Shown piece by piece: positions 1-64,000 of a DNA stretch of 64,000 nucleotides. A program made the position numbers and the translations under genes. Under the pieces are notes generated by a model that was not told the DNA's origin, did no database searches, and worked only from the letters and a program-made list of their open reading frames with translations. This stretch comes from Pseudolactococcus reticulitermitis (GTDB lineage Bacteria; Bacillota; Bacilli; Lactobacillales; Streptococcaceae): contig NZ_BEDT01000002.1 of assembly GCF_002260845.1 (NCBI RefSeq), positions 397,991 to 461,990 of the forward strand, in the 5' to 3' direction. Positions within the stretch are counted from its first letter, which is position 1, and each line of letters opens with the position of its first letter.

Positions 1-1
1 T

Positions 2-268
2 GATACGCTCCTGCTGTCAGAGCCTTTTATGCTCATCATCCCAACTTATGAAAAGGAAATTCTCCAAGAAGTTTGGGATTTTATGGCTGAGAATAGCGCC
101 TATTGCCAAGGCATCATCGCCAGCGGCAACCGCAATTTTGCTGAGCTTTATATTTATTCCGCTAAAGATCTATCGGCCGAGTTTCACGTGCCGATTTTAT
201 ATGATTTTGAGTTCAATGGGACTGATGAAGATGTCACTGCTGTCCACTCTATCTTAGAAAGCTATTAA
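2..268 (+). CDS. nrdI: NrdI flavodoxin-like protein, C-terminal part (cut by window start)
   Basis: The reading frame is open from base 2, so the start lies before the window; about 88 C-terminal residues are visible. NrdI is the small flavodoxin that supplies the oxidant used to assemble the dimanganese-tyrosyl radical cofactor of NrdF in class Ib ribonucleotide reductase. The visible part carries the family pattern: a strand ending LIIPTYE, the ASGNRNFAE segment and the FELNGT-like FEFNGTDED near the end. It is followed three bases later by nrdE, as expected for an nrd operon. An internal ATG at 29 is not the true start because conserved residues precede it. Confidence 0.85.
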   Translation, partial: DTLLLSEPFMLIIPTYEKEILQEVWDFMAENSAYCQGIIASGNRNFAELYIYSAKDLSAEFHVPILYDFEFNGTDEDVTAVHSILESY

Positions 269-271
269 CCT

Positions 272-2425
272 ATGTCTTTAAAAACTTTGGAAAATGTGTC
301 TTATTTCCGTCTCAATAATGAAATTAATATTCCTGTCAATGGGCAAATTCCCTTGCACAAGGATCACGAAGCCTTGCTTGCCTTTTTCGAAGAAAATGTG
401 CGCCCTAATCTTAAAACCTTTCCAACAGTTGCAGAAAAAATCGCTTATTTACTCGAGCATGATTATATCGAACCAGATTTTATCAAAAAGTACACAATTG
501 ATTTTATCACGGAACTGTCTGATTGGCTCTATGCCCAAAATTTCCAGTTCAAATCATTCATGGCAGCCTATAAATTTTATCAACAATATGCCTTGAAAAC
601 CAACGATGGTGAGTTTTACCTGGAAAATATTGAAGATCGCATTTTGATGAATGCCTTGTATTTTGCGGATGGTGATACTGAATTAGCCCAATCATTAGCT
701 GATGAACTCATTCATCAACGCTATCAGCCTGCGACCCCAAGCTTTTTAAATGCTGGTCGTTCACGTCGTGGCGAGCTCGTCTCGTGTTTCTTGATCCAAG
801 CAACTGATGATATGAATAGCATTGGGCGTTCTGTTAATTCTGCCTTGCAACTTTCTCGCATTGGTGGTGGTGTAGGGATTAATCTCTCTAACCTCCGTGA
901 AGCGGGTGCGCCGATTAAAGGTATTGAAAATGCGGCCAGTGGGGTTGTTCCCGTGATGAAACTTTACGAGGACAGCTTCTCCTACTCCAACCAACTTGGC
1001 CAACGTCAAGGAGCTGGTGTGACTTATCTCAGTGTTTTTCATCCAGATATCATGGCCTTTTTATCAACTAAAAAAGAAAATGCTGACGAAAAAATTCGTG
1101 TGAAAACATTGTCGCTCGGTGTTACCGTTCCAGATAAATACTATGAACTCGTGCGTGAAAATGCTGATATGTTCCTGTTTAGTCCTTATGATGTCGAACG
1201 CGTCTATGGTCAACCTTTTAGCTATGTGGATATCACGGCAGAATACGATAACCTCCTTGCCAATCATGACATCAAAAAATATCGTATTCGCGCCCGTGAT
1301 TTAGAGCAAGAAATCGCCAAACTCCAACAAGAATCTGGCTATCCTTATATCATCAACATTGATGTGGCGAATAAAGCCAACCCCATCCATGGGAAAATCG
1401 TCATGAGTAACTTGTGTTCAGAGATTTTGCAAGTGCAAACCGCTTCAGAGCTTAATGAAGACCAGACTTACAAGACTTTGGGCACTGATATTTCATGTAA
1501 CCTTGGCTCGACTAACGTGGTCAACCTCATGCAATCGCCTAATTTTGAGAAATCAATCGATAGCATGGTGAAAGCCTTGACTTTTGTCACGGATCATTCT
1601 GAGATTGATGCTGTGCCAACCATTAAAAATGGCAACCGTAAAGCGCATACGATTGGGCTTGGTGCCATGGGACTTCACTCCTACTTCGCCAAACATCATC
1701 TGGTTTATGGCTCGCCTGAATCTATTGAGTTTACAGACGTCTACTTTATGTTGCTGAATTTCTATACGTTGAAATCGTCTATGAATTTGGCACGTCAAAA
1801 GGGGCAAACTTTTGCTGATTTTGACAAATCGGCTTATGCTGATGGCACTTATTTCGACCAATATATCGAAGACAAACACCTTTCTGATAAAGTTGCGACT
1901 TTATTTGAAGGTATTCCTATTCCGACTGCTGAGGACTGGCGTGAGCTGCGTCAAAATGTTATGACACACGGTCTCTACCACCAAAACCGTCTAGCAGTGG
2001 CGCCAAATGGTTCGATTTCATATATCAACGACGTTTCTGCAAGTATTCACCCCATTACCCAACGGATCGAAGAACGCCAAGAAAAGAAAACGGGGAAAAT
2101 CTACTATCCTGCGCGCGATTTAGCGACGGATACGATTCCTTACTATACGAGCGCTTATGATATGGATATGCGGCGCGTGATTGATGTTTATGCGGCGGCT
2201 ACGAAACATGTCGATCAAGGCTTGTCAATGACGCTATTCTTGCGTAGCGAGATGCCTGTTGGGCTTTATGAGTGGAAAACGGATACCAAGCAAACGACGC
2301 GTGATCTGAACATTCTGCGTAATTATGCCCATCACAAAGGGGTTAAATCGATTTACTACATCCGCACCTTTACCGATAACGGTGATGAAGTCGGCGCTAA
2401 CCAATGTGAATCTTGTGTGATTTAA
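272..2425 (+). CDS. nrdE: Class Ib ribonucleoside-diphosphate reductase, alpha subunit
   Basis: Catalytic large subunit that reduces ribonucleoside diphosphates to deoxy forms in the cytoplasm. The 717-residue length is usual for NrdE. Visible marks are the substrate-cysteine segment GELVSCFL, the thiyl-radical segment SNLCSEIL, the loop APNGSISYIND and the C-terminal redox pair CESCVI, which is re-reduced by NrdH or thioredoxin. NrdE lacks the long N-terminal ATP cone of NrdA, and none is evident here. It lies directly after nrdI with almost no spacer, so the two are probably co-transcribed. The family call is very firm. Confidence 0.97.
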   Translation: MSLKTLENVSYFRLNNEINIPVNGQIPLHKDHEALLAFFEENVRPNLKTFPTVAEKIAYLLEHDYIEPDFIKKYTIDFITELSDWLYAQNFQFKSFMAAYKFYQQYALKTNDGEFYLENIEDRILMNALYFADGDTELAQSLADELIHQRYQPATPSFLNAGRSRRGELVSCFLIQATDDMNSIGRSVNSALQLSRIGGGVGINLSNLREAGAPIKGIENAASGVVPVMKLYEDSFSYSNQLGQRQGAGVTYLSVFHPDIMAFLSTKKENADEKIRVKTLSLGVTVPDKYYELVRENADMFLFSPYDVERVYGQPFSYVDITAEYDNLLANHDIKKYRIRARDLEQEIAKLQQESGYPYIINIDVANKANPIHGKIVMSNLCSEILQVQTASELNEDQTYKTLGTDISCNLGSTNVVNLMQSPNFEKSIDSMVKALTFVTDHSEIDAVPTIKNGNRKAHTIGLGAMGLHSYFAKHHLVYGSPESIEFTDVYFMLLNFYTLKSSMNLARQKGQTFADFDKSAYADGTYFDQYIEDKHLSDKVATLFEGIPIPTAEDWRELRQNVMTHGLYHQNRLAVAPNGSISYINDVSASIHPITQRIEERQEKKTGKIYYPARDLATDTIPYYTSAYDMDMRRVIDVYAAATKHVDQGLSMTLFLRSEMPVGLYEWKTDTKQTTRDLNILRNYAHHKGVKSIYYIRTFTDNGDEVGANQCESCVI

Positions 2426-2426
2426 G

Positions 2427-3131
2427 GTGACTGTGGACATTTTAGTTTTTGACCTCGACGGCACGATTGTCTTTGACGGGATTCAGATTAAGCCGGATCT
2501 TCTAGCGATTTTAAAGGCGTTGAACCAACGCTACGAGATTATTTTCGCATCCGCCCGCCCTATTCGGGATATGCTCCCGCTACTGCCTGATTTTCCTGAT
2601 AATGATTTGATTGGTGGCAATGGTAGCATGATTCGACAAAAGGGTTGTATTGAGGTTACAGCGAGAATTGATGCAACCTCAGCACGTCAGATTATGACTG
2701 AAATAGTAGCTGAAAAACTGGACTATATTATTGACTATGATTGGGATTATACAGCAAAAGTTGCGGCTAATCATTCGATTTGGCAAAAGCTAGATACCAA
2801 TCACTTAGCGCAAAATATCCCACTCCAATTTGATAACATCAGCAAAATTATCACGTTTGAGACACCAGAAAAATTCAGTCTGTTATTTCCTGATGCCCTC
2901 TATCATGCTGATGTTCAAGAATTGGTCTTTACTGGCAAGAATATCAACAAATATACCACTTTAAAAACGCTGATTGGCGATTGTCCTTATACAACTTTTG
3001 GCAATGATCACAATGATATTGACTTATTAAATCACGCTGAAACTGCTTTTCAAATTGGCAACCAAGACTTACCTGTCACGAGCAAGAACATTTCCGAGGA
3101 ACAACTCCCCCAGATTTTACACAACTTATAA
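2427..3131 (+). CDS. HAD-superfamily (Cof-type) hydrolase
   Basis: A 234-residue haloacid-dehalogenase phosphatase of the Cof/YbiV kind. The N-terminal catalytic strand reads LVFDLDGTI (nucleophile and acid Asp pair). A middle cap domain follows, and the C-terminal motif FGNDHNDIDLL supplies the metal-binding acidic residues. The first GTG follows the nrdE stop by one base; a second GTG at 2433 is better spaced from the AAGG at 2424-2427 and may be the real start (232 residues). It sits between nrdE and nrdF, an uncommon place. The substrate cannot be read from sequence; Cof proteins usually act on sugar phosphates, flavin or nucleotide phosphates. Confidence 0.85.
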   Translation: MTVDILVFDLDGTIVFDGIQIKPDLLAILKALNQRYEIIFASARPIRDMLPLLPDFPDNDLIGGNGSMIRQKGCIEVTARIDATSARQIMTEIVAEKLDYIIDYDWDYTAKVAANHSIWQKLDTNHLAQNIPLQFDNISKIITFETPEKFSLLFPDALYHADVQELVFTGKNINKYTTLKTLIGDCPYTTFGNDHNDIDLLNHAETAFQIGNQDLPVTSKNISEEQLPQILHNL

Positions 3132-3150
3132 CTAGATTTAGGAAAAAATA

Positions 3151-4113
3151 ATGATTAATCCAAACTTTATCAAGGCTATCAACTGGAATAATATCGAAGA
3201 TTTAATCGATAAATCAACTTGGGAAAAATTAACTGAGCAATTTTGGCTGGACACCCGTATTCCACTTTCAAATGACTTGGACGACTGGCGCAGTTTGTCT
3301 GACGTTGAGCGTCATCTCGTCAGCCATGTTTTTGGTGGCTTGACGCTCCTCGATACCGTCCAATCTGATACAGGCATGGACTCATTGCGTGCGGATGCGC
3401 GGACGCAACACGAGGAAGCTGTCCTCAACAATATCCAATTTATGGAGTCTGTTCACGCCAAGTCTTACTCCTCTATCTTCTCTACGCTCAATACCAAGAC
3501 TGAGATTGATGAAATTTTTGCTTGGATTGATGCCAACGAAAATCTGCAATACAAGGCGCAAAAAGTCAACAGTATTTACAAAAATGGCACGCCACTGGAA
3601 AAGAAAATCGCTTCTGTCTTCCTCGAAACTTTCCTTTTCTACAGCGGTTTCTACACCCCTTTGTATTATTTGGGCAATAACAAGCTGGCTAATGTCGCGG
3701 AAATTATCAAATTAATCATCCGTGATGAGTCAGTCCATGGCACTTATATTGGCTATAAATTTCAGCTTGGTTTTGATGAACTTTCTAGTCAAGAGCAAGA
3801 AGAACTCAAAAATTGGGCTTATGAACTCCTCTACGACCTCTACGCTAATGAAGAAATCTATACCGATGACCTCTATGGCGTTTTAGGCTGGTCTGAGGAT
3901 GTCAAGACTTTCTTGCGTTATAATGCTAACAAAGCTCTAATGAACCTTGGCTTTGATCCCCTCTTTCCTGACAATGCGTCAGACGTCAATCCAATCGTGA
4001 TGAATGGGCTGTCAACCGGTACCGTCAACCACGACTTCTTCTCACAAGTCGGCAATGGTTATCTCCTCGGTCAAGTTGAAGCCATGAGTGATGATGACTA
4101 CGTCTTTGACTAA
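3151..4113 (+). CDS. nrdF: Class Ib ribonucleoside-diphosphate reductase, beta subunit
   Basis: Radical-carrying small subunit partner of NrdE, 320 residues, the usual NrdF length. Metal-ligand segments of the ferritin-like fold are visible: an Asp/Glu-rich first helix, then EEAVLNNIQFMESVHAKSYS, which carries a Glu and a His ligand and the radical Tyr, then FLETFLFYSGFY and IRDESVHGTYIGYK. It is preceded by a clear AGGAAAA ribosome binding site and followed by a strong terminator, so it is the last gene of the nrdIE-HAD-nrdF unit. Manganese or iron loading with NrdI is known for this class and is assumed here. Confidence 0.97.
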   Translation: MINPNFIKAINWNNIEDLIDKSTWEKLTEQFWLDTRIPLSNDLDDWRSLSDVERHLVSHVFGGLTLLDTVQSDTGMDSLRADARTQHEEAVLNNIQFMESVHAKSYSSIFSTLNTKTEIDEIFAWIDANENLQYKAQKVNSIYKNGTPLEKKIASVFLETFLFYSGFYTPLYYLGNNKLANVAEIIKLIIRDESVHGTYIGYKFQLGFDELSSQEQEELKNWAYELLYDLYANEEIYTDDLYGVLGWSEDVKTFLRYNANKALMNLGFDPLFPDNASDVNPIVMNGLSTGTVNHDFFSQVGNGYLLGQVEAMSDDDYVFD

Positions 4114-4121
4114 ACTATAAA

Positions 4122-4161
4122 AAACTCGCCAGGCTTTTTATCGAGACTGGCGAGTTTTTTT
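4122..4161. terminator. Bidirectional rho-independent terminator after nrdF
   Basis: Perfect inverted repeat ACTCGCCAG / CTGGCGAGT around a T-rich loop, flanked by A-run on the left and T-run on the right, so it can end nrd transcripts (+) and the leftward transcript of the 4167-5010 genes (-). Confidence 0.9.
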
Positions 4162-4166
4162 ATCGT

Positions 4167-4412
4167 CTATTTATTAAAGATTTTGGGTCCTTTACGCATG
4201 TGTTTCCGATCATTCTTGGTCGGTGTTTCTTGACTAGAACGACCACCACCGGCTTGTTTCTTCTTGATGATTTCTAACATCTTTTCTTTGGTTGTTTGAT
4301 TCAATTTTTCTCTTCCATTAAAAGTCGGCAATACGACTATCCATTCTATAGCATTATATTTATTAACCGTTACTTCAACAGGATATTTTACTTGTCTGAT
4401 GTAAGCTGTCAT
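4167..4412 (-). CDS. Small hypothetical protein
   Basis: An 81-residue ORF I do not recognise. The N-terminal half looks folded, with alternating hydrophobic residues (VEVTVNKYNAIEWIVVLPTF); the second half is very basic and Lys-rich (IIKKKQAGGG, KNDRKHMRKGPK). No signal peptide or membrane segment. It starts 17 bases after the stop of the RmlC-like gene on the same strand and ends at the shared terminator, so it could be the last gene of that unit, but its ribosome binding site is poor (A-rich spacer, no clear GGAGG). It may be a real nucleic-acid-binding small protein or a chance ORF. Confidence 0.5.
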   Translation of the reverse strand: MTAYIRQVKYPVEVTVNKYNAIEWIVVLPTFNGREKLNQTTKEKMLEIIKKKQAGGGRSSQETPTKNDRKHMRKGPKIFNK

Positions 4413-4428
4413 TTTTTATTCTATATTT

Positions 4429-5010
4429 TTATTTCGGGCTGTGATATGCTTCGATTATTTCCTTAAGCGTTGGCGCTTTAGCATCTTTTTCAGATACCTG
4501 CTCAAGATTACCGAGCACGATAGGAATTGGCCAATCAATGCCTAATTCAGGGTCTAGCGGCGTTAATGCGACGCCTGACATCCCTGGGCGCCATTCATTG
4601 TCAAAGCAATAAAGATATTCTGTGTCGTCATCTAGTGCTTGAAAGCCATTGCACACGCCTTGCGGGACAAAGACTTGGACGCCCGGTGTCAAGTGAACCG
4701 TCACAACCGCACCAAGAGTTCGGCTGTCTGCTCTTGTATCGACGTAAGCACCAAATGCAGAGCCGTGAGCGACTGTGACTAATTTTGCCATCGCTTCGCC
4801 ATGAAGGCCTCTGACGGCACCACGCTTGGTTCTGGTTAGATTGATTTGTTGCCACGGATTGATCGTATTTGGCAAAATCTCAGAATGACTACTTGAGCGA
4901 TAAAGTTCCCGAACGGTACCACGATCATCCGTCACCGTTTTAACCTGAATGATTTGTAGCCCATCAATTTTTGATGCTGCAGCAGAAAATTCGTTGATTT
5001 GTAATGTCAT
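4429..5010 (-). CDS. dTDP-4-dehydrorhamnose 3,5-epimerase-like protein (RmlC family)
   Basis: Cupin-fold sugar epimerase, 193 residues, near the family's usual length. Marks of RmlC are the DDRGTVRELYR start region, the segment RGAVRGLHGE in the position of the RG(x)LRGLH(x)Q signature with the catalytic His, and the V-F-V-P-Q-G stretch (QVFVPQGVCNGFQAL) leading into the barrel. In place of the usual Q after GLH there is GE, so it is a divergent member; the substrate may not be dTDP-4-keto-rhamnose precursor. No rmlA, B or D genes lie near it. It could serve a capsule or wall sugar pathway located elsewhere. Confidence 0.75.
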   Translation of the reverse strand: MTLQINEFSAAASKIDGLQIIQVKTVTDDRGTVRELYRSSSHSEILPNTINPWQQINLTRTKRGAVRGLHGEAMAKLVTVAHGSAFGAYVDTRADSRTLGAVVTVHLTPGVQVFVPQGVCNGFQALDDDTEYLYCFDNEWRPGMSGVALTPLDPELGIDWPIPIVLGNLEQVSEKDAKAPTLKEIIEAYHSPK

Positions 5011-5034
5011 GTTGACTCCTTTGTTTGAGATTGA

Positions 5035-5703
5035 TTATAAATATTGCGCCAAGTTTTTAAGAATGACTTGGCAGCCAGCAGGTGAAATATGTGCGCCGTC
5101 AAACGTATATTCTTTCTTAAGGTTGCCATTTTCATCAGCTAAACCTTCACTCACATCAATAAAGTGAACGCCCAATTTTTCAGCCATGTCACGATTTTTT
5201 TCACTTGCGAGATTAAATAAGTCATTATTTCGCGTTGCAAATAACACCGCCTCGTCTTCATCAGAGCCAAAATCTACATTATTAACAGGATAATACTTCA
5301 ATACGAAAATTTCAGTCTTCGGTAAAGTTGCCTGTATTTGTTGTATGATTTTTTCATAGTTTTCATGAAATATTTCTGGCTTGACTTGAAAGCCAATATC
5401 ATTTGTGCCAATATTGATAAAAATTTTGGAAGGTGCTAAATCAAAAATTTGTGTATGGATATGATCTAAGATAAATTGTGTCGTCGTCGCTCGTACAGCA
5501 CGGTTATAAATAGACTTTTCAAACTTGATTTCGCCACTTTCTTGCCAGTTTTCAATTGGAAAAAGTTCCATAATAGAACTGCCGATAAATAGCGTCTGCC
5601 CCTTTTTAACTGTTTTATTCTTTTCTTGATACTCAGCTAATAGGTTGTTTTGAAAAGCTATCAAATTGGGATTTAACGTGAGTTCTTGCGTTTCCTTACT
5701 CAT
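5035..5703 (-). CDS. SGNH/GDSL-family hydrolase
   Basis: A 222-residue esterase/lipase-like enzyme without signal peptide, so cytoplasmic. Block I is LFIGSSIME (nucleophile Ser in GSS), block III is INIGTNDIG (Asn), and block V is FDGAHISPAG (catalytic Asp and His). Block II, usually NRG-, reads NRAV here, replacing the oxyanion-hole Gly by Ala, a modest departure. The start has a good AGGAGGTG ribosome binding site and a plausible TAAAAT -10 further upstream. It may be co-transcribed with the epimerase, which begins 24 bases after it. Similar proteins are acetyl-esterases or isoprenoid/phospholipid acyl hydrolases; the substrate is unknown. Confidence 0.8.
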   Translation of the reverse strand: MSKETQELTLNPNLIAFQNNLLAEYQEKNKTVKKGQTLFIGSSIMELFPIENWQESGEIKFEKSIYNRAVRATTTQFILDHIHTQIFDLAPSKIFINIGTNDIGFQVKPEIFHENYEKIIQQIQATLPKTEIFVLKYYPVNNVDFGSDEDEAVLFATRNNDLFNLASEKNRDMAEKLGVHFIDVSEGLADENGNLKKEYTFDGAHISPAGCQVILKNLAQYL

Positions 5704-5869
5704 AGAAAAACACCTCCTGATTAGGTTTCTAACTATATTTTAACATTTATAGCCTTTTATAGCTATTTTGAGCTTGATATTTCCATGACCTTATCTTCTT
5801 ATACAAATCCCCTAATTGACAGTTTACTATGGTATAGTAGTCTTAAGCGCACTTACAAGGAGGATAACA

Positions 5870-5989
5870 ATGGCACGAGGTAAGACAATTCAACTGTATC
5901 TGATGGATAGTGTTCCGAAAGGTCGCATCAAATGTACATTGGCAAACTGGACAGGGATAGCTTATAAAATTCCGAGAACCGAACTTGAT
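5870..5989 (+). pseudogene. 5' fragment of a GIY-YIG nuclease-type gene
   Basis: A strong ribosome binding site (AAGGAGG, about 5858) precedes ATG 5870. The first 40 codons (MARGKTIQLYLMD to KIPRTELD) resemble, from memory, the conserved N-terminus of a family of GIY-YIG nuclease proteins that continue with the catalytic domain after this point. Here the frame runs on only 17 more codons to a stop at 6043, and these read as the antisense of a leftward gene start. The gene is therefore broken at about 5989. A longer ORF from 5816 begins upstream of the ribosome binding site and is not the real start. The family recognition needs a homology search. Confidence 0.55.
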
Positions 5990-6079
5990 GTTTTCAGAAA
6001 CAAACTCTTGGACAGCAGCAAACAGCTCGTTATAGAATTTTGATTTTATGTAGCTTGTAAACGAGCGTTCTGTTACCAT
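5990..6079 (-). pseudogene. 5' fragment of an unidentified leftward gene
   Basis: Reading leftwards, AAGGAG with ideal spacing precedes ATG 6079. The first 30 codons (MVTERSFTSYIKSKFYNELF, then AAVQEFVSEN) look like a genuine protein start; I have a weak recollection of this opening from ImmA/IrrE-type metallopeptidase relatives. After Asn30, at base 5990, the frame (open to 5843) becomes the antisense of the GIY-YIG fragment and loses protein character. Both fragments end at the same point, 5989/5990, which marks a deletion or insertion junction. It lies just downstream of the methyltransferase gene and would share its transcript. Confidence 0.45.
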
Positions 6080-6095
6080 AAATTTTTCTCCTTTT

Positions 6096-7256
6096 CTAGT
6101 CGATTGATTGATTGAACACTTTATTTATTATAGAATCGCCGAGAGCTTTTGCAAATAGTGGTGGCACTGAATTCCCGATTTGCATACCAACCGTAGTAAT
6201 ATCACCGATGAAATGGTAATGGTCAGGATAACTTTGTATACGAGCAGCTTCGCGTGGTGTTATGGTTCTGTCATCAACCGGATGGGTAATCCTGCCCACG
6301 CTAGGGGTATTAATCCTAGTTGTCAAAGTATAACTAGGCTTGTCTTTTTCCATGCGACCATAAGCTCCGCTATGAACAGATTTAGTTTGAAATTCGCTAG
6401 GCAAATCTTTCATATTCTCGCCAGGTTTCACTAATTTAAGTATGCTTATAGTTTTTTCGCTATGAGTTGAAGCTATATGGTTGCGAAATGTTTTACCGTT
6501 ACCACTACGCATTTTCTTCTGATACTCATTTTGAGTAGAGCTCTTATACTGTGTGATTTCTACACCTTCTCCAGATTTAAGCGTTGGCAAGTCCCCAATC
6601 GCATCCCACACAGTAACCGCACTATCCTCGTCATGCGTTTCTTCAGGGAATAATTGTTCCGAATCTAGTCCCAAACGGTTGCCAATGAAAATGGCTCTTT
6701 TCCTTTTTTGAGGCACTCCGAATTTTTCAGTAGAGAACACACGCGAGGCGACGTCGTATCCAAGCGCCGCCAATCGTTCCTCTATTTCCTTTTTTATACT
6801 ACCTTTATTGTAGTTTAATATGCCGGGGACGTTTTCAATAACAAATACCTTAGGGTTCAATTCTTGCACCATCCGAAGAAACTCCAAGAATAGTAAATTT
6901 CTCTCATCATCAAAGAATGATTTTTCTTTGCGAATTCTGTTTCCAGCCATCGAAAAACCTTGGCACGGTGGCCCGCCAAAAATAATATCGACCGATTTAC
7001 CTTGATTCTTGAATATCTCAGCTATCGTTGTAGATGATTCTTGATTTTTAAATACGGCATCAGCTGTGCTTGCGGGAACCGTACGAATGTCCGCATTAAT
7101 CATAACCGTTTTGTCATGATTTGCTTTGTATGTTTTCGCAATTTTAGGGTCATATTCAATCGCAACAGCCACTTCAATGCCCGCCATTTCCATACCAAGC
7201 GAAAAACCACCTGCTCCTGAGAATAGATCTAGTGCTGTTATTCCTTTTGTTGCCAT
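6096..7256 (-). CDS. DNA (cytosine-5-)-methyltransferase
   Basis: C5-cytosine DNA methyltransferase, 386 residues. Motif I DLFSGAGGFSLG is at residues 10-21, motif IV GGPPCQGFS at 94-102 with catalytic Cys98, motif VI IENVPG at 140-145, and motif VIII near PQKRKRAIFIG. The target-recognition region is followed by the closing motifs (TPREAARIQSYPD and QIGNSVPP). All catalytic motifs are intact. It overlaps the end of the second methyltransferase gene by 19 bases, so the two are translated together and presumably protect different strands or bases of one asymmetric target. Divergent restriction genes lie beyond. Recognition sequence unknown. Confidence 0.95.
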   Translation of the reverse strand: MATKGITALDLFSGAGGFSLGMEMAGIEVAVAIEYDPKIAKTYKANHDKTVMINADIRTVPASTADAVFKNQESSTTIAEIFKNQGKSVDIIFGGPPCQGFSMAGNRIRKEKSFFDDERNLLFLEFLRMVQELNPKVFVIENVPGILNYNKGSIKKEIEERLAALGYDVASRVFSTEKFGVPQKRKRAIFIGNRLGLDSEQLFPEETHDEDSAVTVWDAIGDLPTLKSGEGVEITQYKSSTQNEYQKKMRSGNGKTFRNHIASTHSEKTISILKLVKPGENMKDLPSEFQTKSVHSGAYGRMEKDKPSYTLTTRINTPSVGRITHPVDDRTITPREAARIQSYPDHYHFIGDITTVGMQIGNSVPPLFAKALGDSIINKVFNQSID

Positions 7257-9097
7257 TGATACTTATCTCCAATCTTAGATTCAGATTCAACTTCTACGTA
7301 CTCATATCTATCTTCTAATATTTTTTCTATATCTAAAGCATTCCCTTTTTCATCAAGGTAAGTTTGGGTGTGGACAATGATGGGAATCAACTCCTCATAT
7401 AGCTTAGACGGTGTTATTCCATCGTTTTCTTCAACCAGTGATTGAATGATATTTATAATGTACTCTTTAGATTTTTCAGGCGCTACAACAGGTTCTAAAT
7501 TCGGTTTCACACTATTATCTTTGAAAAGTGTATACACAAAATCACCTGTCAGCGTGTTCATTTTATTGATTCCTTGCGTCCCTGAACTCACAGCTTGTTC
7601 TTGTAAGTTTATGTCGCACAAAATAAATCCAGCACGCTTAACGGCATCCATAACCCCTTTCCAAACGTTTAAATCGCGATTGTGAAAGGTGAATGAAACA
7701 TATCGCTTGTCTTTAAGCACCCTATGCATTTCTTTAAAAGTTGCTAACATTCTCTCACCATAGTCTACGTGATCTTTCTTTCTGTAACTATCGATGATAA
7801 TCTCGCTATCATAATCAACTGTAGTATCTAACCAGCTGTTCCAAAATTGACTCAGCGCTAAGTATGCGATACTTTCCCCGTATGGAGGATCAGTAAAAAT
7901 ATAGTCGATAGATTCGTTTTCCAAAAATTGCATTTTATTAGAGTTAGTGTTATATAAATCAATATAGTTATTATCAACATTTTCAAGTTCTAGCTTACCC
8001 TTGGCAATTGCATTAACTCTAAGTTTGAAACAATGAAAGATGTTTCGTTCAGTGTGGATTTTCGGAGTCCAAAATTTACTAATTACCCAGCCTGATTTAT
8101 ATGTTGCTTTTTCTAAATCGGCAGGCAGCATATTCGAAACATTCGCCAGCATACTGGTAAAGGTAAACATTAGCAAGCTTCGCATTTGCTCATTTTCAAC
8201 CAAAAATATATTATCTCGCAAATTCGACAAAATGATTAAAGCTCGATCCGTGAAAAGCTCATCTATCGATTCTTTGCCAGAGCGTTTAACATACTGTAAT
8301 ACCTTGTCTTTTGGATACTTAATCGAGCCATCTTTATCTAGCTTTCTCTTAAGTGCTCTTATTTGGTTTATCTTTTTTGAATCTTTGGCATCTACGTCTT
8401 TTACGAATACTCCGTCAAGTTTGCACTTCCCTTTAACCCTAACAAATTCACCGTTTTCCCAAATACCTATTTCAACATGCGCTGCATTTCCGCAAGACGG
8501 GCAAGTTGTTTCGTAAAGATGATTACACTCATCCGCTAGAGCATCTAGAATAGAATTTGCTAAACGTTTATATTCTTCTAAATCGACATCGGACACTGTG
8601 TTTTCAGCAATAAATTTCGACATAGGATTAATATCGACACCAACCCCAACACGTTTCGCCTTACAAGCCTCGATTGGAACAATTCCCGAACCCATGAAAG
8701 GATCTAAAACAACATCTCCTGGAGATGTATAATTTTCAATATAATCAGCCACAACATTATGAGGTTTGCGCCCCCAATATTTATGCATCAAATAGTGAGC
8801 CGGATGAGATTTAGCACTTATATTTTTCATTTTAGCGTTCTTATTACCACCACTACTAGGAATATTATTGTCATTCAAGCCCTCTGAAACATAAAAATTG
8901 TTTCTAAAATCAATGACATCCGATTTGTAGAATTTTCGATAATTGGTTTCCTGTACCTTTACGCAACGTAATTTCCCGGCATCGGCTAATCTTCTAACTG
9001 TATTACTTGACACTTCCAAAATAGTAGCAGCTTTATTAACTCCTATGAGCTCATTACTAGATATATTTTTATTATCCAAGTCTTCCAACCCTCCCAA
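7238..9097 (-). CDS. DNA adenine/N4-cytosine methyltransferase with N-terminal DNA-binding domain
   Basis: A 619-residue amino-methyltransferase. The N-terminus (residues about 18-65) is a MerR/excisionase-like helix-turn-helix (INKAATILEVSSNTVRRLADAGKL type). HKYWGRKPHN lies near 105-114, SAM motif I LDPFMGSG at 131-138, a Zn-ribbon-like CPSCG at 199-203 and the catalytic DPPY at 403-406. Motif I before a long middle region before DPPY suggests the alpha order, and the HKYWGRKPHN/DPFMGSG combination resembles the Zn-ribbon adenine-specific methylases (COG1743 type). The first in-frame start is a TTG at 9097; a GGAGGG at 9094-9089 fits a TTG at 9079 better. It partners the C5 enzyme that follows. 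Confidence 0.88.
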   Translation of the reverse strand: MGGLEDLDNKNISSNELIGVNKAATILEVSSNTVRRLADAGKLRCVKVQETNYRKFYKSDVIDFRNNFYVSEGLNDNNIPSSGGNKNAKMKNISAKSHPAHYLMHKYWGRKPHNVVADYIENYTSPGDVVLDPFMGSGIVPIEACKAKRVGVGVDINPMSKFIAENTVSDVDLEEYKRLANSILDALADECNHLYETTCPSCGNAAHVEIGIWENGEFVRVKGKCKLDGVFVKDVDAKDSKKINQIRALKRKLDKDGSIKYPKDKVLQYVKRSGKESIDELFTDRALIILSNLRDNIFLVENEQMRSLLMFTFTSMLANVSNMLPADLEKATYKSGWVISKFWTPKIHTERNIFHCFKLRVNAIAKGKLELENVDNNYIDLYNTNSNKMQFLENESIDYIFTDPPYGESIAYLALSQFWNSWLDTTVDYDSEIIIDSYRKKDHVDYGERMLATFKEMHRVLKDKRYVSFTFHNRDLNVWKGVMDAVKRAGFILCDINLQEQAVSSGTQGINKMNTLTGDFVYTLFKDNSVKPNLEPVVAPEKSKEYIINIIQSLVEENDGITPSKLYEELIPIIVHTQTYLDEKGNALDIEKILEDRYEYVEVESESKIGDKYQWQQKE

Positions 9098-9278
9098 TTA
9101 TTTAGTAACATTATAGCATATAGGCAACTTCTTTTCAACATAGATTTATTAATATTGCCGCTTTTTATTTTTATCAGTATTTATTCAGGTTTTCGCACAA
9201 CTAATCTTGACACCCTTAGGAAACACCACCCTTTTGTGATATAATAGAATTAACATTAATTACTTTTGGAGATGCAAG
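9098..9278. promoter_or_regulatory. Divergent promoter region between methylation and restriction operons
   Basis: Both directions carry an extended -10. Leftwards TGCTATAAT has its TATAAT complement at 9110-9115. Rightwards TGATATAAT has its TATAAT at 9240-9245, followed by a GGAGA ribosome binding site before ATG 9279. A TTGACA at about 9208 is too far from the rightward -10 to be its -35. The methylation operon can therefore be expressed independently of the nuclease genes, which suits establishment of a restriction system. Confidence 0.65.
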
Positions 9279-10814
9279 ATGACAGTTAATTTCGATAAAA
9301 CTCTAGAGGATATTTCTCTTTTCATGCAGGAACAAGGTTTTTTCTACAGTGATGAACAGATTTACGATTTTTATACCTCTCTGATAACCAAGCCATTTGT
9401 CATTCTCTCTGGAATCAGTGGATCTGGGAAGTCAAAGATTGCCGACCTGTTCGCTGAATACATGGGAATAGCGTACGAAAACGAAGATAACTATGAACTA
9501 ATCGCGGTCAAACCTAACTGGACGGATAATCGCGGTATTTTCGGGTATCACAACTTGTTAAACGACACCTATCAAATAACCCCCACTTTAAAATTATTTT
9601 TACGAGCAAAAGCTAATCCTGAAAAGCCCTACTTTCTTGTGCTTGACGAGATGAATTTAGCCAAAGTGGAATACTATTTTTCCGACTTTTTAAGCTTAAT
9701 CGAGAGTCGGAGAGAGACTAAAAGCCAATCTTTTTCGAGCGACTTCGTTTCTGTAAAAAGCACACTTGGCGGGAATATAACTCTGTCGCAAGCTATAATT
9801 TTATCTGCCATTCAAATGGGGGACAACAAGTTTCGCAGCGTGGAAGACTATCGAGAAACACCCATAGCTAAATGGTGGCTAGACACTATATCTACAGGTT
9901 CTAACCCAACTGCGCAATTTCGTTCTGAACTAAATCAAGATCGCAAAGGAACTCTCCCCAACGGCCTAAAAGCCGATGGAAGTCGCCTTGCTGGCAAAGC
10001 ATTCTGGGCTGAACCTCAAGGTAACTCATATAAACTAAAATCATTTTCCGAAATGGATGATCCTACTAGAGCGCAATTTAGTAAAATCAGAAATGCATTC
10101 GTGACAGAAACGAATTCAATTAAGCAAGGTAAAATCGACCTGCACAATTTTGAGCATCCGCTTAAAACCGTTGAAACTCAAGATGACTATATAGATTCTT
10201 TAATCAACGATGAAGGCTATTATGTGCCCTCTGCAATTGAAATACCTTTGAATGTATTTGTGATTGGCACCGTGAACGTTGACGAAACTACGTATATGTT
10301 CAGCCCTAAAGTCTTGGATAGAAGTAACGTTATAGAGTTAAATGACATCGATTTATTCGCCGCTTTTGATTACGGAACAAAACCATCAATTAGCCATACT
10401 TTACCACCCAAAAGTAACGCTCCTTTCTCGTTCGATATTTCATTAGCAACAACAAAAGATACAAAAGAATTAACGCGACTATATCCTACCGAATTCAAAA
10501 TACTTATATCAGCTTTCGATATTTTAAAAGACAAAAACAAGCACTTCGGCTATCGTGTTTTCAACGAAATCAGCTCATTTGTCTTAAATTATTGCGGCAG
10601 TAGCTCTGCTTCAACGGATGTTATCTCTGCAATTGACTTGCAAATCCTACAAAAAGTATTGCCTAAAATCAGTGGCTCAGACGATGAAATATCTACTATT
10701 ATAGTTGCCTTGCTAGACTTATCTACTGAGAAAAACTTAGTACGCTCTGCAGCTAAATTAGCTAAGATGCAAAATTCGCTTAACCTAGTCGGTTATGCAA
10801 CATTCATCGAGTAG
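9279..10814 (+). CDS. McrB-like AAA NTPase, restriction subunit
   Basis: A 511-residue AAA+ protein of the McrB type. Walker A GISGSGKS lies at residues 45-52, Walker B LVLDEMN at 120-126 followed by AKVEYYFSDFLSLIESR, which is typical of the family, and the sensor/GTPase-like segment TVNVDETT at 331-338 with FSPKVLDRSN. A long insertion separates Walker B from this sensor. There is no N-terminal DNA-binding domain like that of E. coli McrB, so target choice may lie elsewhere. It is immediately followed by the nuclease gene, with which it should form an NTP-driven translocating endonuclease, as described for LlaJI and McrBC. Confidence 0.85.
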   Translation: MTVNFDKTLEDISLFMQEQGFFYSDEQIYDFYTSLITKPFVILSGISGSGKSKIADLFAEYMGIAYENEDNYELIAVKPNWTDNRGIFGYHNLLNDTYQITPTLKLFLRAKANPEKPYFLVLDEMNLAKVEYYFSDFLSLIESRRETKSQSFSSDFVSVKSTLGGNITLSQAIILSAIQMGDNKFRSVEDYRETPIAKWWLDTISTGSNPTAQFRSELNQDRKGTLPNGLKADGSRLAGKAFWAEPQGNSYKLKSFSEMDDPTRAQFSKIRNAFVTETNSIKQGKIDLHNFEHPLKTVETQDDYIDSLINDEGYYVPSAIEIPLNVFVIGTVNVDETTYMFSPKVLDRSNVIELNDIDLFAAFDYGTKPSISHTLPPKSNAPFSFDISLATTKDTKELTRLYPTEFKILISAFDILKDKNKHFGYRVFNEISSFVLNYCGSSSASTDVISAIDLQILQKVLPKISGSDDEISTIIVALLDLSTEKNLVRSAAKLAKMQNSLNLVGYATFIE

Positions 10815-12452
10815 GTGACTTTTATGGAATATTACAAAGCTATAAAATTTGAACGCTTCATTTTGTTTTCAAGTATAACTAGCGACAAAGAACTAGACCA
10901 GCTAGAAAATAGCTGTGAGACTACTATCAGCTGCGACGAATCAAACTCAGATATCCGGGTAGATTCCAGCGGGATAGTTCATCTTTACGAATGGACATCT
11001 TACAACATAGTTGGTTTATCCAATGCTCCCCTCAACAAAGACGATTATTTTTATAGCGGACTTATCGGCCGCCATAATTCTGGAACTATTTTATTTAAAA
11101 ATTTTATCGGGAAAGCAAAATTTAGAGATGTTGTCTTTGTCGTTGAATCAAAAAAAATGGATACCCATGATGTTGAAAAACTGATAAGCGAGATTGACGA
11201 GCGGGTACAGGCTACTATCTCTCAATTCTTTTCAAGTAGAGGGATATCCCAAGGAGTTTTCAAGAAAAACAAAGATAAATTTCAAGATTTTTATGTATAC
11301 CAAAAATTGTATCATTCCTTAAAGCAGGGGAATATTACGAGATTCGCAAAATTCATAGCGACCAATCCAAACAGCCAATTTATAAAGAATGTTACCCAAA
11401 AACATATTACTCAGATCAAAAACGTTTCACCCGAAAGTATTATGGATGTTTTCTCAGGAAACACTCCCTTGTCCAAATCTAATAGCAAACCATCATTGTC
11501 GCAAAAATTCTCAGGCAATGTCCCTTTAGTTATGAATGAACATATAAACGTTGTCACAACAGACATAAATGAAAATCAGTTTGTGAAATTTTTTCTAAAA
11601 CTTTCTCTTAAAATATTGAGCCATTTTATACTTGAACTTTCGGAACGGGATTCAGAAAACACCTCTAAAAATGCTCTCTTGATAGGCGAATTGCACGATT
11701 ATAGAGATGCGATTCAGCAGCTCTTAAAACTGGATTTTTATAAGAATGTCTCTAATCTCAACTTATTAAACCATTCTAGCACCGCCCTTACAAAGCAATA
11801 TGGTTATAAGCAACTTTACAACGAATTTATAAACTTAAAACAAACCCCCACTAGTTGTTTCGATACATCTTCTTTAATAGACTTGTTCGAGAATAAATCT
11901 ATCGATAAACTATATGAATACGTAAGTTTATTTAGACTTGTTGACATTTTAGAAAAAATCTATTCGTCACCATCTAATTCGACTATTACTGTCGCCTCTA
12001 CTCAGAAGATATACACCTTATCTTTAGGCGAAGATAACGGTAGCGTTGAGTTTACCTTTAAAGGCAATGACACCTTATATTCAACAAAACTTTTATTTCA
12101 ACATTCATTCACTCTTAAAAATAATGACTCCTACTCCGTTGAATTCAAGCCTGATTTCACTTTACAGGTTTTTATAGGAGGAGAAACTAAATACTATCAC
12201 TTTGATTCGAAATTCAGAGTTTCTTATGATGAGTCTAGCAAAAATGATGACATCGTAAAAATGCATGCCTATAGAGATGGCATTACCGACACAGTTGGAT
12301 CCTTTGTTTTGTTCCCCGGACAAGTTGACAATCTATTTATTGTCGGTGATTCGTATCCATATCAGGGTGTTGGATCTTTTCCTTTGAACCCCGATGATAG
12401 ATTTGACACCATATTAGAAGACGCGCTTTTTAAAATCGTTTCACGCATTTGA
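10815..12452 (+). CDS. DUF2357/McrC-like PD-(D/E)XK restriction nuclease
   Basis: A 545-residue partner of the McrB-like NTPase. The N-terminal and central parts are helical and match the DUF2357 style. The C-terminus holds a PD-(D/E)XK core: PDFTL with Asp447, then strand KYYHFDSKFR with Asp464 and Lys466, then KMHAYRD. The first GTG touches the upstream stop; ATG 10824 with TAGGTG before it is the likelier start (542 residues). By analogy to LlaJI R2 or McrC it delivers the cleavage. Together with the two methylases on the other strand it forms a complete-looking multi-subunit restriction-modification system. Confidence 0.8.
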   Translation: MTFMEYYKAIKFERFILFSSITSDKELDQLENSCETTISCDESNSDIRVDSSGIVHLYEWTSYNIVGLSNAPLNKDDYFYSGLIGRHNSGTILFKNFIGKAKFRDVVFVVESKKMDTHDVEKLISEIDERVQATISQFFSSRGISQGVFKKNKDKFQDFYVYQKLYHSLKQGNITRFAKFIATNPNSQFIKNVTQKHITQIKNVSPESIMDVFSGNTPLSKSNSKPSLSQKFSGNVPLVMNEHINVVTTDINENQFVKFFLKLSLKILSHFILELSERDSENTSKNALLIGELHDYRDAIQQLLKLDFYKNVSNLNLLNHSSTALTKQYGYKQLYNEFINLKQTPTSCFDTSSLIDLFENKSIDKLYEYVSLFRLVDILEKIYSSPSNSTITVASTQKIYTLSLGEDNGSVEFTFKGNDTLYSTKLLFQHSFTLKNNDSYSVEFKPDFTLQVFIGGETKYYHFDSKFRVSYDESSKNDDIVKMHAYRDGITDTVGSFVLFPGQVDNLFIVGDSYPYQGVGSFPLNPDDRFDTILEDALFKIVSRI

Positions 12453-12626
12453 ATTTGCTGACAAGCCTACATCTTTCTTCTATACCCCACCCCTAATTTT
12501 TACCGATTTATCATTACGCTATACTCAACCCTAACCTCTATTTTCGACAAAAATCACAACAAAAAAAGGCTTCAGCGCAATCTGGCAGATATGCCAGAAA
12601 ACGCTGAAGCCTTATATTATATAGGG
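12453..12626. terminator. Spacer with leftward terminator-like double hairpin
   Basis: No gene. A 12-bp stem AAGGCTTCAGCG / CGCTGAAGCCTT (12566-12577 with 12602-12613) encloses a second hairpin TCTGGCA / TGCCAGA (12581-12598). The T-run is on the leftward strand (bases 12561-12567), so it terminates transcripts coming from the rlmD remnant rather than the restriction genes. A 14-base string at 12523-12536 recurs exactly at 13863-13876 in the same position relative to intact rlmD. Confidence 0.7.
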
Positions 12627-12700
12627 TTAAACTAGTCTTTTGCTATCATCTGCAATGTTCTCAACATGGTGGGTCTGCGGAAAGTGGTCGACTGGCAGAA
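12627..12700 (-). pseudogene. 3' remnant of a second RlmD/RlmC-type 23S rRNA methyltransferase gene
   Basis: Reading leftwards the frame gives LPVDHFPQTHHVENIADDS plus KRLV and a stop at 12629-12627. This matches the end of the intact enzyme at 13975 ([20 protein letters not shown]), including the FPQTHH(V/I)E signature. Nothing upstream of it encodes the rest. It is too diverged to be a fresh copy and is followed by its own terminator, so it is the scar of a paralogue lost by deletion or by the insertion of the material to its right. Confidence 0.75.
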
Positions 12701-12944
12701 AACACCCCCTTACACACCCCCTCGATTTAAATATCTCGAGCAAGCACACCCCACTAAACACCCCTAGCCTCAGCGGAATAAACGGAAAAATCAACGTTCC
12801 ACACCCCTACACCCCCTACGAAATCGAACGTCGTCACCAAACATAAAAAACGACAAACAAAAAGACCTTCAACTCCCAACTGCGAGCGGAAAGCCTATAT
12901 ACAAGCCATTTCAATCCTATTTCTTTGTATCAACCTAGCGATGA
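12701..12944. other. Non-coding, C-rich strand-biased spacer
   Basis: I see no gene here. From about 12701 to 12820 the + strand is very rich in A and C, with many copies of (A)CACCCC-like words; an ORF across it (12640-12846) is a product of this bias. It separates the rlmD remnant from the truncated HsdM gene. Confidence 0.6.
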
Positions 12945-13346
12945 TTATATCGATTTCGGCGCTAAATTTAAGCTTTTCAGAATATCTTGAACCCGATTAG
13001 AATAACCTTCTAGATAACTCTCAAAGTTAGTTTTGATGTTATCTGGCTCATCTAGCAAGTTTTTTAACGTAAATTTGCTGGCGTTGTAATACTTATAGCC
13101 GGAGATGGACTCCAATACCTGTTTAGGGGTATTTTGATTTTTTGCATAGGCTTCTACCACGCTTTGTTTCGTAGGTAGCAGAGCAGCCTCAAGTCTTGCA
13201 ATGACAAATAGCGGAATGATGACATCTCGGTATTTATCAGCACGATAAGCGCCACGAAGTGTGTTTGCAATTGACCAAACCATATTCACTTCATTTGAAA
13301 TATTGATGTCATTTGATTGAAAGATTGGTAGTTTACTATTATTCAT
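12945..13346 (-). pseudogene. Truncated HsdM-type methyltransferase (N-terminal domain only)
   Basis: About 133 residues from ATG 13346, which has a GGAGA eight bases upstream (an in-frame ATG at 13361 is less likely). The sequence is the HsdM N-terminal helical domain: VWSIANTLRGAYRADKYRDV, then IIPLFVIARLEA, and later FESYLEGYSNRVQDIL. In full-length type I (or similar) methylases the SAM-binding NPPF domain follows; here the frame stops after SLNLAPKSI. It overlaps the end of the XRE regulator gene by eight bases. It cannot methylate by itself, so it is either a decayed gene or a residual stand-alone domain. Confidence 0.75.
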
Positions 13347-13557
13347 TTTCGCTTTCTCCATTCTCTATGTTCACAATATCGCCAAAATCGACTTTAAGCG
13401 CCTCAGCTATCTTCACCAATGACTCCATCGCCACAGGTTCATCTTTTCCAAGTTTCGCAATTACATTGGCGCTAACTCCCGATAATTCCTTTAATTGGGT
13501 TCTATTAAGATCTTTATCAATCAGTAATTTCCACAATCTTTTATATGATATTGGCAT
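13339..13557 (-). CDS. XRE-family helix-turn-helix regulator
   Basis: A 72-residue Cro/CI-type DNA-binding protein. The helix-turn-helix lies around residues 18-40 (NRTQLKELSGVSANVIAKLG), followed by the helices VKIAEALKVDFGDIV. The opening MPISYKRLWKLLIDKD is a form I associate with small regulators placed in front of hsdM-type genes. It has a GAGGTG ribosome binding site and a TGATATAAT extended -10 (13606-13601 on the minus strand). It seems intact although its partner methylase is truncated. Confidence 0.85.
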   Translation of the reverse strand: MPISYKRLWKLLIDKDLNRTQLKELSGVSANVIAKLGKDEPVAMESLVKIAEALKVDFGDIVNIENGESENE

Positions 13558-13600
13558 TTTTTCACCTCAATCTTTCTACTTTTGTTCAATACCTGCTGAT

Positions 13601-13610
13601 ATTATATCAC
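13601..13610 (-). promoter_or_regulatory. Extended -10 promoter of the XRE-hsdM remnant
   Basis: TG-A-TATAAT reading leftwards, set within a small dyad (GATAT/ATATC), about 45 bases upstream of the XRE start. No convincing -35. Confidence 0.55.
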
Positions 13611-13974
13611 AATATGCTAAAATAATCTCACAGATATGCAATTTTTATGATAAAAAAACTGCCTATTCGGCTATTTGTGCTAATGCAAATTGTTTAGCGA
13701 ATTGCAAGTTTTGTCAAAAATATTCTAAACGTCACAAAAAGGAAACGTTACTTGTAATTTTGTTCTATGATTTTACTTTCTTCGCAAAATAATCTCCTTA
13801 TCAATCTAATACCAAAAAAACATCCAACCTACTCACTCAGCTCCCAAATAACCAAGCCGCACACTCAACCCTAACCCCTAAACCCACGCTAAAACTCCGT
13901 TTCAGGCACTAAAAAAGCTCCCTAGACACAAGTCCAGAAAGCCTGAGAAACCCTATAAACAAAAGGTTCAAGCC
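13611..13974. terminator. Spacer with rlmD terminator
   Basis: No gene seen. At 13917-13942 a leftward stem-loop (GCTTTCTGGAC / GTCTAGGGAGC, several G-U pairs, loop TTGT) is followed on that strand by six T (bases 13916-13911); it ends rlmD transcription. The string at 13863-13876 repeats one at 12523-12536. The part 13611-13800 is A/T-rich with no supportable ORF. Confidence 0.65.
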
Positions 13975-15351
<1,377 letters not shown>

Positions 15352-15384
15352 TCACATCTTGGCAGGTGTCGCGCTAATCACAAC

Positions 15385-15412
15385 AAAAAAACGAGCTACA
15401 AACTCGTTTTTT
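15385..15412. terminator. Terminator at the end of the murB-pot operon
   Basis: AAAAAACGAG / CTCGTTTTTT perfect repeat with a seven-base loop, after the last gene of the leftward operon and just upstream of rlmD. Confidence 0.88.
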
Positions 15413-15425
15413 CTAGTTTCATCTA

Positions 15426-15686
15426 TCAATCCTTCCAATCCCACCAATTTTGTTTGTCAGCAGGTAGTGCACCGTCATGATTGGCATAGAAGACAGCTAA
15501 GCGATAAGTATAAAGAACGCATCTATCTAGCTCACCTTCCCCCAGTCCTTGTGCCAAACAATCCGCAACATAGATTGCTTCTGGGCTATGATTTCGCAAG
15601 GAGGCAATCGTTGGAAAACCTGCTTTGGTCAGGTGCTCCGCCATTTTCATACCGATGCCGGGTATTTTCATTAAATCAGTGGTCAT
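15426..15686 (-). CDS. Helix-hairpin-helix protein, Cdd1-like
   Basis: An 86-residue protein with an N-terminal helix-hairpin-helix (KIPGIGMKMAEHLTKAGFPTI), the motif that contacts DNA backbone, followed by YVADCLAQGLGEGELDRCVLYTYRLAVFYA and a Trp-rich end (NWWDWKD). This arrangement matches the Pathogenicity locus (Cdd1) family of small HhH proteins, whose function is not known. It starts eight bases after the potD stop, so it is the ninth and last gene of the operon. Link to polyamine transport is only positional. Confidence 0.75.
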   Translation of the reverse strand: MTTDLMKIPGIGMKMAEHLTKAGFPTIASLRNHSPEAIYVADCLAQGLGEGELDRCVLYTYRLAVFYANHDGALPADKQNWWDWKD

Positions 15687-15694
15687 TTTGTCAC

Positions 15695-16768
15695 CTACTT
15701 CCGATACATCTTAAACTCTAAAAACAAATCGTTGTAAATCCCTAGGTATTCAGGGCCAAGATTTCGATAGACTTCCAGATTTTTCATAGCCGTGGCATCT
15801 GGGTAGAAAGCTCTATCTGACGTGATTGTCTTAGGCAATAAAGCCTCGGCTTTCATGTTTGGTGTGGCATAGCCAACGTATTCTGCATTTTTAGCTGCAT
15901 TTTCAGGTTTCAGCATAAAATTGATAAAGGCGTAAGCCGCAGCATAGTTCTTCGCTGTTTTTGGAATCACGATATTGTCAAACCAGAGATTTGAGCCCTC
16001 ACTTGGGACGACATAATGCAGATGCTCGTTTTCACTGACCATTTCTGCCGCCTCCCCTGAAAACGTGACTGCCACTGCCGCTTCGTTGTTAATCATATAC
16101 TGCTTAATTTCATCAGCAACAATGGCTTTAACATTAGGCGTTAAAGATTTGAGATGGTTATAAGCCTTATTCAGCTGCCCCATATCTTTTGAGTTGACGC
16201 TATCACCTTGCTCATTAAGCGCAAGCCCAATCACTTCACGCGCCCCATCAATCAACATCAGATTATTTTGATACTCAGGCGACCATAAATCCCGCCAATG
16301 CTCAGGTGGCGTCTGTACCATCGTGTCATTATAGGTAATCCCAAGCGTCCCCCAGAAATAAGGAATCGAGTAAACATTGCCCTGATCAAAACTTTGATTT
16401 AAAAACCGAGGATTGATATGCGCTAAGCCCTTGATTTTCGAATGGTCAAGCCGATTTAAAAGCTTCTCCGACTTCATCTTATCAATCATGTACTCGCTGG
16501 GAATGGCAATATCATAAGTCGTCCCACCCTGCTTAATTTTCGTGTACATGGCTTCATTGGAATCAAAAGTCACATAATTGACCTTGTAACCCGTCTCTTT
16601 TTCGAAACTTTTCAGTAAACTTTCATCGATATAATCGCCCCAGTTGTAAATGGTAAGCTGGTTACTGATCGCAGAACTGCCGCTATCCGCGGATAATTTA
16701 ACGGCTAAGAGGCCAAGCACGGCAATAATCGCAAGGACACCTCCCATAAAGTAGACTAATCTTTTCAT
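15695..16768 (-). CDS. potD: Spermidine/putrescine ABC transporter substrate-binding protein
   Basis: A 357-residue extracellular polyamine-binding protein. The N-terminus holds a hydrophobic anchor (LVYFMGGVLAIIAVLGLLAV) without a lipobox Cys, so it is likely anchored by an uncleaved segment. The mature part starts LTIYNWGDYIDESLL, the PotD/PotF opening, and continues with FDSNEAMYTKIKQGGTTYDIAIPS and the substrate-site region. Together with PotA, PotB and PotC it forms the importer. Unusually, two other genes separate it from potC. Confidence 0.95.
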   Translation of the reverse strand: MKRLVYFMGGVLAIIAVLGLLAVKLSADSGSSAISNQLTIYNWGDYIDESLLKSFEKETGYKVNYVTFDSNEAMYTKIKQGGTTYDIAIPSEYMIDKMKSEKLLNRLDHSKIKGLAHINPRFLNQSFDQGNVYSIPYFWGTLGITYNDTMVQTPPEHWRDLWSPEYQNNLMLIDGAREVIGLALNEQGDSVNSKDMGQLNKAYNHLKSLTPNVKAIVADEIKQYMINNEAAVAVTFSGEAAEMVSENEHLHYVVPSEGSNLWFDNIVIPKTAKNYAAAYAFINFMLKPENAAKNAEYVGYATPNMKAEALLPKTITSDRAFYPDATAMKNLEVYRNLGPEYLGIYNDLFLEFKMYRK

Positions 16769-17344
16769 TTATTGACTGCTATCACCGAAATTAACATTGG
16801 GGGCATCTTTGGCAGACTCAGCCGCTTTGAAATAGTCTTTTTTAGTCGCACCACGCATCCCTGCGACGATAGATGTTGGGAAAAGTGAAATTTTGGTGTT
16901 ATAAGATTTGACAGCATCATTATAATTCTTCCGCGCAACCGTAATACGATTTTCAGTCCCTGCTAATTCATCTGCTAACTGCGTGAATTGTTTGTCCGCC
17001 TTGATATCAGGATAGCTAACTTGCAAGCGTAGCAAACCATTCAAAGCTGAGCTCATTTGATTGCTAGCTGTTGCCTTATCAGAAACCGTTTCAGCTTTAC
17101 TCATGGCACTTTGAGCAGTCGAAATGGCGGTAAAGATTTTTTCTTCATGCGTTGCATACCCCTTAACCGTTTCGACCAAGTTAGGGATTAAGTCGTTCCG
17201 TCGTTGCAGTTGCGTATCAATATCAGCATAGGCTGAATCGACACTATTTTCTTCTTTCGTAATCCCATTGCCAATGCTGAAAAAGGCAACAATCACAATG
17301 ACAAGGACTGCTAAAATACCAATGACTAGGCTATTTTTCTTCAT
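16769..17344 (-). CDS. lemA: LemA family protein
   Basis: About 191 residues from ATG 17344. One N-terminal membrane segment (VIGILAVLVIVIVAFFSIGN) is followed by a long helical domain with the LemA hallmark QRRNDLIPNLVETVKGYATHE and NYNDAVKSYNTKISLFP. LemA proteins are membrane-anchored helical bundles of unclear function that commonly pair with TPM-domain proteins, as here. It stops one base before potD begins, so translational coupling is likely. Confidence 0.92.
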   Translation of the reverse strand: MKKNSLVIGILAVLVIVIVAFFSIGNGITKEENSVDSAYADIDTQLQRRNDLIPNLVETVKGYATHEEKIFTAISTAQSAMSKAETVSDKATASNQMSSALNGLLRLQVSYPDIKADKQFTQLADELAGTENRITVARKNYNDAVKSYNTKISLFPTSIVAGMRGATKKDYFKAAESAKDAPNVNFGDSSQ

Positions 17345-17388
17345 AAAATTCATCTTTTTTCTCTTTTCTATCTTGTAAAGTCAATCTT

Positions 17389-18222
17389 TTATCGACCAGC
17401 TCCGCCACCTGATGAAGAACCGCCGCCAAAGCCGCCACTACCACCTGATGAACCACCAGAGCCACCACCATAACCGCCTGAACCACCACCACGATTATTA
17501 AAAATCGCAAGGAGAAGCCAGACGAGGACATCGCCGTGACCTGTAAAAATCATCCCAAAAACAAACATTAAGATGATGCCGAAAATAATCATCCCTCCCA
17601 GCGAACTTCCCCTAGACTGATGAGTTGTTTCGTCGTTATCATCGTTCTGAGAAGTCTCATCAGATGATGCTTCACGACTAACATAACCAGTTAAGACATC
17701 TGAAAATGCTGAAATAGTTTTGGTTACTGCGGTGTCATAATCATCTTTGACACGGTAAGGCACAAAGTCAGTATCTAAAATACGACCAACCTTACCGTCA
17801 TTCAACTCACCTTCAAGTCCTTGACCAACCTCCACCCATACTTTTTTCTCATCTTTAGCAATCAGCATGAGTAGGCCGTTATCAGACGCTTTATCGCCAA
17901 TTCCTGTCTGATTAAACACAGCATTGGCGTATTCTTGAATCGTCTTATTTTTTAAATCGTCAACGGTCAAAACAATGATTTGCGCTTTTTTGCCCACATC
18001 TAAATTTTCGAGTTGATGATTTAAGTTATTTTCTGTCGTATCTGACAATAAATCTGCTTGGTCATAGATATAAGTGTGATCTTGCCAAGTAATTTTCGAT
18101 ACTGCATCACCACCTTTAGGGTCACCTTGCCATTTTAAAAAGCCAAAAACGCCGGCTAAAGCCACTAGCATGATGGTCAAGAAGATGATTTTTTGGGTAA
18201 CCTTATTTTTCTTCATCCGCAC
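17389..18222 (-). CDS. TPM-domain membrane protein (YgcG/DUF477 type)
   Basis: A 277-residue protein. An N-terminal membrane segment precedes a TPM domain (YIYDQADLLSDTTENNLNHQLENL to WVEVGQGLEGELNDGKVGRILD), then a second hydrophobic segment around residues 210-240 (MIIFGIILMFVFGMIF), then a C-terminal tail of Gly and Ser only (GGGSGGYGGGSGG style). This is the standard design of the family that partners LemA; some members bind metal or phosphate. It overlaps the potC end by 20 bases and is followed by lemA. Confidence 0.88.
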   Translation of the reverse strand: MRMKKNKVTQKIIFLTIMLVALAGVFGFLKWQGDPKGGDAVSKITWQDHTYIYDQADLLSDTTENNLNHQLENLDVGKKAQIIVLTVDDLKNKTIQEYANAVFNQTGIGDKASDNGLLMLIAKDEKKVWVEVGQGLEGELNDGKVGRILDTDFVPYRVKDDYDTAVTKTISAFSDVLTGYVSREASSDETSQNDDNDETTHQSRGSSLGGMIIFGIILMFVFGMIFTGHGDVLVWLLLAIFNNRGGGSGGYGGGSGGSSGGSGGFGGGSSSGGGAGR

Positions 18223-18985
18223 TCCTCATAATCATATAATACCCGATTACGAGCAAAATTGAAAGCATAAACACTAGCGCAGATAATGCATTAATCTCAA
18301 GCGAGATACCATGGCGTGCGCGAGAGTAGATTTCGACAGACAAAGTCGAGAAACCATTCCCCGTTACGAAGAAAGTCACTGCAAAATCATCCAAAGAATA
18401 GGTAAAGGCCATGAAAAAGCCTGCGATAATCCCCGGTGTTAAAAATGGTAGCACGACTTCCGTCATCGTTTGGCGCTGGGTCGCGCCTAAATCATAGGCA
18501 GCATTGATCATATCCTGATCCATTTCCTGCAAGCGGGGCAAGACCATCAGCACAACGATAGGAATTGAAAAAGCGATGTGCGCCATCAGGACAGAGGCAA
18601 AGCCTAGTTTAAGCCCGATAGAAGTCAGGAGAATCAGGAAACTCGCCCCAATCATCACATCTGGCGACACCAGCAAGACATTATTCAAGGCTAAAATCGT
18701 ATGCTGACGTTTCTTTTTAGACTGATGAATATAAATCGTCCCAAAAGTACCAATCATCGTCGCAATAAAGGCAGATAGAAAAGCCAGCAAAAAGGTCTGA
18801 ACGACAATTAAGATTAAACGACGATCTGCAAATAATGCCTGAAAATACTCCAAAGTAAAGCCGGTAAAGGCGTTCATATTGCCATTTTTGTTAAAGGCAT
18901 AAACGATTAGATAGAAAATCGGCAAATACAAGAGAGCAAAAACAAAAATCAAATAGGCATTTTCAAATTTAAAACGTCGCTTCAT
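18203..18985 (-). CDS. potC: Spermidine/putrescine ABC transporter permease PotC
   Basis: A 260-residue inner-membrane permease with about six membrane segments. The EAA loop that contacts PotA is visible as INAAYDLGATQRQTMTEVVLPFLTPGI. It overlaps the end of potB by four bases (ATGA type), showing translational coupling. Confidence 0.95.
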   Translation of the reverse strand: MKRRFKFENAYLIFVFALLYLPIFYLIVYAFNKNGNMNAFTGFTLEYFQALFADRRLILIVVQTFLLAFLSAFIATMIGTFGTIYIHQSKKKRQHTILALNNVLLVSPDVMIGASFLILLTSIGLKLGFASVLMAHIAFSIPIVVLMVLPRLQEMDQDMINAAYDLGATQRQTMTEVVLPFLTPGIIAGFFMAFTYSLDDFAVTFFVTGNGFSTLSVEIYSRARHGISLEINALSALVFMLSILLVIGYYMIMRSADEEK

Positions 18986-19782
18986 GCTTTGCTCCCCCTC
19001 TCCCGTGTTAGGTACATGACCACGAACATGGTAATAATCAGTACCATACCGATAGTTGCGCCCATGCCCCAGTTTTGCGTGACGAGAAAATGTTCCTCAA
19101 TGGCAGTGCCCAGCGTAATCACGCGGTTACCACCGATAAGGCGTGTCAGCATAAATAAACTCAGACTTGGAATAAAGACCGCTTGCACGCCAGATCTGAC
19201 ACCGTTCATGGAAAGCGGGAAAATAATCTGTGTGAAATTTTGAAGCCGTGTTGTGCCTAAATCATAACCAGCTTTGATTAAATTACCATCAATCTCATCA
19301 ATGGCATTAAAAATCGGTATCACCATAAAAGGAATTTCGATATAAGCCGCCACAAAAATGAAAGAAAAATCAGTAAAGAGAATTTGTTGGCTCCCTAGTC
19401 CCATAAAGTTTAGAAAACTATTCACTGCCCCAGATTGGCCAAAAATGCCGATAAAGGCATAGGCTTTGAGCAAGAGATTAATCCAAGTGGGTAAAATAAT
19501 TAACATCAACCACAGTTGTTTGTGTTTTAATTTCGTCAAAAAATAGGCGGTTGGATAACTAATCACAAGTGTCACGGCTGTGATAATTGCCGCATAAATG
19601 ACGGAGTTAACCGACATTTTCAGATAAGTCCAACTGGTGAAATACGTCCCATAATTCGCCAAGGTCGCATTGCCATTAATATCGAAAAATGATTTATAAA
19701 TCAGCAAAGCAATCGGCGCTAGGACAAATAAGAACAGCCAGAGCACATAAGGAATGGCAGATAATTGATTTTTTTTAGTCAT
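18982..19782 (-). CDS. potB: Spermidine/putrescine ABC transporter permease PotB
   Basis: A 266-residue permease, about six membrane segments, EAA loop LIKAGYDLGTTRLQNFTQIIFPLS. Partner of PotC in the polyamine importer. It overlaps the preceding membrane-protein gene and potC by four bases on each side. Confidence 0.95.
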   Translation of the reverse strand: MTKKNQLSAIPYVLWLFLFVLAPIALLIYKSFFDINGNATLANYGTYFTSWTYLKMSVNSVIYAAIITAVTLVISYPTAYFLTKLKHKQLWLMLIILPTWINLLLKAYAFIGIFGQSGAVNSFLNFMGLGSQQILFTDFSFIFVAAYIEIPFMVIPIFNAIDEIDGNLIKAGYDLGTTRLQNFTQIIFPLSMNGVRSGVQAVFIPSLSLFMLTRLIGGNRVITLGTAIEEHFLVTQNWGMGATIGMVLIITMFVVMYLTRERGSKA

Positions 19783-20957
19783 AATGTTTCTTCTGGTGTC
19801 ATATCGACAAGTTTAAGCTGCCAGCGACGATGAGCTTGCGATAAATCTTGAATCGCATTGATTAGCATCACTAGCCAGATAAAGGCAATAACAAAGGCGA
19901 TGATTTCAAAAAATGTCAGAGATAAATAATGAATACCTAAAAATAAAAAAGTAGATAAGACTAATAGGCCCAAGGTGATAGCAGAATAGACGAGAAACTC
20001 TTTTGAAATCTCAGGCAAGAGCCATCTTAAAAGTAGGATTAAAACCATGATACAGCCAACAATACCAAAGGCTGCTAGGTTATGCACCGTCATCGTCCAA
20101 GAATAATCATTGGCTGGAAAAATACCGACACAGGCAATCAAAACCGCAATCAAGTAATAGAAAAATCGCACAACTGTACTTTTTTTGGTATAGGCATCAC
20201 TTCTCGAAAATTCTGAAAACAAGTAGTCTGTAATCGTCAGTAAAATCAAGCCTGAAAAAATCAGCGTTAGGTTAAATTCCCAGTAGGTTCTAGCTTCAGA
20301 AGTGCCTAAAAAGCTAAAATTAAAGCGCCACCAATCTCGTTGATTGTTCATCGCCATGGCAACCAGCACGCCACCGATAAATGTGACAAATAGCATGGTA
20401 ATTAAATTAGAGACCTTGACGGACATGGCTGAAGAAATGAGGACAAAGTTGATAATCGCAGAAAACGCCAAGACAAATAATGAAGCGGTCACAGGATCAA
20501 AACTCACGCCATTAAAGGTATAGCGCATCACATAAAAAGCGATGACTGTAACCGCTAAGGTCACTAAAGTATAGGTCAATGCCAAAGTCAAGGTTTCCCG
20601 CATTTTTGTGAACCAAGACTGTCTCGCCCGTGCATGCGGCGTCTTGCGATAAGCCAAAACAAAGGAGACCAAACCTGATAATATCCCAAAAACTGAACTC
20701 GCATTTGCAACAGAAATCAGCTCATTTCCTGTGAAAGAAATTTGTGATTTTTGACTTACTAAGAAAGTCATCAGCCCCATCAGCCAAGCAAATAAACTAG
20801 GAATGAATAAATGACGTAAAGAAAAATTTTGCTGATTATGATCTGATGCGCTCTCTAATTTAAGCGAAAAGCCGTTATCAACTGCTTCTAAAATCAAAGC
20901 TTCGTCATCAGTTAATATTTCTGCTAGTGTATCTGGTACCGCGATATATTTTCCCAT
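19779..20957 (-). CDS. Multi-span membrane protein of unknown function, inserted in the pot operon
   Basis: A 392-residue protein with a soluble N-terminus of about 45 residues and roughly ten membrane segments from residue 50 on. The segment ACVGIFPANDYSWTMTVHNLAAFGIVGCIM is reminiscent of DUF998-type membrane proteins (FP...HN motif); I cannot name it with certainty. The C-terminus is cytosolic, with SQAHRRWQLKLVDMTPEE. It lies between potA and potB with a four-base overlap to potB, so it is made with the transporter and may be an accessory or regulator of polyamine uptake. The usual order in the group is potA directly followed by potB. Confidence 0.7.
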   Translation of the reverse strand: MGKYIAVPDTLAEILTDDEALILEAVDNGFSLKLESASDHNQQNFSLRHLFIPSLFAWLMGLMTFLVSQKSQISFTGNELISVANASSVFGILSGLVSFVLAYRKTPHARARQSWFTKMRETLTLALTYTLVTLAVTVIAFYVMRYTFNGVSFDPVTASLFVLAFSAIINFVLISSAMSVKVSNLITMLFVTFIGGVLVAMAMNNQRDWWRFNFSFLGTSEARTYWEFNLTLIFSGLILLTITDYLFSEFSRSDAYTKKSTVVRFFYYLIAVLIACVGIFPANDYSWTMTVHNLAAFGIVGCIMVLILLLRWLLPEISKEFLVYSAITLGLLVLSTFLFLGIHYLSLTFFEIIAFVIAFIWLVMLINAIQDLSQAHRRWQLKLVDMTPEETL

Positions 20958-20972
20958 TTTTCCCCATTTAAG

Positions 20973-22124
20973 TTAGTCTTTGATATTTTCTTCCTCGATG
21001 GCATTAATCAGACCAGCTTCGACAATTTCTTCATCGACATATTCTTCAATCCGAGCATCAAATTCTTCTTCTGTTTCATTGAGTCGCATGATATGAATGT
21101 CTTCTGGCTCAAAATCCAGACCGATGACTTCGCCCACAATGGCGCGACGTGTCGAATGAATCATCCACTCCTGCCCTAGTTCGTCCACTGCGATAATTTC
21201 GTAATGCACCCCACGAAAAAGTTGCGTCTGAACTTTAACGATTAATTTCCCCTCATCTGGTAAGGTTAATCTCAGATCTTCAGGCCGAATGACAACTTCG
21301 ACAGGCTCATTTTTTCGCATGCCACCGTCGACAGATTCAAATTTTTTGCCATTAAACTCGACCAGATAATCGGCTATCATAATCCCTGTGACAATGTTGG
21401 ACTCGCCGATAAAATTCGCCACAAAACGATTGATTGGCTCGTCATAAATATCAACTGGCGTGGCTGATTGGACGATTTCGCCATCATTGATGATGAAAAT
21501 CCAGTCGCTCATGGCTAAGGCTTCTTCTTGATCATGGGTAACGAAAACAAAAGTAATGCCAAGTTTTTGTTGCAAGGCACGTAGCTCGTACTGCATTTCA
21601 GTTCGCAATTTCAAGTCGAGGGCACTCAAAGGCTCGTCTAACAAAACGACCTTAGGCTGATTGACAATGGCTCTGGCAATCGCGACACGTTGACGCTGAC
21701 CACCTGACAATTTTTGAATCCGACGATTTTCAAAACCAGTCAATCGCACCATTTTCAGCGCTTCTAGGACACGTTTTTCAATCTGCGCTTTGTCCACTTT
21801 CCGAATTTTCAAAGGAAAAGCAATATTATCAAAAACATTTTTATGCGGTAAGAGCGCATAATTTTGAAAAACGGTATGCACATCACGCTGATTGATTGGG
21901 ACATCATTGATGCGTTCAGTGTCGAGATAAATATCTCCAGTCGTTGCATCTGTCAGACCCGCAATAATATTCAAAATCGTTGATTTTCCAGAGCCTGATG
22001 CCCCTAGCAGCGTGTAAAATTTCCCTGCCTCTAGCTCAAAATTGATGTCTTTAAGAATGATTTGACCATTGTCCTCAAAGGACTTCGACACATGTTTAAA
22101 TTCGATGATAGGGTTAGTCGTCAA
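20973..22124 (-). CDS. potA: Spermidine/putrescine ABC transporter ATP-binding protein
   Basis: A 383-residue ABC ATPase. Walker [13 protein letters not shown]-loop, signature [14 protein letters not shown], Walker [13 protein letters not shown] and switch His in FVTHDQEEA are all intact. The C-terminal TOBE domain (about 260-360) matches PotA, and there is an acidic tail ([13 protein letters not shown]). Overlaps murB by 11 bases. Confidence 0.96.
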
Positions 22125-23028
22125 TTTTTTCCTCTCCTAAAATCCGCACTTCTGGCTCTAAAGTCACACCAGAAGTCGCTTCAACCTGCGCAATGACGTA
22201 GGCAATCAAGTCCTCGTAGTCCTTGGCAGTGCCGTTGTTGACATTCACCATAAAACCAGCGTGTTTCTCGGACACTTGAACGCCACCAATTTGATGCCCT
22301 TGAAGGCCAGCATCTTGAATTAATTGACCCGCAAAATAACCGACTGGACGTTTAAAGACTGATCCACAGCTTGGAAATTCAAGCGGTTGTTTCAATTCAC
22401 GCAAATGCGTCAAACGGTTCATTTCAGCTTTAATCAGATTGTAATCGCCGTTATTGAGTGAAAATTTAGCTGATAAAGCGATATAGTGCTGACTTTGAAG
22501 GACTGATTTTCGATAGCCAAACTGCATATCTTCGGCAGCAATCACGAAAATCTCGCCTGACTGATCCATAACTTGAACACTAGAGAGGACTGTCGAAATC
22601 TCGCCGTCATAAGCTCCCGCATTCATAAAGACAGCACCGCCAACTGACCCTGGAATACCACAGGCGAATTCAAAGCCAGTCAAGGAATTTGCCAAAGCGA
22701 CTTGCGTCGTGTCGATTAAACTAGCGCCAGCCTGCGCTTCAATCACATAACCATTGGCACGAATGACGTTCATTTTTTCGAGTAAAATCACCACCCCGCG
22801 GATACCGCCGTTGCGCACGATGAGGTTGCTGGCATTGCCCAAAACGATGAAAGGCGTTTGCGTTGCATTGGCCAATTTGACCAATTTTTGGAGCTGATAT
22901 TTATCTGTCGGAAAAGCAAGGAAATCAGCTGACCCGCCCACTTTTGTAAAGGTATAATTTGAGAGCGGTTCGTCAAATTTCACTGTCAATTCTGGTAATT
23001 TTTCAAGTAGGTCATTTTTAGTTAGCAT
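22114..23028 (-). CDS. murB: UDP-N-acetylenolpyruvoylglucosamine reductase
   Basis: Peptidoglycan precursor enzyme (UDP-MurNAc formation, FAD and NADPH dependent). The start at 23028 (304 residues, [14 protein letters not shown]) is chosen because an upstream ATG at 23073 adds a non-conserved leader. FAD-binding segments [34 protein letters not shown] and the [14 protein letters not shown] [21 protein letters not shown] are clear, and the catalytic Ser lies in [11 protein letters not shown]. First gene of the pot operon, an association known in lactococci and streptococci. Confidence 0.95.
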
Positions 23029-23211
23029 AGTTACTCTTTTCGTATCAAAAATTTTTTCGTGCAAGACCATCACGTCATCACATAAAAAATAGCTTGTACC
23101 AAAGGTACAACACTATTATTTTACCATATTTTTAGGCTTTTTGATTAGGATAACTCGTCCAATAATAAAGACGAATCTAGTAAGCCAAATGGCTACAATC
23201 AATCTGCCCCT

Positions 23212-23267
23212 ATACATTAAAATAGAATTTTCACGAGTTCAGGGGTGAAAATTCCATTTTAATGTAT
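23212..23267 (-). repeat. Long near-perfect hairpin after thrB
   Basis: Two 23-base arms (23212-23234 and 23245-23267) are complementary with one mismatch, which becomes a G-U pair in leftward RNA, around a ten-base loop. It starts five bases after the thrB stop. There is no T-run after the second arm, so it is not a standard terminator; it could stabilise mRNA or be a small inverted-repeat element. Confidence 0.8.
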
Positions 23268-23271
23268 TAAT

Positions 23272-24144
23272 TTATTTTGAGACCCTAATCCCTTGCGTAT
23301 CCACTGCTAACTCTAATAACTGTCCTGAAAAACCTTGCGCTTCAAGTTTTGATTTAATAGTTGCTACTTTATCCAGTGGCGCCATGACCATCACAGTCGG
23401 TCCTGCACCAGATAGATAGGTCGCATAAGCGCCTGACCGATACCCAATCTCACGGATTTTAGTCACTTCTGGCACAAGCTGACCGCGATAGCTTTCATGA
23501 AATAAATCTTCCGCCATGAGCTGACCTGCAAGCACCATATCACCTGTCAAAAGCGCCGCAATCGCGACATTGGCAATCGCACTTGCCGCCACAGCTTCCT
23601 GATAGGCAAACTCACTCGGCAAAACTTTCCGGGAATCACTCGTTTTCAGCTCATAATCTGGAATGAAAGCAAGTAGGCCAGTCTCAGGCATGGGTGCTGT
23701 AACATGATTAGTTTTTCCGTTGATGCTATTGGCAATGACTAGATTACCAAAAATCGCAGGCGCGACATTATCTGGATGCCCCTCAATCTTAGTCGCAATC
23801 GTTAATTTATCAGCTGCTGACAAGCCAAGTTGCCCCAGTTGATTGGCCAGTTCAATCCCAGCCACAATAACTGAGCTTGATGAGCCAAGCCCGCGCGCCA
23901 AGGGAATGTCGCTGACCATTTTAATCTTATGAGGTTTCAAACCTGGCGAAACTTGCAAAGCCGTCTCGACCAACAAATTGCGCGCATCAGACGGTACTTC
24001 TGCCCCCAAATCATGCACAATTTCCCAGTGGTCGGCTTGCTCTAAGACTTCCACAGTCAAATAAAGCTTAACCGCAAGCCCCACCGAATCAAAGCCCGGC
24101 CCGAGATTGGCTGATGTTGCTGGTACTGTTAGTGTCAAAGTCAT
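23272..24144 (-). CDS. thrB: Homoserine kinase
   Basis: GHMP-family kinase, 290 residues, phosphorylating homoserine for threonine synthesis. N-terminal [18 protein letters not shown], the ATP loop [17 protein letters not shown] and the C-terminal [13 protein letters not shown] are intact. It starts ten bases after the hom stop, forming the usual hom-thrB operon. Confidence 0.96.
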
Positions 24145-24154
24145 CTGTCTACCC

Positions 24155-25435
24155 TCAAATTACCTTAATCGTATTACGGAGCGTGAAACCATCTAGCGCT
24201 GAAATTTTCTCAACCAAACTATCAAACTGGTTCAAGTCCATTTTGTGCGCAATAATGGCAATGCTCGCACGATTGTCGCCAAGGTTTTCTTGGAAAACTT
24301 GCTCAAATGACACATTTTCCGCATGGAAAAGCTCAGCCAAATGCAAGAGCTGCCCCGCTTTATCATCAGTTTCAATCGCAAAATAGTACTTATCAACCAA
24401 ATCTTCTTTTGTGGCATAAACTGTTTCGCGAGCGAAAGTATTAAAAGCAGGCAGCACGGCACCTTTCTGGATACCTTTAGCCAGTTCAATCACATCAGCG
24501 ACAACTGATGTGGCAGTCGGTTTTTGACCTGCACCGGGACCATAGAACATGGCTTCGTTAATCCCAATAGATTCAACAAAGACAGCGTTCATGACACCAT
24601 TGACGGTTGCGAGTTGGTGGTCTTTCGGTAAGAATGTCGGCACAACTTCGGCGTATATCCCTGACGGTCGCTCAACGATTTCGCCGACTAATTTGATGAC
24701 AAAGCCTAGTTTTTGCGCGAGCTTCACATCTTCTGGCGTAATGTGACGAATGCCCTCATGGCGCACATCGTCAAATTTAATCGTCATGCCAAAAGCAAAT
24801 TGACTGAGAATCACCATTTTATAGGCAGCATCAATCCCGTCTACATCATTGGTCGGATCAGACTCCGCATAGCCTAGACGGCTTGCCTCAGCTAAGGCTT
24901 CATCATAAGTCCAGCCCTCGTCAACCATCTTCGTCATCATGAAGTTGCTGGTCCCATTGACAACGCCAAGAATTTTAGTGATTTTATCGGCAGTATAGGA
25001 ATGAGCCAATGTCCGCAAAATCGGAATACCACCTGCGACGGCTGCTTCATAATACAGTGCCACACCATTGTCTTTAGCAACTTTCAGCAAGTCAGCACCA
25101 TGCATCGCCAGCAAGTCTTTATTGGCCGTCACGACGTGTTTTTTCGCTTGTAAAGCCTGTGTGATAAAGGTTTTAGCTGGCTCAATACGGCCCATCAGCT
25201 CAATCACAATGTCAATCGCATCATCATTTAAGATAGCTGAAATATCTGTTACAAAGTCGTAGGCATGCCCTTGTGCGCGAAGTACGTCTTTCTCAGCAAC
25301 ATCTCTCACTAAAACTTTGGCAATCTGAATATCTGTTCCCGCCTGAGCTGTGATTTTGGTGCTATTTTCTTGTAGCAAAAAAGGAACGCCACTGGCTACT
25401 GTTCCAAATCCGAGTAAAGCAATATTGACTGTCAT
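24155..25435 (-). CDS. hom: Homoserine dehydrogenase
   Basis: A 426-residue NAD(P)-dependent enzyme converting aspartate semialdehyde to homoserine. Rossmann start [17 protein letters not shown], dimer/catalytic region [25 protein letters not shown], and a C-terminal ACT-like domain (residues about 345-426), the site of threonine feedback in the family. Operon with thrB. Confidence 0.96.
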
Positions 25436-25522
25436 GTGTTTTAACGCTCCTTTAAAATATGATTAGTGCCATTATAACAGAATTTTCAGAACATTTCTAT
25501 AATATTTATCGCCTAGACACCG

Positions 25523-26113
25523 TTAATCGACAAAACTTTCAATGACTGCCCAAGCTTCGTCCAAACCAGTTTTATCAAAACTAGAAAAAATAACGAAATC
25601 ATCCGTACTATCAAACTGCAAAGTTCTCTTAATCATGCTTTCGTGCTTGTTCCATTTACTACGCGGAATTTTATCAGCCTTGGTCGCCACCAAAATCACT
25701 GGAATTTCATAGTATTTCAGAAATTCGTACATTTGAACATCATCAGCCGACGGCTCGTGGCGCATATCGACCAAGCTGACAACCGCACGCAAATTCGCAC
25801 GTGTCGTCAGATATTCCTCAATCATCCCACCCCATTTTTCACGTTCTTTTTTAGAAACGCGGGCGTAGCCATAACCCGGCACATCCACAAAATGAAGGGT
25901 GTCATCAATATTGAAAAAATTAAGCAACTGCGTTTTACCCGGTCGACCAGACGTCCGAGCGAAGTTTTTACGATTAAGCAAAGTATTGATAAAACTTGAT
26001 TTACCGACATTTGAACGCCCCGCAAGGGCAATTTCTGGCATAGCCGTTTCAGGATATTGCTTACTTGATGCCGCTGAAATCGTCAAGCTGACATTGTGAA
26101 TATTAAATTTCAT
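25523..26113 (-). CDS. engB: Ribosome-biogenesis GTP-binding protein EngB/YsxC
   Basis: TRAFAC GTPase for 50S assembly. I choose ATG 26113 (196 residues, [14 protein letters not shown]) because it matches the family start; the ATG at 26140 adds nine extra codons. G1 [12 protein letters not shown]2/G3 [10 protein letters not shown] and G4 VATKADKIP are intact. Located downstream of clpX, as in other Lactobacillales. Confidence 0.95.
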
Positions 26114-26165
26114 GTTTCTCATTTCTATCACTGTGACCACTGACCGACCACATTATGAAACGCCA

Positions 26166-27383
26166 TTAAGCGCCTAAGATTAAAGGTTCTTCCGTTCCTC
26201 GAACAGCTTCCTCAGTAATCACAACTTTCGTCACATTCGCCATGCTCGGCACTTCAAACATGACATCCATCATCACTTCCTCGATAATCGAACGCAGACC
26301 ACGCGCGCCCGTTTTGCGCTCAATCGCCTTTTCGGCAATGGCATCTAAGGCACCAGATTCGAATTCTAAGGCAACATCGTCAAAACTCAGGAGACGCTGA
26401 TATTGTTTCACAAGCGCATTTTTAGGCTCCGTCAGGATATGAACTAAGTCCTCTTTCGTCAAGCGTTCAAGGGCCGCCACGATTGGTAAACGACCGATAA
26501 ACTCAGGAATTAAGCCAAATTTTTGAATATCTTCAGCGACAATTTCCTGCATATAAGAATCATTTTCGCCTAAGGCTTTATTATTGGCACCAAAGCCAAT
26601 GATTTTTTCACCTAAACGCTGTTTGACGATTTCTTCAATGCCATCAAAAGCACCCCCAACGATAAAGAGAATATTTTTAGTATCCAACTGAATCATTTCT
26701 TGGTTGGGATGTTTACGCCCGCCTTGTGGTGGCACACTTGCAACGGTTCCCTCGATGATTTTCAGTAAGGCTTGTTGGACCCCTTCGCCTGACACATCAC
26801 GTGTAATTGAGACATTTTCAGATTTTTTAGCGATTTTGTCAATCTCATCGACATAGATAATCCCACGCTCTGCACGTTCCACATTATAGTCAGAAGCTTG
26901 TAAAAGTTTGAGTAGGATATTTTCCACGTCCTCGCCGACATAGCCAGCCTCAGTCAGACTCGTGGCATCCGCAATGGCAAAGGGGACATTAAGCGAACGC
27001 GCCAAAGTTTGCGCCAAGAAAGTTTTACCAGAACCTGTTGGACCAATCATCAAAATGTTTGATTTTTGCAGCTCAACATCATCATTTTCCACGCTTTCCA
27101 CAAAATTAATGCGTTTATAGTGGTTGTAAACCGCAACAGACAGCGCCCGTTTCGCCGTATCTTGACCGATGACATAGCCATTCAAAATCTCTAATAGCTC
27201 TTTCGGTGTCTTGCTTTCTAAAATATCAGGCTGCCCTTCGCCCTTAAATTCTTCACGCAAAATGTCCATTGATAGCTCAACACACTCATTACAAATGTAG
27301 ACATCGCTGCCCGCAATAATTTTCTTAACTTCATCTTGTGATTTACCGCAAAATGAACAAAAAATCTCATTCGTCATTATCAT
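26166..27383 (-). CDS. clpX: ATP-dependent Clp protease ATP-binding subunit ClpX
   Basis: AAA+ unfoldase that feeds ClpP. The N-terminal zinc-binding domain has CSFCGK and CNECVE. Walker A is GPTGSGKT, Walker [12 protein letters not shown], and the pore and sensor regions are normal ([23 protein letters not shown]). The real start may be ATG 27377 (MTNEIF), two codons in. The 405-residue length is usual. Confidence 0.97.
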
Positions 27384-27425
27384 TTTCCTAAATCTTTCTT
27401 CTTTTAAATCTATAAACCTACGCCA

Positions 27426-27596
27426 TTAAAACAGTGTCTGATAAACCGCATGAATTGAGTTCACGAGGTTGGTAAAGGCACAGAGTAAAAAGAGAATGGC
27501 GAGACCAAACTTCTTCTTACGGAGACACTGCACCGCACACACGAAACAAATCCAAGCTAAAACAGCTGTAAAGACGCCAAATATTGTTTTTTCCAT
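27426..27596 (-). CDS. Small membrane protein between folA and clpX
   Basis: A 56-codon ORF starting at ATG 27596, the very next base after the folA stop codon, and ending at 27426. It has two hydrophobic helices (TIFGVFTAVLAWICFVCAV and GLAILFLLCAFTNLVNSIH) joined by a basic turn (CLRKKKF), so a hairpin membrane protein with basic loop in the cytosol. Abutting start/stop codons suggest coupling to folA. A similar small ORF at this place is known to me in streptococci; function unknown. Confidence 0.75.
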   Translation of the reverse strand: MEKTIFGVFTAVLAWICFVCAVQCLRKKKFGLAILFLLCAFTNLVNSIHAVYQTLF

Positions 27597-28109
27597 TTAT
27601 CTCTTAATCTCATATCGTTTGACTGTGAACGCATAGTCATTTTTGTCATCGGCAGGATGCTTGACACTTGATACCTCGGTAAAGCGGTCAAATGCTAGCA
27701 CTTTCGGAAAATAAGTATCGCCGGCAAATGTCCCTGCAATAATTGTCCGATAAAGTCGGTCAAAAGAGTCTTTGAATGCGACAAACATCTCAGCTCCACC
27801 CGTGACATATAAATTTTTAGCCGTTTCTGGATTTTGCGACTGATACCAGTCAAGCACAGCGCTAGGACTATGAAAGACAAGCACGGCATCATTGTCAACT
27901 TGATAGGTCTCATCTCGTGTCATCACAATCGTCGTCCGACCCGGTAGCACACGCTTGTGCATACCCTCAAACGTCTTACGACCCATTAAAATGACCTGCC
28001 CCATCGTCGTTTGCTTAAAATGTTGAAGTTCACTCGGCAAAAACCACGGCAAAACACCATTTGAACCAATCAAACCTTGTGCATCTTCTGCCCAAATTCC
28101 TGCTATCAT
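27597..28109 (-). CDS. folA: Dihydrofolate reductase
   Basis: NADPH-dependent reduction of dihydrofolate, 170 residues. IAGIWAEDAQGLIGSNGVLPWFLPSE carries the catalytic acidic residue region and Trp, followed by MGRKTFEGM, VLPGRTTIVMTR and the NADPH loop YVTGGAEMFVAF. Intact. Heads the folA-orf56-clpX-engB set. Confidence 0.96.
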   Translation of the reverse strand: MIAGIWAEDAQGLIGSNGVLPWFLPSELQHFKQTTMGQVILMGRKTFEGMHKRVLPGRTTIVMTRDETYQVDNDAVLVFHSPSAVLDWYQSQNPETAKNLYVTGGAEMFVAFKDSFDRLYRTIIAGTFAGDTYFPKVLAFDRFTEVSSVKHPADDKNDYAFTVKRYEIKR

Positions 28110-28245
28110 ACATCACCTCATCTTTTTTAATCAACTCATTTCATTATACCGTAAAATGCCTTATTTTACCATTATACACCACACGGGATTTGAATGATTT
28201 ACAGCTAAAACCACAGTATGCCCAATAAAATGTTAGAATAAAGAC

Positions 28246-29193
28246 ATGAACTATATGACCCATACACTAGAACCTTGGATGCCAGTCGGTGCGACTAAGC
28301 CTAAGGATGACATTGCCAAAATTGCCACTGAAATCGGCTGGAACCGTCTTGAAATTGACCGTGCCACTCAGGAAACGACTGCCGATAACCTTGTCAGCAA
28401 CCTCACCGCATCTGACATTGTCGTCCATCAGTTTCCCAGCTATCTGTCTTTAGCGTTTGAGGAAAACTTTCAACAAGCAGTCCAAGAAACTGGCGCAAAA
28501 TTTATCATCTTAATCCATGATTTTGAACCTCTGCGCCTGTCAGCACGACAAGACAGCGACCGTGAATATGCACTATTAAACCGTGCTGACGGTCTCATCG
28601 TTCACACTACCGAGATGGCTAAAGCCCTAAACATCCCTATCCCGACTTTTATTTTGGGGCTTTTTGACTACCTGACCGACAGCCAAATTCCTGACAGAAA
28701 CCCGAGCCAAAACTTGATTTTTGCCGGCACTTTGACCAAAGCACCTTGGCTCAAAAATTTCCCCTTGCCGATTAAAGTCTTCGGCAATCTCCCCAGAAAA
28801 TGGTCGCCAGCTGACTTGGCACCTACACTTAAACTGCAAGACATTTTACCACAAGACTCAGCACCCGCTGAACTGCCTGACGGTATCGGTCTTGTCTGGG
28901 ATACTGATGATACAGAAAATACGCACTACCAAACCTATCAGCGACTGAACAGCCCCCATAAATTAAGTTTATATCTGGCTGCAGAACTTCCTGTTATCCT
29001 GCCATCATTTTCACCCTTTGCTGATTTTATCACGCAACATCACCTAGGCATAAGCCTAGATGATTTATCCCAACTGCCACTCACTTTTGACTACGATCCC
29101 ATCATGGGTAAAAAAATCGGACACGCCCTACGACATGGCAACCATACAAAAAAATTGCTCCAAGAATTGGAACAATTTTATGAGACAAAATAA
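28246..29193 (+). CDS. Gtf3-like glycosyltransferase (GT-B, nucleotide-sugar synthetase-like)
   Basis: A 315-residue GT-B protein resembling the Gtf3/GlfT-type glucosyl- or galactofuranosyltransferases of streptococci. Visible features are HQFPSYLSLAFEENFQ, the segment KFIILIHDFEPLRLS, NLIFAGTLTKAPWLKNFP at the start of the second domain, and SPHKLSLYLAAELPVILP in the donor-binding region. No signal peptide. The second ATG (28255) is an alternative start. It stands alone, divergent from folA, and ends at a terminator shared with pyk. Acceptor (surface protein or polysaccharide) unknown. Confidence 0.78.
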   Translation: MNYMTHTLEPWMPVGATKPKDDIAKIATEIGWNRLEIDRATQETTADNLVSNLTASDIVVHQFPSYLSLAFEENFQQAVQETGAKFIILIHDFEPLRLSARQDSDREYALLNRADGLIVHTTEMAKALNIPIPTFILGLFDYLTDSQIPDRNPSQNLIFAGTLTKAPWLKNFPLPIKVFGNLPRKWSPADLAPTLKLQDILPQDSAPAELPDGIGLVWDTDDTENTHYQTYQRLNSPHKLSLYLAAELPVILPSFSPFADFITQHHLGISLDDLSQLPLTFDYDPIMGKKIGHALRHGNHTKKLLQELEQFYETK

Positions 29194-29218
29194 ACTCACC
29201 AAATGATTTGGTGAGTTT
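29192..29218. terminator. Bidirectional terminator between glycosyltransferase and pyk
   Basis: AAACTCACCAA / TTGGTGAGTTT perfect stem with A/T tracts on both sides; overlaps the final stop codon of the + strand gene. Confidence 0.88.
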
Positions 29219-29230
29219 ATTTTAGTTCAA

Positions 29231-30733
29231 TTATTTAACTGTACGAATACGCATTGTATTTGTACGGCCAGAACCAACTGGTACACCGGCAACAATGATG
29301 ATGTTGTCACCAGATGCTACAAGACCTGAGTCGATTGCTGCTTTTTCAGCAACTTCAAACATATCATCAGTTGATGCAGGTTTTTCAGTCAAGGTTGGGA
29401 TAACTCCCCAGTTAATCATGAGTGATTTTTCGATTTTTTCGTCGAATGTGACTGCCAAGATATCAGCATCAGGACGATATTTAGAGATCAAACGTGCAGT
29501 TGAACCAGACTCAGTCAAAGCAACGATCAATTTGATGTCCATTGAGTTTGTGGCATCTTTAACTGCTGAGGCAACAACCTCAGTCACATTAGAACGGTCA
29601 AATTTGTCAGAAGACAAACGGCCATATTCTTTCAAAAGTGCTTGCGCATTTTTGTCAACAGTTGCCATTGTGCGAACTGATTCTACTGGGTATTTACCAT
29701 TAGCAGATTCGCCTGAAAGCATTGTGGCATCAGTGCCATCAATAACCGCATTGAAAACGTCAGAGATTTCTGAACGCGTTGCACGTGGTTTATCAGTCAT
29801 TGTTTCAAGCATGTTAGTTGCTGTGATAACAGCTTTACCAGCAGCATTGACTTTTTGAATGATTTGTTTTTGGTAAACGGGTACCATTTCGAATGGTACT
29901 TCGATACCCATATCACCACGGGCAATCATGATACCTTCAGAGGCAGCAATGATTTCATCGATATTGTCGATACCTTGTTGGTTTTCGATTTTAGGGAAAA
30001 GTTGCACGTGTGTGTTACCAGTTTCTTCAAGAATCGCACGCACTTCATTCACGTCTTTAGCAGAACGGACAAATGAAATCGCGATGAAGTTCAAGCCTTG
30101 TTCCAAACCAAAACGGATGTCATCGTTATCACGTTCAGCAAGCGCTGGGAAAGGAATTTTAGTGTTCGGAATGTTCACGCCTTTTTGTTTCGCAATAACA
30201 CCATCATTTTGAACTTCAACTTCAAATTCACGCGTTGCCGCATCTTTACCAGCAAGTGTCAAACCAAGTTTACCATCATCGATAAGGATTGTTTGACCGA
30301 TTTCAACGTTATCAAAAATGTCAAGACCGCCAGCAACGTTCAAAGCAATCACATCTTTAGTAGATTGAACACCTTGTTTTGTCGCAACACGTAATTTGTC
30401 ACCTGTTTTGTATTCAAATTCTTTAGCATCGCCTTCGAACAATTCAGTACGGATTTCAGGTCCTTTTGTGTCAAGCAAGAAACCAACTTTTTGGTTAGCG
30501 ATTTCTTCAGCGCGACGGACAACTTTCATACGGTCGCCTTGTTCTTCATGGTCACCATGTGAGAAATTAAAACGGAAAACATTTGCGCCCTCTTTGATGA
30601 GCTCAGCAATTTTTTGTGCTGATGCTTCAACATCAAGTTTTTCACCCCAGTAACCATCGTCACCGAATTTTTTACCACCACGGATTTCAACAGCTGGTCC
30701 AAGTGTTGCAACAATTTTTACGCGTTTGTTCAT
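29231..30733 (-). CDS. pyk: Pyruvate kinase
   Basis: Last ATP-forming step of glycolysis, 500 residues. KIVATLGPAVE, FRFNFSHGDHEEQ, LDTKGPEIRT, the signature with catalytic Lys FPKIENQQGI and IMIARGDMGIEVP, and MLSGESANGKYP are present. Placed after pfkA in the same direction, the las-type pair of lactococci, though no ldh follows here. Strong codon bias typical of highly expressed genes. Confidence 0.97.
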   Translation of the reverse strand: MNKRVKIVATLGPAVEIRGGKKFGDDGYWGEKLDVEASAQKIAELIKEGANVFRFNFSHGDHEEQGDRMKVVRRAEEIANQKVGFLLDTKGPEIRTELFEGDAKEFEYKTGDKLRVATKQGVQSTKDVIALNVAGGLDIFDNVEIGQTILIDDGKLGLTLAGKDAATREFEVEVQNDGVIAKQKGVNIPNTKIPFPALAERDNDDIRFGLEQGLNFIAISFVRSAKDVNEVRAILEETGNTHVQLFPKIENQQGIDNIDEIIAASEGIMIARGDMGIEVPFEMVPVYQKQIIQKVNAAGKAVITATNMLETMTDKPRATRSEISDVFNAVIDGTDATMLSGESANGKYPVESVRTMATVDKNAQALLKEYGRLSSDKFDRSNVTEVVASAVKDATNSMDIKLIVALTESGSTARLISKYRPDADILAVTFDEKIEKSLMINWGVIPTLTEKPASTDDMFEVAEKAAIDSGLVASGDNIIIVAGVPVGSGRTNTMRIRTVK

Positions 30734-30851
30734 TTTGATAGAACTCCTTCTATAATAAAGTGGTTTTCACCAATATTTACGAACATCTCAAACGAGAGGT
30801 GCTCTGACACTGCTGACGCAGCGAAAGTTAACAAGTGGAGCAAAGAAATGT

Positions 30852-31951
<1,100 letters not shown>

Positions 31952-31964
31952 ATGTCTGAGCACT

Positions 31965-31988
31965 AAAAAAAGCGCACTGACGCTTTTT
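31965..31988. terminator. nagA terminator
   Basis: AAAAAGCG / CGCTTTTT with a six-base loop, after the leftward nagA gene. Confidence 0.82.
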
Positions 31989-32042
31989 CTAGTATCTCTC
32001 ATCTTCCTATCAGCCTTGGCCTACTGTGCTTGAATTTAAGCC

Positions 32043-33200
32043 TTAGGCAGAATAGACTTTTTCACCATTCAAATAAGTGGCTGAAAGCTCTAAATCTTCT
32101 TCAAGGACGATGAAATCAGCGGCGAAACCTGGTTTAATGCGACCACATTTGTCGTCAATACCGACAGATTTAGCTGGAATGAGCGTCGCCATCATCACCG
32201 CTTCTTCAGGTGAGGCAATCCCCCATTCGACCACGTTTTTAAGACCATCTTTGAGCTTCAAGATAGACCCTGCTAAATTACCGCCGTCTTTGAGACGTGC
32301 AGTGCCATTTTCCACGATAACAGGATATTCACCTAACATGTAGTCGCCATCAGGCTCGCCACCGGCACGCATACAGTCAGTAATCAAGGCAACATGGTCA
32401 TGCCCTTTTTGTTTCATCAAAATGTCACAAGCTTTTGGATGGACATGGTGACCATCGCAGATTAACTCTGCGTAAGTATGCGGAATTTCATAGATAGCGC
32501 CTACCATCCCAAGTTCACGATGCGTCAAGCCCCGCATCCCATTGTAGGCATGAACCCAGATACTAGCACCGGCTTCTGCGCCACGAACAGCTTGTTCGTA
32601 AGTCGCATCAGAGTGACCGAGCGCCACTCTTGTGCCAGTCGCTGTTACTTTTGAAATGAAATCTTCGACGCCATCACGTTCAGGGGCAACCGCGATTTTC
32701 AACAACATGCCTTTGGCAGCTGCCTGCCAACCTTGGAATTCTTCAAAGCTTGGATTACGCATGTAGTCAGCATTTTGCGCACCCTTATATTTCTCAGTGA
32801 AATAAGGCCCTTCAAAGAAAATCCCTTGAATTTTAGCACCACTCGCTTCTGTATAATGGTCACCGATTGTTTGACAAATGTCGCGCAATTGTTCATAGCT
32901 TGCCGTCAATGCTGTCGGTAAGAATGAGGTCACACCTGTTGATAAAAGGGCATCACTCATGGTGTGAACAATCCCGTCTTTATCATTGTCCATGACATCA
33001 GCGCCCGCATAACCATGGACGTGAGTATCGACTAAACCTGGCGCAATGAATTTACCACTGTAATCTAAAATTTCAGCATGTTCAGGCGCTTGCATCGTAT
33101 GTTTCCCGAATTTACCATCTGCCGTGACTTCTAAGTAGCCACCTACCTTGACTTCGTAAGGATAGAAAAATTTGTCCGCTTTGATATAGTAAGTTGTCAT
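32043..33200 (-). CDS. nagA: N-acetylglucosamine-6-phosphate deacetylase
   Basis: Amidohydrolase removing acetate from GlcNAc-6-P, 385 residues. Metal site HVHGYAGADVMD near the N-terminus, the catalytic/metal residues in FFEGPYFTEKYKGAQN, GHSDATYEQA, and LITDCMRAGG with the catalytic Asp. Single gene with its own terminator; feeds amino-sugar carbon to glycolysis and wall synthesis. Confidence 0.95.
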   Translation of the reverse strand: MTTYYIKADKFFYPYEVKVGGYLEVTADGKFGKHTMQAPEHAEILDYSGKFIAPGLVDTHVHGYAGADVMDNDKDGIVHTMSDALLSTGVTSFLPTALTASYEQLRDICQTIGDHYTEASGAKIQGIFFEGPYFTEKYKGAQNADYMRNPSFEEFQGWQAAAKGMLLKIAVAPERDGVEDFISKVTATGTRVALGHSDATYEQAVRGAEAGASIWVHAYNGMRGLTHRELGMVGAIYEIPHTYAELICDGHHVHPKACDILMKQKGHDHVALITDCMRAGGEPDGDYMLGEYPVIVENGTARLKDGGNLAGSILKLKDGLKNVVEWGIASPEEAVMMATLIPAKSVGIDDKCGRIKPGFAADFIVLEEDLELSATYLNGEKVYSA

Positions 33201-33301
33201 CGACTTTACCTCATTTATTCTTTCTTAAAATAGACTTTTTTATCATTTTACACCTTTTTGATGTCTTTGTCAAAAAGTGGTATAGTCCAATTTTGAGATA
33301 T

Positions 33302-33329
33302 AAAAAAAGCGAGCTAGTCTCACTCGCTT
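33302..33329 (-). terminator. Terminator overlapping the telA 3' end
   Basis: Leftward stem AAGCGAG / CTCGCTT followed by seven T. The first arm lies inside the last codons of telA. Confidence 0.8.
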
Positions 33330-34468
33330 GTTGTTTTGTTAGATAACTCCAGCAGTTTAGCCTTAATTTCTTCTTCAAGTTGGGCAAGCTCTACTTCACC
33401 CTGACGCCGTTTAATCGCCCCCTCACGTTGAATGTTCATCGTTTCTTGAATGGTTTCAATTAAATTAGCCTGAGTGGTTTTGAGCGTCTCAATATCAACC
33501 ACACCCCGTTCGTTTTCCCGTGCTGCTTCTATAGAAGATTGTTTTAACATTTCAGAGTTTTTGGTCAACAAATCATTGGTCGTACTAGAGACAATCCGCT
33601 GGCTTGTCAAAGCGTCTTTTTGTTTCAAAAGCGTCAAAGCAATCGCAACCTGATTTTTCCATAAAGGAATGGCAGTGTTGATGGACGTCTGAATTTTTTC
33701 AGCCAATTCTTGGTTGGTATTTTGAATCATCCGGATTTGTGGCGCTTGTTGAATTGTAATCTGACGCGCGAGTTTCAAATCATATTGGCGTTTGTCCAGA
33801 CGATTTTTATAGCTTTCCAAATCAGAAATCTTTTGAACCGCAATCGCATTATCTGGCGTATGTTCAGCTTCAATTTTCGCTTGCGGAATAATCGTGTCAT
33901 CAAGTTCCTTGATTTTCAGCTCTGCGCCTGCAATATAGACACTCAGCGCATGGAAATAATCCAAATTTTCAGCATAAAGTGTCTCCAAGGTTTGATTATC
34001 TTCCAATAAGCCCTTGTACTCATGCGTCAACTTAATTGAAATTTTGTCAATACCTGCCCCCAATTTTTGATATTTTTGGGTCACTTCAAAAATTGATTTT
34101 TTGACTTTGCCAAACATTTTTTTGAAAAAGCCTGGGTCTTCTGCCACAAGATCGTTAGGGTTAGACTCTTGGAGCTGATACATGAGGTCAGTCAGCGCTG
34201 TGCCGACTTCGCCCAAGTCTTTAGCTTGAACTTTATTTAGAACAGACTGTGAAAAATCACCAATCTTTTTCTGTGCCAAGGACCCGTATTCAATGACAGA
34301 TTGGGAATTAGTTTCATCCAAAGATTTCGACAATTCTTTTGCTTTCCCTACCTCTTCTTCCGATAAAGTCGCAAGAGCAGTGCCAGTCGTCACGCTCTGT
34401 GTCAGTGGCTTTTCTACTAGCGTGGCTTGGTCAGCAGTCATTAAGTCATCCAGAATCTCATTAGCCAT
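33320..34468 (-). CDS. Toxic anion resistance protein TelA family
   Basis: A 382-residue coiled-coil-rich cytosolic protein. TelA family features are the central FFKKMFGKVKKSIFEVTQKYQKLGAGIDKI, the region LTLLKQKDALTSQRIVSSTTNDLLTKNSE and a highly charged C-terminus. The family was named for tellurite resistance but its normal role seems to be in envelope stress. It overlaps the upstream XpaC-like gene by eight bases, the usual pairing. Confidence 0.9.
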   Translation of the reverse strand: MANEILDDLMTADQATLVEKPLTQSVTTGTALATLSEEEVGKAKELSKSLDETNSQSVIEYGSLAQKKIGDFSQSVLNKVQAKDLGEVGTALTDLMYQLQESNPNDLVAEDPGFFKKMFGKVKKSIFEVTQKYQKLGAGIDKISIKLTHEYKGLLEDNQTLETLYAENLDYFHALSVYIAGAELKIKELDDTIIPQAKIEAEHTPDNAIAVQKISDLESYKNRLDKRQYDLKLARQITIQQAPQIRMIQNTNQELAEKIQTSINTAIPLWKNQVAIALTLLKQKDALTSQRIVSSTTNDLLTKNSEMLKQSSIEAARENERGVVDIETLKTTQANLIETIQETMNIQREGAIKRRQGEVELAQLEEEIKAKLLELSNKTTSE

Positions 34469-34970
34469 TTTCTACCTCATCTTTAATTTTTTCAATATCA
34501 TCTGACAGTTCTAATTCATACGTTTTCGCAATTTTTTCAGATAACTGCCGAATGACTTTCTGACTTTCAATCTTTAATTCCTGATTAAGTTTATCAACAC
34601 TTTTAACATTGTCATAAGTTTCTGTTAAGTCAACCATGGTTGGCAATTGTTTATAGAGAAAGTTGTGATTGGTCAGCGCCATTTTAGGATGTTTAACAAT
34701 CAGTTGAAATAGTTTTTTAGCACTTTTCAAGCCACCTGTTACATTTTCAATGATTTGTAACTCTGAATCTTGTTTGACTGCAGTCTCCCAAGTTTTGATT
34801 TGAGCTTTCGCCTCTTTCATGGTACCACGAAAAATGGTGATGTCCTGATCCGACAACCCTTTTTCATGATAGGTATCCATTAAATTAGTCTTTTTACTTT
34901 TTTTATAATCATGTCTTAACCACAAAATGAGCACCACCGCTATTATTATCAAGATTGTTATTAATTTCAT
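34461..34970 (-). CDS. XpaC-like membrane-anchored protein, partner of TelA
   Basis: A 169-residue protein with one N-terminal membrane helix (LITILIIIAVVLILWL) and a helical cytosolic domain (MKEAKAQIKTWETAV, TGGLKSAKKLFQLIVKHP). This matches the 5-bromo-4-chloroindolyl phosphate hydrolysis (XpaC) family, commonly encoded next to telA, as here. Enzyme activity is doubtful; a structural partner role is more likely. Confidence 0.75.
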   Translation of the reverse strand: MKLITILIIIAVVLILWLRHDYKKSKKTNLMDTYHEKGLSDQDITIFRGTMKEAKAQIKTWETAVKQDSELQIIENVTGGLKSAKKLFQLIVKHPKMALTNHNFLYKQLPTMVDLTETYDNVKSVDKLNQELKIESQKVIRQLSEKIAKTYELELSDDIEKIKDEVENG

Positions 34971-35069
34971 AACTCTATTTTAGCATATTTTCTCGTGCAA
35001 TTCTCAGTCTAGAGTATGATTTTTTTATTGGAATGTGCTAAAATGAAAAGGAATACAATTGGAGGTATT

Positions 35070-36107
35070 ATGACTCAAAAGAAAATTGCCGTCTTAGGAC
35101 CAGGTTCATGGGGAACTGCATTGTCGCAAGTGCTCAATGACAACGGTCACGAAGTTCGGATTTGGGGAAATGTTCCTGAGCAAATTACGGAAATCAACGA
35201 AAAGCATACCAATACGCGTTATTTTAGCGAGGTTATCTTAGACGATAAAATCACAGGTTACAACGACTTGGCTACTGCCCTTACTGATGTTGATGCGATT
35301 TTATTCGTTGTCCCAACTAAGGTCACACGGCTCGTTGCCAAACAAGTTGCTGAAGTTTTGGATCACAAGGTTGTCGTCATGCACGCTTCTAAAGGTTTGG
35401 AACAAGGCACGCACGAACGTATCTCGACCATCCTAGAAGAAGAAATTCCTGCTGACTTGCGTTCTGACGTTGTCGTTGTTTCTGGACCTTCTCATGCGGA
35501 AGAAACCATTGTCCGCGATTTGACACTTATCACGGCGGCATCTAAGAACCACGAAGATGCCAAATATGTGCAAGACCTTTTTAGTAACGACTATTTCAGA
35601 CTTTATACCAATGATGATGTCATCGGTGTCGAGACAGCCGCTGCCTTAAAAAACGTCATTGCCGTTGGTGCGGGTGCCTTACATGGACTTGGCTTCGGCG
35701 ACAATGCAAAAGCTGCTATCATTACGCGTGGTCTTGCTGAGATTACACGTCTCGGCGTCGCCATGGGTGCTAATCCAATGACCTATATCGGTTTATCCGG
35801 TGTGGGCGATTTGATTGTCACAGGAACTTCTATCCACTCTCGAAACTGGCGTGCCGGTGATGCTTTAGGTCGTGGTGAAAAACTCGCCGATATCGAAGCT
35901 AACATGGGGATGGTCATCGAGGGTGTCTCAACAACTAAAGTTGCCTATGAATTATCCAAGATGTTACAGGTTGAAATGCCTATCGTTGATACCATTTATC
36001 ACGTGATTTACAAAGATGCGGATATTCGGGAAAGTATTATTAAATTGATGCGTCGTGAAGGCCGTCCCGAAAATGAATATATTATAGAAATAAAAGGACT
36101 GAATTAA
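35070..36107 (+). CDS. gpsA: Glycerol-3-phosphate dehydrogenase (NAD(P)+)
   Basis: Makes sn-glycerol-3-phosphate for lipids and teichoic acids. The start at 35070 (345 residues, [19 protein letters not shown]) has GGAGGT nine bases upstream; an ATG at 35016 is a leader. The Rossmann loop, the catalytic Lys region [25 protein letters not shown] and [14 protein letters not shown] are all normal. galU starts right after its stop. Confidence 0.97.
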
Positions 36108-36108
36108 G

Positions 36109-37044
36109 ATGAGAGATGATTGTTTAGATAAAAAAGTTCGTAAAGCTGTCATTCCAGCAGCAGGTCTTGGGACACGTTTCTTGCCAGCAACTAAAGCACT
36201 CGCGAAAGAAATGCTACCGATTGTTGATAAACCGACGATTCAATTTATCGTTGAGGAAGCCCTCAAATCAGGTATCGAAGATATTCTGATCGTCACTGGT
36301 AAAGCGAAACGCCCAATTGAAGACCATTTCGACTCAAATATTGAACTTGAAATGGCACTTAAAGAAAAAGGCAAAGATGATTTGTTGAAACTCGTTGAAG
36401 AAACGACTGATATCAATCTTCACTTCATTCGCCAAAGTCACCCGAAAGGTTTGGGGCATGCTGTCTTGCAAGCTAAATCATTTATCGGTGAAGAACCTTT
36501 TGTTGTCATGCTCGGTGATGACTTAATGGAATCTGAAATCCCCTTAACGAAACAACTGATTCATGACTATGAGAAAACACATGCGTCAACTATCGCTGTC
36601 ATGAAAGTGCCACATCAAGATGTTGACAAATACGGTGTGATTGCGCCTGAGGGCGAAGTTTGCAAAGGACTTTATAACGTTGCTAATTTCGTTGAAAAAC
36701 CTGCTGTCGCTGATGCGCCTAGTGATTTAGCGATTATCGGTCGCTATCTCCTAACGCCTGAAATTTTCGAAATTTTAGACAATCAAACACCAGGCGCTGG
36801 CAATGAAATCCAATTAACGGATGCCATTGAAACGCTTAACAAAACACAACGCGTTTTTGCTCGTGAATTTACTGGTCGCCGTTATGATGTCGGCGATAAA
36901 TTTGGTTTTGTTGAAACGACAATCGAATATGGTCTTGGTCATCCACAAATCAAGCAAGATTTGCATGACTATATCATCAAAAAAGGGAAAGAATTAGAAA
37001 AAGCTGATTTAGCAGCCGCTAAGCCTGCAACAACTAAAAAATAA
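36109..37044 (+). CDS. galU: UTP-glucose-1-phosphate uridylyltransferase
   Basis: Makes UDP-glucose for glycolipid, polysaccharide and Leloir pathways. 311 residues: nucleotide loop [35 protein letters not shown] and the C-terminal [11 protein letters not shown] are intact. Begins one base after the gpsA stop, so co-transcribed; gpsA-galU is a known pair in Lactobacillales. Confidence 0.96.
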
Positions 37045-37057
37045 AAGGGGAGACGTT

Positions 37058-37079
37058 CTGATACTGGGACGTTTTTTCT
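37058..37079 (+). terminator. Weak terminator after galU
   Basis: Short stem ACGTTC / GGACGT (one G-U pair) with a loop of about eight bases, followed by six T. Confidence 0.5.
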
Positions 37080-37156
37080 GATTTTTAGGCATCATGAATT
37101 GGACATAGCATATATTTCATTAATATTAAGCAAAACTTCTCTAAACATGATAAAAT

Positions 37157-37594
37157 ATGATAATGAAAACAACTACGGGCAAGCTAAAAAATGTCTTGAC
37201 TGCAATTAAAGCGTTACGGATGAAACCGCTAGATTTTATCCTTGTGATGTGTTTAATGCTTGCAAGTTTCACACCTTTTTTGCTACTAGGTGGGAAACAG
37301 GGCATTAGCCATCAGGCACAGTTACGCGTCAACAGCCAAGTCGTTAAAAATTTTGATTTAACAAAAAATCAAACCTACACCTATCAAGATGCCGACGGTG
37401 AGATTAACAAAATAGAGGTACGTGATGGTCGCATCGCGATCGTTTATGCGAATTGTGGCGATCAAGTCTGCGTCAGAAAAGGCTTTATCAATCAAACTGG
37501 ACAGACGATTGTTTGTCTCCCCCATAAACTTGTTATTGAAGTCATGCACTCTGGCAATGACGATGACAACGGAAGCAGGATAATAGATTATTAA
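37157..37594 (+). CDS. eetA: NusG domain II-containing protein, EetA-like
   Basis: A 145-residue membrane-anchored protein. After a basic start there is a membrane helix (FILVMCLMLASFTPFLLLGG), then an extracytosolic NusG domain II with the typical three-Cys pattern NCGDQVCVRKGFINQTGQTI followed by VCLPHKLVIEV. In Listeria and Lactiplantibacillus such a gene next to a Gx transporter gene is named eetA, part of flavin-based extracellular electron transfer. The stop overlaps the next start, so coupling is tight. Confidence 0.82.
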   Translation: MIMKTTTGKLKNVLTAIKALRMKPLDFILVMCLMLASFTPFLLLGGKQGISHQAQLRVNSQVVKNFDLTKNQTYTYQDADGEINKIEVRDGRIAIVYANCGDQVCVRKGFINQTGQTIVCLPHKLVIEVMHSGNDDDNGSRIIDY

Positions 37595-38142
37595 TGAACC
37601 AACAACAGTTACATCGGCTTGTCTATATCGCTTTACTCACAGCATCAGCGACCATCATCGGGATTGTGGAATCCTTGTTTCCCTCGCCCTTTGCTTTTGC
37701 TCCCGGCGCTAAATTTGGCTTTGCCAATCTGGTCGTTCTCATAGCGCTTTTTACGCTGAAAAAATCTGACGTGATTATTCTAATGGTACTCAAATTACTG
37801 CTCACGGCGCTTTTTACAGGTTTTTCAGTTTTTCTCTATAGCATGGCTGGTGGTTTTCTATCTCTGCTGGCGATGTACCTCGTCAAACTTTTAGGGCCTA
37901 AACTTATCAGTTTGATTGGGATTTCTCTCGTCGGTGGTTTTTTCCATAATGTGGGTCAACTCCTCATGGCGACTTGGCTTGCGCAAACCCCTGCTGTTCT
38001 ACTTTATCTGCCTTGGTTAGCCTTTTTCGGGCTCTTAGCAGGCTTTTTTATCGGTGTAGCGGGCAATTCCTTACTCTACAAAATTAAACCTATTAATGCT
38101 TTATTGCTAAAAGAAAATAAAACTTGGATGACACACACATGA
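37594..38142 (+). CDS. eetB: Gx transporter family protein, EetB-like
   Basis: A 182-residue membrane protein with about five helices, of the heptaprenyl diphosphate synthase component I/Gx transporter family (IVESLFPSPFAFAPGAKFGFANLV is the family hallmark, an ECF-S-like fold). In eet loci it is called EetB. It overlaps the following polyprenyl synthase gene by four bases. Confidence 0.82.
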   Translation: MNQQQLHRLVYIALLTASATIIGIVESLFPSPFAFAPGAKFGFANLVVLIALFTLKKSDVIILMVLKLLLTALFTGFSVFLYSMAGGFLSLLAMYLVKLLGPKLISLIGISLVGGFFHNVGQLLMATWLAQTPAVLLYLPWLAFFGLLAGFFIGVAGNSLLYKIKPINALLLKENKTWMTHT

Positions 38143-39083
38143 CCTTTTGGACACTCTATCCCCAACTTTCAAAACAACTTGAGCAGGTACAACGCATGAT
38201 GACTGCTGCCATTCATGTTAAAAACCCTCAGACACAAGCGGCGATTTTAGACTTATTGGCGTCTGGTGGCAAACGGCTTCGGCCTGCCTATCTGCTACTC
38301 TTTTCTGAATTTACTGATTTAGAAGCGGATAAAAGAATTGCCCTAGCCAGTTCCATCGAAATGCTCCATACGGCGACTTTAATTCATGATGACGTGATTG
38401 ATCAAGCTGAAACGCGCCGTGGCGTCCCGACGATTTCCCATCTTTACGGGTCAGAAATTGCGGTTTATGCGGGTGACTATCTCTTTATTGCTGTGTTTAA
38501 ATTAATGTTTCAACACGCTCTAGACCTATCTAATCTCTCTCAGCGTGTCGAGGCCATGGAAAAATTACTCAATGGCGAGTTGGGTCAGATGAATTTGCGC
38601 TTTAACACTGAACAGACAATTGCAGATTATCTTGATAATATTTCCGGGAAAACTGCGGAGTTATTTGCCCAAGCTTGTGCGGTTGCCCCATTTGCTGCTG
38701 GTCACGATAAACTAGCAAAATTAGCCTACGACATTGGCTTAAATATCGGCATTGCTTTTCAAATTATGGATGATTATCTCGATTATACAGCAGATAGTGA
38801 GACGCTGGGTAAACCTGTGCTTGCCGATATGCAGCAAGGCGTTTATTCTGCTCCTGTTTTATTTGCCTTGGCAGCTGATGCAAGTGTCACTGATCTTTTA
38901 AAACAAGAAGATTTTGATGGTGTGTTTCGTCGCATTCAACAAACCGACGCCCTTCAAAAAACACATGACTTGGCAGGCAAATACACGTCAACTGCCCTCA
39001 AACTCATCGACAAATTACCCAATATCCCTGTCAAATCTGATATTCGTCAGATTACTAGAGACCTCTTAGAAAGACAATTATGA
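38139..39083 (+). CDS. Polyprenyl diphosphate synthase
   Basis: Trans-prenyltransferase, 314 residues from ATG 38139 (an ATG at 38124 is inside eetB). First Asp-rich motif [10 protein letters not shown] and second motif [13 protein letters not shown] are intact, with GGKRLRP near the start. With the two preceding genes it would supply the side chain of demethylmenaquinone or menaquinone (dmkB role in eet loci). The rest of quinone synthesis is not in the window. Confidence 0.9.
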
Positions 39084-39799
39084 CCCCAGAAGATTTTTAT
39101 AACTCGCTTGAAACTTTCAATATCCAACTCTCTGACTTGCAGAAATCACAGTTTAAAACTTACTTTGAATTTCTCGTTTCTGAAAATGAAAAAATTAACT
39201 TAACTGCTATCACCGAAGAAAATGACGTTTATCTCAAACATTTTTACGACTCGATTGCACCGATTTTATATGGTGTGATTGACAATGCACCGATTAAGTT
39301 GCTAGATATTGGTGCTGGCGCCGGCTTTCCTAGCTTTCCGATGAAGATTATTTACCCTGACTTGCAAGTGACGATTATTGATTCTTTGAACAAGCGGATT
39401 AAATTTCTAGCGGCCTTGTCTGATAAACTCGGTTTTGATCCGACTTCTATCACTTTATTACATGGTCGGGCTGAAGATTTTGGTCAAAACCCGCTTTACA
39501 GAGCTAAGTTCGACTACGTGACTGCTCGCGCTGTGGCGCGTCTCAACGTGTTAGCTGAGTTGACACTCCCATTTTTGAGAAAAAATGGGAAGCTTTTGTC
39601 CTTAAAGGCGAGTCAAATGCTGGATGAAATTTCAGAAGGGAAGCACGCTATCGCGATTTTGGGTGGCAAGTTAGGCGATACACTGGATTATGCGTTGCCA
39701 AATGGCGACGAGCGTCATCTGGTTATCGTCGAAAAGAAAAAAGAGACCCCTAAAAAATTCCCACGTCAAGCTGGGACGCCGAATAAAAAGCCGCTTTGA
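39080..39799 (+). CDS. rsmG: 16S rRNA (guanine527-N7)-methyltransferase
   Basis: A 239-residue SAM methyltransferase acting on the 530 loop of 16S rRNA. The SAM site [17 protein letters not shown], the segment [20 protein letters not shown] and a basic C-terminal tail are as expected. ATGA overlap with the prenyl synthase gene makes it the last gene of that cluster. It carries the normal KINLTAI segment near the N-terminus. Confidence 0.95.
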
Positions 39800-40247
39800 A
39801 ACTAGAGCTGTTTTCAGCAAGTCGCAATTGAACATTTTTAGGTCAGATCTAAAATAAGACTTTAGAAGGATAAAATTTCGAAATTTTTAAGATATAATAG
39901 TTAATGTCTTCTTAATCCTGAGATTAGGCCAGCGTGAAAATGCTGACCTTTCTGACGCAACTAAAAATCACGCTATCTTTTTGAGTTTTATTTAAGACTG
40001 TTCTTTTATCCTAGAACCAGACTTATCGGATGCGTGTCGTGATGGGCGTCACGTCAGCTGCTAACTTACCTGCTTTGCGCTAGCCACTCTTAAACCTTTC
40101 AAAAATGTAAGTATTCGGTCTGACCGCGTAAGCTGATAAACTTATTCTTTTGATATACTCAATACCAGCCACTCAGATATAGTGGCAATTTACTCAAATA
40201 CTTGTTAAAATAGTTAAGTAACAATTTTAACACAGGAGAATTAAAAA
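39800..40247 (+). promoter_or_regulatory. Long leader region of the dlt operon
   Basis: No protein gene seen in 448 bases. A TATAAT at 39893-39898 lacks a good -35; a second candidate, extended -10 TGATATACT, is near 40151; a TAAAAT lies near 40206, closer to dltX. Between them are local stem-loops, for example GGCCAGC/GCTGACC near 39927-39948 and CGTGA/TCACG near 40038-40053. It may be a structured 5' leader or hold a small RNA. I matched it to no known riboswitch. Confidence 0.4.
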
Positions 40248-40406
40248 ATGATTAAATATATTCATAACTTGCCGCAACAAAAGGCATGGCCTGTCATCAA
40301 ATTTATTTTACAGAGCTTATTCTATTTTATGATTTTACTTGCCTTGCTTTATTTATTTAACTACTCCGGAAAAGGACAAGGGCACTTTATTTACAATGAA
40401 TTCTAA
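40248..40406 (+). CDS. dltX: DltX, small teichoic acid D-alanylation protein
   Basis: A 52-codon gene from ATG 40248, preceded by AGGAGA, and placed directly before dltA. Sequence MIKYIHNLPQQKAWPVIKF is followed by one membrane helix (LFYFMILLALLYLF) and the conserved C-terminal GHFIYNEF end. DltX proteins are single-helix members of the D-alanine transfer complex; the C-terminal motif is thought to carry the D-Ala across the membrane with DltB. Confidence 0.93.
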   Translation: MIKYIHNLPQQKAWPVIKFILQSLFYFMILLALLYLFNYSGKGQGHFIYNEF

Positions 40407-40427
40407 TCACAAGGAGAAAAGCTACCT

Positions 40428-41969
40428 ATGATCGTTTCAGATTTTATCGCAACACTTGAGCACTATGCCAGTACACAGCCCAATGCACCTGTTTATGATT
40501 TCTTGGGTAAACGCTACACTTACCAACAACTCAAGCAAGACTCAGATACAATTGCGGCTTACATTGATAGCTTGCGTTTGCCTGAAAAAAGTCCCGTCAT
40601 GGTGTTTGGCGGCCAAGAATACGAAATGCTGGCAACCTTTGTCGGCTTGACAAAATCAGGGCATGCCTATATTCCTGTCGATGTCAATTCAGCCAATGAA
40701 CGTTTGACAAATATTCTTGACATTGCTGAACCGAGTGCGGTCATTGCGATTGATACCTTGCCGATTGAGATTTCAGAAATGCCAGTCGTGACACCTGACC
40801 AATTGACAACAGTTCTTGAAGCGCCTGTCCCCTATGAGATGACACATCCTGTTAATGGTAACGAGACTTACTACATCATCTTCACTTCTGGCACAACGGG
40901 TAAGCCTAAAGGTGTGCAAATTTCACACAACAATCTCTTGTCCTTCGTCAACTGGACATTAGCATCAGATGAGTTTGACTTGCCAGCACAGGCTAAAATC
41001 TTGGCACAAGCACCGTATTCATTTGACCTATCTGTCATGTCTTGGGCACCGGCTTTAGCAGCTGGTGGCTGTCTCTATGCCTTACCAAAGGAAAAAACAG
41101 ACAATTTCAAAGATTTATTTGCTGTTTTACCGACTTTGCCAATTCAAGTTTGGGTATCAACGCCTTCTTTTGCTGATATGGTCTTACTCTCAGATGATTT
41201 CTCTGCTGAAAAGATGCCGAGTTTGACGCATTTTTATTTCTGTGGCGAGGAATTAACCATCGGCACTGCCGATAAAATACGCCAACGCTTTCCTCAAGCC
41301 AGAGTTGTAAATTCTTTTGGTCCGACTGAAAGCACCGTTGCTTTTTCTGCTGTGACCATTACAGATGAGATGATTGAAAAATCTGACCGTCTGCCGATTG
41401 GCTATATTAAGGCTGATTCGCCGACTTTTATTCTCAATGAATCTGGCGAGATTTTGGCTGCTGGTGAGCAGGGCGAAATCGTCGTGACGGGTCCTGCTGT
41501 TTCTAAAGGCTATATTAATAATCCCGAGAAAACGGCGCAGTCTTTCTTTGAGCTAAAGGGTCAAAAGGCTTATCATACTGGCGATTTAGGGCTGCTTGAT
41601 GATAGTGGCATGCTCCATTATCGTGGACGGATGGATTTCCAAATCAAGCTCAATGGTTATCGGATTGAGCTTGAAGAAGTCGCGCATATCCTAAATCTGT
41701 CTCAGTATGTTGCTTCTGCAGTTGCTGTACCTCGCTACAACGATCAACATAAAGTTCATCAGCTTTTGGCTTATATCGTGCTGAAACCTGGAGCGCGTGA
41801 TGGTTTTGAACGTGACTTGCAGCTGACGAAAGCCATCAAAACTGAGCTTGAAAACGAAATGATGTCTTATATGATGCCATCGCGCTTTATTTATCGGGAA
41901 TCTCTACCGATTACGCCTAATGGCAAAGTTGACATTAAGGCGCTGATTGCTGAGGTGAACGACCAATGA
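40428..41969 (+). CDS. dltA: D-alanine--poly(phosphoribitol) ligase DltA
   Basis: Adenylating enzyme that activates D-alanine and loads it on DltC, 513 residues. ATP motif [20 protein letters not shown], the hinge [17 protein letters not shown] and the C-terminal catalytic Lys in [10 protein letters not shown] are intact. It overlaps dltB by four bases. Confidence 0.97.
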
Positions 41970-43210
41970 CAAGCCTCTTACAATCTCTGCCGAATTGGCA
42001 GCCTTATGGGACGCCAAAATACTTTGGCATTCTCATCTTAGCGCTACTCCCGATTATCATCGGCTTGTTTTTCCGTCGTCGGCTTCAGGTATATGAAAGT
42101 CTAGTCTCAATTGCTTTCATCACTTTGATGTTTGGCGGGTCAAAATATCAACAATTCTTTGCCTTGCTTTTCTATCTGGTTTGGCAAACGCTCGTTGTCT
42201 TTGCCTATCAAACCTATCGCCAAAAAGCGGATAATAAATGGGTCTTCTACCTCAGTGTTTTAGTTGCCTTACTTCCCTTGATTATCGTCAAAGTCACACC
42301 TGCTGTCATTGGCGTGGAGTCTTTACTGGGTTTTCTTGGTATTTCTTACCTCACCTTCAGGTCTGTTGCCATGATGATGGAAATGCGGGATGGCGAATTA
42401 AAGGCTGTGACTTTCTGGTCGTTCTTTCGTTTTATGATTTTCATGCCAACGATTTCGTCTGGTCCGATTGATCGCTTCCGTCGTTTTAACGAAGACTATC
42501 TTAATCCACCCAGTCGTGATGCCTATCTGGATATGATTGAGAAGGCTGTTTGGTCGCTGATGTTAGGCGCTTTTTACAAGTTCATCCTCGCGCATATCTT
42601 CGGCGAAGTGCTCTTGCCACAGTTTAAACAGCTTGCGCTCCATGCGGGTGGCATCTTTAATTGGCAAACGCTTTTAGTCATGTACACCTACGGCTTTGAT
42701 TTATTCTTTGACTTTGCAGGCTACTCTCTATTTGCGATTGGGATTTCCTATTTGATGGGGATTAAGACCCCTGTCAACTTTAACAAGCCTTTTATTGCGA
42801 GAGATTTGAAGGATTTCTGGAACCGTTGGCATATGTCTTTGAGCTTCTGGTTTAGAGATTTTGTGTTCATGAGACTGGTTTATGTCATGATGAAACACAA
42901 AATCTTCAAAAATCGAAATACAACTTCTAGTGTCGCCTATCTCTTGAACATGACGATTATGGGCTTCTGGCATGGCGTGACTTGGTATTACATTTCATAC
43001 GGTATCTTCCACGGTGTTGGTCTCATCATCAACGACTGGTGGGTTCGCCGCAAGAAAACAGTCAATAAAACACGCAAAAAAAATGGTCAGCCACCCTTAC
43101 CTGACAACAAATGGACGCATGCCCTTGGTATTTTTGTTACGTTTAATGTTGTCATGTTGAGTTTACTGCTATTCTCAGGATTTTTAGACCAACTATGGTT
43201 CCACCACTAA
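41966..43210 (+). CDS. dltB: D-alanyl transfer protein DltB (MBOAT)
   Basis: Multi-span membrane O-acyltransferase, 414 residues, moving D-Ala from DltC through the membrane. MBOAT features [20 protein letters not shown] and the catalytic His in [14 protein letters not shown] are present. Middle gene of the operon. Confidence 0.96.
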
Positions 43211-43260
43211 CATCTTACCTCTCAAATGAACTTTCTAACCTAACTTAAAGGAGAATTTAA

Positions 43261-43500
43261 ATGGATATTCAAACAACAATCATTGAACTCATTGACAACT
43301 TATTTATGGAAGATATTTCTGATATGATGGATGAGGATCTCTTTGACGCAGGCGTTCTAGACTCTATGGGGACAGTCGAGCTCGTAATCGAACTAGAAAA
43401 CAAATTTAACATCAAAATTCCAGTTTCAGATATGGGGCGTGACGACTGGAACACGGGTAATAAAATCGTGCAAGGTGTAAAGGACTTACAAAATGCTTAA
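43261..43500 (+). CDS. dltC: D-alanyl carrier protein DltC
   Basis: A 79-residue carrier with the phosphopantetheine Ser in [16 protein letters not shown] ribosome binding site; overlaps dltD by eight bases. Confidence 0.97.
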
Positions 43501-44746
43501 ACGACTTTGGCTGATATTGGGGCCACTTCTCGTCGCCTTCATCGGTTTATTTGCCTTACTCTTATTTGCACCCGAAAGAACGTCTCATCACTTATCCGCT
43601 GAAAAACGTGCGGCGACTGCTTTGACACCTATCGTCTTTAAAAATGCTGCCTTGAAAAAAGAAGCGCTTTCTGACCCTAATCATCGATTCGTTCCCTTTT
43701 TCGGTTCAAGTGAATGGCGCCGTCTCGATGAGATGCACCCCTCTATCTTATCTGAGGCCTATAAACGAGACTATACCCCGTTTTTACTCGGTTTAAAAGG
43801 GGCAGAATCATTGACCCATTATTTCGGCATACAACAAATTCAACCCCAGTTGAAAGGTAAACAAGCCGTTTTCATCATTTCGCCTCAATGGTTTGTGAAA
43901 GATGGACAGGTGGCGGATGCTTTTAACTATTATTATGCCAGCGATCAGGGTTATAGTTTCTTGAAAAATACAACGGGTTCTGCTGAGGATCAATATGCTG
44001 CTAAACGTTTTCTAGCTTTGATGCCTGAAAGTCCAATTAATCGCTTCATGAAAAAAATTGTCGCCGGTAAACGCCTGACAAAATTTGATTATTGGCAAAT
44101 TAATCTGGTGGAAAAATTATCTAATCATGAAGATAATCTATTTGCTGGCTTGCAGTTCGGCGATAATTATCAGGATAAGGTTGAACCACGGGCTGCTAAA
44201 TTGCCACAACCTTATGATTTGAGTACTTTACAAGAAAAGGCGCAAGAGCTTGGCGAAAAACATACGAGCAATAATAACTTTGGAATTTTGAATCGCTTTT
44301 ATACACGACGTATCAAGCACAGTTTAGGAGAACTGAAAGATAGCCAGACCAAATTTTCTTATCTCAAATCCCCCGAATACAATGATTTTCAACTTCTTCT
44401 GAGTGAATTTGCTAAAAACAAGACCGATGTGATGTTTGTCATTCCGCCTGTCAACGAGAAATGGCGTACTTATACAGGTTTGAACAAAGAGATGTATGAC
44501 AAGGCTGTTGACAAAATCCGTTATCAACTGACTTCTCAAGGCTTTAATCAAATTGCTGATTTGTCTCAGCAAGGCAATGAGCCCTACTTTATGCAAGACA
44601 CCATCCATTTAGGCTGGAACGGTTGGCTAGCCTTTGATAAAGCTGTGAATCCTTTTCTCACAAACAAGCAACCAACGCCTCAGTATCATTTAGATAACTA
44701 CTTCTTTAGTCGTGAATGGGCCGAGACAGAGCATGCTACAAAATAA
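43493..44746 (+). CDS. dltD: D-alanyl-lipoteichoic acid biosynthesis protein DltD
   Basis: A 417-residue membrane-anchored SGNH-like thioesterase/transferase. N-terminal helix ([20 protein letters not shown]), catalytic Ser in [16 protein letters not shown], and catalytic Asp and His in [12 protein letters not shown]. Last dlt gene, ended by a strong terminator. The pathway sets surface charge and resistance to cationic peptides. Confidence 0.96.
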
Positions 44747-44751
44747 ACATT

Positions 44752-44783
44752 AAAAAAGTCGTGAAAATTGAACACGACTTTTT
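44752..44783. terminator. dlt operon terminator
   Basis: AAAAAAGTCGTG / CACGACTTTTT with a nine-base loop; T-run follows. Confidence 0.9.
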
Positions 44784-44845
44784 ATTTGGCTCTCATAATA
44801 TGACTCAGATACGGGTGCGCAACAACTTTTTAAGTAATCTGAGAT

Positions 44846-45242
44846 TTACTTGGTTTCAGACTCTGATAAGTCTTCCCAAAGCATGTTCATCTTATCTGAA
44901 CGCGCTTTTTCAATCATCTGATAAATCGTTTGCCCTTCTTTTGTCAAACTAATTTCCCGAACACGCTTATCTCTTTGACATAAGTTGTTGTGAGTAAGCC
45001 TTGGCTAACAAATTTATCAACCTGACGGCTAGTTGAGGAATAATCACGACCTAATTGCTCGGCAAGCCTACCAATCGTTAGATTAGGCTGTAACCCACCG
45101 CGCACGAAATCAGTAGTAAATGCCTAGCATTTTTCAGAACGGCATGCTTTAACAACTGTTCATCATGCCTTGTATCATTGAAAAAAGTGACAATACCAAA
45201 AAGGTTTCCAAAACTTTCATGCTTCATCGTTGACATGAACAT
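44846..45242 (-). pseudogene. Decayed MarR-family regulator gene
   Basis: Leftward frames give a MarR protein in three pieces: MFMSTMKHESFGNLFGIVTF to CAVGYSLI then stop; LTIGRLAEQLGRDYSSTSRQ with VDKFVSQGLL in a second frame; and QRDKRVREISLTKEGQTIYQ to SETK with a stop at 44846 in a third. The pieces are in correct order and carry the helix-turn-helix and the wing (DKRVREISLT), so at least two frameshifts, near 44980 and 45100, have broken it. It was a different MarR from the intact one at 45401. Confidence 0.8.
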
Positions 45243-45258
45243 ATTGGCGATAAATCAG

Positions 45259-45288
45259 AAAAAGTTTCCGAAATTTGGAAACTTTTTT
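45259..45288. terminator. Terminator of the ABC exporter-marR operon
   Basis: AAAAAGTTTCC / GGAAACTTTTTT with a seven-base loop, downstream of marR on the minus strand. It also lies just upstream of the decayed MarR gene, where a palindrome could once have been an operator. Confidence 0.78.
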
Positions 45289-45400
45289 GCATCAGTTGAG
45301 CTTTTAGATAAATTAATCCAAAAACTAGATTGCTTCTCAAATAGTGGCTATAGGGCATGGTAGACAGATGATGAAAAAAATTCAAATTGACAATCAGAAA

Positions 45401-45916
45401 TCATTTCTTTCGCAATAACTCACGTTTCATCTGCTCACGTTTTTTTACGGCTGTTATCAAGCCATCCTTACGGTTAGGCATATACTGTTCAAATTTACCA
45501 TCAAAAAGTTTTTTGACTAATCGATTTAGATTGGCTTGTTCCTCGTCAGTCAAAACATCAAAGAATTGTTGATAATAGTCACCCTCACGTTTGGCAGTGC
45601 CTTCTATCATCTCACGACCTTCTGCTGTGAGAGTGACTAAGGTGACTCGTTTATCTTGACTATCTTTTGTCTTGTCAACCCATGATTTTTTGGCGAGTTT
45701 GCTAACAAGTTCTGAGGCGGACTGTTGCCGAATTTCTAATTTCTCGGCGATTTCTCCTGTTGTTTTGGCTGTTTCTGACAGGGCTAAAAATTGTAGGACA
45801 CGTATTTGGGCATTATTTTCAGCACCTCGTCTACCGCCACCACCACCTGGTGGTTGACGAAAGAAGCGCAACAATTTCCCCAGATTATCGTATAATTCCT
45901 TTGATACTGTTGTCAT
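45401..45916 (-). CDS. MarR-family transcriptional regulator
   Basis: A 171-residue winged-helix regulator. Helix-turn-helix KTTGEIAEKLEIRQQSASELVSKL and wing DSQDKRVTLVTLTAEG are intact. A Pro-Gly stretch (RQPPGGGGGRRG) near residue 20 is unusual and may be a flexible linker in the dimerisation part, and the C-terminus is very basic. It is the third gene of the exporter operon, so it probably represses that operon through the palindromic boxes at its promoter. Confidence 0.9.
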   Translation of the reverse strand: MTTVSKELYDNLGKLLRFFRQPPGGGGGRRGAENNAQIRVLQFLALSETAKTTGEIAEKLEIRQQSASELVSKLAKKSWVDKTKDSQDKRVTLVTLTAEGREMIEGTAKREGDYYQQFFDVLTDEEQANLNRLVKKLFDGKFEQYMPNRKDGLITAVKKREQMKRELLRKK

Positions 45917-45953
45917 GATTTACCTCTATTTCTGCTACCATTATACCAAAATA

Positions 45954-46733
45954 TCAGATTGTTTTGCTGTATTTGATAGTAGTCAATGGTGCAAAAATCA
46001 CGACAATCGCAGCACTTAAAAGTAAGAGTAGCCAGAAATTACTATGGATTGCGCCACTATTGAGCAAATCTCGAAGCGCTGTCACAAAGTGACTAACTGG
46101 ATTGAGATTGACAAAAGTTTGCAAAAATTTAGGGAGCGTTTTAACTGGGATGAAAGCATTTGAGAGGAAGGTCAGGAGCATCATCACAGTCATGGAAATG
46201 CCAGTAATGGCAGCTGAACTTTTGATGACTTGACCGATAAAGGCGAAAATCCAGCTGATAGACCAGCTAAAGAAGACCGCCAGCGCAATGGCAAGAATAA
46301 CGGATACCGCGCTCCCACCAACATGCCAGCCGAGGACAAGCCCAGTGCCCATGACAAATCCTGTACATAAGAGATAGCGGACAAGATCAGCGACAAGCGG
46401 TCCTGCAAGTGGTGCAATCCGTGCGATTGGCAGCGATTTGAACCGGTCAAACACACCTTTTTCGATGTCTTCCCGCATTTGCACACCAGTCGCAGAGGTC
46501 GCCGTCAAAAGGCTTTGAACGAGAATTCCTGGAATCAAGGTCGGCAGGTAATTTTTCATATCACCTGCTATTGCACCGCCAAAAAGATAGGCAAACATCA
46601 GGGTAAATAGCACGGGTGTGAAGGTGACATCAAAGAGTTTTTCTGGATTATGGTAGATTTTAAGGAGGCTACGTTTCGCAAATGTCAAGGTATCACGGCA
46701 TGCTTTGGTTAGGCGTTTAAGGGTATTTTTCAT
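45954..46733 (-). CDS. ABC-2 type permease (DrrB-like)
   Basis: A 259-residue exporter permease with six membrane segments of the ABC-2 family; the segment VQSLLTATSATGVQMREDIEKG followed by VFDRFKSLPIAR is characteristic of daunorubicin-resistance-type permeases. Starts 15 bases after the ATPase gene. Confidence 0.9.
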   Translation of the reverse strand: MKNTLKRLTKACRDTLTFAKRSLLKIYHNPEKLFDVTFTPVLFTLMFAYLFGGAIAGDMKNYLPTLIPGILVQSLLTATSATGVQMREDIEKGVFDRFKSLPIARIAPLAGPLVADLVRYLLCTGFVMGTGLVLGWHVGGSAVSVILAIALAVFFSWSISWIFAFIGQVIKSSAAITGISMTVMMLLTFLSNAFIPVKTLPKFLQTFVNLNPVSHFVTALRDLLNSGAIHSNFWLLLLLSAAIVVIFAPLTTIKYSKTI

Positions 46734-46748
46734 GATTATCGTCCTTTA

Positions 46749-47693
46749 TTATTTATTATCTTCGGTCAACTTGAAGAAAACATCATCAAGTGTTGGTTTT
46801 TGCATTGAAAAGACTTTGATGTCAATTTTTCTTTGCTCTGCTTTGACAAAGAAATCAGAGATTTGCAATGTATTTTCAACAGGTACCTGTATTTCATTTC
46901 CGTTGATAACAAGTTCTGATGCGCGGTCAAAGACTTCTTCGATTAAGGCGATGCCTGCATTTGTTGCATTGGCAGCAAATTTAACAATAAATTTCAAGTC
47001 GCCAACTTCACGTTTGAGTTCATCTGGTGTACCTTCAATGACTAATTTTCCTTTATCAACCAAGGCAATGTGATCAGCCAACTGATCAGCCTCTTCCAAA
47101 TATTGCGTTGTCAGTAAGACGGTCGTCCCTTTCGCAATCATCTCACGAATGACCTCCCACATTTGTTCGCGGGTTCGGGGGTCAAGTCCAGTCGTTGGCT
47201 CATCGAGAAAAACAAGTGGTGGATTGGCAATCAAGCTCACTGCCAAATCTAGGCGACGACGCATGCCGCCTGAAAAGTTCTTGATTTGTTTGTCTTTCGC
47301 TTCCATCAAGGTAAAATCTTGCAATAACTGTGTTGCTTTAGCCTTGCTTTGTTTTTTATCTAAACCATTGAGCGCTGTGAAAATCATCAAATTTTCCCAA
47401 GCAGTCAAATCTTCATCGACTGAGGCATATTGCCCTGTTAAGCCAATCATTTTTCTGACTTCTGCTGCCTCTTTGACCGCATCATGCCCAAATATGTTGA
47501 TGTTGCCACCGTCAGCTTTCAACAAAGTTGACATCATGCGGACGGCTGTGGTTTTACCTGCACCGTTCGGCCCCAAAATGGCAAAGACTTCACCTTTTTT
47601 AATAGTTAAATCAATCCCATCAACAGCTTTTTTACCTTTGAATATTTTGGTTAAACCTTTGACTTCAATTGCGATTTCGTCAGTAGTCATCAT
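46749..47693 (-). CDS. ABC exporter ATP-binding protein (DrrA-like)
   Basis: A 314-residue ATPase. Walker A LGPNGAGKTTAV, signature NFSGGMRRRLDLAVSL, Walker B LVFLDEPTTGLDP and switch region LLTTQYLEEADQLAD match DrrA (Gln in place of the switch His, as is normal in DrrA). The C-terminal domain of about 90 residues fits this subfamily. It likely exports a hydrophobic drug or peptide. Confidence 0.92.
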   Translation of the reverse strand: MMTTDEIAIEVKGLTKIFKGKKAVDGIDLTIKKGEVFAILGPNGAGKTTAVRMMSTLLKADGGNINIFGHDAVKEAAEVRKMIGLTGQYASVDEDLTAWENLMIFTALNGLDKKQSKAKATQLLQDFTLMEAKDKQIKNFSGGMRRRLDLAVSLIANPPLVFLDEPTTGLDPRTREQMWEVIREMIAKGTTVLLTTQYLEEADQLADHIALVDKGKLVIEGTPDELKREVGDLKFIVKFAANATNAGIALIEEVFDRASELVINGNEIQVPVENTLQISDFFVKAEQRKIDIKVFSMQKPTLDDVFFKLTEDNK

Positions 47694-47731
47694 ATGCTTT
47701 CTCTTTTCTTTTTATTTCCTGCTCCAATTAA

Positions 47732-47780
47732 ACAGGTACCTTACAAATTACATTATACAGGTGCCTGTGTATTTTGTCAA
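47732..47780 (-). promoter_or_regulatory. Consensus promoter with two palindromic boxes (probable MarR operators)
   Basis: Leftward TTGACA (47780-47775), 17-base spacer, TATAAT (47757-47752): a perfect consensus promoter. The spacer contains ACAGGNNCCTGT at 47757-47768, and a second, slightly imperfect copy (ACAGGTACCTTA) lies at 47732-47743, about 25 bases away, covering the start of transcription. Confidence 0.75.
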
Positions 47781-47819
47781 GAGAAAAAGATTCTTTTTTT
47801 GCTAGAAAATAAGTCAAAC

Positions 47820-47846
47820 AAAAAACACGCTAAGCGCACGTGTTTT
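47820..47846. terminator. galE terminator
   Basis: AAAACACG / CGTGTTTT around a nine-base loop, just after the leftward galE stop codon. Confidence 0.78.
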
Positions 47847-47856
47847 CTAATCATGA

Positions 47857-48846
47857 TTAATCTTCATACCCATGTGGGTGTTTCTGATGCCATGTCCAAG
47901 CATTTTCGATGATGTCTGATAGTTTTTCTGCCGGTGTCCAAGCAAGCACTGCCTGAGCTTTGCTGCTATCGGCTATCAAGGCATCTGGGTCTCCTGGGCG
48001 ACGTGGTCCGATTTCTGATGGAATGGCATGACCTGTCACTTGACGTGCTGTTTCTAGCACTTGAAGGTTAGAATAACCTGTTTTCGTCCCGAGATTAAAA
48101 GCGTCAGACTGACCACCAGCTTTAAGATATTCTAAAGCTTTAATATGGGCATCAATTAAGTCTGTCATGCCGATATAATCACGGATACACGTCCCGTCTT
48201 CGGTTTGGTAATCATCGCCGTAAATCATAATTTTGTCACGTTGACCAAGTGCCACTTGCAAGATAATCGGAATCAAATGGGTTTCATTTTTATGTGCCTC
48301 ACCAATAGAACCGTCATGTTTAGCGCCAGCAACATTGAAATAACGCAGGGCGACATAGGTCATATCCGTCGCCGCAGCTTGCCAAGCCATCATTTTTTCC
48401 ATGATGAGTTTGCTTTCGCCGTAAGGATTGATTGGGTTTTGCGGCGTTTTTTCCGTGATGGGCATTTCTTCTGGGATGCCAAAAGTCGCTGCTGTACTTG
48501 AAAACACGATATGTTTGACATCAAAATCTTGCATCACTTCCAGCAAGGTCATGGCGCCACCGATATTGTTTTCAAAATACATGAGCGGTTTTGCCATGGA
48601 CTCAGCGACTAAAGAATAAGCACAGAAGTGCATAACCCCTTCGATATTTTTTTCCTGAGTGAAAACGTCTGACAGGAAGGCTTTGTCGCGGATATCTCCT
48701 TGGTAAAAACGTGCCTTATCTGATACTGCTGCACGATGTCCCGTTGACAAGTTATCAAGGACTGCGACATCATAACCACGCGCAAGGAATTCATCTGTTG
48801 CATGGCTCCCAATATAGCCAGCGCCACCTAAAATCAAAACTGTCAT
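47857..48846 (-). CDS. galE: UDP-glucose 4-epimerase
   Basis: Short-chain dehydrogenase/reductase, 329 residues, interconverting UDP-glucose and UDP-galactose. NAD site LILGGAGYIGSHATDEF, catalytic Ser/Thr in VFSSTAATFG, YxxxK as NPYGESKLIMEK, and the C-terminal substrate region are normal. Single gene. GalU elsewhere in the window supplies its substrate. Confidence 0.95.
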   Translation of the reverse strand: MTVLILGGAGYIGSHATDEFLARGYDVAVLDNLSTGHRAAVSDKARFYQGDIRDKAFLSDVFTQEKNIEGVMHFCAYSLVAESMAKPLMYFENNIGGAMTLLEVMQDFDVKHIVFSSTAATFGIPEEMPITEKTPQNPINPYGESKLIMEKMMAWQAAATDMTYVALRYFNVAGAKHDGSIGEAHKNETHLIPIILQVALGQRDKIMIYGDDYQTEDGTCIRDYIGMTDLIDAHIKALEYLKAGGQSDAFNLGTKTGYSNLQVLETARQVTGHAIPSEIGPRRPGDPDALIADSSKAQAVLAWTPAEKLSDIIENAWTWHQKHPHGYED

Positions 48847-48964
48847 TTTATATCCTCAATTTCATTATCTTTCGTTCGTCTCAACTCAATCAATTATATC
48901 ATAAAATAACCCTTTTATAGCTGAAAAGAGTAGCTTTTACAAGCCACCCTATCCCATTGTTTCA

Positions 48965-50509
48965 TTAATGACGGAAATGACGGACTCCCGTGAAGACCAT
49001 GGCAATGCCATGTTTATCTGCTTCATCAATCGCATCTTGGTCACGGACTGACCCACCGGGTTGGATGATCGCTTTAATACCAGCTTTCGCGATTTCTTCG
49101 ACATTATCGGCAAATGGGAAGAAGGCATCGGATCCCAAGACTGCACCCTCAAGACGGTCTGCGGCTTGTTCAATCGCGATTTTAACTGAAGCGACACGAT
49201 TGGTTTGACCCGGACCGACACCTAATGTCTGGTGATGATTGGTAATGATGATGCCGTTAGATTTGACATATTTGACAGAACGCCATGCAAACTCAAGCGC
49301 TTCAACTTCTACTGCTGTCGGTTGGCGCTTCGTCACGATTTCCCAAGTATCTTGCAACTCAACTGTCGTATCCTGATCCTGAACCAGTAAACCGCCTAGC
49401 ACACCTGTGACTTCTTTTTGAGTTTCAGAAGCCTTTTGTTGCGCAAAATTAAGTTCTAAAATCCGAAGATTTTTCTTCTTGTTAGTTAAAATAGCCAAGG
49501 CTTCATCAGAATAACTTGGTGCAATGATGATTTCAAGGAAAATCGGATGCATTTTTTCAGCTGTTGCGGCATCCACTTCCCGATTTAAAACGACAATCCC
49601 ACCGAAGATTGAAACGGGGTCAGCCTCGTAAGCATAGTCCCAAGCTGTTTCAATCGTCTCAGCTGTGCCAATCCCACAAGGGTTCATGTGTTTCAAGGCC
49701 ACAACAGTTGGCAAGCTGAAATCACGGATAATGCGAATCGCTGCGTCAGCATCACGGATATTATTAAACGAAAGTTCTTTCCCATTAAGCTGTTTAGCTT
49801 GTGAAATCGAATAGTCTGTCGGCAATGCTGCTTCATAAAAATCAGCATCTTGCTGTGGATTTTCCCCATAACGCATGGGCTGTTTGAGCTCATAAGTCAG
49901 GGTAAGCTTCTCAGGCTTAACTTCACCGACTTGTGCTGTGAAATATTCAGCAATTAAAGCATCATAAGCGGCTGTGTGACGGAAGACTTTCGCTGCTAAT
50001 TTTTGACGCGTATCATAAGTCGTGTCACCATTTTCAGCAAGCTCAGTCAAGACAACCTCATAATCTGTCGGATCAACCACAACAGTCACGCTAGCATGGT
50101 TTTTCGCAGCCGAACGTAGCATAGATGGCCCGCCGATATCGATGTTTTCAACCGCATCAACATAGGTCACATTCGGTTTAAGAATCGTCTCTTTAAAGGG
50201 ATAAAGGTTGACGACAACGAGGTCAATCGGCGAAATATCGTGGTTTTTCATAGCTGAAACGTGTGTGTCGAGGTCGCGACGCGCCAGAAGACCACCATGA
50301 ATTTTAGGGTGCAAGGTTTTCACGCGCCCATCCATCATTTCTGGGAAACCTGTTACATCATCAATGGCAATGGTTGTAACACCTGTAGCATCCAGTGCTG
50401 TTTTAGTCCCACCAGTTGAAATAATTTCCCAACCCAGTTCACGCAATTTTTCGGCAAAGGCTACAATCCCTGTTTTATCACTTACGCTGATTAATGCTCG
50501 TTTTGTCAA
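48965..50509 (-). CDS. purH: Bifunctional AICAR formyltransferase/IMP cyclohydrolase
   Basis: Last two steps of IMP synthesis, 514 residues. IMP cyclohydrolase domain ([32 protein letters not shown]) then the formyltransferase domain ([11 protein letters not shown], the [18 protein letters not shown] region, IQPGGSVRD). Intact. A PurBox-like site lies upstream, in line with PurR activation in lactococci. Confidence 0.97.
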
Positions 50510-50542
50510 TGTCTCACTCCTTAAATATTAGTTGATAACTTA

Positions 50543-50619
50543 ATTTTAACGATTTATCCCCAATTTTGATAGCGAAAAAACGTATATCTTTACAAAATAT
50601 ACGTTTATCGTTCGGAAAT
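50543..50619 (-). promoter_or_regulatory. purH promoter with PurBox-like site
   Basis: Leftward ATTTCCGAACGAT (50619-50607) differs at one position from the lactococcal PurBox AWWWCCGAACWWT and points towards purH. A TAAAAT -10 lies at 50548-50543, about 60 bases on, near the spacing known for PurR-activated lactococcal promoters. Part of this stretch also forms the terminator of the upstream operon. Confidence 0.65.
50577..50606. terminator. Terminator of the sugar PTS-transketolase operon
   Basis: AAACGTATAT / ATATACGTTT stem with a nine-base loop; T-run on the leftward strand. Confidence 0.75.
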
Positions 50620-50633
50620 TGATATTTTTTATG

Positions 50634-50833
50634 AGTGGAACTTTTAATTTTTATTTATAAAGTCTAAAATTTTTGCTTGCATTTTGGATTTTGAAAGACC
50701 AAATTCAGCTTGTAAGTAGTCTGGACTACCAATATAAGTGGAACTTTTAATTTTTATTTATAAAGTCTAAAATTTTTGCTTGCATTTTGGCTTTTGAAAG
50801 ACCAAATTCAGCTTGTAAGTAGTCTGGACTACC
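50634..50833 (-). repeat. Tandem duplication of the transketolase 3' end
   Basis: The 97 bases at 50737-50833, which hold the last 29 codons and stop of the transketolase C-terminal gene and ten bases beyond, recur at 50634-50730 with a single base difference (it changes one Ala codon to Ser). A six-base spacer separates them; period 103. The outer copy has no start and is a gene-end remnant. Confidence 0.93.
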
Positions 50834-51715
50834 GACCTGACCAAAGCGTTCATTGACACCTAGTTTCAATAATTTTGCAGGAAGACCCGCTTCTGCTATG
50901 ACATCAGCAATTGCACTGCCTAGGCCACCTGTAACGGAATGGTTTTCAATACTAATCATCAAGTCATGCGTTTTAGAAAGTGCAATCACTAAGTTGCTAT
51001 CAAGTGGTTTAATCGTAAACATATCGACGACCGTTACATCAATCCCTTGTAATGCTAATTCGTCGGCAATGTCTAACGTTTCACTGACGAGTTGCCCAGA
51101 TGCCAATAGGACGATATGACTGCCTTGTCTTAGGACATTCCCTTTACCCAATTCAAAAGTCGTTCCCGCTTCATAAACCTCGCGAACAGCTTTACGATTA
51201 GCACGGATATAATGAATACCTGCTTTATCTGCCAATTCACGAATCAGCCAAGCGAGCTGGACACCGTCTGCTGGGTCACAAACAACACTATTTGGAATCA
51301 TGCGCATCAAGGCGACATCTTCCCATGATGTATGGGTCCCACCATTTGGCCCAACGGCAAATCCCGGATCAGAGCCGAAGATATTAATCGTTGTCTGGGC
51401 ATAACCGCCAGAAATGAATAGCTGGTCAAAGGCGCGTCGTGTCGCAAAGGGGGCAAAAGTATGGCAGAAAGGAATGTGCCCCGTTAAACTGAGCCCACTC
51501 GCAACGCCCATCATATTGGCCTCAGAAATGCCGACATTAATGAGTTGTTGACTGTGTTTTTGCGCCAGATTGGCAAAACCACTGGCACTGCCAAGGTCTG
51601 CCTCTAAAGCTATCACTTGCTGATTTTCGGTCATCAGCTCATCTAAGGTTGCGACAAATACCGTGCGAAGTTCTGGACCCATTTTGCTTCTATCTTGTTT
51701 GACTTGCTTAAGCAT
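50747..51715 (-). CDS. Transketolase, C-terminal subunit
   Basis: A 322-residue protein from ATG 51715 (an ATG at 51733 overlaps more of the preceding gene). It contains the pyrimidine-binding and C-terminal domains of transketolase: VIALEADLGSASGFANLAQK, GISEANMMGVASGLSLTG, HTFAPFATRRAFDQL and the last domain VTGGLGSAIADVI. It needs the N-terminal subunit encoded just upstream (eight-base overlap). In PTS operons of this kind it is expected to process the pentose formed from the imported sugar. Confidence 0.93.
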   Translation of the reverse strand: MLKQVKQDRSKMGPELRTVFVATLDELMTENQQVIALEADLGSASGFANLAQKHSQQLINVGISEANMMGVASGLSLTGHIPFCHTFAPFATRRAFDQLFISGGYAQTTINIFGSDPGFAVGPNGGTHTSWEDVALMRMIPNSVVCDPADGVQLAWLIRELADKAGIHYIRANRKAVREVYEAGTTFELGKGNVLRQGSHIVLLASGQLVSETLDIADELALQGIDVTVVDMFTIKPLDSNLVIALSKTHDLMISIENHSVTGGLGSAIADVIAEAGLPAKLLKLGVNERFGQVGSPDYLQAEFGLSKAKMQAKILDFINKN

Positions 51716-52577
51716 GACTTCCTCCTTTAACAACTTGTGCTTCTAAGGCGGTGATGGCTTTTTCTAACTCTTCTTGATAATTGGCAATCCCAAATTTAAC
51801 TGAATGATTATCCTCAACTTTTTCGAAGAAGGGTACACCTTGAGCTTTGACCGTATCTAAAACAAGGGCAACAGCGCTATCTTTTTGGTCTTTTAAGAAA
51901 TTAATGGCATCATCAATGGCTTGCAAGTCGTCACCTTTGACTTTTAACGTGATAAAACCAAAACTCTCCATTTTTTTCTGAATATCAAAGGGATTCAGAA
52001 TATCAGCTGTGTAGCCATCAAGCTGTTTCTTATTGTCATCAATTATGACAAGACAGCGGTTCAGTTTATTGTGTGCGATATATTGAAAGGCTTCCCAACA
52101 CTGTCCTTCGTTTAATTCACCATCGCCGACAATGAGATAAGTATAGGCGTCACTACCGGATAATCTCAAACCAGTCGCCATCCCTGCAGCAATCGAGGTG
52201 CCTTGACCAAGAGAGCCAGTTGTCGCATCTACTCCCGGAATTTTCAAGCGATCTGGGTGACTCGGTAGATGAGTCCCACCTTCATTTAAGGTCAATAGCC
52301 AATCCTCTGGAAAAAAGCCTTTTATCGCTAAAGTCGCATACAAAGCAGGTCCTGCGTGCCCTTTAGATAAAACTAGTCTATCGCGTTTTTCCCAATTTGG
52401 CTGACTCGCCTCTATCGCCAGCTGCTTGCCATAAAGAACAGCCAGTAGCTCAACAATTGACAGCGAACCACCCAGGTGGCCATACCCCATATGTCCCAGC
52501 ATTTTAAGCGTCTCTAGTCGAATTTTATCTCTTAGATGTGCTAAGTCACTTAATTTGGGTACATCATCTCTCATCAT
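51708..52577 (-). CDS. Transketolase, N-terminal subunit
   Basis: A 289-residue thiamine-diphosphate-binding half: HMGYGHLGGSLSIVELLAVLYG, SKGHAGPALYA, TGSLGQGTSIAAGMATG and the ThDP motif VGDGELNEGQCWEAFQYIAHNKL with VIIDDNKKQ. Split transketolases behind a Ula-type PTS are also found in streptococci. Confidence 0.94.
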   Translation of the reverse strand: MMRDDVPKLSDLAHLRDKIRLETLKMLGHMGYGHLGGSLSIVELLAVLYGKQLAIEASQPNWEKRDRLVLSKGHAGPALYATLAIKGFFPEDWLLTLNEGGTHLPSHPDRLKIPGVDATTGSLGQGTSIAAGMATGLRLSGSDAYTYLIVGDGELNEGQCWEAFQYIAHNKLNRCLVIIDDNKKQLDGYTADILNPFDIQKKMESFGFITLKVKGDDLQAIDDAINFLKDQKDSAVALVLDTVKAQGVPFFEKVEDNHSVKFGIANYQEELEKAITALEAQVVKGGSHA

Positions 52578-52595
52578 TTTTTCTCCAATCGCTTG

Positions 52596-53972
52596 TTATA
52601 CTTCTGTTGCTTTTTTAGCCACACGCATCGTTGTCACTTTGCTGGCAGCTAAAACAAGTCCTAGCACAATCAAAATGCCAAGCATCACCAGCACCTTGCC
52701 ACCACCATTAGCCATGTTACCAAGCAAGAGCCCGACAACACCGTAGTCAGTATCAGAGAATGTCGAGCCAGCAAAACCTAGGTCTCCCATGACAGGCATT
52801 AAGAAAATCGGCATGAAGCTAATCAAAATCCCTTGTAAGAATGAGCCAAGAACGGCACCTCGCACGCCTCCTGTCGCATTGCCATAAACACCTGCAGTCG
52901 CGCCACAGAAGAAATGCGGGACAACACCTGGAATGATAATCGGCAACCCAGTCACAGCCATGATAATGAGCGAGAGAATACCGCCAACAAATGAGGAGAA
53001 GAAACCAATCAATACAGCATTCGGTGCATAAGGGAAGACAATCGGGCAATCTAGGGCTGGTTTAGCATTTGGTACTAATTTTTCTGAGATTCCTTTGAAG
53101 GCAGGTACAATTTCTGCCAAAATCAAGCGAACACCAGCTAGGATAATAAAGACACCCGCCGCAAAACTACCGGCTTGTTGCAAGGCATAGACGATATAGT
53201 TTGTGCCACCAGACAATTCTTTTGTCACATAGTCATTCCCCGTAAAAATGGCAACAATCATATAGACAACACCCATTGTGATTGTAATCGAAACAGTTGA
53301 GTCACGTAGGAATGCCAGACCTTTAGGGAAATTAATATCTTCAGTTGATTTTGCTTTATTGCCAAAGTATTTGCCAATGATGGCTGAAAAGGCGTAACCG
53401 AAATTTCCGGTATGAGCCAAGGCAACCGAATCGTTTTTCGTCACTTGTACCGTAAAAGGCTGTAAGATAGCAGGGAAAACTGTATTGGCAATCCCCAAAG
53501 AAATGCCGCCAAATAAAATGAGTAAAGCGCCATCCAGTCCTGAAACACTTAAAATCACAGCAATCATACAGGCCATGTATAAGGTCGCATGCCCAGTCAG
53601 ATAAATATATTTGTAGCGCGTGATCCGGGCAAACAAGATATTAAAGAGCATGCCTGCCAGCATAATCAAAGCCGTATAGGTTCCAAATTTTTCTAAGGCA
53701 ACGGCAACAATCGCTTCATTGTTTGGTACAACGCCAGTCACATGGAAGGCTTTTTGGAACATAATCCCAAACGGTTCTAAAGACGAGACAACAAAGTTGG
53801 CACCAGCCGTCACAATCAAGAAACCTACAAAGGTCTTAATGCCACCTCGAATAATATCTGCAATCCCTTTTTTCTGCAGTAACAACCCCACAACTGCAAT
53901 AAAGGCGACTAAAATAGCGGGCGTACTCGCAATATCAATTAATACATCTAAGACATCTTTCATGATTTTCAT
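52596..53972 (-). CDS. PTS EIIC component, ascorbate (UlaA) family
   Basis: A 458-residue membrane transporter with about eleven helices. UlaA-like features: start VLDVLIDIASTPAILVAFIA, GIADIIRGGIKTFVGF, and internal segments GIANTVFPAILQPF and HFFCGATAGVYGNATGG. It imports the sugar as the phosphate with the EIIB and EIIA encoded beside it. The substrate could be L-ascorbate or another pentose-like sugar; the family alone does not decide. Start may be ATG 53963 (MKDVLDV). Confidence 0.9.
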   Translation of the reverse strand: MKIMKDVLDVLIDIASTPAILVAFIAVVGLLLQKKGIADIIRGGIKTFVGFLIVTAGANFVVSSLEPFGIMFQKAFHVTGVVPNNEAIVAVALEKFGTYTALIMLAGMLFNILFARITRYKYIYLTGHATLYMACMIAVILSVSGLDGALLILFGGISLGIANTVFPAILQPFTVQVTKNDSVALAHTGNFGYAFSAIIGKYFGNKAKSTEDINFPKGLAFLRDSTVSITITMGVVYMIVAIFTGNDYVTKELSGGTNYIVYALQQAGSFAAGVFIILAGVRLILAEIVPAFKGISEKLVPNAKPALDCPIVFPYAPNAVLIGFFSSFVGGILSLIIMAVTGLPIIIPGVVPHFFCGATAGVYGNATGGVRGAVLGSFLQGILISFMPIFLMPVMGDLGFAGSTFSDTDYGVVGLLLGNMANGGGKVLVMLGILIVLGLVLAASKVTTMRVAKKATEV

Positions 53973-53999
53973 TCTCCTAATCTAGTTTATCAGTCATCT

Positions 54000-54284
54000 T
54001 TAAGCAAGCAGACCAGCAGCTTTAACAACTGCTGTCACTTTTTCTCTCAATTCATCCATGTCAATGATACTCTCCAAGACCGTGACATTCCCTAAATGCG
54101 TTGTACTGTCGGCTAAGTCACCACCCACAAAAAACATATCTGCCAGTTCGGGTGCTGCACTTCCCACATCATAATGTTGGACGTCTACCTCTTCTAAGCC
54201 TAATTCTTTTAAAATCGTTTTGATGTTCATTTCTACCATAAAGCTTGACCCAAGTCCTGAGCCACATACTGCTGCTAATTTCAT
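54000..54284 (-). CDS. PTS EIIB component, ascorbate/lactose type
   Basis: A 94-residue phosphocarrier with the active Cys7 in AAVCGSGLGSSFMVE. Sits between the regulator/EIIA gene (three-base gap) and the EIIC gene. Confidence 0.92.
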   Translation of the reverse strand: MKLAAVCGSGLGSSFMVEMNIKTILKELGLEEVDVQHYDVGSAAPELADMFFVGGDLADSTTHLGNVTVLESIIDMDELREKVTAVVKAAGLLA

Positions 54285-54287
54285 CTT

Positions 54288-56114
54288 TTATTCCTCACCT
54301 TCTTGAATTAATGTGACAATTTCTTCTGTCGTTTCGGCTTCTAAAAGCCGTTGCACTGCTGTTTTATCCGTTAATATCTTCGTCAAACTGCTCAAAGCAC
54401 GCAAGTGTGTGTCATTGTCAACGGCTGCTAAGCAGATAAAAATACGAATCGGATGTTTTTCATCGTCTAAGAGATAAACAGGTTCCGAAAACTTCAATAA
54501 AGACATCGCTAAGTTTTTGACGCCATCTTCTGGTCGGGCATGCGGTAAAGCAATCCCAAAACCGAGATGGATAAAGGGACCAAAATCGAGCACCTTTTGA
54601 ATCATCGCATCTAAATAGCGTGGTTCTATCGCATCATTTTCGACAAGTGGCGCGCCAGCCAAGCGAATCGCCTCTTGCCAAGTTGGCGCTGGCGTCTCAT
54701 GGTTAAAGCGGATTTTATCGGGTGTTAATAATTCTGAAAGCATTGGGGATTCATCACCTTTCTTTTTTAACTGCTTCATCATTTTTTTAGTGACTAATTT
54801 TTTGATTTTCTCCTGCGTCACCCCCTCTTTTAAAGTCACATAGGGTAAAATGGTTGCCAATATATCGGTGACCGATGGGACAACCACGCTAGGCAATAGC
54901 AACTCTCGCTGTACCTTTCGCAATAATTCAACCTTATCAACCATACTCAAAATAGGTGGTATGATATAAAGTGGTTTTTGTGTGACCAGCGCAACACTCG
55001 AAAAGATCAAATCATAATCGTCTAGAGGGATAAGGTCTAATTCGAAGAAAGATTTTGCTTCAATAAAATCAATCATTGGAAAGAGCGTTGCTAACTCTGA
55101 ACGCATAATCAACGAACTGCTCATCCCACTCGGACAAACGACCAAGGCTCTGTATCGCTTATCTTCTGGACGTTCTGTTAGATTAGCAATCTCACCCCCA
55201 AATAGTATGGTGAAATAGCCCACCTCACTCTCTGGTAACTTCTCGCCAAGCAAATCTTCTAAGGTTCTCAAACTGTATTGTGTGAGTTGAAAGAGATGAT
55301 TGTACTGTTTTTGAATTTGTTCAATCAAAACATTTTGAATGGTAAATTTTCCCAAAATCCGAAAATATGCCGGCACGAGATGTGCATAAATATGGTCAAC
55401 GACACTGGTAAATGCTTTAAATTCAATGCCAGTCAGATGCTCAACTTTTCGACAAATCTCGTAAGAACAGTCGTAGAGAAATTCAGTCCCATATTCCCGA
55501 ACTTTGGCTTGAATCATGCCCATCAAAACCATTGAAAAATAACTTGTTTCAGCTTTCGGCTCTATAATGGTCGGAAAACAATTCACTAGCTCGCCCACTT
55601 TTTGCTTGATGATTAAAGGTTCTAGCATACCGATTTCCTTATCAGTCAGCACAATCGGATGGCTGCTTGAACGAATAATCACAAAGGCTAAGAAGTAGAT
55701 GGTTTCCTCTAATCTACTCGGAACGACGGTTAAACGATGGCTTTCTAAAAATTGTCGAATATCTGTCATCACGCGTAAATGAAAGTCATCCGAAAATTGA
55801 TTTAAAAGGTTCACCATCAATGCTTTAGTGGCAGGTTGACAAAGTAAGGCAAGAATACTCTTTTGAACGAGTTGCCGAATCCGTCTTTCATCACCATAAA
55901 AACGGTAACCAGCTTGTCGACTGTACTTGAAGACAAGACCATTTTCTTGGGCAGATTTCTGTATTTTTTTAATGTCTGTTAAAACAGTTCCTCGAGAAAC
56001 CAACAGGGCATCTTGTAAATGGTAAACAGAAATGTCTTCTAATTCAGCTGAAATCATCAGAATTGCCAGAGCTTGTCGGTCATTTTCAGTCAAATTGATT
56101 GCTTGCCTTATCAT
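54288..56114 (-). CDS. BglG/MtlR-type transcriptional regulator with EIIA domain
   Basis: A 608-residue regulator. Two winged-helix regions in the first 120 residues (ISVYHLQDALLVSRGTVLTDIKKIQ), two PRD domains (about 170-400) with regulatory His, an EIIB-like domain (LVVCPSGMSSSLI with its Cys), and a C-terminal EIIA domain whose active His is His525 in ALPHARPEDG. As the operon has no separate EIIA gene, this domain may do double duty as transporter component and sensor. It heads the operon, under a cre site. Confidence 0.9.
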   Translation of the reverse strand: MIRQAINLTENDRQALAILMISAELEDISVYHLQDALLVSRGTVLTDIKKIQKSAQENGLVFKYSRQAGYRFYGDERRIRQLVQKSILALLCQPATKALMVNLLNQFSDDFHLRVMTDIRQFLESHRLTVVPSRLEETIYFLAFVIIRSSSHPIVLTDKEIGMLEPLIIKQKVGELVNCFPTIIEPKAETSYFSMVLMGMIQAKVREYGTEFLYDCSYEICRKVEHLTGIEFKAFTSVVDHIYAHLVPAYFRILGKFTIQNVLIEQIQKQYNHLFQLTQYSLRTLEDLLGEKLPESEVGYFTILFGGEIANLTERPEDKRYRALVVCPSGMSSSLIMRSELATLFPMIDFIEAKSFFELDLIPLDDYDLIFSSVALVTQKPLYIIPPILSMVDKVELLRKVQRELLLPSVVVPSVTDILATILPYVTLKEGVTQEKIKKLVTKKMMKQLKKKGDESPMLSELLTPDKIRFNHETPAPTWQEAIRLAGAPLVENDAIEPRYLDAMIQKVLDFGPFIHLGFGIALPHARPEDGVKNLAMSLLKFSEPVYLLDDEKHPIRIFICLAAVDNDTHLRALSSLTKILTDKTAVQRLLEAETTEEIVTLIQEGEE

Positions 56115-56146
56115 CCTTTATCTCCTCCTCACACTTTAATTGTAAA

Positions 56147-56160
56147 TGACACCGCTTTCA
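56147..56160. promoter_or_regulatory. Catabolite responsive element (cre)
   Basis: TGACACCGCTTTCA fits the cre consensus TGNNANCGNTNNCA at every fixed position. It lies about 33 bases upstream of the regulator start, a location expected for CcpA repression of the sugar operon. Confidence 0.8.
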
Positions 56161-56247
56161 AAGTAAAGTAACATTGAGTTCAAATTGCTTGTCTAAAATT
56201 TGGATTGACTGTACTCAGTATTAATTTAAGTTTAATATCTCCAGACT

Positions 56248-56281
56248 AAAAAAAGCAAGCTATACACTTACTTCTCTTGCT
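56248..56281 (-). terminator. fbp terminator
   Basis: Leftward AGCAAG / CTTGCT stem with a 16-base loop followed by seven T. Confidence 0.68.
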
Positions 56282-56282
56282 G

Positions 56283-58205
56283 TTACGGCATATAAGCCAT
56301 CAAGTCTGTCAAATCCCCAATGTCAGCTCGTATTTTATCGCCAATGGTTGTGTCTTTAATCAAGCGACGTTTGGGCTTTTCTTCTAAGAAATATTTTAAG
56401 GACTCGTTGCCCTTGCCTTTTGCCAAAATTTCTTCAATAGATGTAAAGGGCGCGTGGGTCACGATTTTAAAACCGTAGGAGTCATTTAAGAGGGAATAGC
56501 CTGCGATGCCTGTCGTTTTCTGATAGGCTTTACTCATCCCGCCATCTATCACCATGAGTTTCCCGTTGGCTTTGATAGGACTTTCGCCACTGGCGACCTT
56601 GACCGGTGTATGCCCATTAATCACAACGGATTGTGGGTCATTCAAGCCAAACTCTGCCAAGATCATCTCGATGATTTCTGGTTTTTCTCGATAAGCAAAG
56701 TAAGGATTTTCTCCCTCCTTATGTGTGCTTTTATCTGCGATAAAATAACGTTCAAATGTTGTCATCGCCGAACGCCCAAATAGAGGGGAACATTTGCCTG
56801 CCCAAGCATACCACATCAGGTCAGTCGAGTAATCATCATAAATTTCAGTATGGCGAATGCCACGCCTAATGTGCGCCTCAAATTGATCAAGTAAGGCACG
56901 GCCAGAATAGAGATGACCGCCAATCCTCATCGCTAAAAAAGTGCCATCCTTTTTCAGAGGAATGCAACCATGGTACAACAAATGACGATTGTAAACGAGA
57001 TAGGATGAGCCTTTTTCGACTAGAAACTGCATGTGGCGTTGGAATTTTTCAGATTTCTGTAGAGACGACAAAATCGCTGCCATGACGTAGGCTTCGCTTT
57101 CGGTCAACTCATTTGGATGAGCCTGCGAGACGGTTTGAAAACACGTGTTTTCAAGTGGATATTCCTTATCATTTAAGGTAATGGTTTTGTGCGCAAAGTC
57201 AATCTGCTCTAATAAATTACGGTCTGCCATTTCAAACTCAGGTCGGCGCGCGATGATTTGACCTTCTAGCTTGAACTGAATCATGGTCAAAGCCTGATGG
57301 ACTTTGGTCAAACGCGTTTGATTTTCGACACCTAGCAAGTCATCATCAGGACGTGCTGTCGGCTTAAAAGCTGGATTCAGTTCGTAATGTTCTTCAGCAA
57401 ATAAAAATAATGGTCGCAGGTTCAGGGAATAAGCTGTCTCTAATTCATAGAGGTAATTATATTTAACCGCAATTCGAAGTAGCGTCGCAAGGCTCGCCAT
57501 GTTCCCAGCATAAGCCCCCATCCACAGCACATCATGATTGCCCCACTGGAAATCCACGTTATGAAATTGAATCAGGCGATCCATCACCTTATCCGCACCC
57601 GCACCCCGATCAAAGACATCCCCAACCACATGCAAATGGTCCACCGTCAACTGCTGAAGCGTCATACACAAACTGCGAATAAACTTGTCCGCCTGATTCA
57701 GCTCAATCAACCGCTTAATAATCTGCTGATAATAGTCCGCTTTTTCAGACTGATTCGCCTCAATACTCAGCATTAATTCTTCCGTAAAATAGCGGAAATC
57801 TGCATTAACCGCCTTACGAACCTTAGAACGAGAGTATTTGGTGCCCAGATAACGGAGCAACTTAATCAGACGATGAATCGTCCGACTTGACCAGTCGTTG
57901 GCAGCCTCCAAATCTTTTGGCTTACGTTGTAACATATCCGTCGGATATGCAATCAGCATAGCCAGACACTCCATTTCTTCCGGCTCCTCATCACTAAATA
58001 GCTCATCAATTTTTTCCTTGATATTTCCAGCACCTGTTCGAATAATATGGTTAAATGCCTTATATTCTGCATGAATATCACTAATATAAAGCTCTGTTCC
58101 TTTTGGCAAGTTAAGAATGGCTTCCAAGTTAATCAGCTCACTTGCGACTTTGTCCTTGGTTTCATACTTTTCAGCTAATAATGACAGATATTTGTTTTCT
58201 TGCAT
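56283..58205 (-). CDS. fbp: Fructose-1,6-bisphosphatase, class III
   Basis: Gluconeogenic phosphatase of the Firmicute class III, 640 residues. Metallophosphoesterase motifs ELYISDIHAEYKAF, VVGDVFDRGAGADKVMD, WGNHDVLWMGA and NGHTPVKVASGESP are present. Single gene. A TGCTATAAT extended -10 precedes it at about 58240. Confidence 0.95.
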   Translation of the reverse strand: MQENKYLSLLAEKYETKDKVASELINLEAILNLPKGTELYISDIHAEYKAFNHIIRTGAGNIKEKIDELFSDEEPEEMECLAMLIAYPTDMLQRKPKDLEAANDWSSRTIHRLIKLLRYLGTKYSRSKVRKAVNADFRYFTEELMLSIEANQSEKADYYQQIIKRLIELNQADKFIRSLCMTLQQLTVDHLHVVGDVFDRGAGADKVMDRLIQFHNVDFQWGNHDVLWMGAYAGNMASLATLLRIAVKYNYLYELETAYSLNLRPLFLFAEEHYELNPAFKPTARPDDDLLGVENQTRLTKVHQALTMIQFKLEGQIIARRPEFEMADRNLLEQIDFAHKTITLNDKEYPLENTCFQTVSQAHPNELTESEAYVMAAILSSLQKSEKFQRHMQFLVEKGSSYLVYNRHLLYHGCIPLKKDGTFLAMRIGGHLYSGRALLDQFEAHIRRGIRHTEIYDDYSTDLMWYAWAGKCSPLFGRSAMTTFERYFIADKSTHKEGENPYFAYREKPEIIEMILAEFGLNDPQSVVINGHTPVKVASGESPIKANGKLMVIDGGMSKAYQKTTGIAGYSLLNDSYGFKIVTHAPFTSIEEILAKGKGNESLKYFLEEKPKRRLIKDTTIGDKIRADIGDLTDLMAYMP

Positions 58206-58290
58206 GCTTGCCTGCTTTCTGGATGTGATTTGATAGGTCTATTATAGCATGGAATGATGAGATTTACTGACTTGTTTTTTGAACTAAAAT

Positions 58291-58323
58291 AACCTCCAAA
58301 TAATATTCGATTATTTGGAGGTT
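58291..58323 (+). promoter_or_regulatory. Hairpin covering the ribosome binding site of the STAND-like gene
   Basis: Perfect 14-base arms (58291-58304 and 58310-58323) around a five-base loop ATTCG; the second arm holds the GGAGG of the + strand gene. RNA started upstream would hide the ribosome binding site. The repeat could equally be one complete recombinase core site. The right-hand copy of the region lacks the distal arm. Confidence 0.75.
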
Positions 58324-58336
58324 TTATGGAAAAGTT
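58299..58336 (+). repeat. Left 38-bp inverted repeat (possible inversion site)
   Basis: Identical, base for base, to the reverse complement of 61592-61629. It includes the core AATAAT-ATTCG-ATTATT, the ribosome binding site TTGGAGG, the ATG and the codons for Met-Glu-Lys of the + strand gene. The match stops five bases into what follows, so two unrelated genes begin with the same module. Confidence 0.95.
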
Positions 58337-60599
58337 TGAGTATTGGGATCAAGATATAACAGACTTCATAAAAAATAATTGTAGAAAGTACTTAAGTAAT
58401 ATTTCCAAACATAATAACAAAATTTTATTAATATATGGAGAGAATAATAGTGGTAAGAATACACTGGTAAATCATATTTGTAAAAAATATTTAAAGAATG
58501 ATGTGCAACTAATTAGATATGAAAATCACGAAATTGTAGTCGAAAAATATCCGTTTGAGCTTCAGGAAAACATTCATATTCATGAACTATTGCCTGATTT
58601 TTCATTATCTACAGAAGGAATTCAGCCAAGTGCTGGGATTACTTTACCTATAACTAAATTATATAAGTACTTCTCAAATAAAAAGTTGAATAATGTTTTG
58701 TATTTTAAGGATGTCGAACAAGAAAATAACATTGATATACATACTATTAAAACAATTTTGAAAGATATCCCCGGTAAATCTATTGTTATTATAACGACAT
58801 CTGATAAACAGATTTTTGATGATTTTATAGAAGAGGATATTATTGCTAGATTTTGTATACCCAAAATTAAAAAGGATAGTAAAGATTTTCAAAATTATGA
58901 AACATCTATATTGAGAGAATTAAAAAAATTATCAAATGAAGACTATAAAAAAATCATTGATTTATCTCATGGAAATTATGGGAATATCAAATTATTGCTT
59001 AATCACGATATAATATCTTTTATTGAACAAATCTACAGTTCAAAGCAAGAAACGGTAGATAACGAAAATGAAAAAAATAAACAAAAATTAATTCTATCTA
59101 TTTTTTTATTGAGTAATTTTTTAAGTGAGGAAGCTCTAGAAGATATTTTTTCAGATACTGATTATGACTATATTTCAGAATTTGAAAAGTTAATTGAAAG
59201 TAGTATTATAGATAAACAGTACAAATTTAATGATTTAATATGGAACTCACGAGAAGGGTTTATAAAAAATTTCTATAACAAAAGAACTAGGCGTGATATT
59301 GCATTGAAACTTGAGTATTATTTAAAATTAAATTATCCAGAAAACTACTCTCTTCGAGCAAAAATATTAAAAGGTATTGACAATAGAAAATACAAAAGTT
59401 TAGTTCGTATTTCAAATCTTAGAAATCCTAAAAACCTTACTGAATCAGAAGACAAATTTATAGAATTTATTACCGATATAGAAAAAAATGAACATGATTA
59501 TATAATGTTTAATAAATCAGAATTGACTTTATTGGAATTGGCGGAGTTTCAGATTCATTTTTTTAATTGTATTACAAAAAGTAGCTCAAGAAATTATGAA
59601 TTAATTCATTTTATAATTATGGAGTTATTTAACACCTATGAAAAAATGATAAACCTAAAAGAAATAGAATTAGCTATTAGAGTAGGAATCGTTGTATCTA
59701 TCGGAGCCATTAATTACAACGTTTCTAGCAAGTTAGATATGGCAAAAAAAGTTTATCTAGAAATAACTGATTTGATAGATAAAAAAATTGTCCAAAAGAA
59801 TAATTATTATATATCATACTCTATCTTTTGTAAAATTATATGTGCTGGTTTTATACCTTATCAAGAAGCTTATTATACTTTATATGGTCTTATTAATGAT
59901 TTGAAAACAGAACGATTTCGTTCTTCAAATATTAATCTAGAGAGAATATTTCCTATTGCACTTGGTAATTTTCTAGGGGTTAGCATGTACTTGGAAAATG
60001 AGAACATGCTGAATGCTAAGGGGGTATACGATAATAGCTTTGATATACTTGATAATTTCAAATTTAAGAAATTTAAACTTAAAAATAACGCACTTCTTAT
60101 CACTCTATTTTTGAGCAATAATATCCGTGATGATATATTTAAGGTGTTAAGTGAATTTAATAAGATAAATAATACAGAAATAAATCAAGCATTCAAAATT
60201 AATTATGCTGGATTACTCTTTTATAAAGAAGAATCTCCAATAAAATCTTTGCATATACTAGAAAAGATACTAAATCAAGATGAAGGAAAAGATGATTTTT
60301 ATCAATTCTATTGTAATTACAATATCTGTATCATAAAAATAAAGTTAGGTAAAATTACTGAGGCAATTGAAATCTCAAAAGATTTAAAGACCCCTACTAT
60401 ATTTTCAGATAATACAGTAAAAAAAATAATTGAAAAAAGAATAGAATTTTTAAAAAATTACTTACTAGACAATTCGAATAAACATAATTGGTCAGAATTT
60501 CAAATACAATCCAATGACTATTTTAATAAATTTGAGGGAATTTTTTCTCAGGCTTGGTCATTTACAGACATTCAGTATTGGAATGATGTGCTCCAATAA
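58326..60599 (+). CDS. STAND-like P-loop NTPase with helical repeat C-terminus
   Basis: A 757-residue protein I cannot assign to a named family. The N-terminus is an NTPase domain: P-loop GENNSGKN at residues 38-45 (Asn where Ser/Thr normally follows the Lys), Walker B-like VLYFKD at 124-129 and sensor-like SIVIITTSD at 152-160. A winged-helix-like part follows (about 250-330), then some 400 residues of helical, TPR-like character. No membrane segment. The layout resembles STAND signalling ATPases used in regulation and phage defence. Base composition is far more A/T-rich than the neighbours. Its start is in the 38-bp repeat and its end overlaps the facing gene by 38 bases. Confidence 0.7.
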   Translation: MEKFEYWDQDITDFIKNNCRKYLSNISKHNNKILLIYGENNSGKNTLVNHICKKYLKNDVQLIRYENHEIVVEKYPFELQENIHIHELLPDFSLSTEGIQPSAGITLPITKLYKYFSNKKLNNVLYFKDVEQENNIDIHTIKTILKDIPGKSIVIITTSDKQIFDDFIEEDIIARFCIPKIKKDSKDFQNYETSILRELKKLSNEDYKKIIDLSHGNYGNIKLLLNHDIISFIEQIYSSKQETVDNENEKNKQKLILSIFLLSNFLSEEALEDIFSDTDYDYISEFEKLIESSIIDKQYKFNDLIWNSREGFIKNFYNKRTRRDIALKLEYYLKLNYPENYSLRAKILKGIDNRKYKSLVRISNLRNPKNLTESEDKFIEFITDIEKNEHDYIMFNKSELTLLELAEFQIHFFNCITKSSSRNYELIHFIIMELFNTYEKMINLKEIELAIRVGIVVSIGAINYNVSSKLDMAKKVYLEITDLIDKKIVQKNNYYISYSIFCKIICAGFIPYQEAYYTLYGLINDLKTERFRSSNINLERIFPIALGNFLGVSMYLENENMLNAKGVYDNSFDILDNFKFKKFKLKNNALLITLFLSNNIRDDIFKVLSEFNKINNTEINQAFKINYAGLLFYKEESPIKSLHILEKILNQDEGKDDFYQFYCNYNICIIKIKLGKITEAIEISKDLKTPTIFSDNTVKKIIEKRIEFLKNYLLDNSNKHNWSEFQIQSNDYFNKFEGIFSQAWSFTDIQYWNDVLQ

Positions 60600-61602
60600 T
60601 TAGACTTAATAAATCGGGGTGTGAAAAATCTTGTTGTTCCATCAAAAAATTGAATGATGAGTGCTCAGTAAGATAAGGAGTAGTTGCAATATCGAAACAA
60701 TAAAAATTGTTTTTGAAGTCAACCCTAAAGTCAACCCTGCCGTAATCTTTAAGCTCAGTAAGTTTTGCAATACGAACTGCCTCTGCAATAATAGCGTCAC
60801 ACAAAACAGGATTATCAATTTCATCCTCAAAATCATAAAATTCATATTTTGTATCATACATTTCTTCTTCGAGAATTCCAGACTTAAAGAATATCTCACC
60901 ATTTTTCTGTATACCACAAATTCCTAGTGATAAAAACACTCCATTATATTGTATTAAAGGAACTTCTATTTCATAGCCTTGAATATATTGTTGAATAATA
61001 TCTTGAGGCTTTAACTGTTTTTTTTCAATCAGTTCTAAGACTGTACTACTAGACAGATTAGTTAATGAACTACTCATTCCTCTACTTGCGGATCCTTTTT
61101 CTGGTTTGATGAGAAAGGTAATTGAGGCATCCGCATACTTTCTAGCATCAAATTCTGAGGGAAATTTTGTGATAAGAGAACTATGGATTATTTTTTGAAA
61201 ATGAAACTTATGGCGACAAAGATTCATAGTATAGACACTAGAACCTATATATTCCAAATTCATGAAGTCTGCCATACTTGTAACGAGTGATTTTTTATTG
61301 TTATCTCCCCCTTGTCGAGACAAATTCCATATTAATAGGTTAGAGGGTAAATCGTTATTAAGAGTATTTTGGATATATTCTAATTCATTTGGGAACGTAA
61401 ATAGTCTAGCATTTTTTCTAAACAATGCATCAAATATTTCGCCAATTTCTTTGTTAGAGAAAAAGTCACTATCTTCTTGAGAAAAATCTATCTTATTTGT
61501 AAAACCTACGGCGTTATAAATTATTGCCAGCTCCTTATCTTTCAAAGTTTCTTCTCCAATACAGCAGATGTTGTTTAATGTTTTTCTAGATAACTTTTCC
61601 AT
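60562..61602 (-). CDS. ATP-grasp ligase-like protein, D-Ala-D-Ala ligase type
   Basis: A 346-residue ATP-grasp protein. ATP-binding strands and loop FLIKPEKGSASRG at residues 163-175, YIQGYEIEVP at 206-215, GRVDFRVD at 288-295, and DIATTPYLTEHSSF at 304-317 in the place of the E-x-N-T-x-P-G-(L/M)-T metal site. Asp replaces the usual Glu and Ala the usual Asn, so metal binding is altered. The N-terminal part (LLIWNLSRQGGDNNKKS) echoes ligases that bind peptides or amino acids. It may join two small molecules, or modify the facing gene's product. It starts with the same MEK codons and leader as the STAND-like gene. A/T-rich. Confidence 0.75.
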   Translation of the reverse strand: MEKLSRKTLNNICCIGEETLKDKELAIIYNAVGFTNKIDFSQEDSDFFSNKEIGEIFDALFRKNARLFTFPNELEYIQNTLNNDLPSNLLIWNLSRQGGDNNKKSLVTSMADFMNLEYIGSSVYTMNLCRHKFHFQKIIHSSLITKFPSEFDARKYADASITFLIKPEKGSASRGMSSSLTNLSSSTVLELIEKKQLKPQDIIQQYIQGYEIEVPLIQYNGVFLSLGICGIQKNGEIFFKSGILEEEMYDTKYEFYDFEDEIDNPVLCDAIIAEAVRIAKLTELKDYGRVDFRVDFKNNFYCFDIATTPYLTEHSSFNFLMEQQDFSHPDLLSLIIGAHHSNTECL

Positions 61603-61629
61603 AAAACCTCCAAATAATCGAATATTATT
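61592..61629 (-). repeat. Right 38-bp inverted repeat (possible inversion site)
   Basis: Exact inverted copy of 58299-58336, carrying the ribosome binding site and start of the ATP-grasp gene. Outside it the sequence differs from the left flank, so no ribosome-binding-site-hiding arm is present here. Confidence 0.95.
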
Positions 61630-61640
61630 GTATGATTATT

Positions 61641-61649
61641 ATTATAACA
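61641..61649 (-). promoter_or_regulatory. Extended -10 promoter entering the cassette from the right
   Basis: Leftward TG-T-TATAAT (61649-61641) places transcription start at about 61634, five bases outside the right repeat. Whatever gene is at this end of the cassette would be transcribed. No good -35 is seen, as is common with an extended -10. Confidence 0.6.
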
Positions 61650-61701
61650 CTTTTTACACATTATTTATATCAAAAAAATAACAAAGGATTCTAACTTATC
61701 T

Positions 61702-62592
61702 ATGGAAAACATTATTCATTCTTTTATTCACACTAAAAAACTTGAAAATCTTTCTCTGTCCACCTTGAAAGCATATCGTGCTGATTTATCAAGATTCGCT
61801 TTATATTGTAAAAAGTATGATTTTCAAATGGAATCTGGTATCACACAGTATCTCAAACATTTGGAAAAAACGACTAGCTACCGCCCAAATACCAAAAGCA
61901 GAAAGTTAGTGACTATCAAATTGTTTTACAATTACTTGATCGATAACAAACTCAGCCACCATTTTCCCCTACCACAGGTTAAAATTAGAAAAGAAAAACG
62001 CCTCCCCAAGACGCTGACCAGCTCTGAAGTGAGAAAACTTTTCTCAACTGTCTCCATCATTCCAAAGTCAAAGCCCAAGATACGGGATCAAATCAGAGAT
62101 TTTGCCATTTTAAACATCTTGATCAGCCTTGGACTTAGAATTTGTGAAATTCGAAATTTAAACGTAGATGATTACAATGTCAAAGACGGACAGCTCATCA
62201 TTTTTGGAAAAAATCGAAAGGAACGGATATTATTTTTAACTAATATGCAAGATAAGGCGATGATGAAAAAATATCTTGCCACCAGGCTGCACTACTCCCC
62301 TCTTCCTGGTGAAACAGCTTTATTTCTAAATAAATATGGCCAACGTCTCTCGATTTATGGGATAGAAAATATTTATTACAAATATCGTGATGCTTCAAAT
62401 ATTAATCCTAAATCAACACCGCATCACCTTAGACACAGCTTTGCTACAGAACTTTTGAACAATGGTGCCAATCTCAGAGATATTCAGGAGCTCTTAGGAC
62501 ATGCCAGCATCACAACCACTGAAATCTATGTCGAAGTTTCATCAACTCGGAAAAGGAAGGTGTTGTCCAAATTTGGGATCAAAAAATATTGA
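61702..62592 (+). CDS. Tyrosine recombinase (XerC/D-like)
   Basis: A 296-residue site-specific recombinase with an intact catalytic set: Arg146 in SLGLRICEIR, Lys in the FGKNRKERI hairpin (170-173), His241 and Arg244 in TPHHLRHSFATELL, His267 in LLGHASITTT and nucleophile Tyr276 in EIYVEVS. The N-terminal core-binding domain is normal (SLSTLKAYRADLSRFALYCK). It is not the chromosomal dimer-resolution XerC by context; it lies 72 bases from the right inverted repeat and reads away from it, the common position for an invertase of a phase-variable cassette. GGATT is a weak ribosome binding site. Confidence 0.9.
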   Translation: MENIIHSFIHTKKLENLSLSTLKAYRADLSRFALYCKKYDFQMESGITQYLKHLEKTTSYRPNTKSRKLVTIKLFYNYLIDNKLSHHFPLPQVKIRKEKRLPKTLTSSEVRKLFSTVSIIPKSKPKIRDQIRDFAILNILISLGLRICEIRNLNVDDYNVKDGQLIIFGKNRKERILFLTNMQDKAMMKKYLATRLHYSPLPGETALFLNKYGQRLSIYGIENIYYKYRDASNINPKSTPHHLRHSFATELLNNGANLRDIQELLGHASITTTEIYVEVSSTRKRKVLSKFGIKKY

Positions 62593-62656
62593 AAACACTA
62601 TAACCTTACTAGATTCAAGAAAAATTTAAGACAATAAAATATCTTTAAAATTATAT

Positions 62657-62696
62657 AAAAAATACCCTCGTCATTTGATTTGACAAAGGTATTTTT
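62657..62696. terminator. Bidirectional terminator between recombinase and surface protein
   Basis: AAAAATACC / GGTATTTTT with an inner GTCA...TTGAC pairing; A and T tracts on both sides. Confidence 0.78.
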
Positions 62697-62713
62697 GATG
62701 CTTAAATCAGTAC

Positions 62714-64000
62714 TTAGATGTCACTGCTGATTTTTTTACGATAGATATACATCGCGATTATGATACAAATCGCTCCTAATGCAACAAGCTCGAGATGACT
62801 TATTTCACCTGTTTTAGGCATACCATCGTCAGTATTTGGTATGTCACGTGGTGTCGGTGGCACAACAATCGGCACTTCCGGATATTGTGGCGGAATACCG
62901 GGTACTTTGACAACAGCAATATTCTTCACTTCTCCTTTTGCCTTATTGGTAACCTTGACTTGGAAAATGAGTTTCACTAGCTCACCACCCTTTAGATTAT
63001 CAATTTTTGCTGTGATTGTTTGACCATTAACCTTGACATCACCTTTGGCGCCTTCTAATTTCACACTTGCTGTATCTAACTCCAGAACAGCGGGAACCTC
63101 ATCGGTAATCATCACATCTTTTAATACACTGTCTTTATTACCTGTATTTTTAGCAGTTATTTCATAGGTTAAAACATCTCCTACTTGTACTGTTTTTCCT
63201 CCAATATCAGTGCCGTCTTTGTTAAAGACTTGTTTAGAAGATTCAAGCTTACCTACTGGATTTTCTACAACAGGTGGTGGTGGTGTGTTACCTGATACAA
63301 GCATCGCATTACTTACTTTTCCTTTTTCGTTTGCCTTATCTGTGACTTGGGCTTGGAATGTAAGTTTGGCACTTTCTCCCCCTTTTAAGGTGACTTTAGC
63401 AGAAATCTTTTGATTAACGACTTCAAAAGTACCATTTGTGCCACCTATGAGCGAAATTGAGTTTTTATCCAATAAAAGTGTATCTTCGACATCATCACCA
63501 AATTCGTAATCGACAAGCTCGGATTTTGCATCACCGATATTTTTTACAGTCAATTCATAAGTTAAGAAATCTCCAACCTTGACACTTTCTCCATCAATTT
63601 TCTTTCCCGTGCTATCAAAGACATGCTTTTCTGCCTCTGCTTTTGGTACTGGATTTTCTACGACAGGTGGTGGTGGTGTGTTACCTGATACAAGCATCGC
63701 ATTACTTACTTTTCCTTTTTCGTTTGCCTTATCTGTGACTTGGGCTTGGAATGTAAGTTTGGCACTTTCTCCCCCTTTTAAGGTGACTTTAGCAGAAATC
63801 TTTTGATTAACGACTTCAAAAGTACCATTTGTGCCACCTATGAGCGAAATTGAGTTTTTATCCAATAAAAGTGTATCTTCGACATCATCACCAAATTCGT
63901 AATCGACAAGCTCGGATTTTGCATCACCGATATTTTTTACAGTCAATTCATAAGTTAAGACATCTCCAACCTTGACACTTTCTCCATCAATTTTCTTTCC
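62714..64000 (-). CDS. Wall-anchored surface protein with DUF11-like repeats (continues past window)
   Basis: The leftward frame is open to the window end, so the N-terminus is missing. Visible are at least three repeats of about 130 residues with the pattern VGDFLTYELTVKNIGDAKSE, as in DUF11/isopeptide-type repeats of Gram-positive adhesins, joined by Pro-rich linkers (NTPPPPVVENPV). The C-terminus has a sortase signal MPKTGE (an LPXTG variant with Met), a membrane helix (LVALGAICIIIAMYIY) and a basic tail (RKKISSD). It is likely a cell-surface stalk or adhesin. A Met at 63946 is internal to a repeat and is not the real start. Confidence 0.88.
   Translation of the reverse strand, partial: GKKIDGESVKVGDVLTYELTVKNIGDAKSELVDYEFGDDVEDTLLLDKNSISLIGGTNGTFEVVNQKISAKVTLKGGESAKLTFQAQVTDKANEKGKVSNAMLVSGNTPPPPVVENPVPKAEAEKHVFDSTGKKIDGESVKVGDFLTYELTVKNIGDAKSELVDYEFGDDVEDTLLLDKNSISLIGGTNGTFEVVNQKISAKVTLKGGESAKLTFQAQVTDKANEKGKVSNAMLVSGNTPPPPVVENPVGKLESSKQVFNKDGTDIGGKTVQVGDVLTYEITAKNTGNKDSVLKDVMITDEVPAVLELDTASVKLEGAKGDVKVNGQTITAKIDNLKGGELVKLIFQVKVTNKAKGEVKNIAVVKVPGIPPQYPEVPIVVPPTPRDIPNTDDGMPKTGEISHLELVALGAICIIIAMYIYRKKISSDI
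63276..64000 (-). repeat. Near-identical 393-bp coding repeats in the surface protein gene
   Basis: The unit from the Pro-rich linker through one 131-residue domain recurs with a period of 393 bases. The right copy is cut by the window end. The two are identical over nearly all shared bases; one visible change turns Phe into Val in VGD(F/V)LTYE. A third, older repeat at about 62900-63275 is diverged. Confidence 0.88.

What the first reader, a model, noticed from the sequence alone, without database searches (positions are those of the whole stretch)
58299..61629. Probable recombinase-flipped either/or cassette: STAND-like NTPase versus ATP-grasp ligase
Two unrelated convergent genes start inside the same perfect 38-bp inverted repeat, which carries the ribosome binding site, ATG and first codons of each. 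A complete tyrosine recombinase gene lies 72 bases outside the right repeat. An extended -10 promoter just outside the right repeat enters the segment, and no equally good promoter is seen on the left. Inversion by recombination between the repeats would replace one gene by the other behind the same promoter and leader with no change to either protein. Seen: repeats, genes, recombinase, promoter-like site. Known: tyrosine recombinases invert such segments in phase variation (for example hsdS and surface loci). Inferred: that this one does. I know of no described system that pairs these two proteins.
Basis: partly seen in the sequence, partly recalled or inferred. Interest (0 to 1): 0.93.

Follow-up and report, generated by a model that had tools for sequence, protein, structure and literature searches.

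The report
Flippable two-gene immune-type cassette
In a Lactococcus relative, two unrelated genes lie tail to tail between perfect mirror-image DNA repeats beside a recombinase gene, and related bacteria carry such segments in both orientations, so the cell likely flips the segment to express one gene or the other; in some relatives the same device holds genes that resemble the two halves of the Thoeris antiphage system, which would then not be made from one promoter at the same time.

Summary
Confirmed and extended. The perfect 38-bp inverted repeat, the two convergent genes that start inside it and the complete tyrosine recombinase gene are there.

The locus belongs to an apparently undescribed family: 20 two-sided cassettes in 19 genomes and one plasmid, each with one hairpin-type and one open site, and a 7-nt spacer identical within each locus (20 of 20) but of 8 types overall. 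Payloads fall into five classes, three of them recurrent; one is ThsA plus a TIR protein, as in Thoeris.

Inversion is seen directly between related genomes: twice, flanks align on one strand and the cassette on the other, breaking at the repeats. Two assemblies hold the cassette as a separate contig ending at the repeats with 97-bp overlaps on both sides, as mixed orientations would give.

Inferred, untested: inversion in this strain, either/or expression, and function. Ten literature searches found no description. New variant of a known kind; high interest.

The parts
58291..58323 (.). Left ('hairpin side') perfect palindrome, 14-bp arms and 5-nt loop; as RNA it would sequester the SD of the left gene, and read outward on the minus strand it is the only terminator-like site found in 58100-58420
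58299..58336 (+). Left inverted repeat: recombination site AATAA-TATTCGA-TTATT (58299-58315), GGAGG 58317-58321, ATG 58326 and first codons
58326..60599 (+). 757-aa STAND-like protein (P-loop-like N-terminus, helical C-terminal half); on the predicted OFF side in this assembly
60562..61602 (-). 346-aa ATP-grasp protein of D-Ala-D-Ala-ligase fold; on the predicted ON side in this assembly; 3' end overlaps the other gene by 38 bp
61592..61629 (-). Right inverted repeat, identical to the left one over 38 bp, spacer TATTCGA, GGAGG and ATG
61641..61649 (-). Extended -10 element TGTTATAAT reading into the cassette, 11 nt outside the right site; TA[TC]AAT within 28 nt outside the open site in 14 of 20 family loci, 0 of 20 on the hairpin side
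61702..62592 (+). 296-aa tyrosine recombinase, R146-K170-H241-R244-H267-Y276; XerC/D-like but below the XerC and XerD equivalog cut-offs

Best explanation
Two unrelated genes lie tail to tail between two copies of one recombination site, and related genomes carry such segments in both orientations, so the neighbouring tyrosine recombinase likely inverts the segment and thereby would place one gene or the other behind a single fixed predicted promoter. Shown: the anatomy; identical spacers inside each locus; inversion at the repeats between related genomes; different payload pairs on conserved flanks. Inferred: strand exchange happens in the 7-bp spacer between AATAA and TTATT arms; the outer arms stay with the chromosome, so after each inversion the promoter-like element stays on one side and the SD-hiding, terminator-like hairpin on the other; the gene next to the promoter is translated from the SD in the repeat, while the other is not transcribed in sense from it and is also locked by the hairpin. 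Inferred and less certain: because the same kinds of partners keep recurring (ThsA with TIR; ATP-grasp with a large STAND-like protein; SHMT-like enzyme with a membrane STAND), the payload is one two-part immune-type system whose small-molecule enzyme and sensor/effector are kept in separate expression states.
For: Inversion between genomes: L123 vs L125, flanks 95.1% and 93.6% on the minus strand, cassette 99.1% over 3575 bp on the plus strand, ends at the repeats; L122 vs L124 likewise, flanks 85.9%/85.0%, cassette 96.2% over 3508 bp, ends within 14 bp of the repeats. Assemblies: in G620 and G617 the cassette is its own contig bounded by the repeats, joined to each flank contig by exactly 97 bp (4 of 4 ends), although the repeats are 25 and 28 bp; in G629 the break falls at the repeat edges with a 26-bp overlap. 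Sites: spacer identical in 20 of 20 loci, 8 types overall; TA[TC]AAT outside 14 of 20 open sites and 0 of 20 hairpin sites. SD unpaired probability 0.00 on 19 of 19 hairpin sides folded, 0.20-0.69 on the open sides (the plasmid locus was not folded, G629's hairpin leader is cut short by the contig end). Orientation: ATP-grasp/large partner 5 versus 5; SHMT-like/membrane STAND 2 versus 2. Pairing: no mixing of classes in 20 cassettes; in classes A and C the enzyme is more conserved than its partner, e.g. 48% vs 26%, 79% vs 56%. ThsA profile at 1e-97 to 1e-112 in four loci. Payload class does not follow the recombinase tree: 9 changes, shuffled mean 8.3.
Against: No direct evidence of both orientations in the window's own strain: its contig is continuous. 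The Paenibacillus-type loci (L121-L125, L127) lack TA[TC]AAT outside the open site (L121 has TATAAA), so a promoter there is assumed. Hairpin and open side differ little in outer-arm pairing in L122 and G620 (7 vs 6 of 10), and G620's open leader folds almost as well as its hairpin leader (-15.5 vs -15.7). A weak site TTTACT-N16-TAAAAT lies outside the left repeat; if used, its RNA would start near the site and escape the hairpin. In published S. aureus Thoeris the ThsB genes without ThsA gave no protection (PMC12578639, passages), which sits badly with strict either/or expression. All three two-sided ThsA cassettes have ThsA on the open side; only the one-sided G009 locus shows ThsA on the hairpin side. 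The TIR proteins match ThsB weakly (3e-8 to 8e-11), and in L014 and L121 the model PDC-S66 scores better; in this class TIR is less, not more, conserved than ThsA (28% vs 34%). The large partners of G857/G912 and G1018 have no GxxxxGK motif and little or no blastp similarity to the others, so 'STAND' rests there on size and place. G635 has a broken recombinase yet keeps the cassette. Defence function of the window's pair is not tested; PADLOC gives only a weak hit for the STAND (0.003).
Confidence: 0.86

Rival explanations
1. The repeats are static: a conserved leader (SD and start) duplicated in front of two genes, and the neighbouring recombinase is unrelated.
For: The repeat is exactly the leader of both genes; the window itself shows one orientation.
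Against: Clean inversions between related genomes; the two copies share a 7-nt spacer that varies between loci (20 of 20); the recombinase adjoins a two-sided cassette in 16 of the 22 genomes found by recombinase similarity, and three of the other six have it at a contig end.
Confidence: 0.03
2. Inversion occurs by ordinary homologous recombination between the repeats, not by the neighbouring recombinase.
For: Breakpoints lie in 25-38-bp identical repeats; G635 keeps a cassette with a broken recombinase.
Against: Repeats are short for RecA-type exchange (general knowledge); site anatomy (arms, 7-nt spacer) is that of a tyrosine-recombinase core site (general knowledge); in two of three loci with the cassette gone the recombinase is also damaged: apparent internal deletion in G472, H241Q in E. 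ureasiticus/G446.
Confidence: 0.07
3. The main role of the recombinase is capture and loss of gene-pair cassettes (integron-like); inversion is a by-product.
For: On flanks 95%/93% identical, L123 and L124 carry different cassettes with no match; G635 and G532 share a flank at 93% over 502 bp but carry different pairs; three loci carry one site or remnant and no payload (G472, G567, E. ureasiticus); payload class is scattered on the recombinase tree.
Against: The two sites are in inverted arrangement, which gives inversion and not excision; cassette exchange can also come from homologous recombination in the flanks; the open/hairpin asymmetry is kept in the 20 loci and makes most sense for an expression switch.
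Confidence: 0.2
4. Payloads are two independent alternative defences, and the switch is plain bet-hedging between them.
For: Convergent genes, one predicted promoter, both states common in classes A and C.
Against: Partner classes do not mix in 20 cassettes across genera; ThsA is an effector gated by a TIR-made signal in the published system (PMC12578639, passages), so ThsA without TIR should be idle.
Confidence: 0.3

Closest known systems
Ureaplasma mba/UU376 and UU172/UU171 phase-variable elements (PMC3047005, passages read)
   Same: Two oppositely oriented genes alternate in expression by inversion at short inverted repeats.
   Different: Surface proteins in a mollicute, with the 5' membrane-anchor part fused to either gene; no hairpin lock in the passages I read; no defence genes.
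Streptococcus pneumoniae hsdS inversion by PsrA (PMC4948785, PMC7096588: start of abstracts in search listings)
   Same: A tyrosine recombinase inverts DNA between inverted repeats; touches a restriction-modification type system.
   Different: Shuffles hsdS genes of one family; here two unrelated whole proteins swap and only leader and first codons are shared.
Thoeris (PMC12578639 passages; PADLOC ThsA/ThsB models)
   Same: L014, L059 and L121 cassettes hold a SIR2-STALD ThsA and a TIR protein.
   Different: The published S. aureus Thoeris genes form one operon; here they are convergent in an invertible cassette. The window's own pair is not Thoeris.
Phage Mu G segment / plasmid R64 shufflon / Moraxella pilin inversion (recalled, not looked up)
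   Same: Inversion selects which of two or more genes is joined to a fixed start.
   Different: Alternatives there are variants of one protein type; Mu uses a serine recombinase.
PinQ inversion in E. coli (PMC12529663, passages of abstract and reference list)
   Same: Inversion affects phage infection; authors note recombinases lie beside antiphage genes with unknown role.
   Different: Serine recombinase, cryptic-prophage segment, adsorption phenotype.

Membership tests
Tyrosine-recombinase invertible element | Complete recombinase with R-K-H-R-H-Y | tested here: met
   HxxR also checked (H to Q in E. ureasiticus; G635 fragment lacks it)
Tyrosine-recombinase invertible element | Inverted core sites with identical spacer | tested here: met
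   20 of 20 two-sided loci
Tyrosine-recombinase invertible element | Both orientations occur | tested here: met
   in relatives: two genome pairs; assembly breaks; not shown in the window's strain
Tyrosine-recombinase invertible element | Inversion depends on the recombinase | not testable with these tools
   needs deletion or in vitro assay
Housekeeping XerC/XerD | Reaches the equivalog cut-off | tested here: not met
   XerD 209.3 bits vs 329.6; XerC 208.3 vs 335.15
Thoeris (window pair) | SIR2-STALD ThsA and TIR ThsB | tested here: not met
Thoeris (L014, L059, L121 cassettes) | ThsA and a TIR protein both present | tested here: met
   ThsA strong, TIR domain by Pfam for L014 and L059, ThsB match weak in all three
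Thoeris (L014, L059, L121 cassettes) | Genes co-directional in one operon | tested here: not met
   convergent in each
STAND NTPase (window 58326-60599) | P-loop NTPase profile and intact Walker A | tested here: inconclusive
   NB-ARC 23.0 bits vs cut-off 23.5; P-loop GENNSGKN lacks S/T after K; model only 63 pLDDT
D-Ala-D-Ala ligase (window 60562-61602) | Fold and C-terminal domain | tested here: met
   PF07478 46.6 bits vs 24; the 50 Foldseek hits listed are Ddl-type ligases
D-Ala-D-Ala ligase (window 60562-61602) | Subfamily score of true Ddl | tested here: not met
   60.7 bits vs 245.65; DIAT in place of the ligase EANT motif (motif recalled; alignment)

The most novel reading that the evidence does not exclude
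A family of split immune systems held apart by DNA inversion: each cassette encodes a small-molecule enzyme (TIR, ATP-grasp, SHMT-like, methyltransferase, polyprenyl synthase) and its cognate sensor/effector, and the switch lets a cell make only one half at a time. Immunity then arises either because a flip makes the old and the new half meet in one cell, so that the recombination event itself arms the system, or because the two cell types divide labour across the population. ATP-grasp, SHMT-like and prenyl-synthase partners would be new makers of immune signals.
Probability: 0.35. Interest if true: 0.96.

Novelty: new variant of a known kind. Interest (0 to 1): 0.9.

Why it matters
DNA inversion is known for surface proteins and restriction specificity. 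Here one recombinase-plus-site chassis, found in Lactococcus relatives, Enterococcus-type genomes, two further families of the order and Paenibacillus-type genomes, carries exchangeable pairs of unrelated genes, one pair being of Thoeris type. If expression is either/or, it would challenge the assumption that two-part immune systems are always co-expressed. It also points to new candidates: the STAND/ATP-grasp, membrane STAND/SHMT-like, methyltransferase/membrane and polyprenyl synthase/membrane pairs can be tested as two-part defence systems, with the Thoeris-type cassette as internal guide.

Tried and rejected
Viral origin: in viral contigs the recombinase profile gave 173 relatives, the best by E-value 31% identical over residues 16-287 (80 kept), and none of the 81 loci has a palindromic site of this type; ATP-grasp gave one locus at 25% and none in the phage collection. 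Plasmids: recombinase 2 records, ATP-grasp 1, STAND none, the 66-bp repeat region none. Thoeris for the window's own pair: rejected. True D-Ala-D-Ala ligase: rejected by score. Homes of this ATP-grasp type outside cassettes: 22 of 329 genomes of the phylum had hits, the window's at 7e-139 and the next at 6e-32; neighbours of those hits were not examined. Pattern hits with 3 mismatches (G039, G199, G218) are at the level of the reversed-pattern control (4 genomes) and were not counted. Structure of the STAND: too low in confidence for a family call. Literature: ten searches, all of the open PMC library, gave in their listings no description of an invertible Thoeris, STAND or ATP-grasp cassette; most subscription journals are not in it.

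Rows dropped or missed. Recombinase: one search also hit five genomes at 35-39% identity (G096, G103, G105, G130, G140); I left these out of the 22; two of them (G096, G105) were fetched and showed no site. Of the 22, 16 have a two-sided cassette. The other six: G034 recombinase, no site; G446 (E. ureasiticus) H241Q recombinase and a remnant site; G567 intact recombinase and one empty site; G017, G865 and G904 recombinase at a contig end (G904 with one site there). G009 and G039 have a site but no recombinase hit. G635, G1018 and G1019 (two-sided) and G472 (empty) came from the site pattern. Hairpin and open sides were assigned by me from outer-arm pairing and cassettes were chosen as two-sided, so 'inverted in all 20' is partly by selection.
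Full report
What is there. The window is G000:C2:397991-461990 of a 2.17-Mb genome. At 58299-58336 and 61592-61629 lies a perfect 38-bp inverted repeat (chance about 1e-13 to 4e-11 per 64 kb). Each copy carries GGAGG, the ATG and the first codons of one of two convergent genes that overlap by 38 bp at their ends: a 757-aa STAND-like protein and a 346-aa ATP-grasp protein. A complete tyrosine recombinase follows 72 bases outside the right repeat. The cassette has 26.7% G+C against 40.3% for the window.

The left copy is part of a perfect palindrome (58291-58323) with a 14-bp stem covering the ribosome-binding site; the RNA folds at -18.0 kcal/mol, z -4.5, 0 of 200 shuffles as stable, whereas the right leader shows no structure beyond chance (163 of 200 shuffles as stable). 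Read outward it is the one terminator-like site there. The right copy instead has an extended -10 element TGTTATAAT just outside. A mechanical promoter scan does not score it, for lack of a -35, and finds two weak sites reading in from the left; this is a real caveat.

A family of cassettes. The L. piscium locus (L014) has the same core repeat (36 bp perfect) but other genes: a TIR protein and a SIR2-STALD protein, the latter ThsA of Thoeris at E 4e-112 in PADLOC and similar to solved ThsA structures. Recombinase-profile searches (12 of 395 genomes of the order; 8 of 398 of the class; both counts include the window's own genome) and site-pattern searches (12 of 22 genomes of one genus, a genus I take as Enterococcus because one contig length equals that of E. 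ureasiticus DSM 23328) gave 19 genomes with two-sided cassettes, the window's included; a plasmid of Paenibacillus sp. IHBB 10380 (L127) makes 20. Payload classes: A, ATP-grasp with a large STAND-like or STAND-sized partner, 10; B, ThsA/TIR, 3, plus the one-sided G009 locus, where only ThsA and the tail of a convergent gene are seen; C, SHMT-like/membrane STAND, 4; D, methyltransferase/membrane protein, 2 (no blastp similarity between the two loci); E, polyprenyl synthase/membrane protein, 1. No class is mixed with another. All eight class A ATP-grasp proteins compared are alike (21-56%), but the large partners of G857/G912 and G1018 show little or no similarity to the rest and no GxxxxGK motif. 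In classes A and C the enzyme is better conserved than its partner, for instance ATP-grasp 48% against STAND 26%, SHMT-like 79% against membrane STAND 56%; in class B it is the reverse, TIR 28% against ThsA 34%.

Site anatomy. The site is AATAA, 7-nt spacer, TTATT, then TGGAGG. In 20 of 20 cassettes the spacer is the same in both copies, yet eight spacers occur overall; 48 of 190 between-locus pairs agree, 45 of them through the common spacer CTATAAA of ten loci. That is what strand exchange by a tyrosine recombinase would demand. In every cassette I assigned one side as hairpin side by outer-arm complementarity (7-10 of 10 pairs against 3-7 on the other side; the margin is only 7 to 6 in L122 and G620); independently, TA[TC]AAT occurs within 28 nt outside the other, open site in 14 of 20 and outside the hairpin site in 0 of 20. 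The six without it are the Paenibacillus-type loci (L121, which has TATAAA, L122-L125 and L127). Folding the leaders gives unpaired probability 0.00 for the ribosome-binding site on 19 of 19 hairpin sides folded and 0.20-0.69 on the open sides (L127 was not folded, the G629 hairpin leader is cut short, and G620's open leader is nearly as stable as its hairpin leader). The recombinase gene lies on the open side in some lineages (window, L014, L036, L055, L056, L116, and the broken one of L117) and on the hairpin side in others (L059, L062, L064, L118, L121-L125, L127, G617, G620, G629).

Inversion. L123 (G783) and L125 (G841) align over both flanks on one strand (95.1%, 93.6%) and over the whole cassette on the other (99.1%, 3575 bp), with ends in the repeats; L122 (G857) and L124 (G912) do the same (85.9%, 85.0%; 96.2%, 3508 bp), with ends within 14 bp of the repeats. 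Across the family, class A has the large partner on the open side in 5 and the ATP-grasp gene in 5 of 10; class C is split 2 to 2; class D 1 to 1; class B 3 to 0 for ThsA; related pairs and assembled contig ends are counted here, so these are not independent draws. In G620 and G617 the cassette is a separate contig that begins and ends at the outer edges of the repeats and overlaps each flank contig by exactly 97 bp, 4 of 4 ends. Repeats of 25 and 28 bp should not break an assembly with words of about 97 bases (word size inferred from the overlaps), so I infer that reads from both orientations were present. In G629 one flank contig ends and the next begins at the repeat, with a 26-bp overlap; in G904 a contig ends 14 bases past a site.

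Exchange and loss. L123 and L124 share flanks at 95% and 93% but carry cassettes with no nucleotide match. G635 and G532 share 93% over 502 bp of one flank but carry classes C and D. Payload class is scattered on the recombinase tree, 9 changes among 19 labelled rows of classes A-D against a shuffled mean of 8.3 (the tree has long branches). Three loci have one site or a remnant and no payload: G472 (apparent internal deletion in the recombinase), G567 (recombinase intact) and E. ureasiticus G446 (catalytic His to Gln); the flanks of G472 and G567 match filled loci on both sides of the site, those of E. ureasiticus match the empty G472 locus. A close relative, G008, has the fbp-side flank at 88% and no site.

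Proteins. The ATP-grasp model (pLDDT 79) matches D-Ala-D-Ala ligases but scores far below true ligases and has DIAT where I recall EANT in the ligases. The STAND protein has a weak NB-ARC match just under the cut-off, a P-loop lacking the usual S/T, and a helical C-terminal half; its model is too poor for more. The ThsA proteins keep TTNxD; the His of the HGD motif is Asn in 3 of 4, so their NADase activity needs testing.

How it likely works. The recombinase inverts the segment; outer arms and promoter stay, so one gene at a time is read from the fixed promoter and the other is not transcribed in sense from it and is locked by the hairpin. The fixed pairing suggests two halves of one system. 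In published S. aureus Thoeris the ThsB genes without ThsA gave no protection (PMC12578639, passages read), so a device that separates the halves is a paradox: either a flip lets the two halves meet, or different cells hold different halves, or leaky expression suffices. I cannot decide among these.

Prior work. Ten searches of the open library gave no description of such a cassette in their listings. Papers seen: PMC3047005, PMC12529663 and PMC12578639 in passages, PMC12324116 abstract and outline; the rest in listings only.

Noticed in passing
window 63254-63553 and 63647-63946: Two perfect 300-bp direct repeats inside a surface-protein-like gene with a C-terminal MPKTGE sorting-type signal (62714 to beyond the window end).
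   Followed up: no
L056 (G469) 5262-5447 and 7588-7773: A 186-bp perfect inverted repeat whose sequence looks HsdS-like (my reading, no search) next to the cassette: perhaps a second invertible locus beside the same recombinase.
   Followed up: no
L040, L059, L121: ThsA proteins of three loci have Asn in place of the His of the HGD motif; L. piscium L014 keeps His.
   Followed up: partly
L121 7389-7441: On the TIR side the repeat's SD precedes a 17-codon leader ORF whose stop overlaps the TIR start, suggesting translational coupling.
   Followed up: partly
L117 4130-4636: Recombinase with an internal deletion beside an otherwise complete SHMT-like/membrane-STAND cassette: a probably locked switch.
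   Followed up: partly
L064 7032-7919: SHMT-like gene ends after 296 codons against 406-410 in the three relatives, on the predicted OFF side.
   Followed up: no
L058 (G617) 11312-11594: Regularly spaced 15-base repeats (67-base period), possibly a CRISPR array near the cassette.
   Followed up: no
L041 (G039) 2747-2769: A lone hairpin-type site with 3 mismatches and no payload or recombinase; possibly a scar, but hits of this quality occur by chance.
   Followed up: partly
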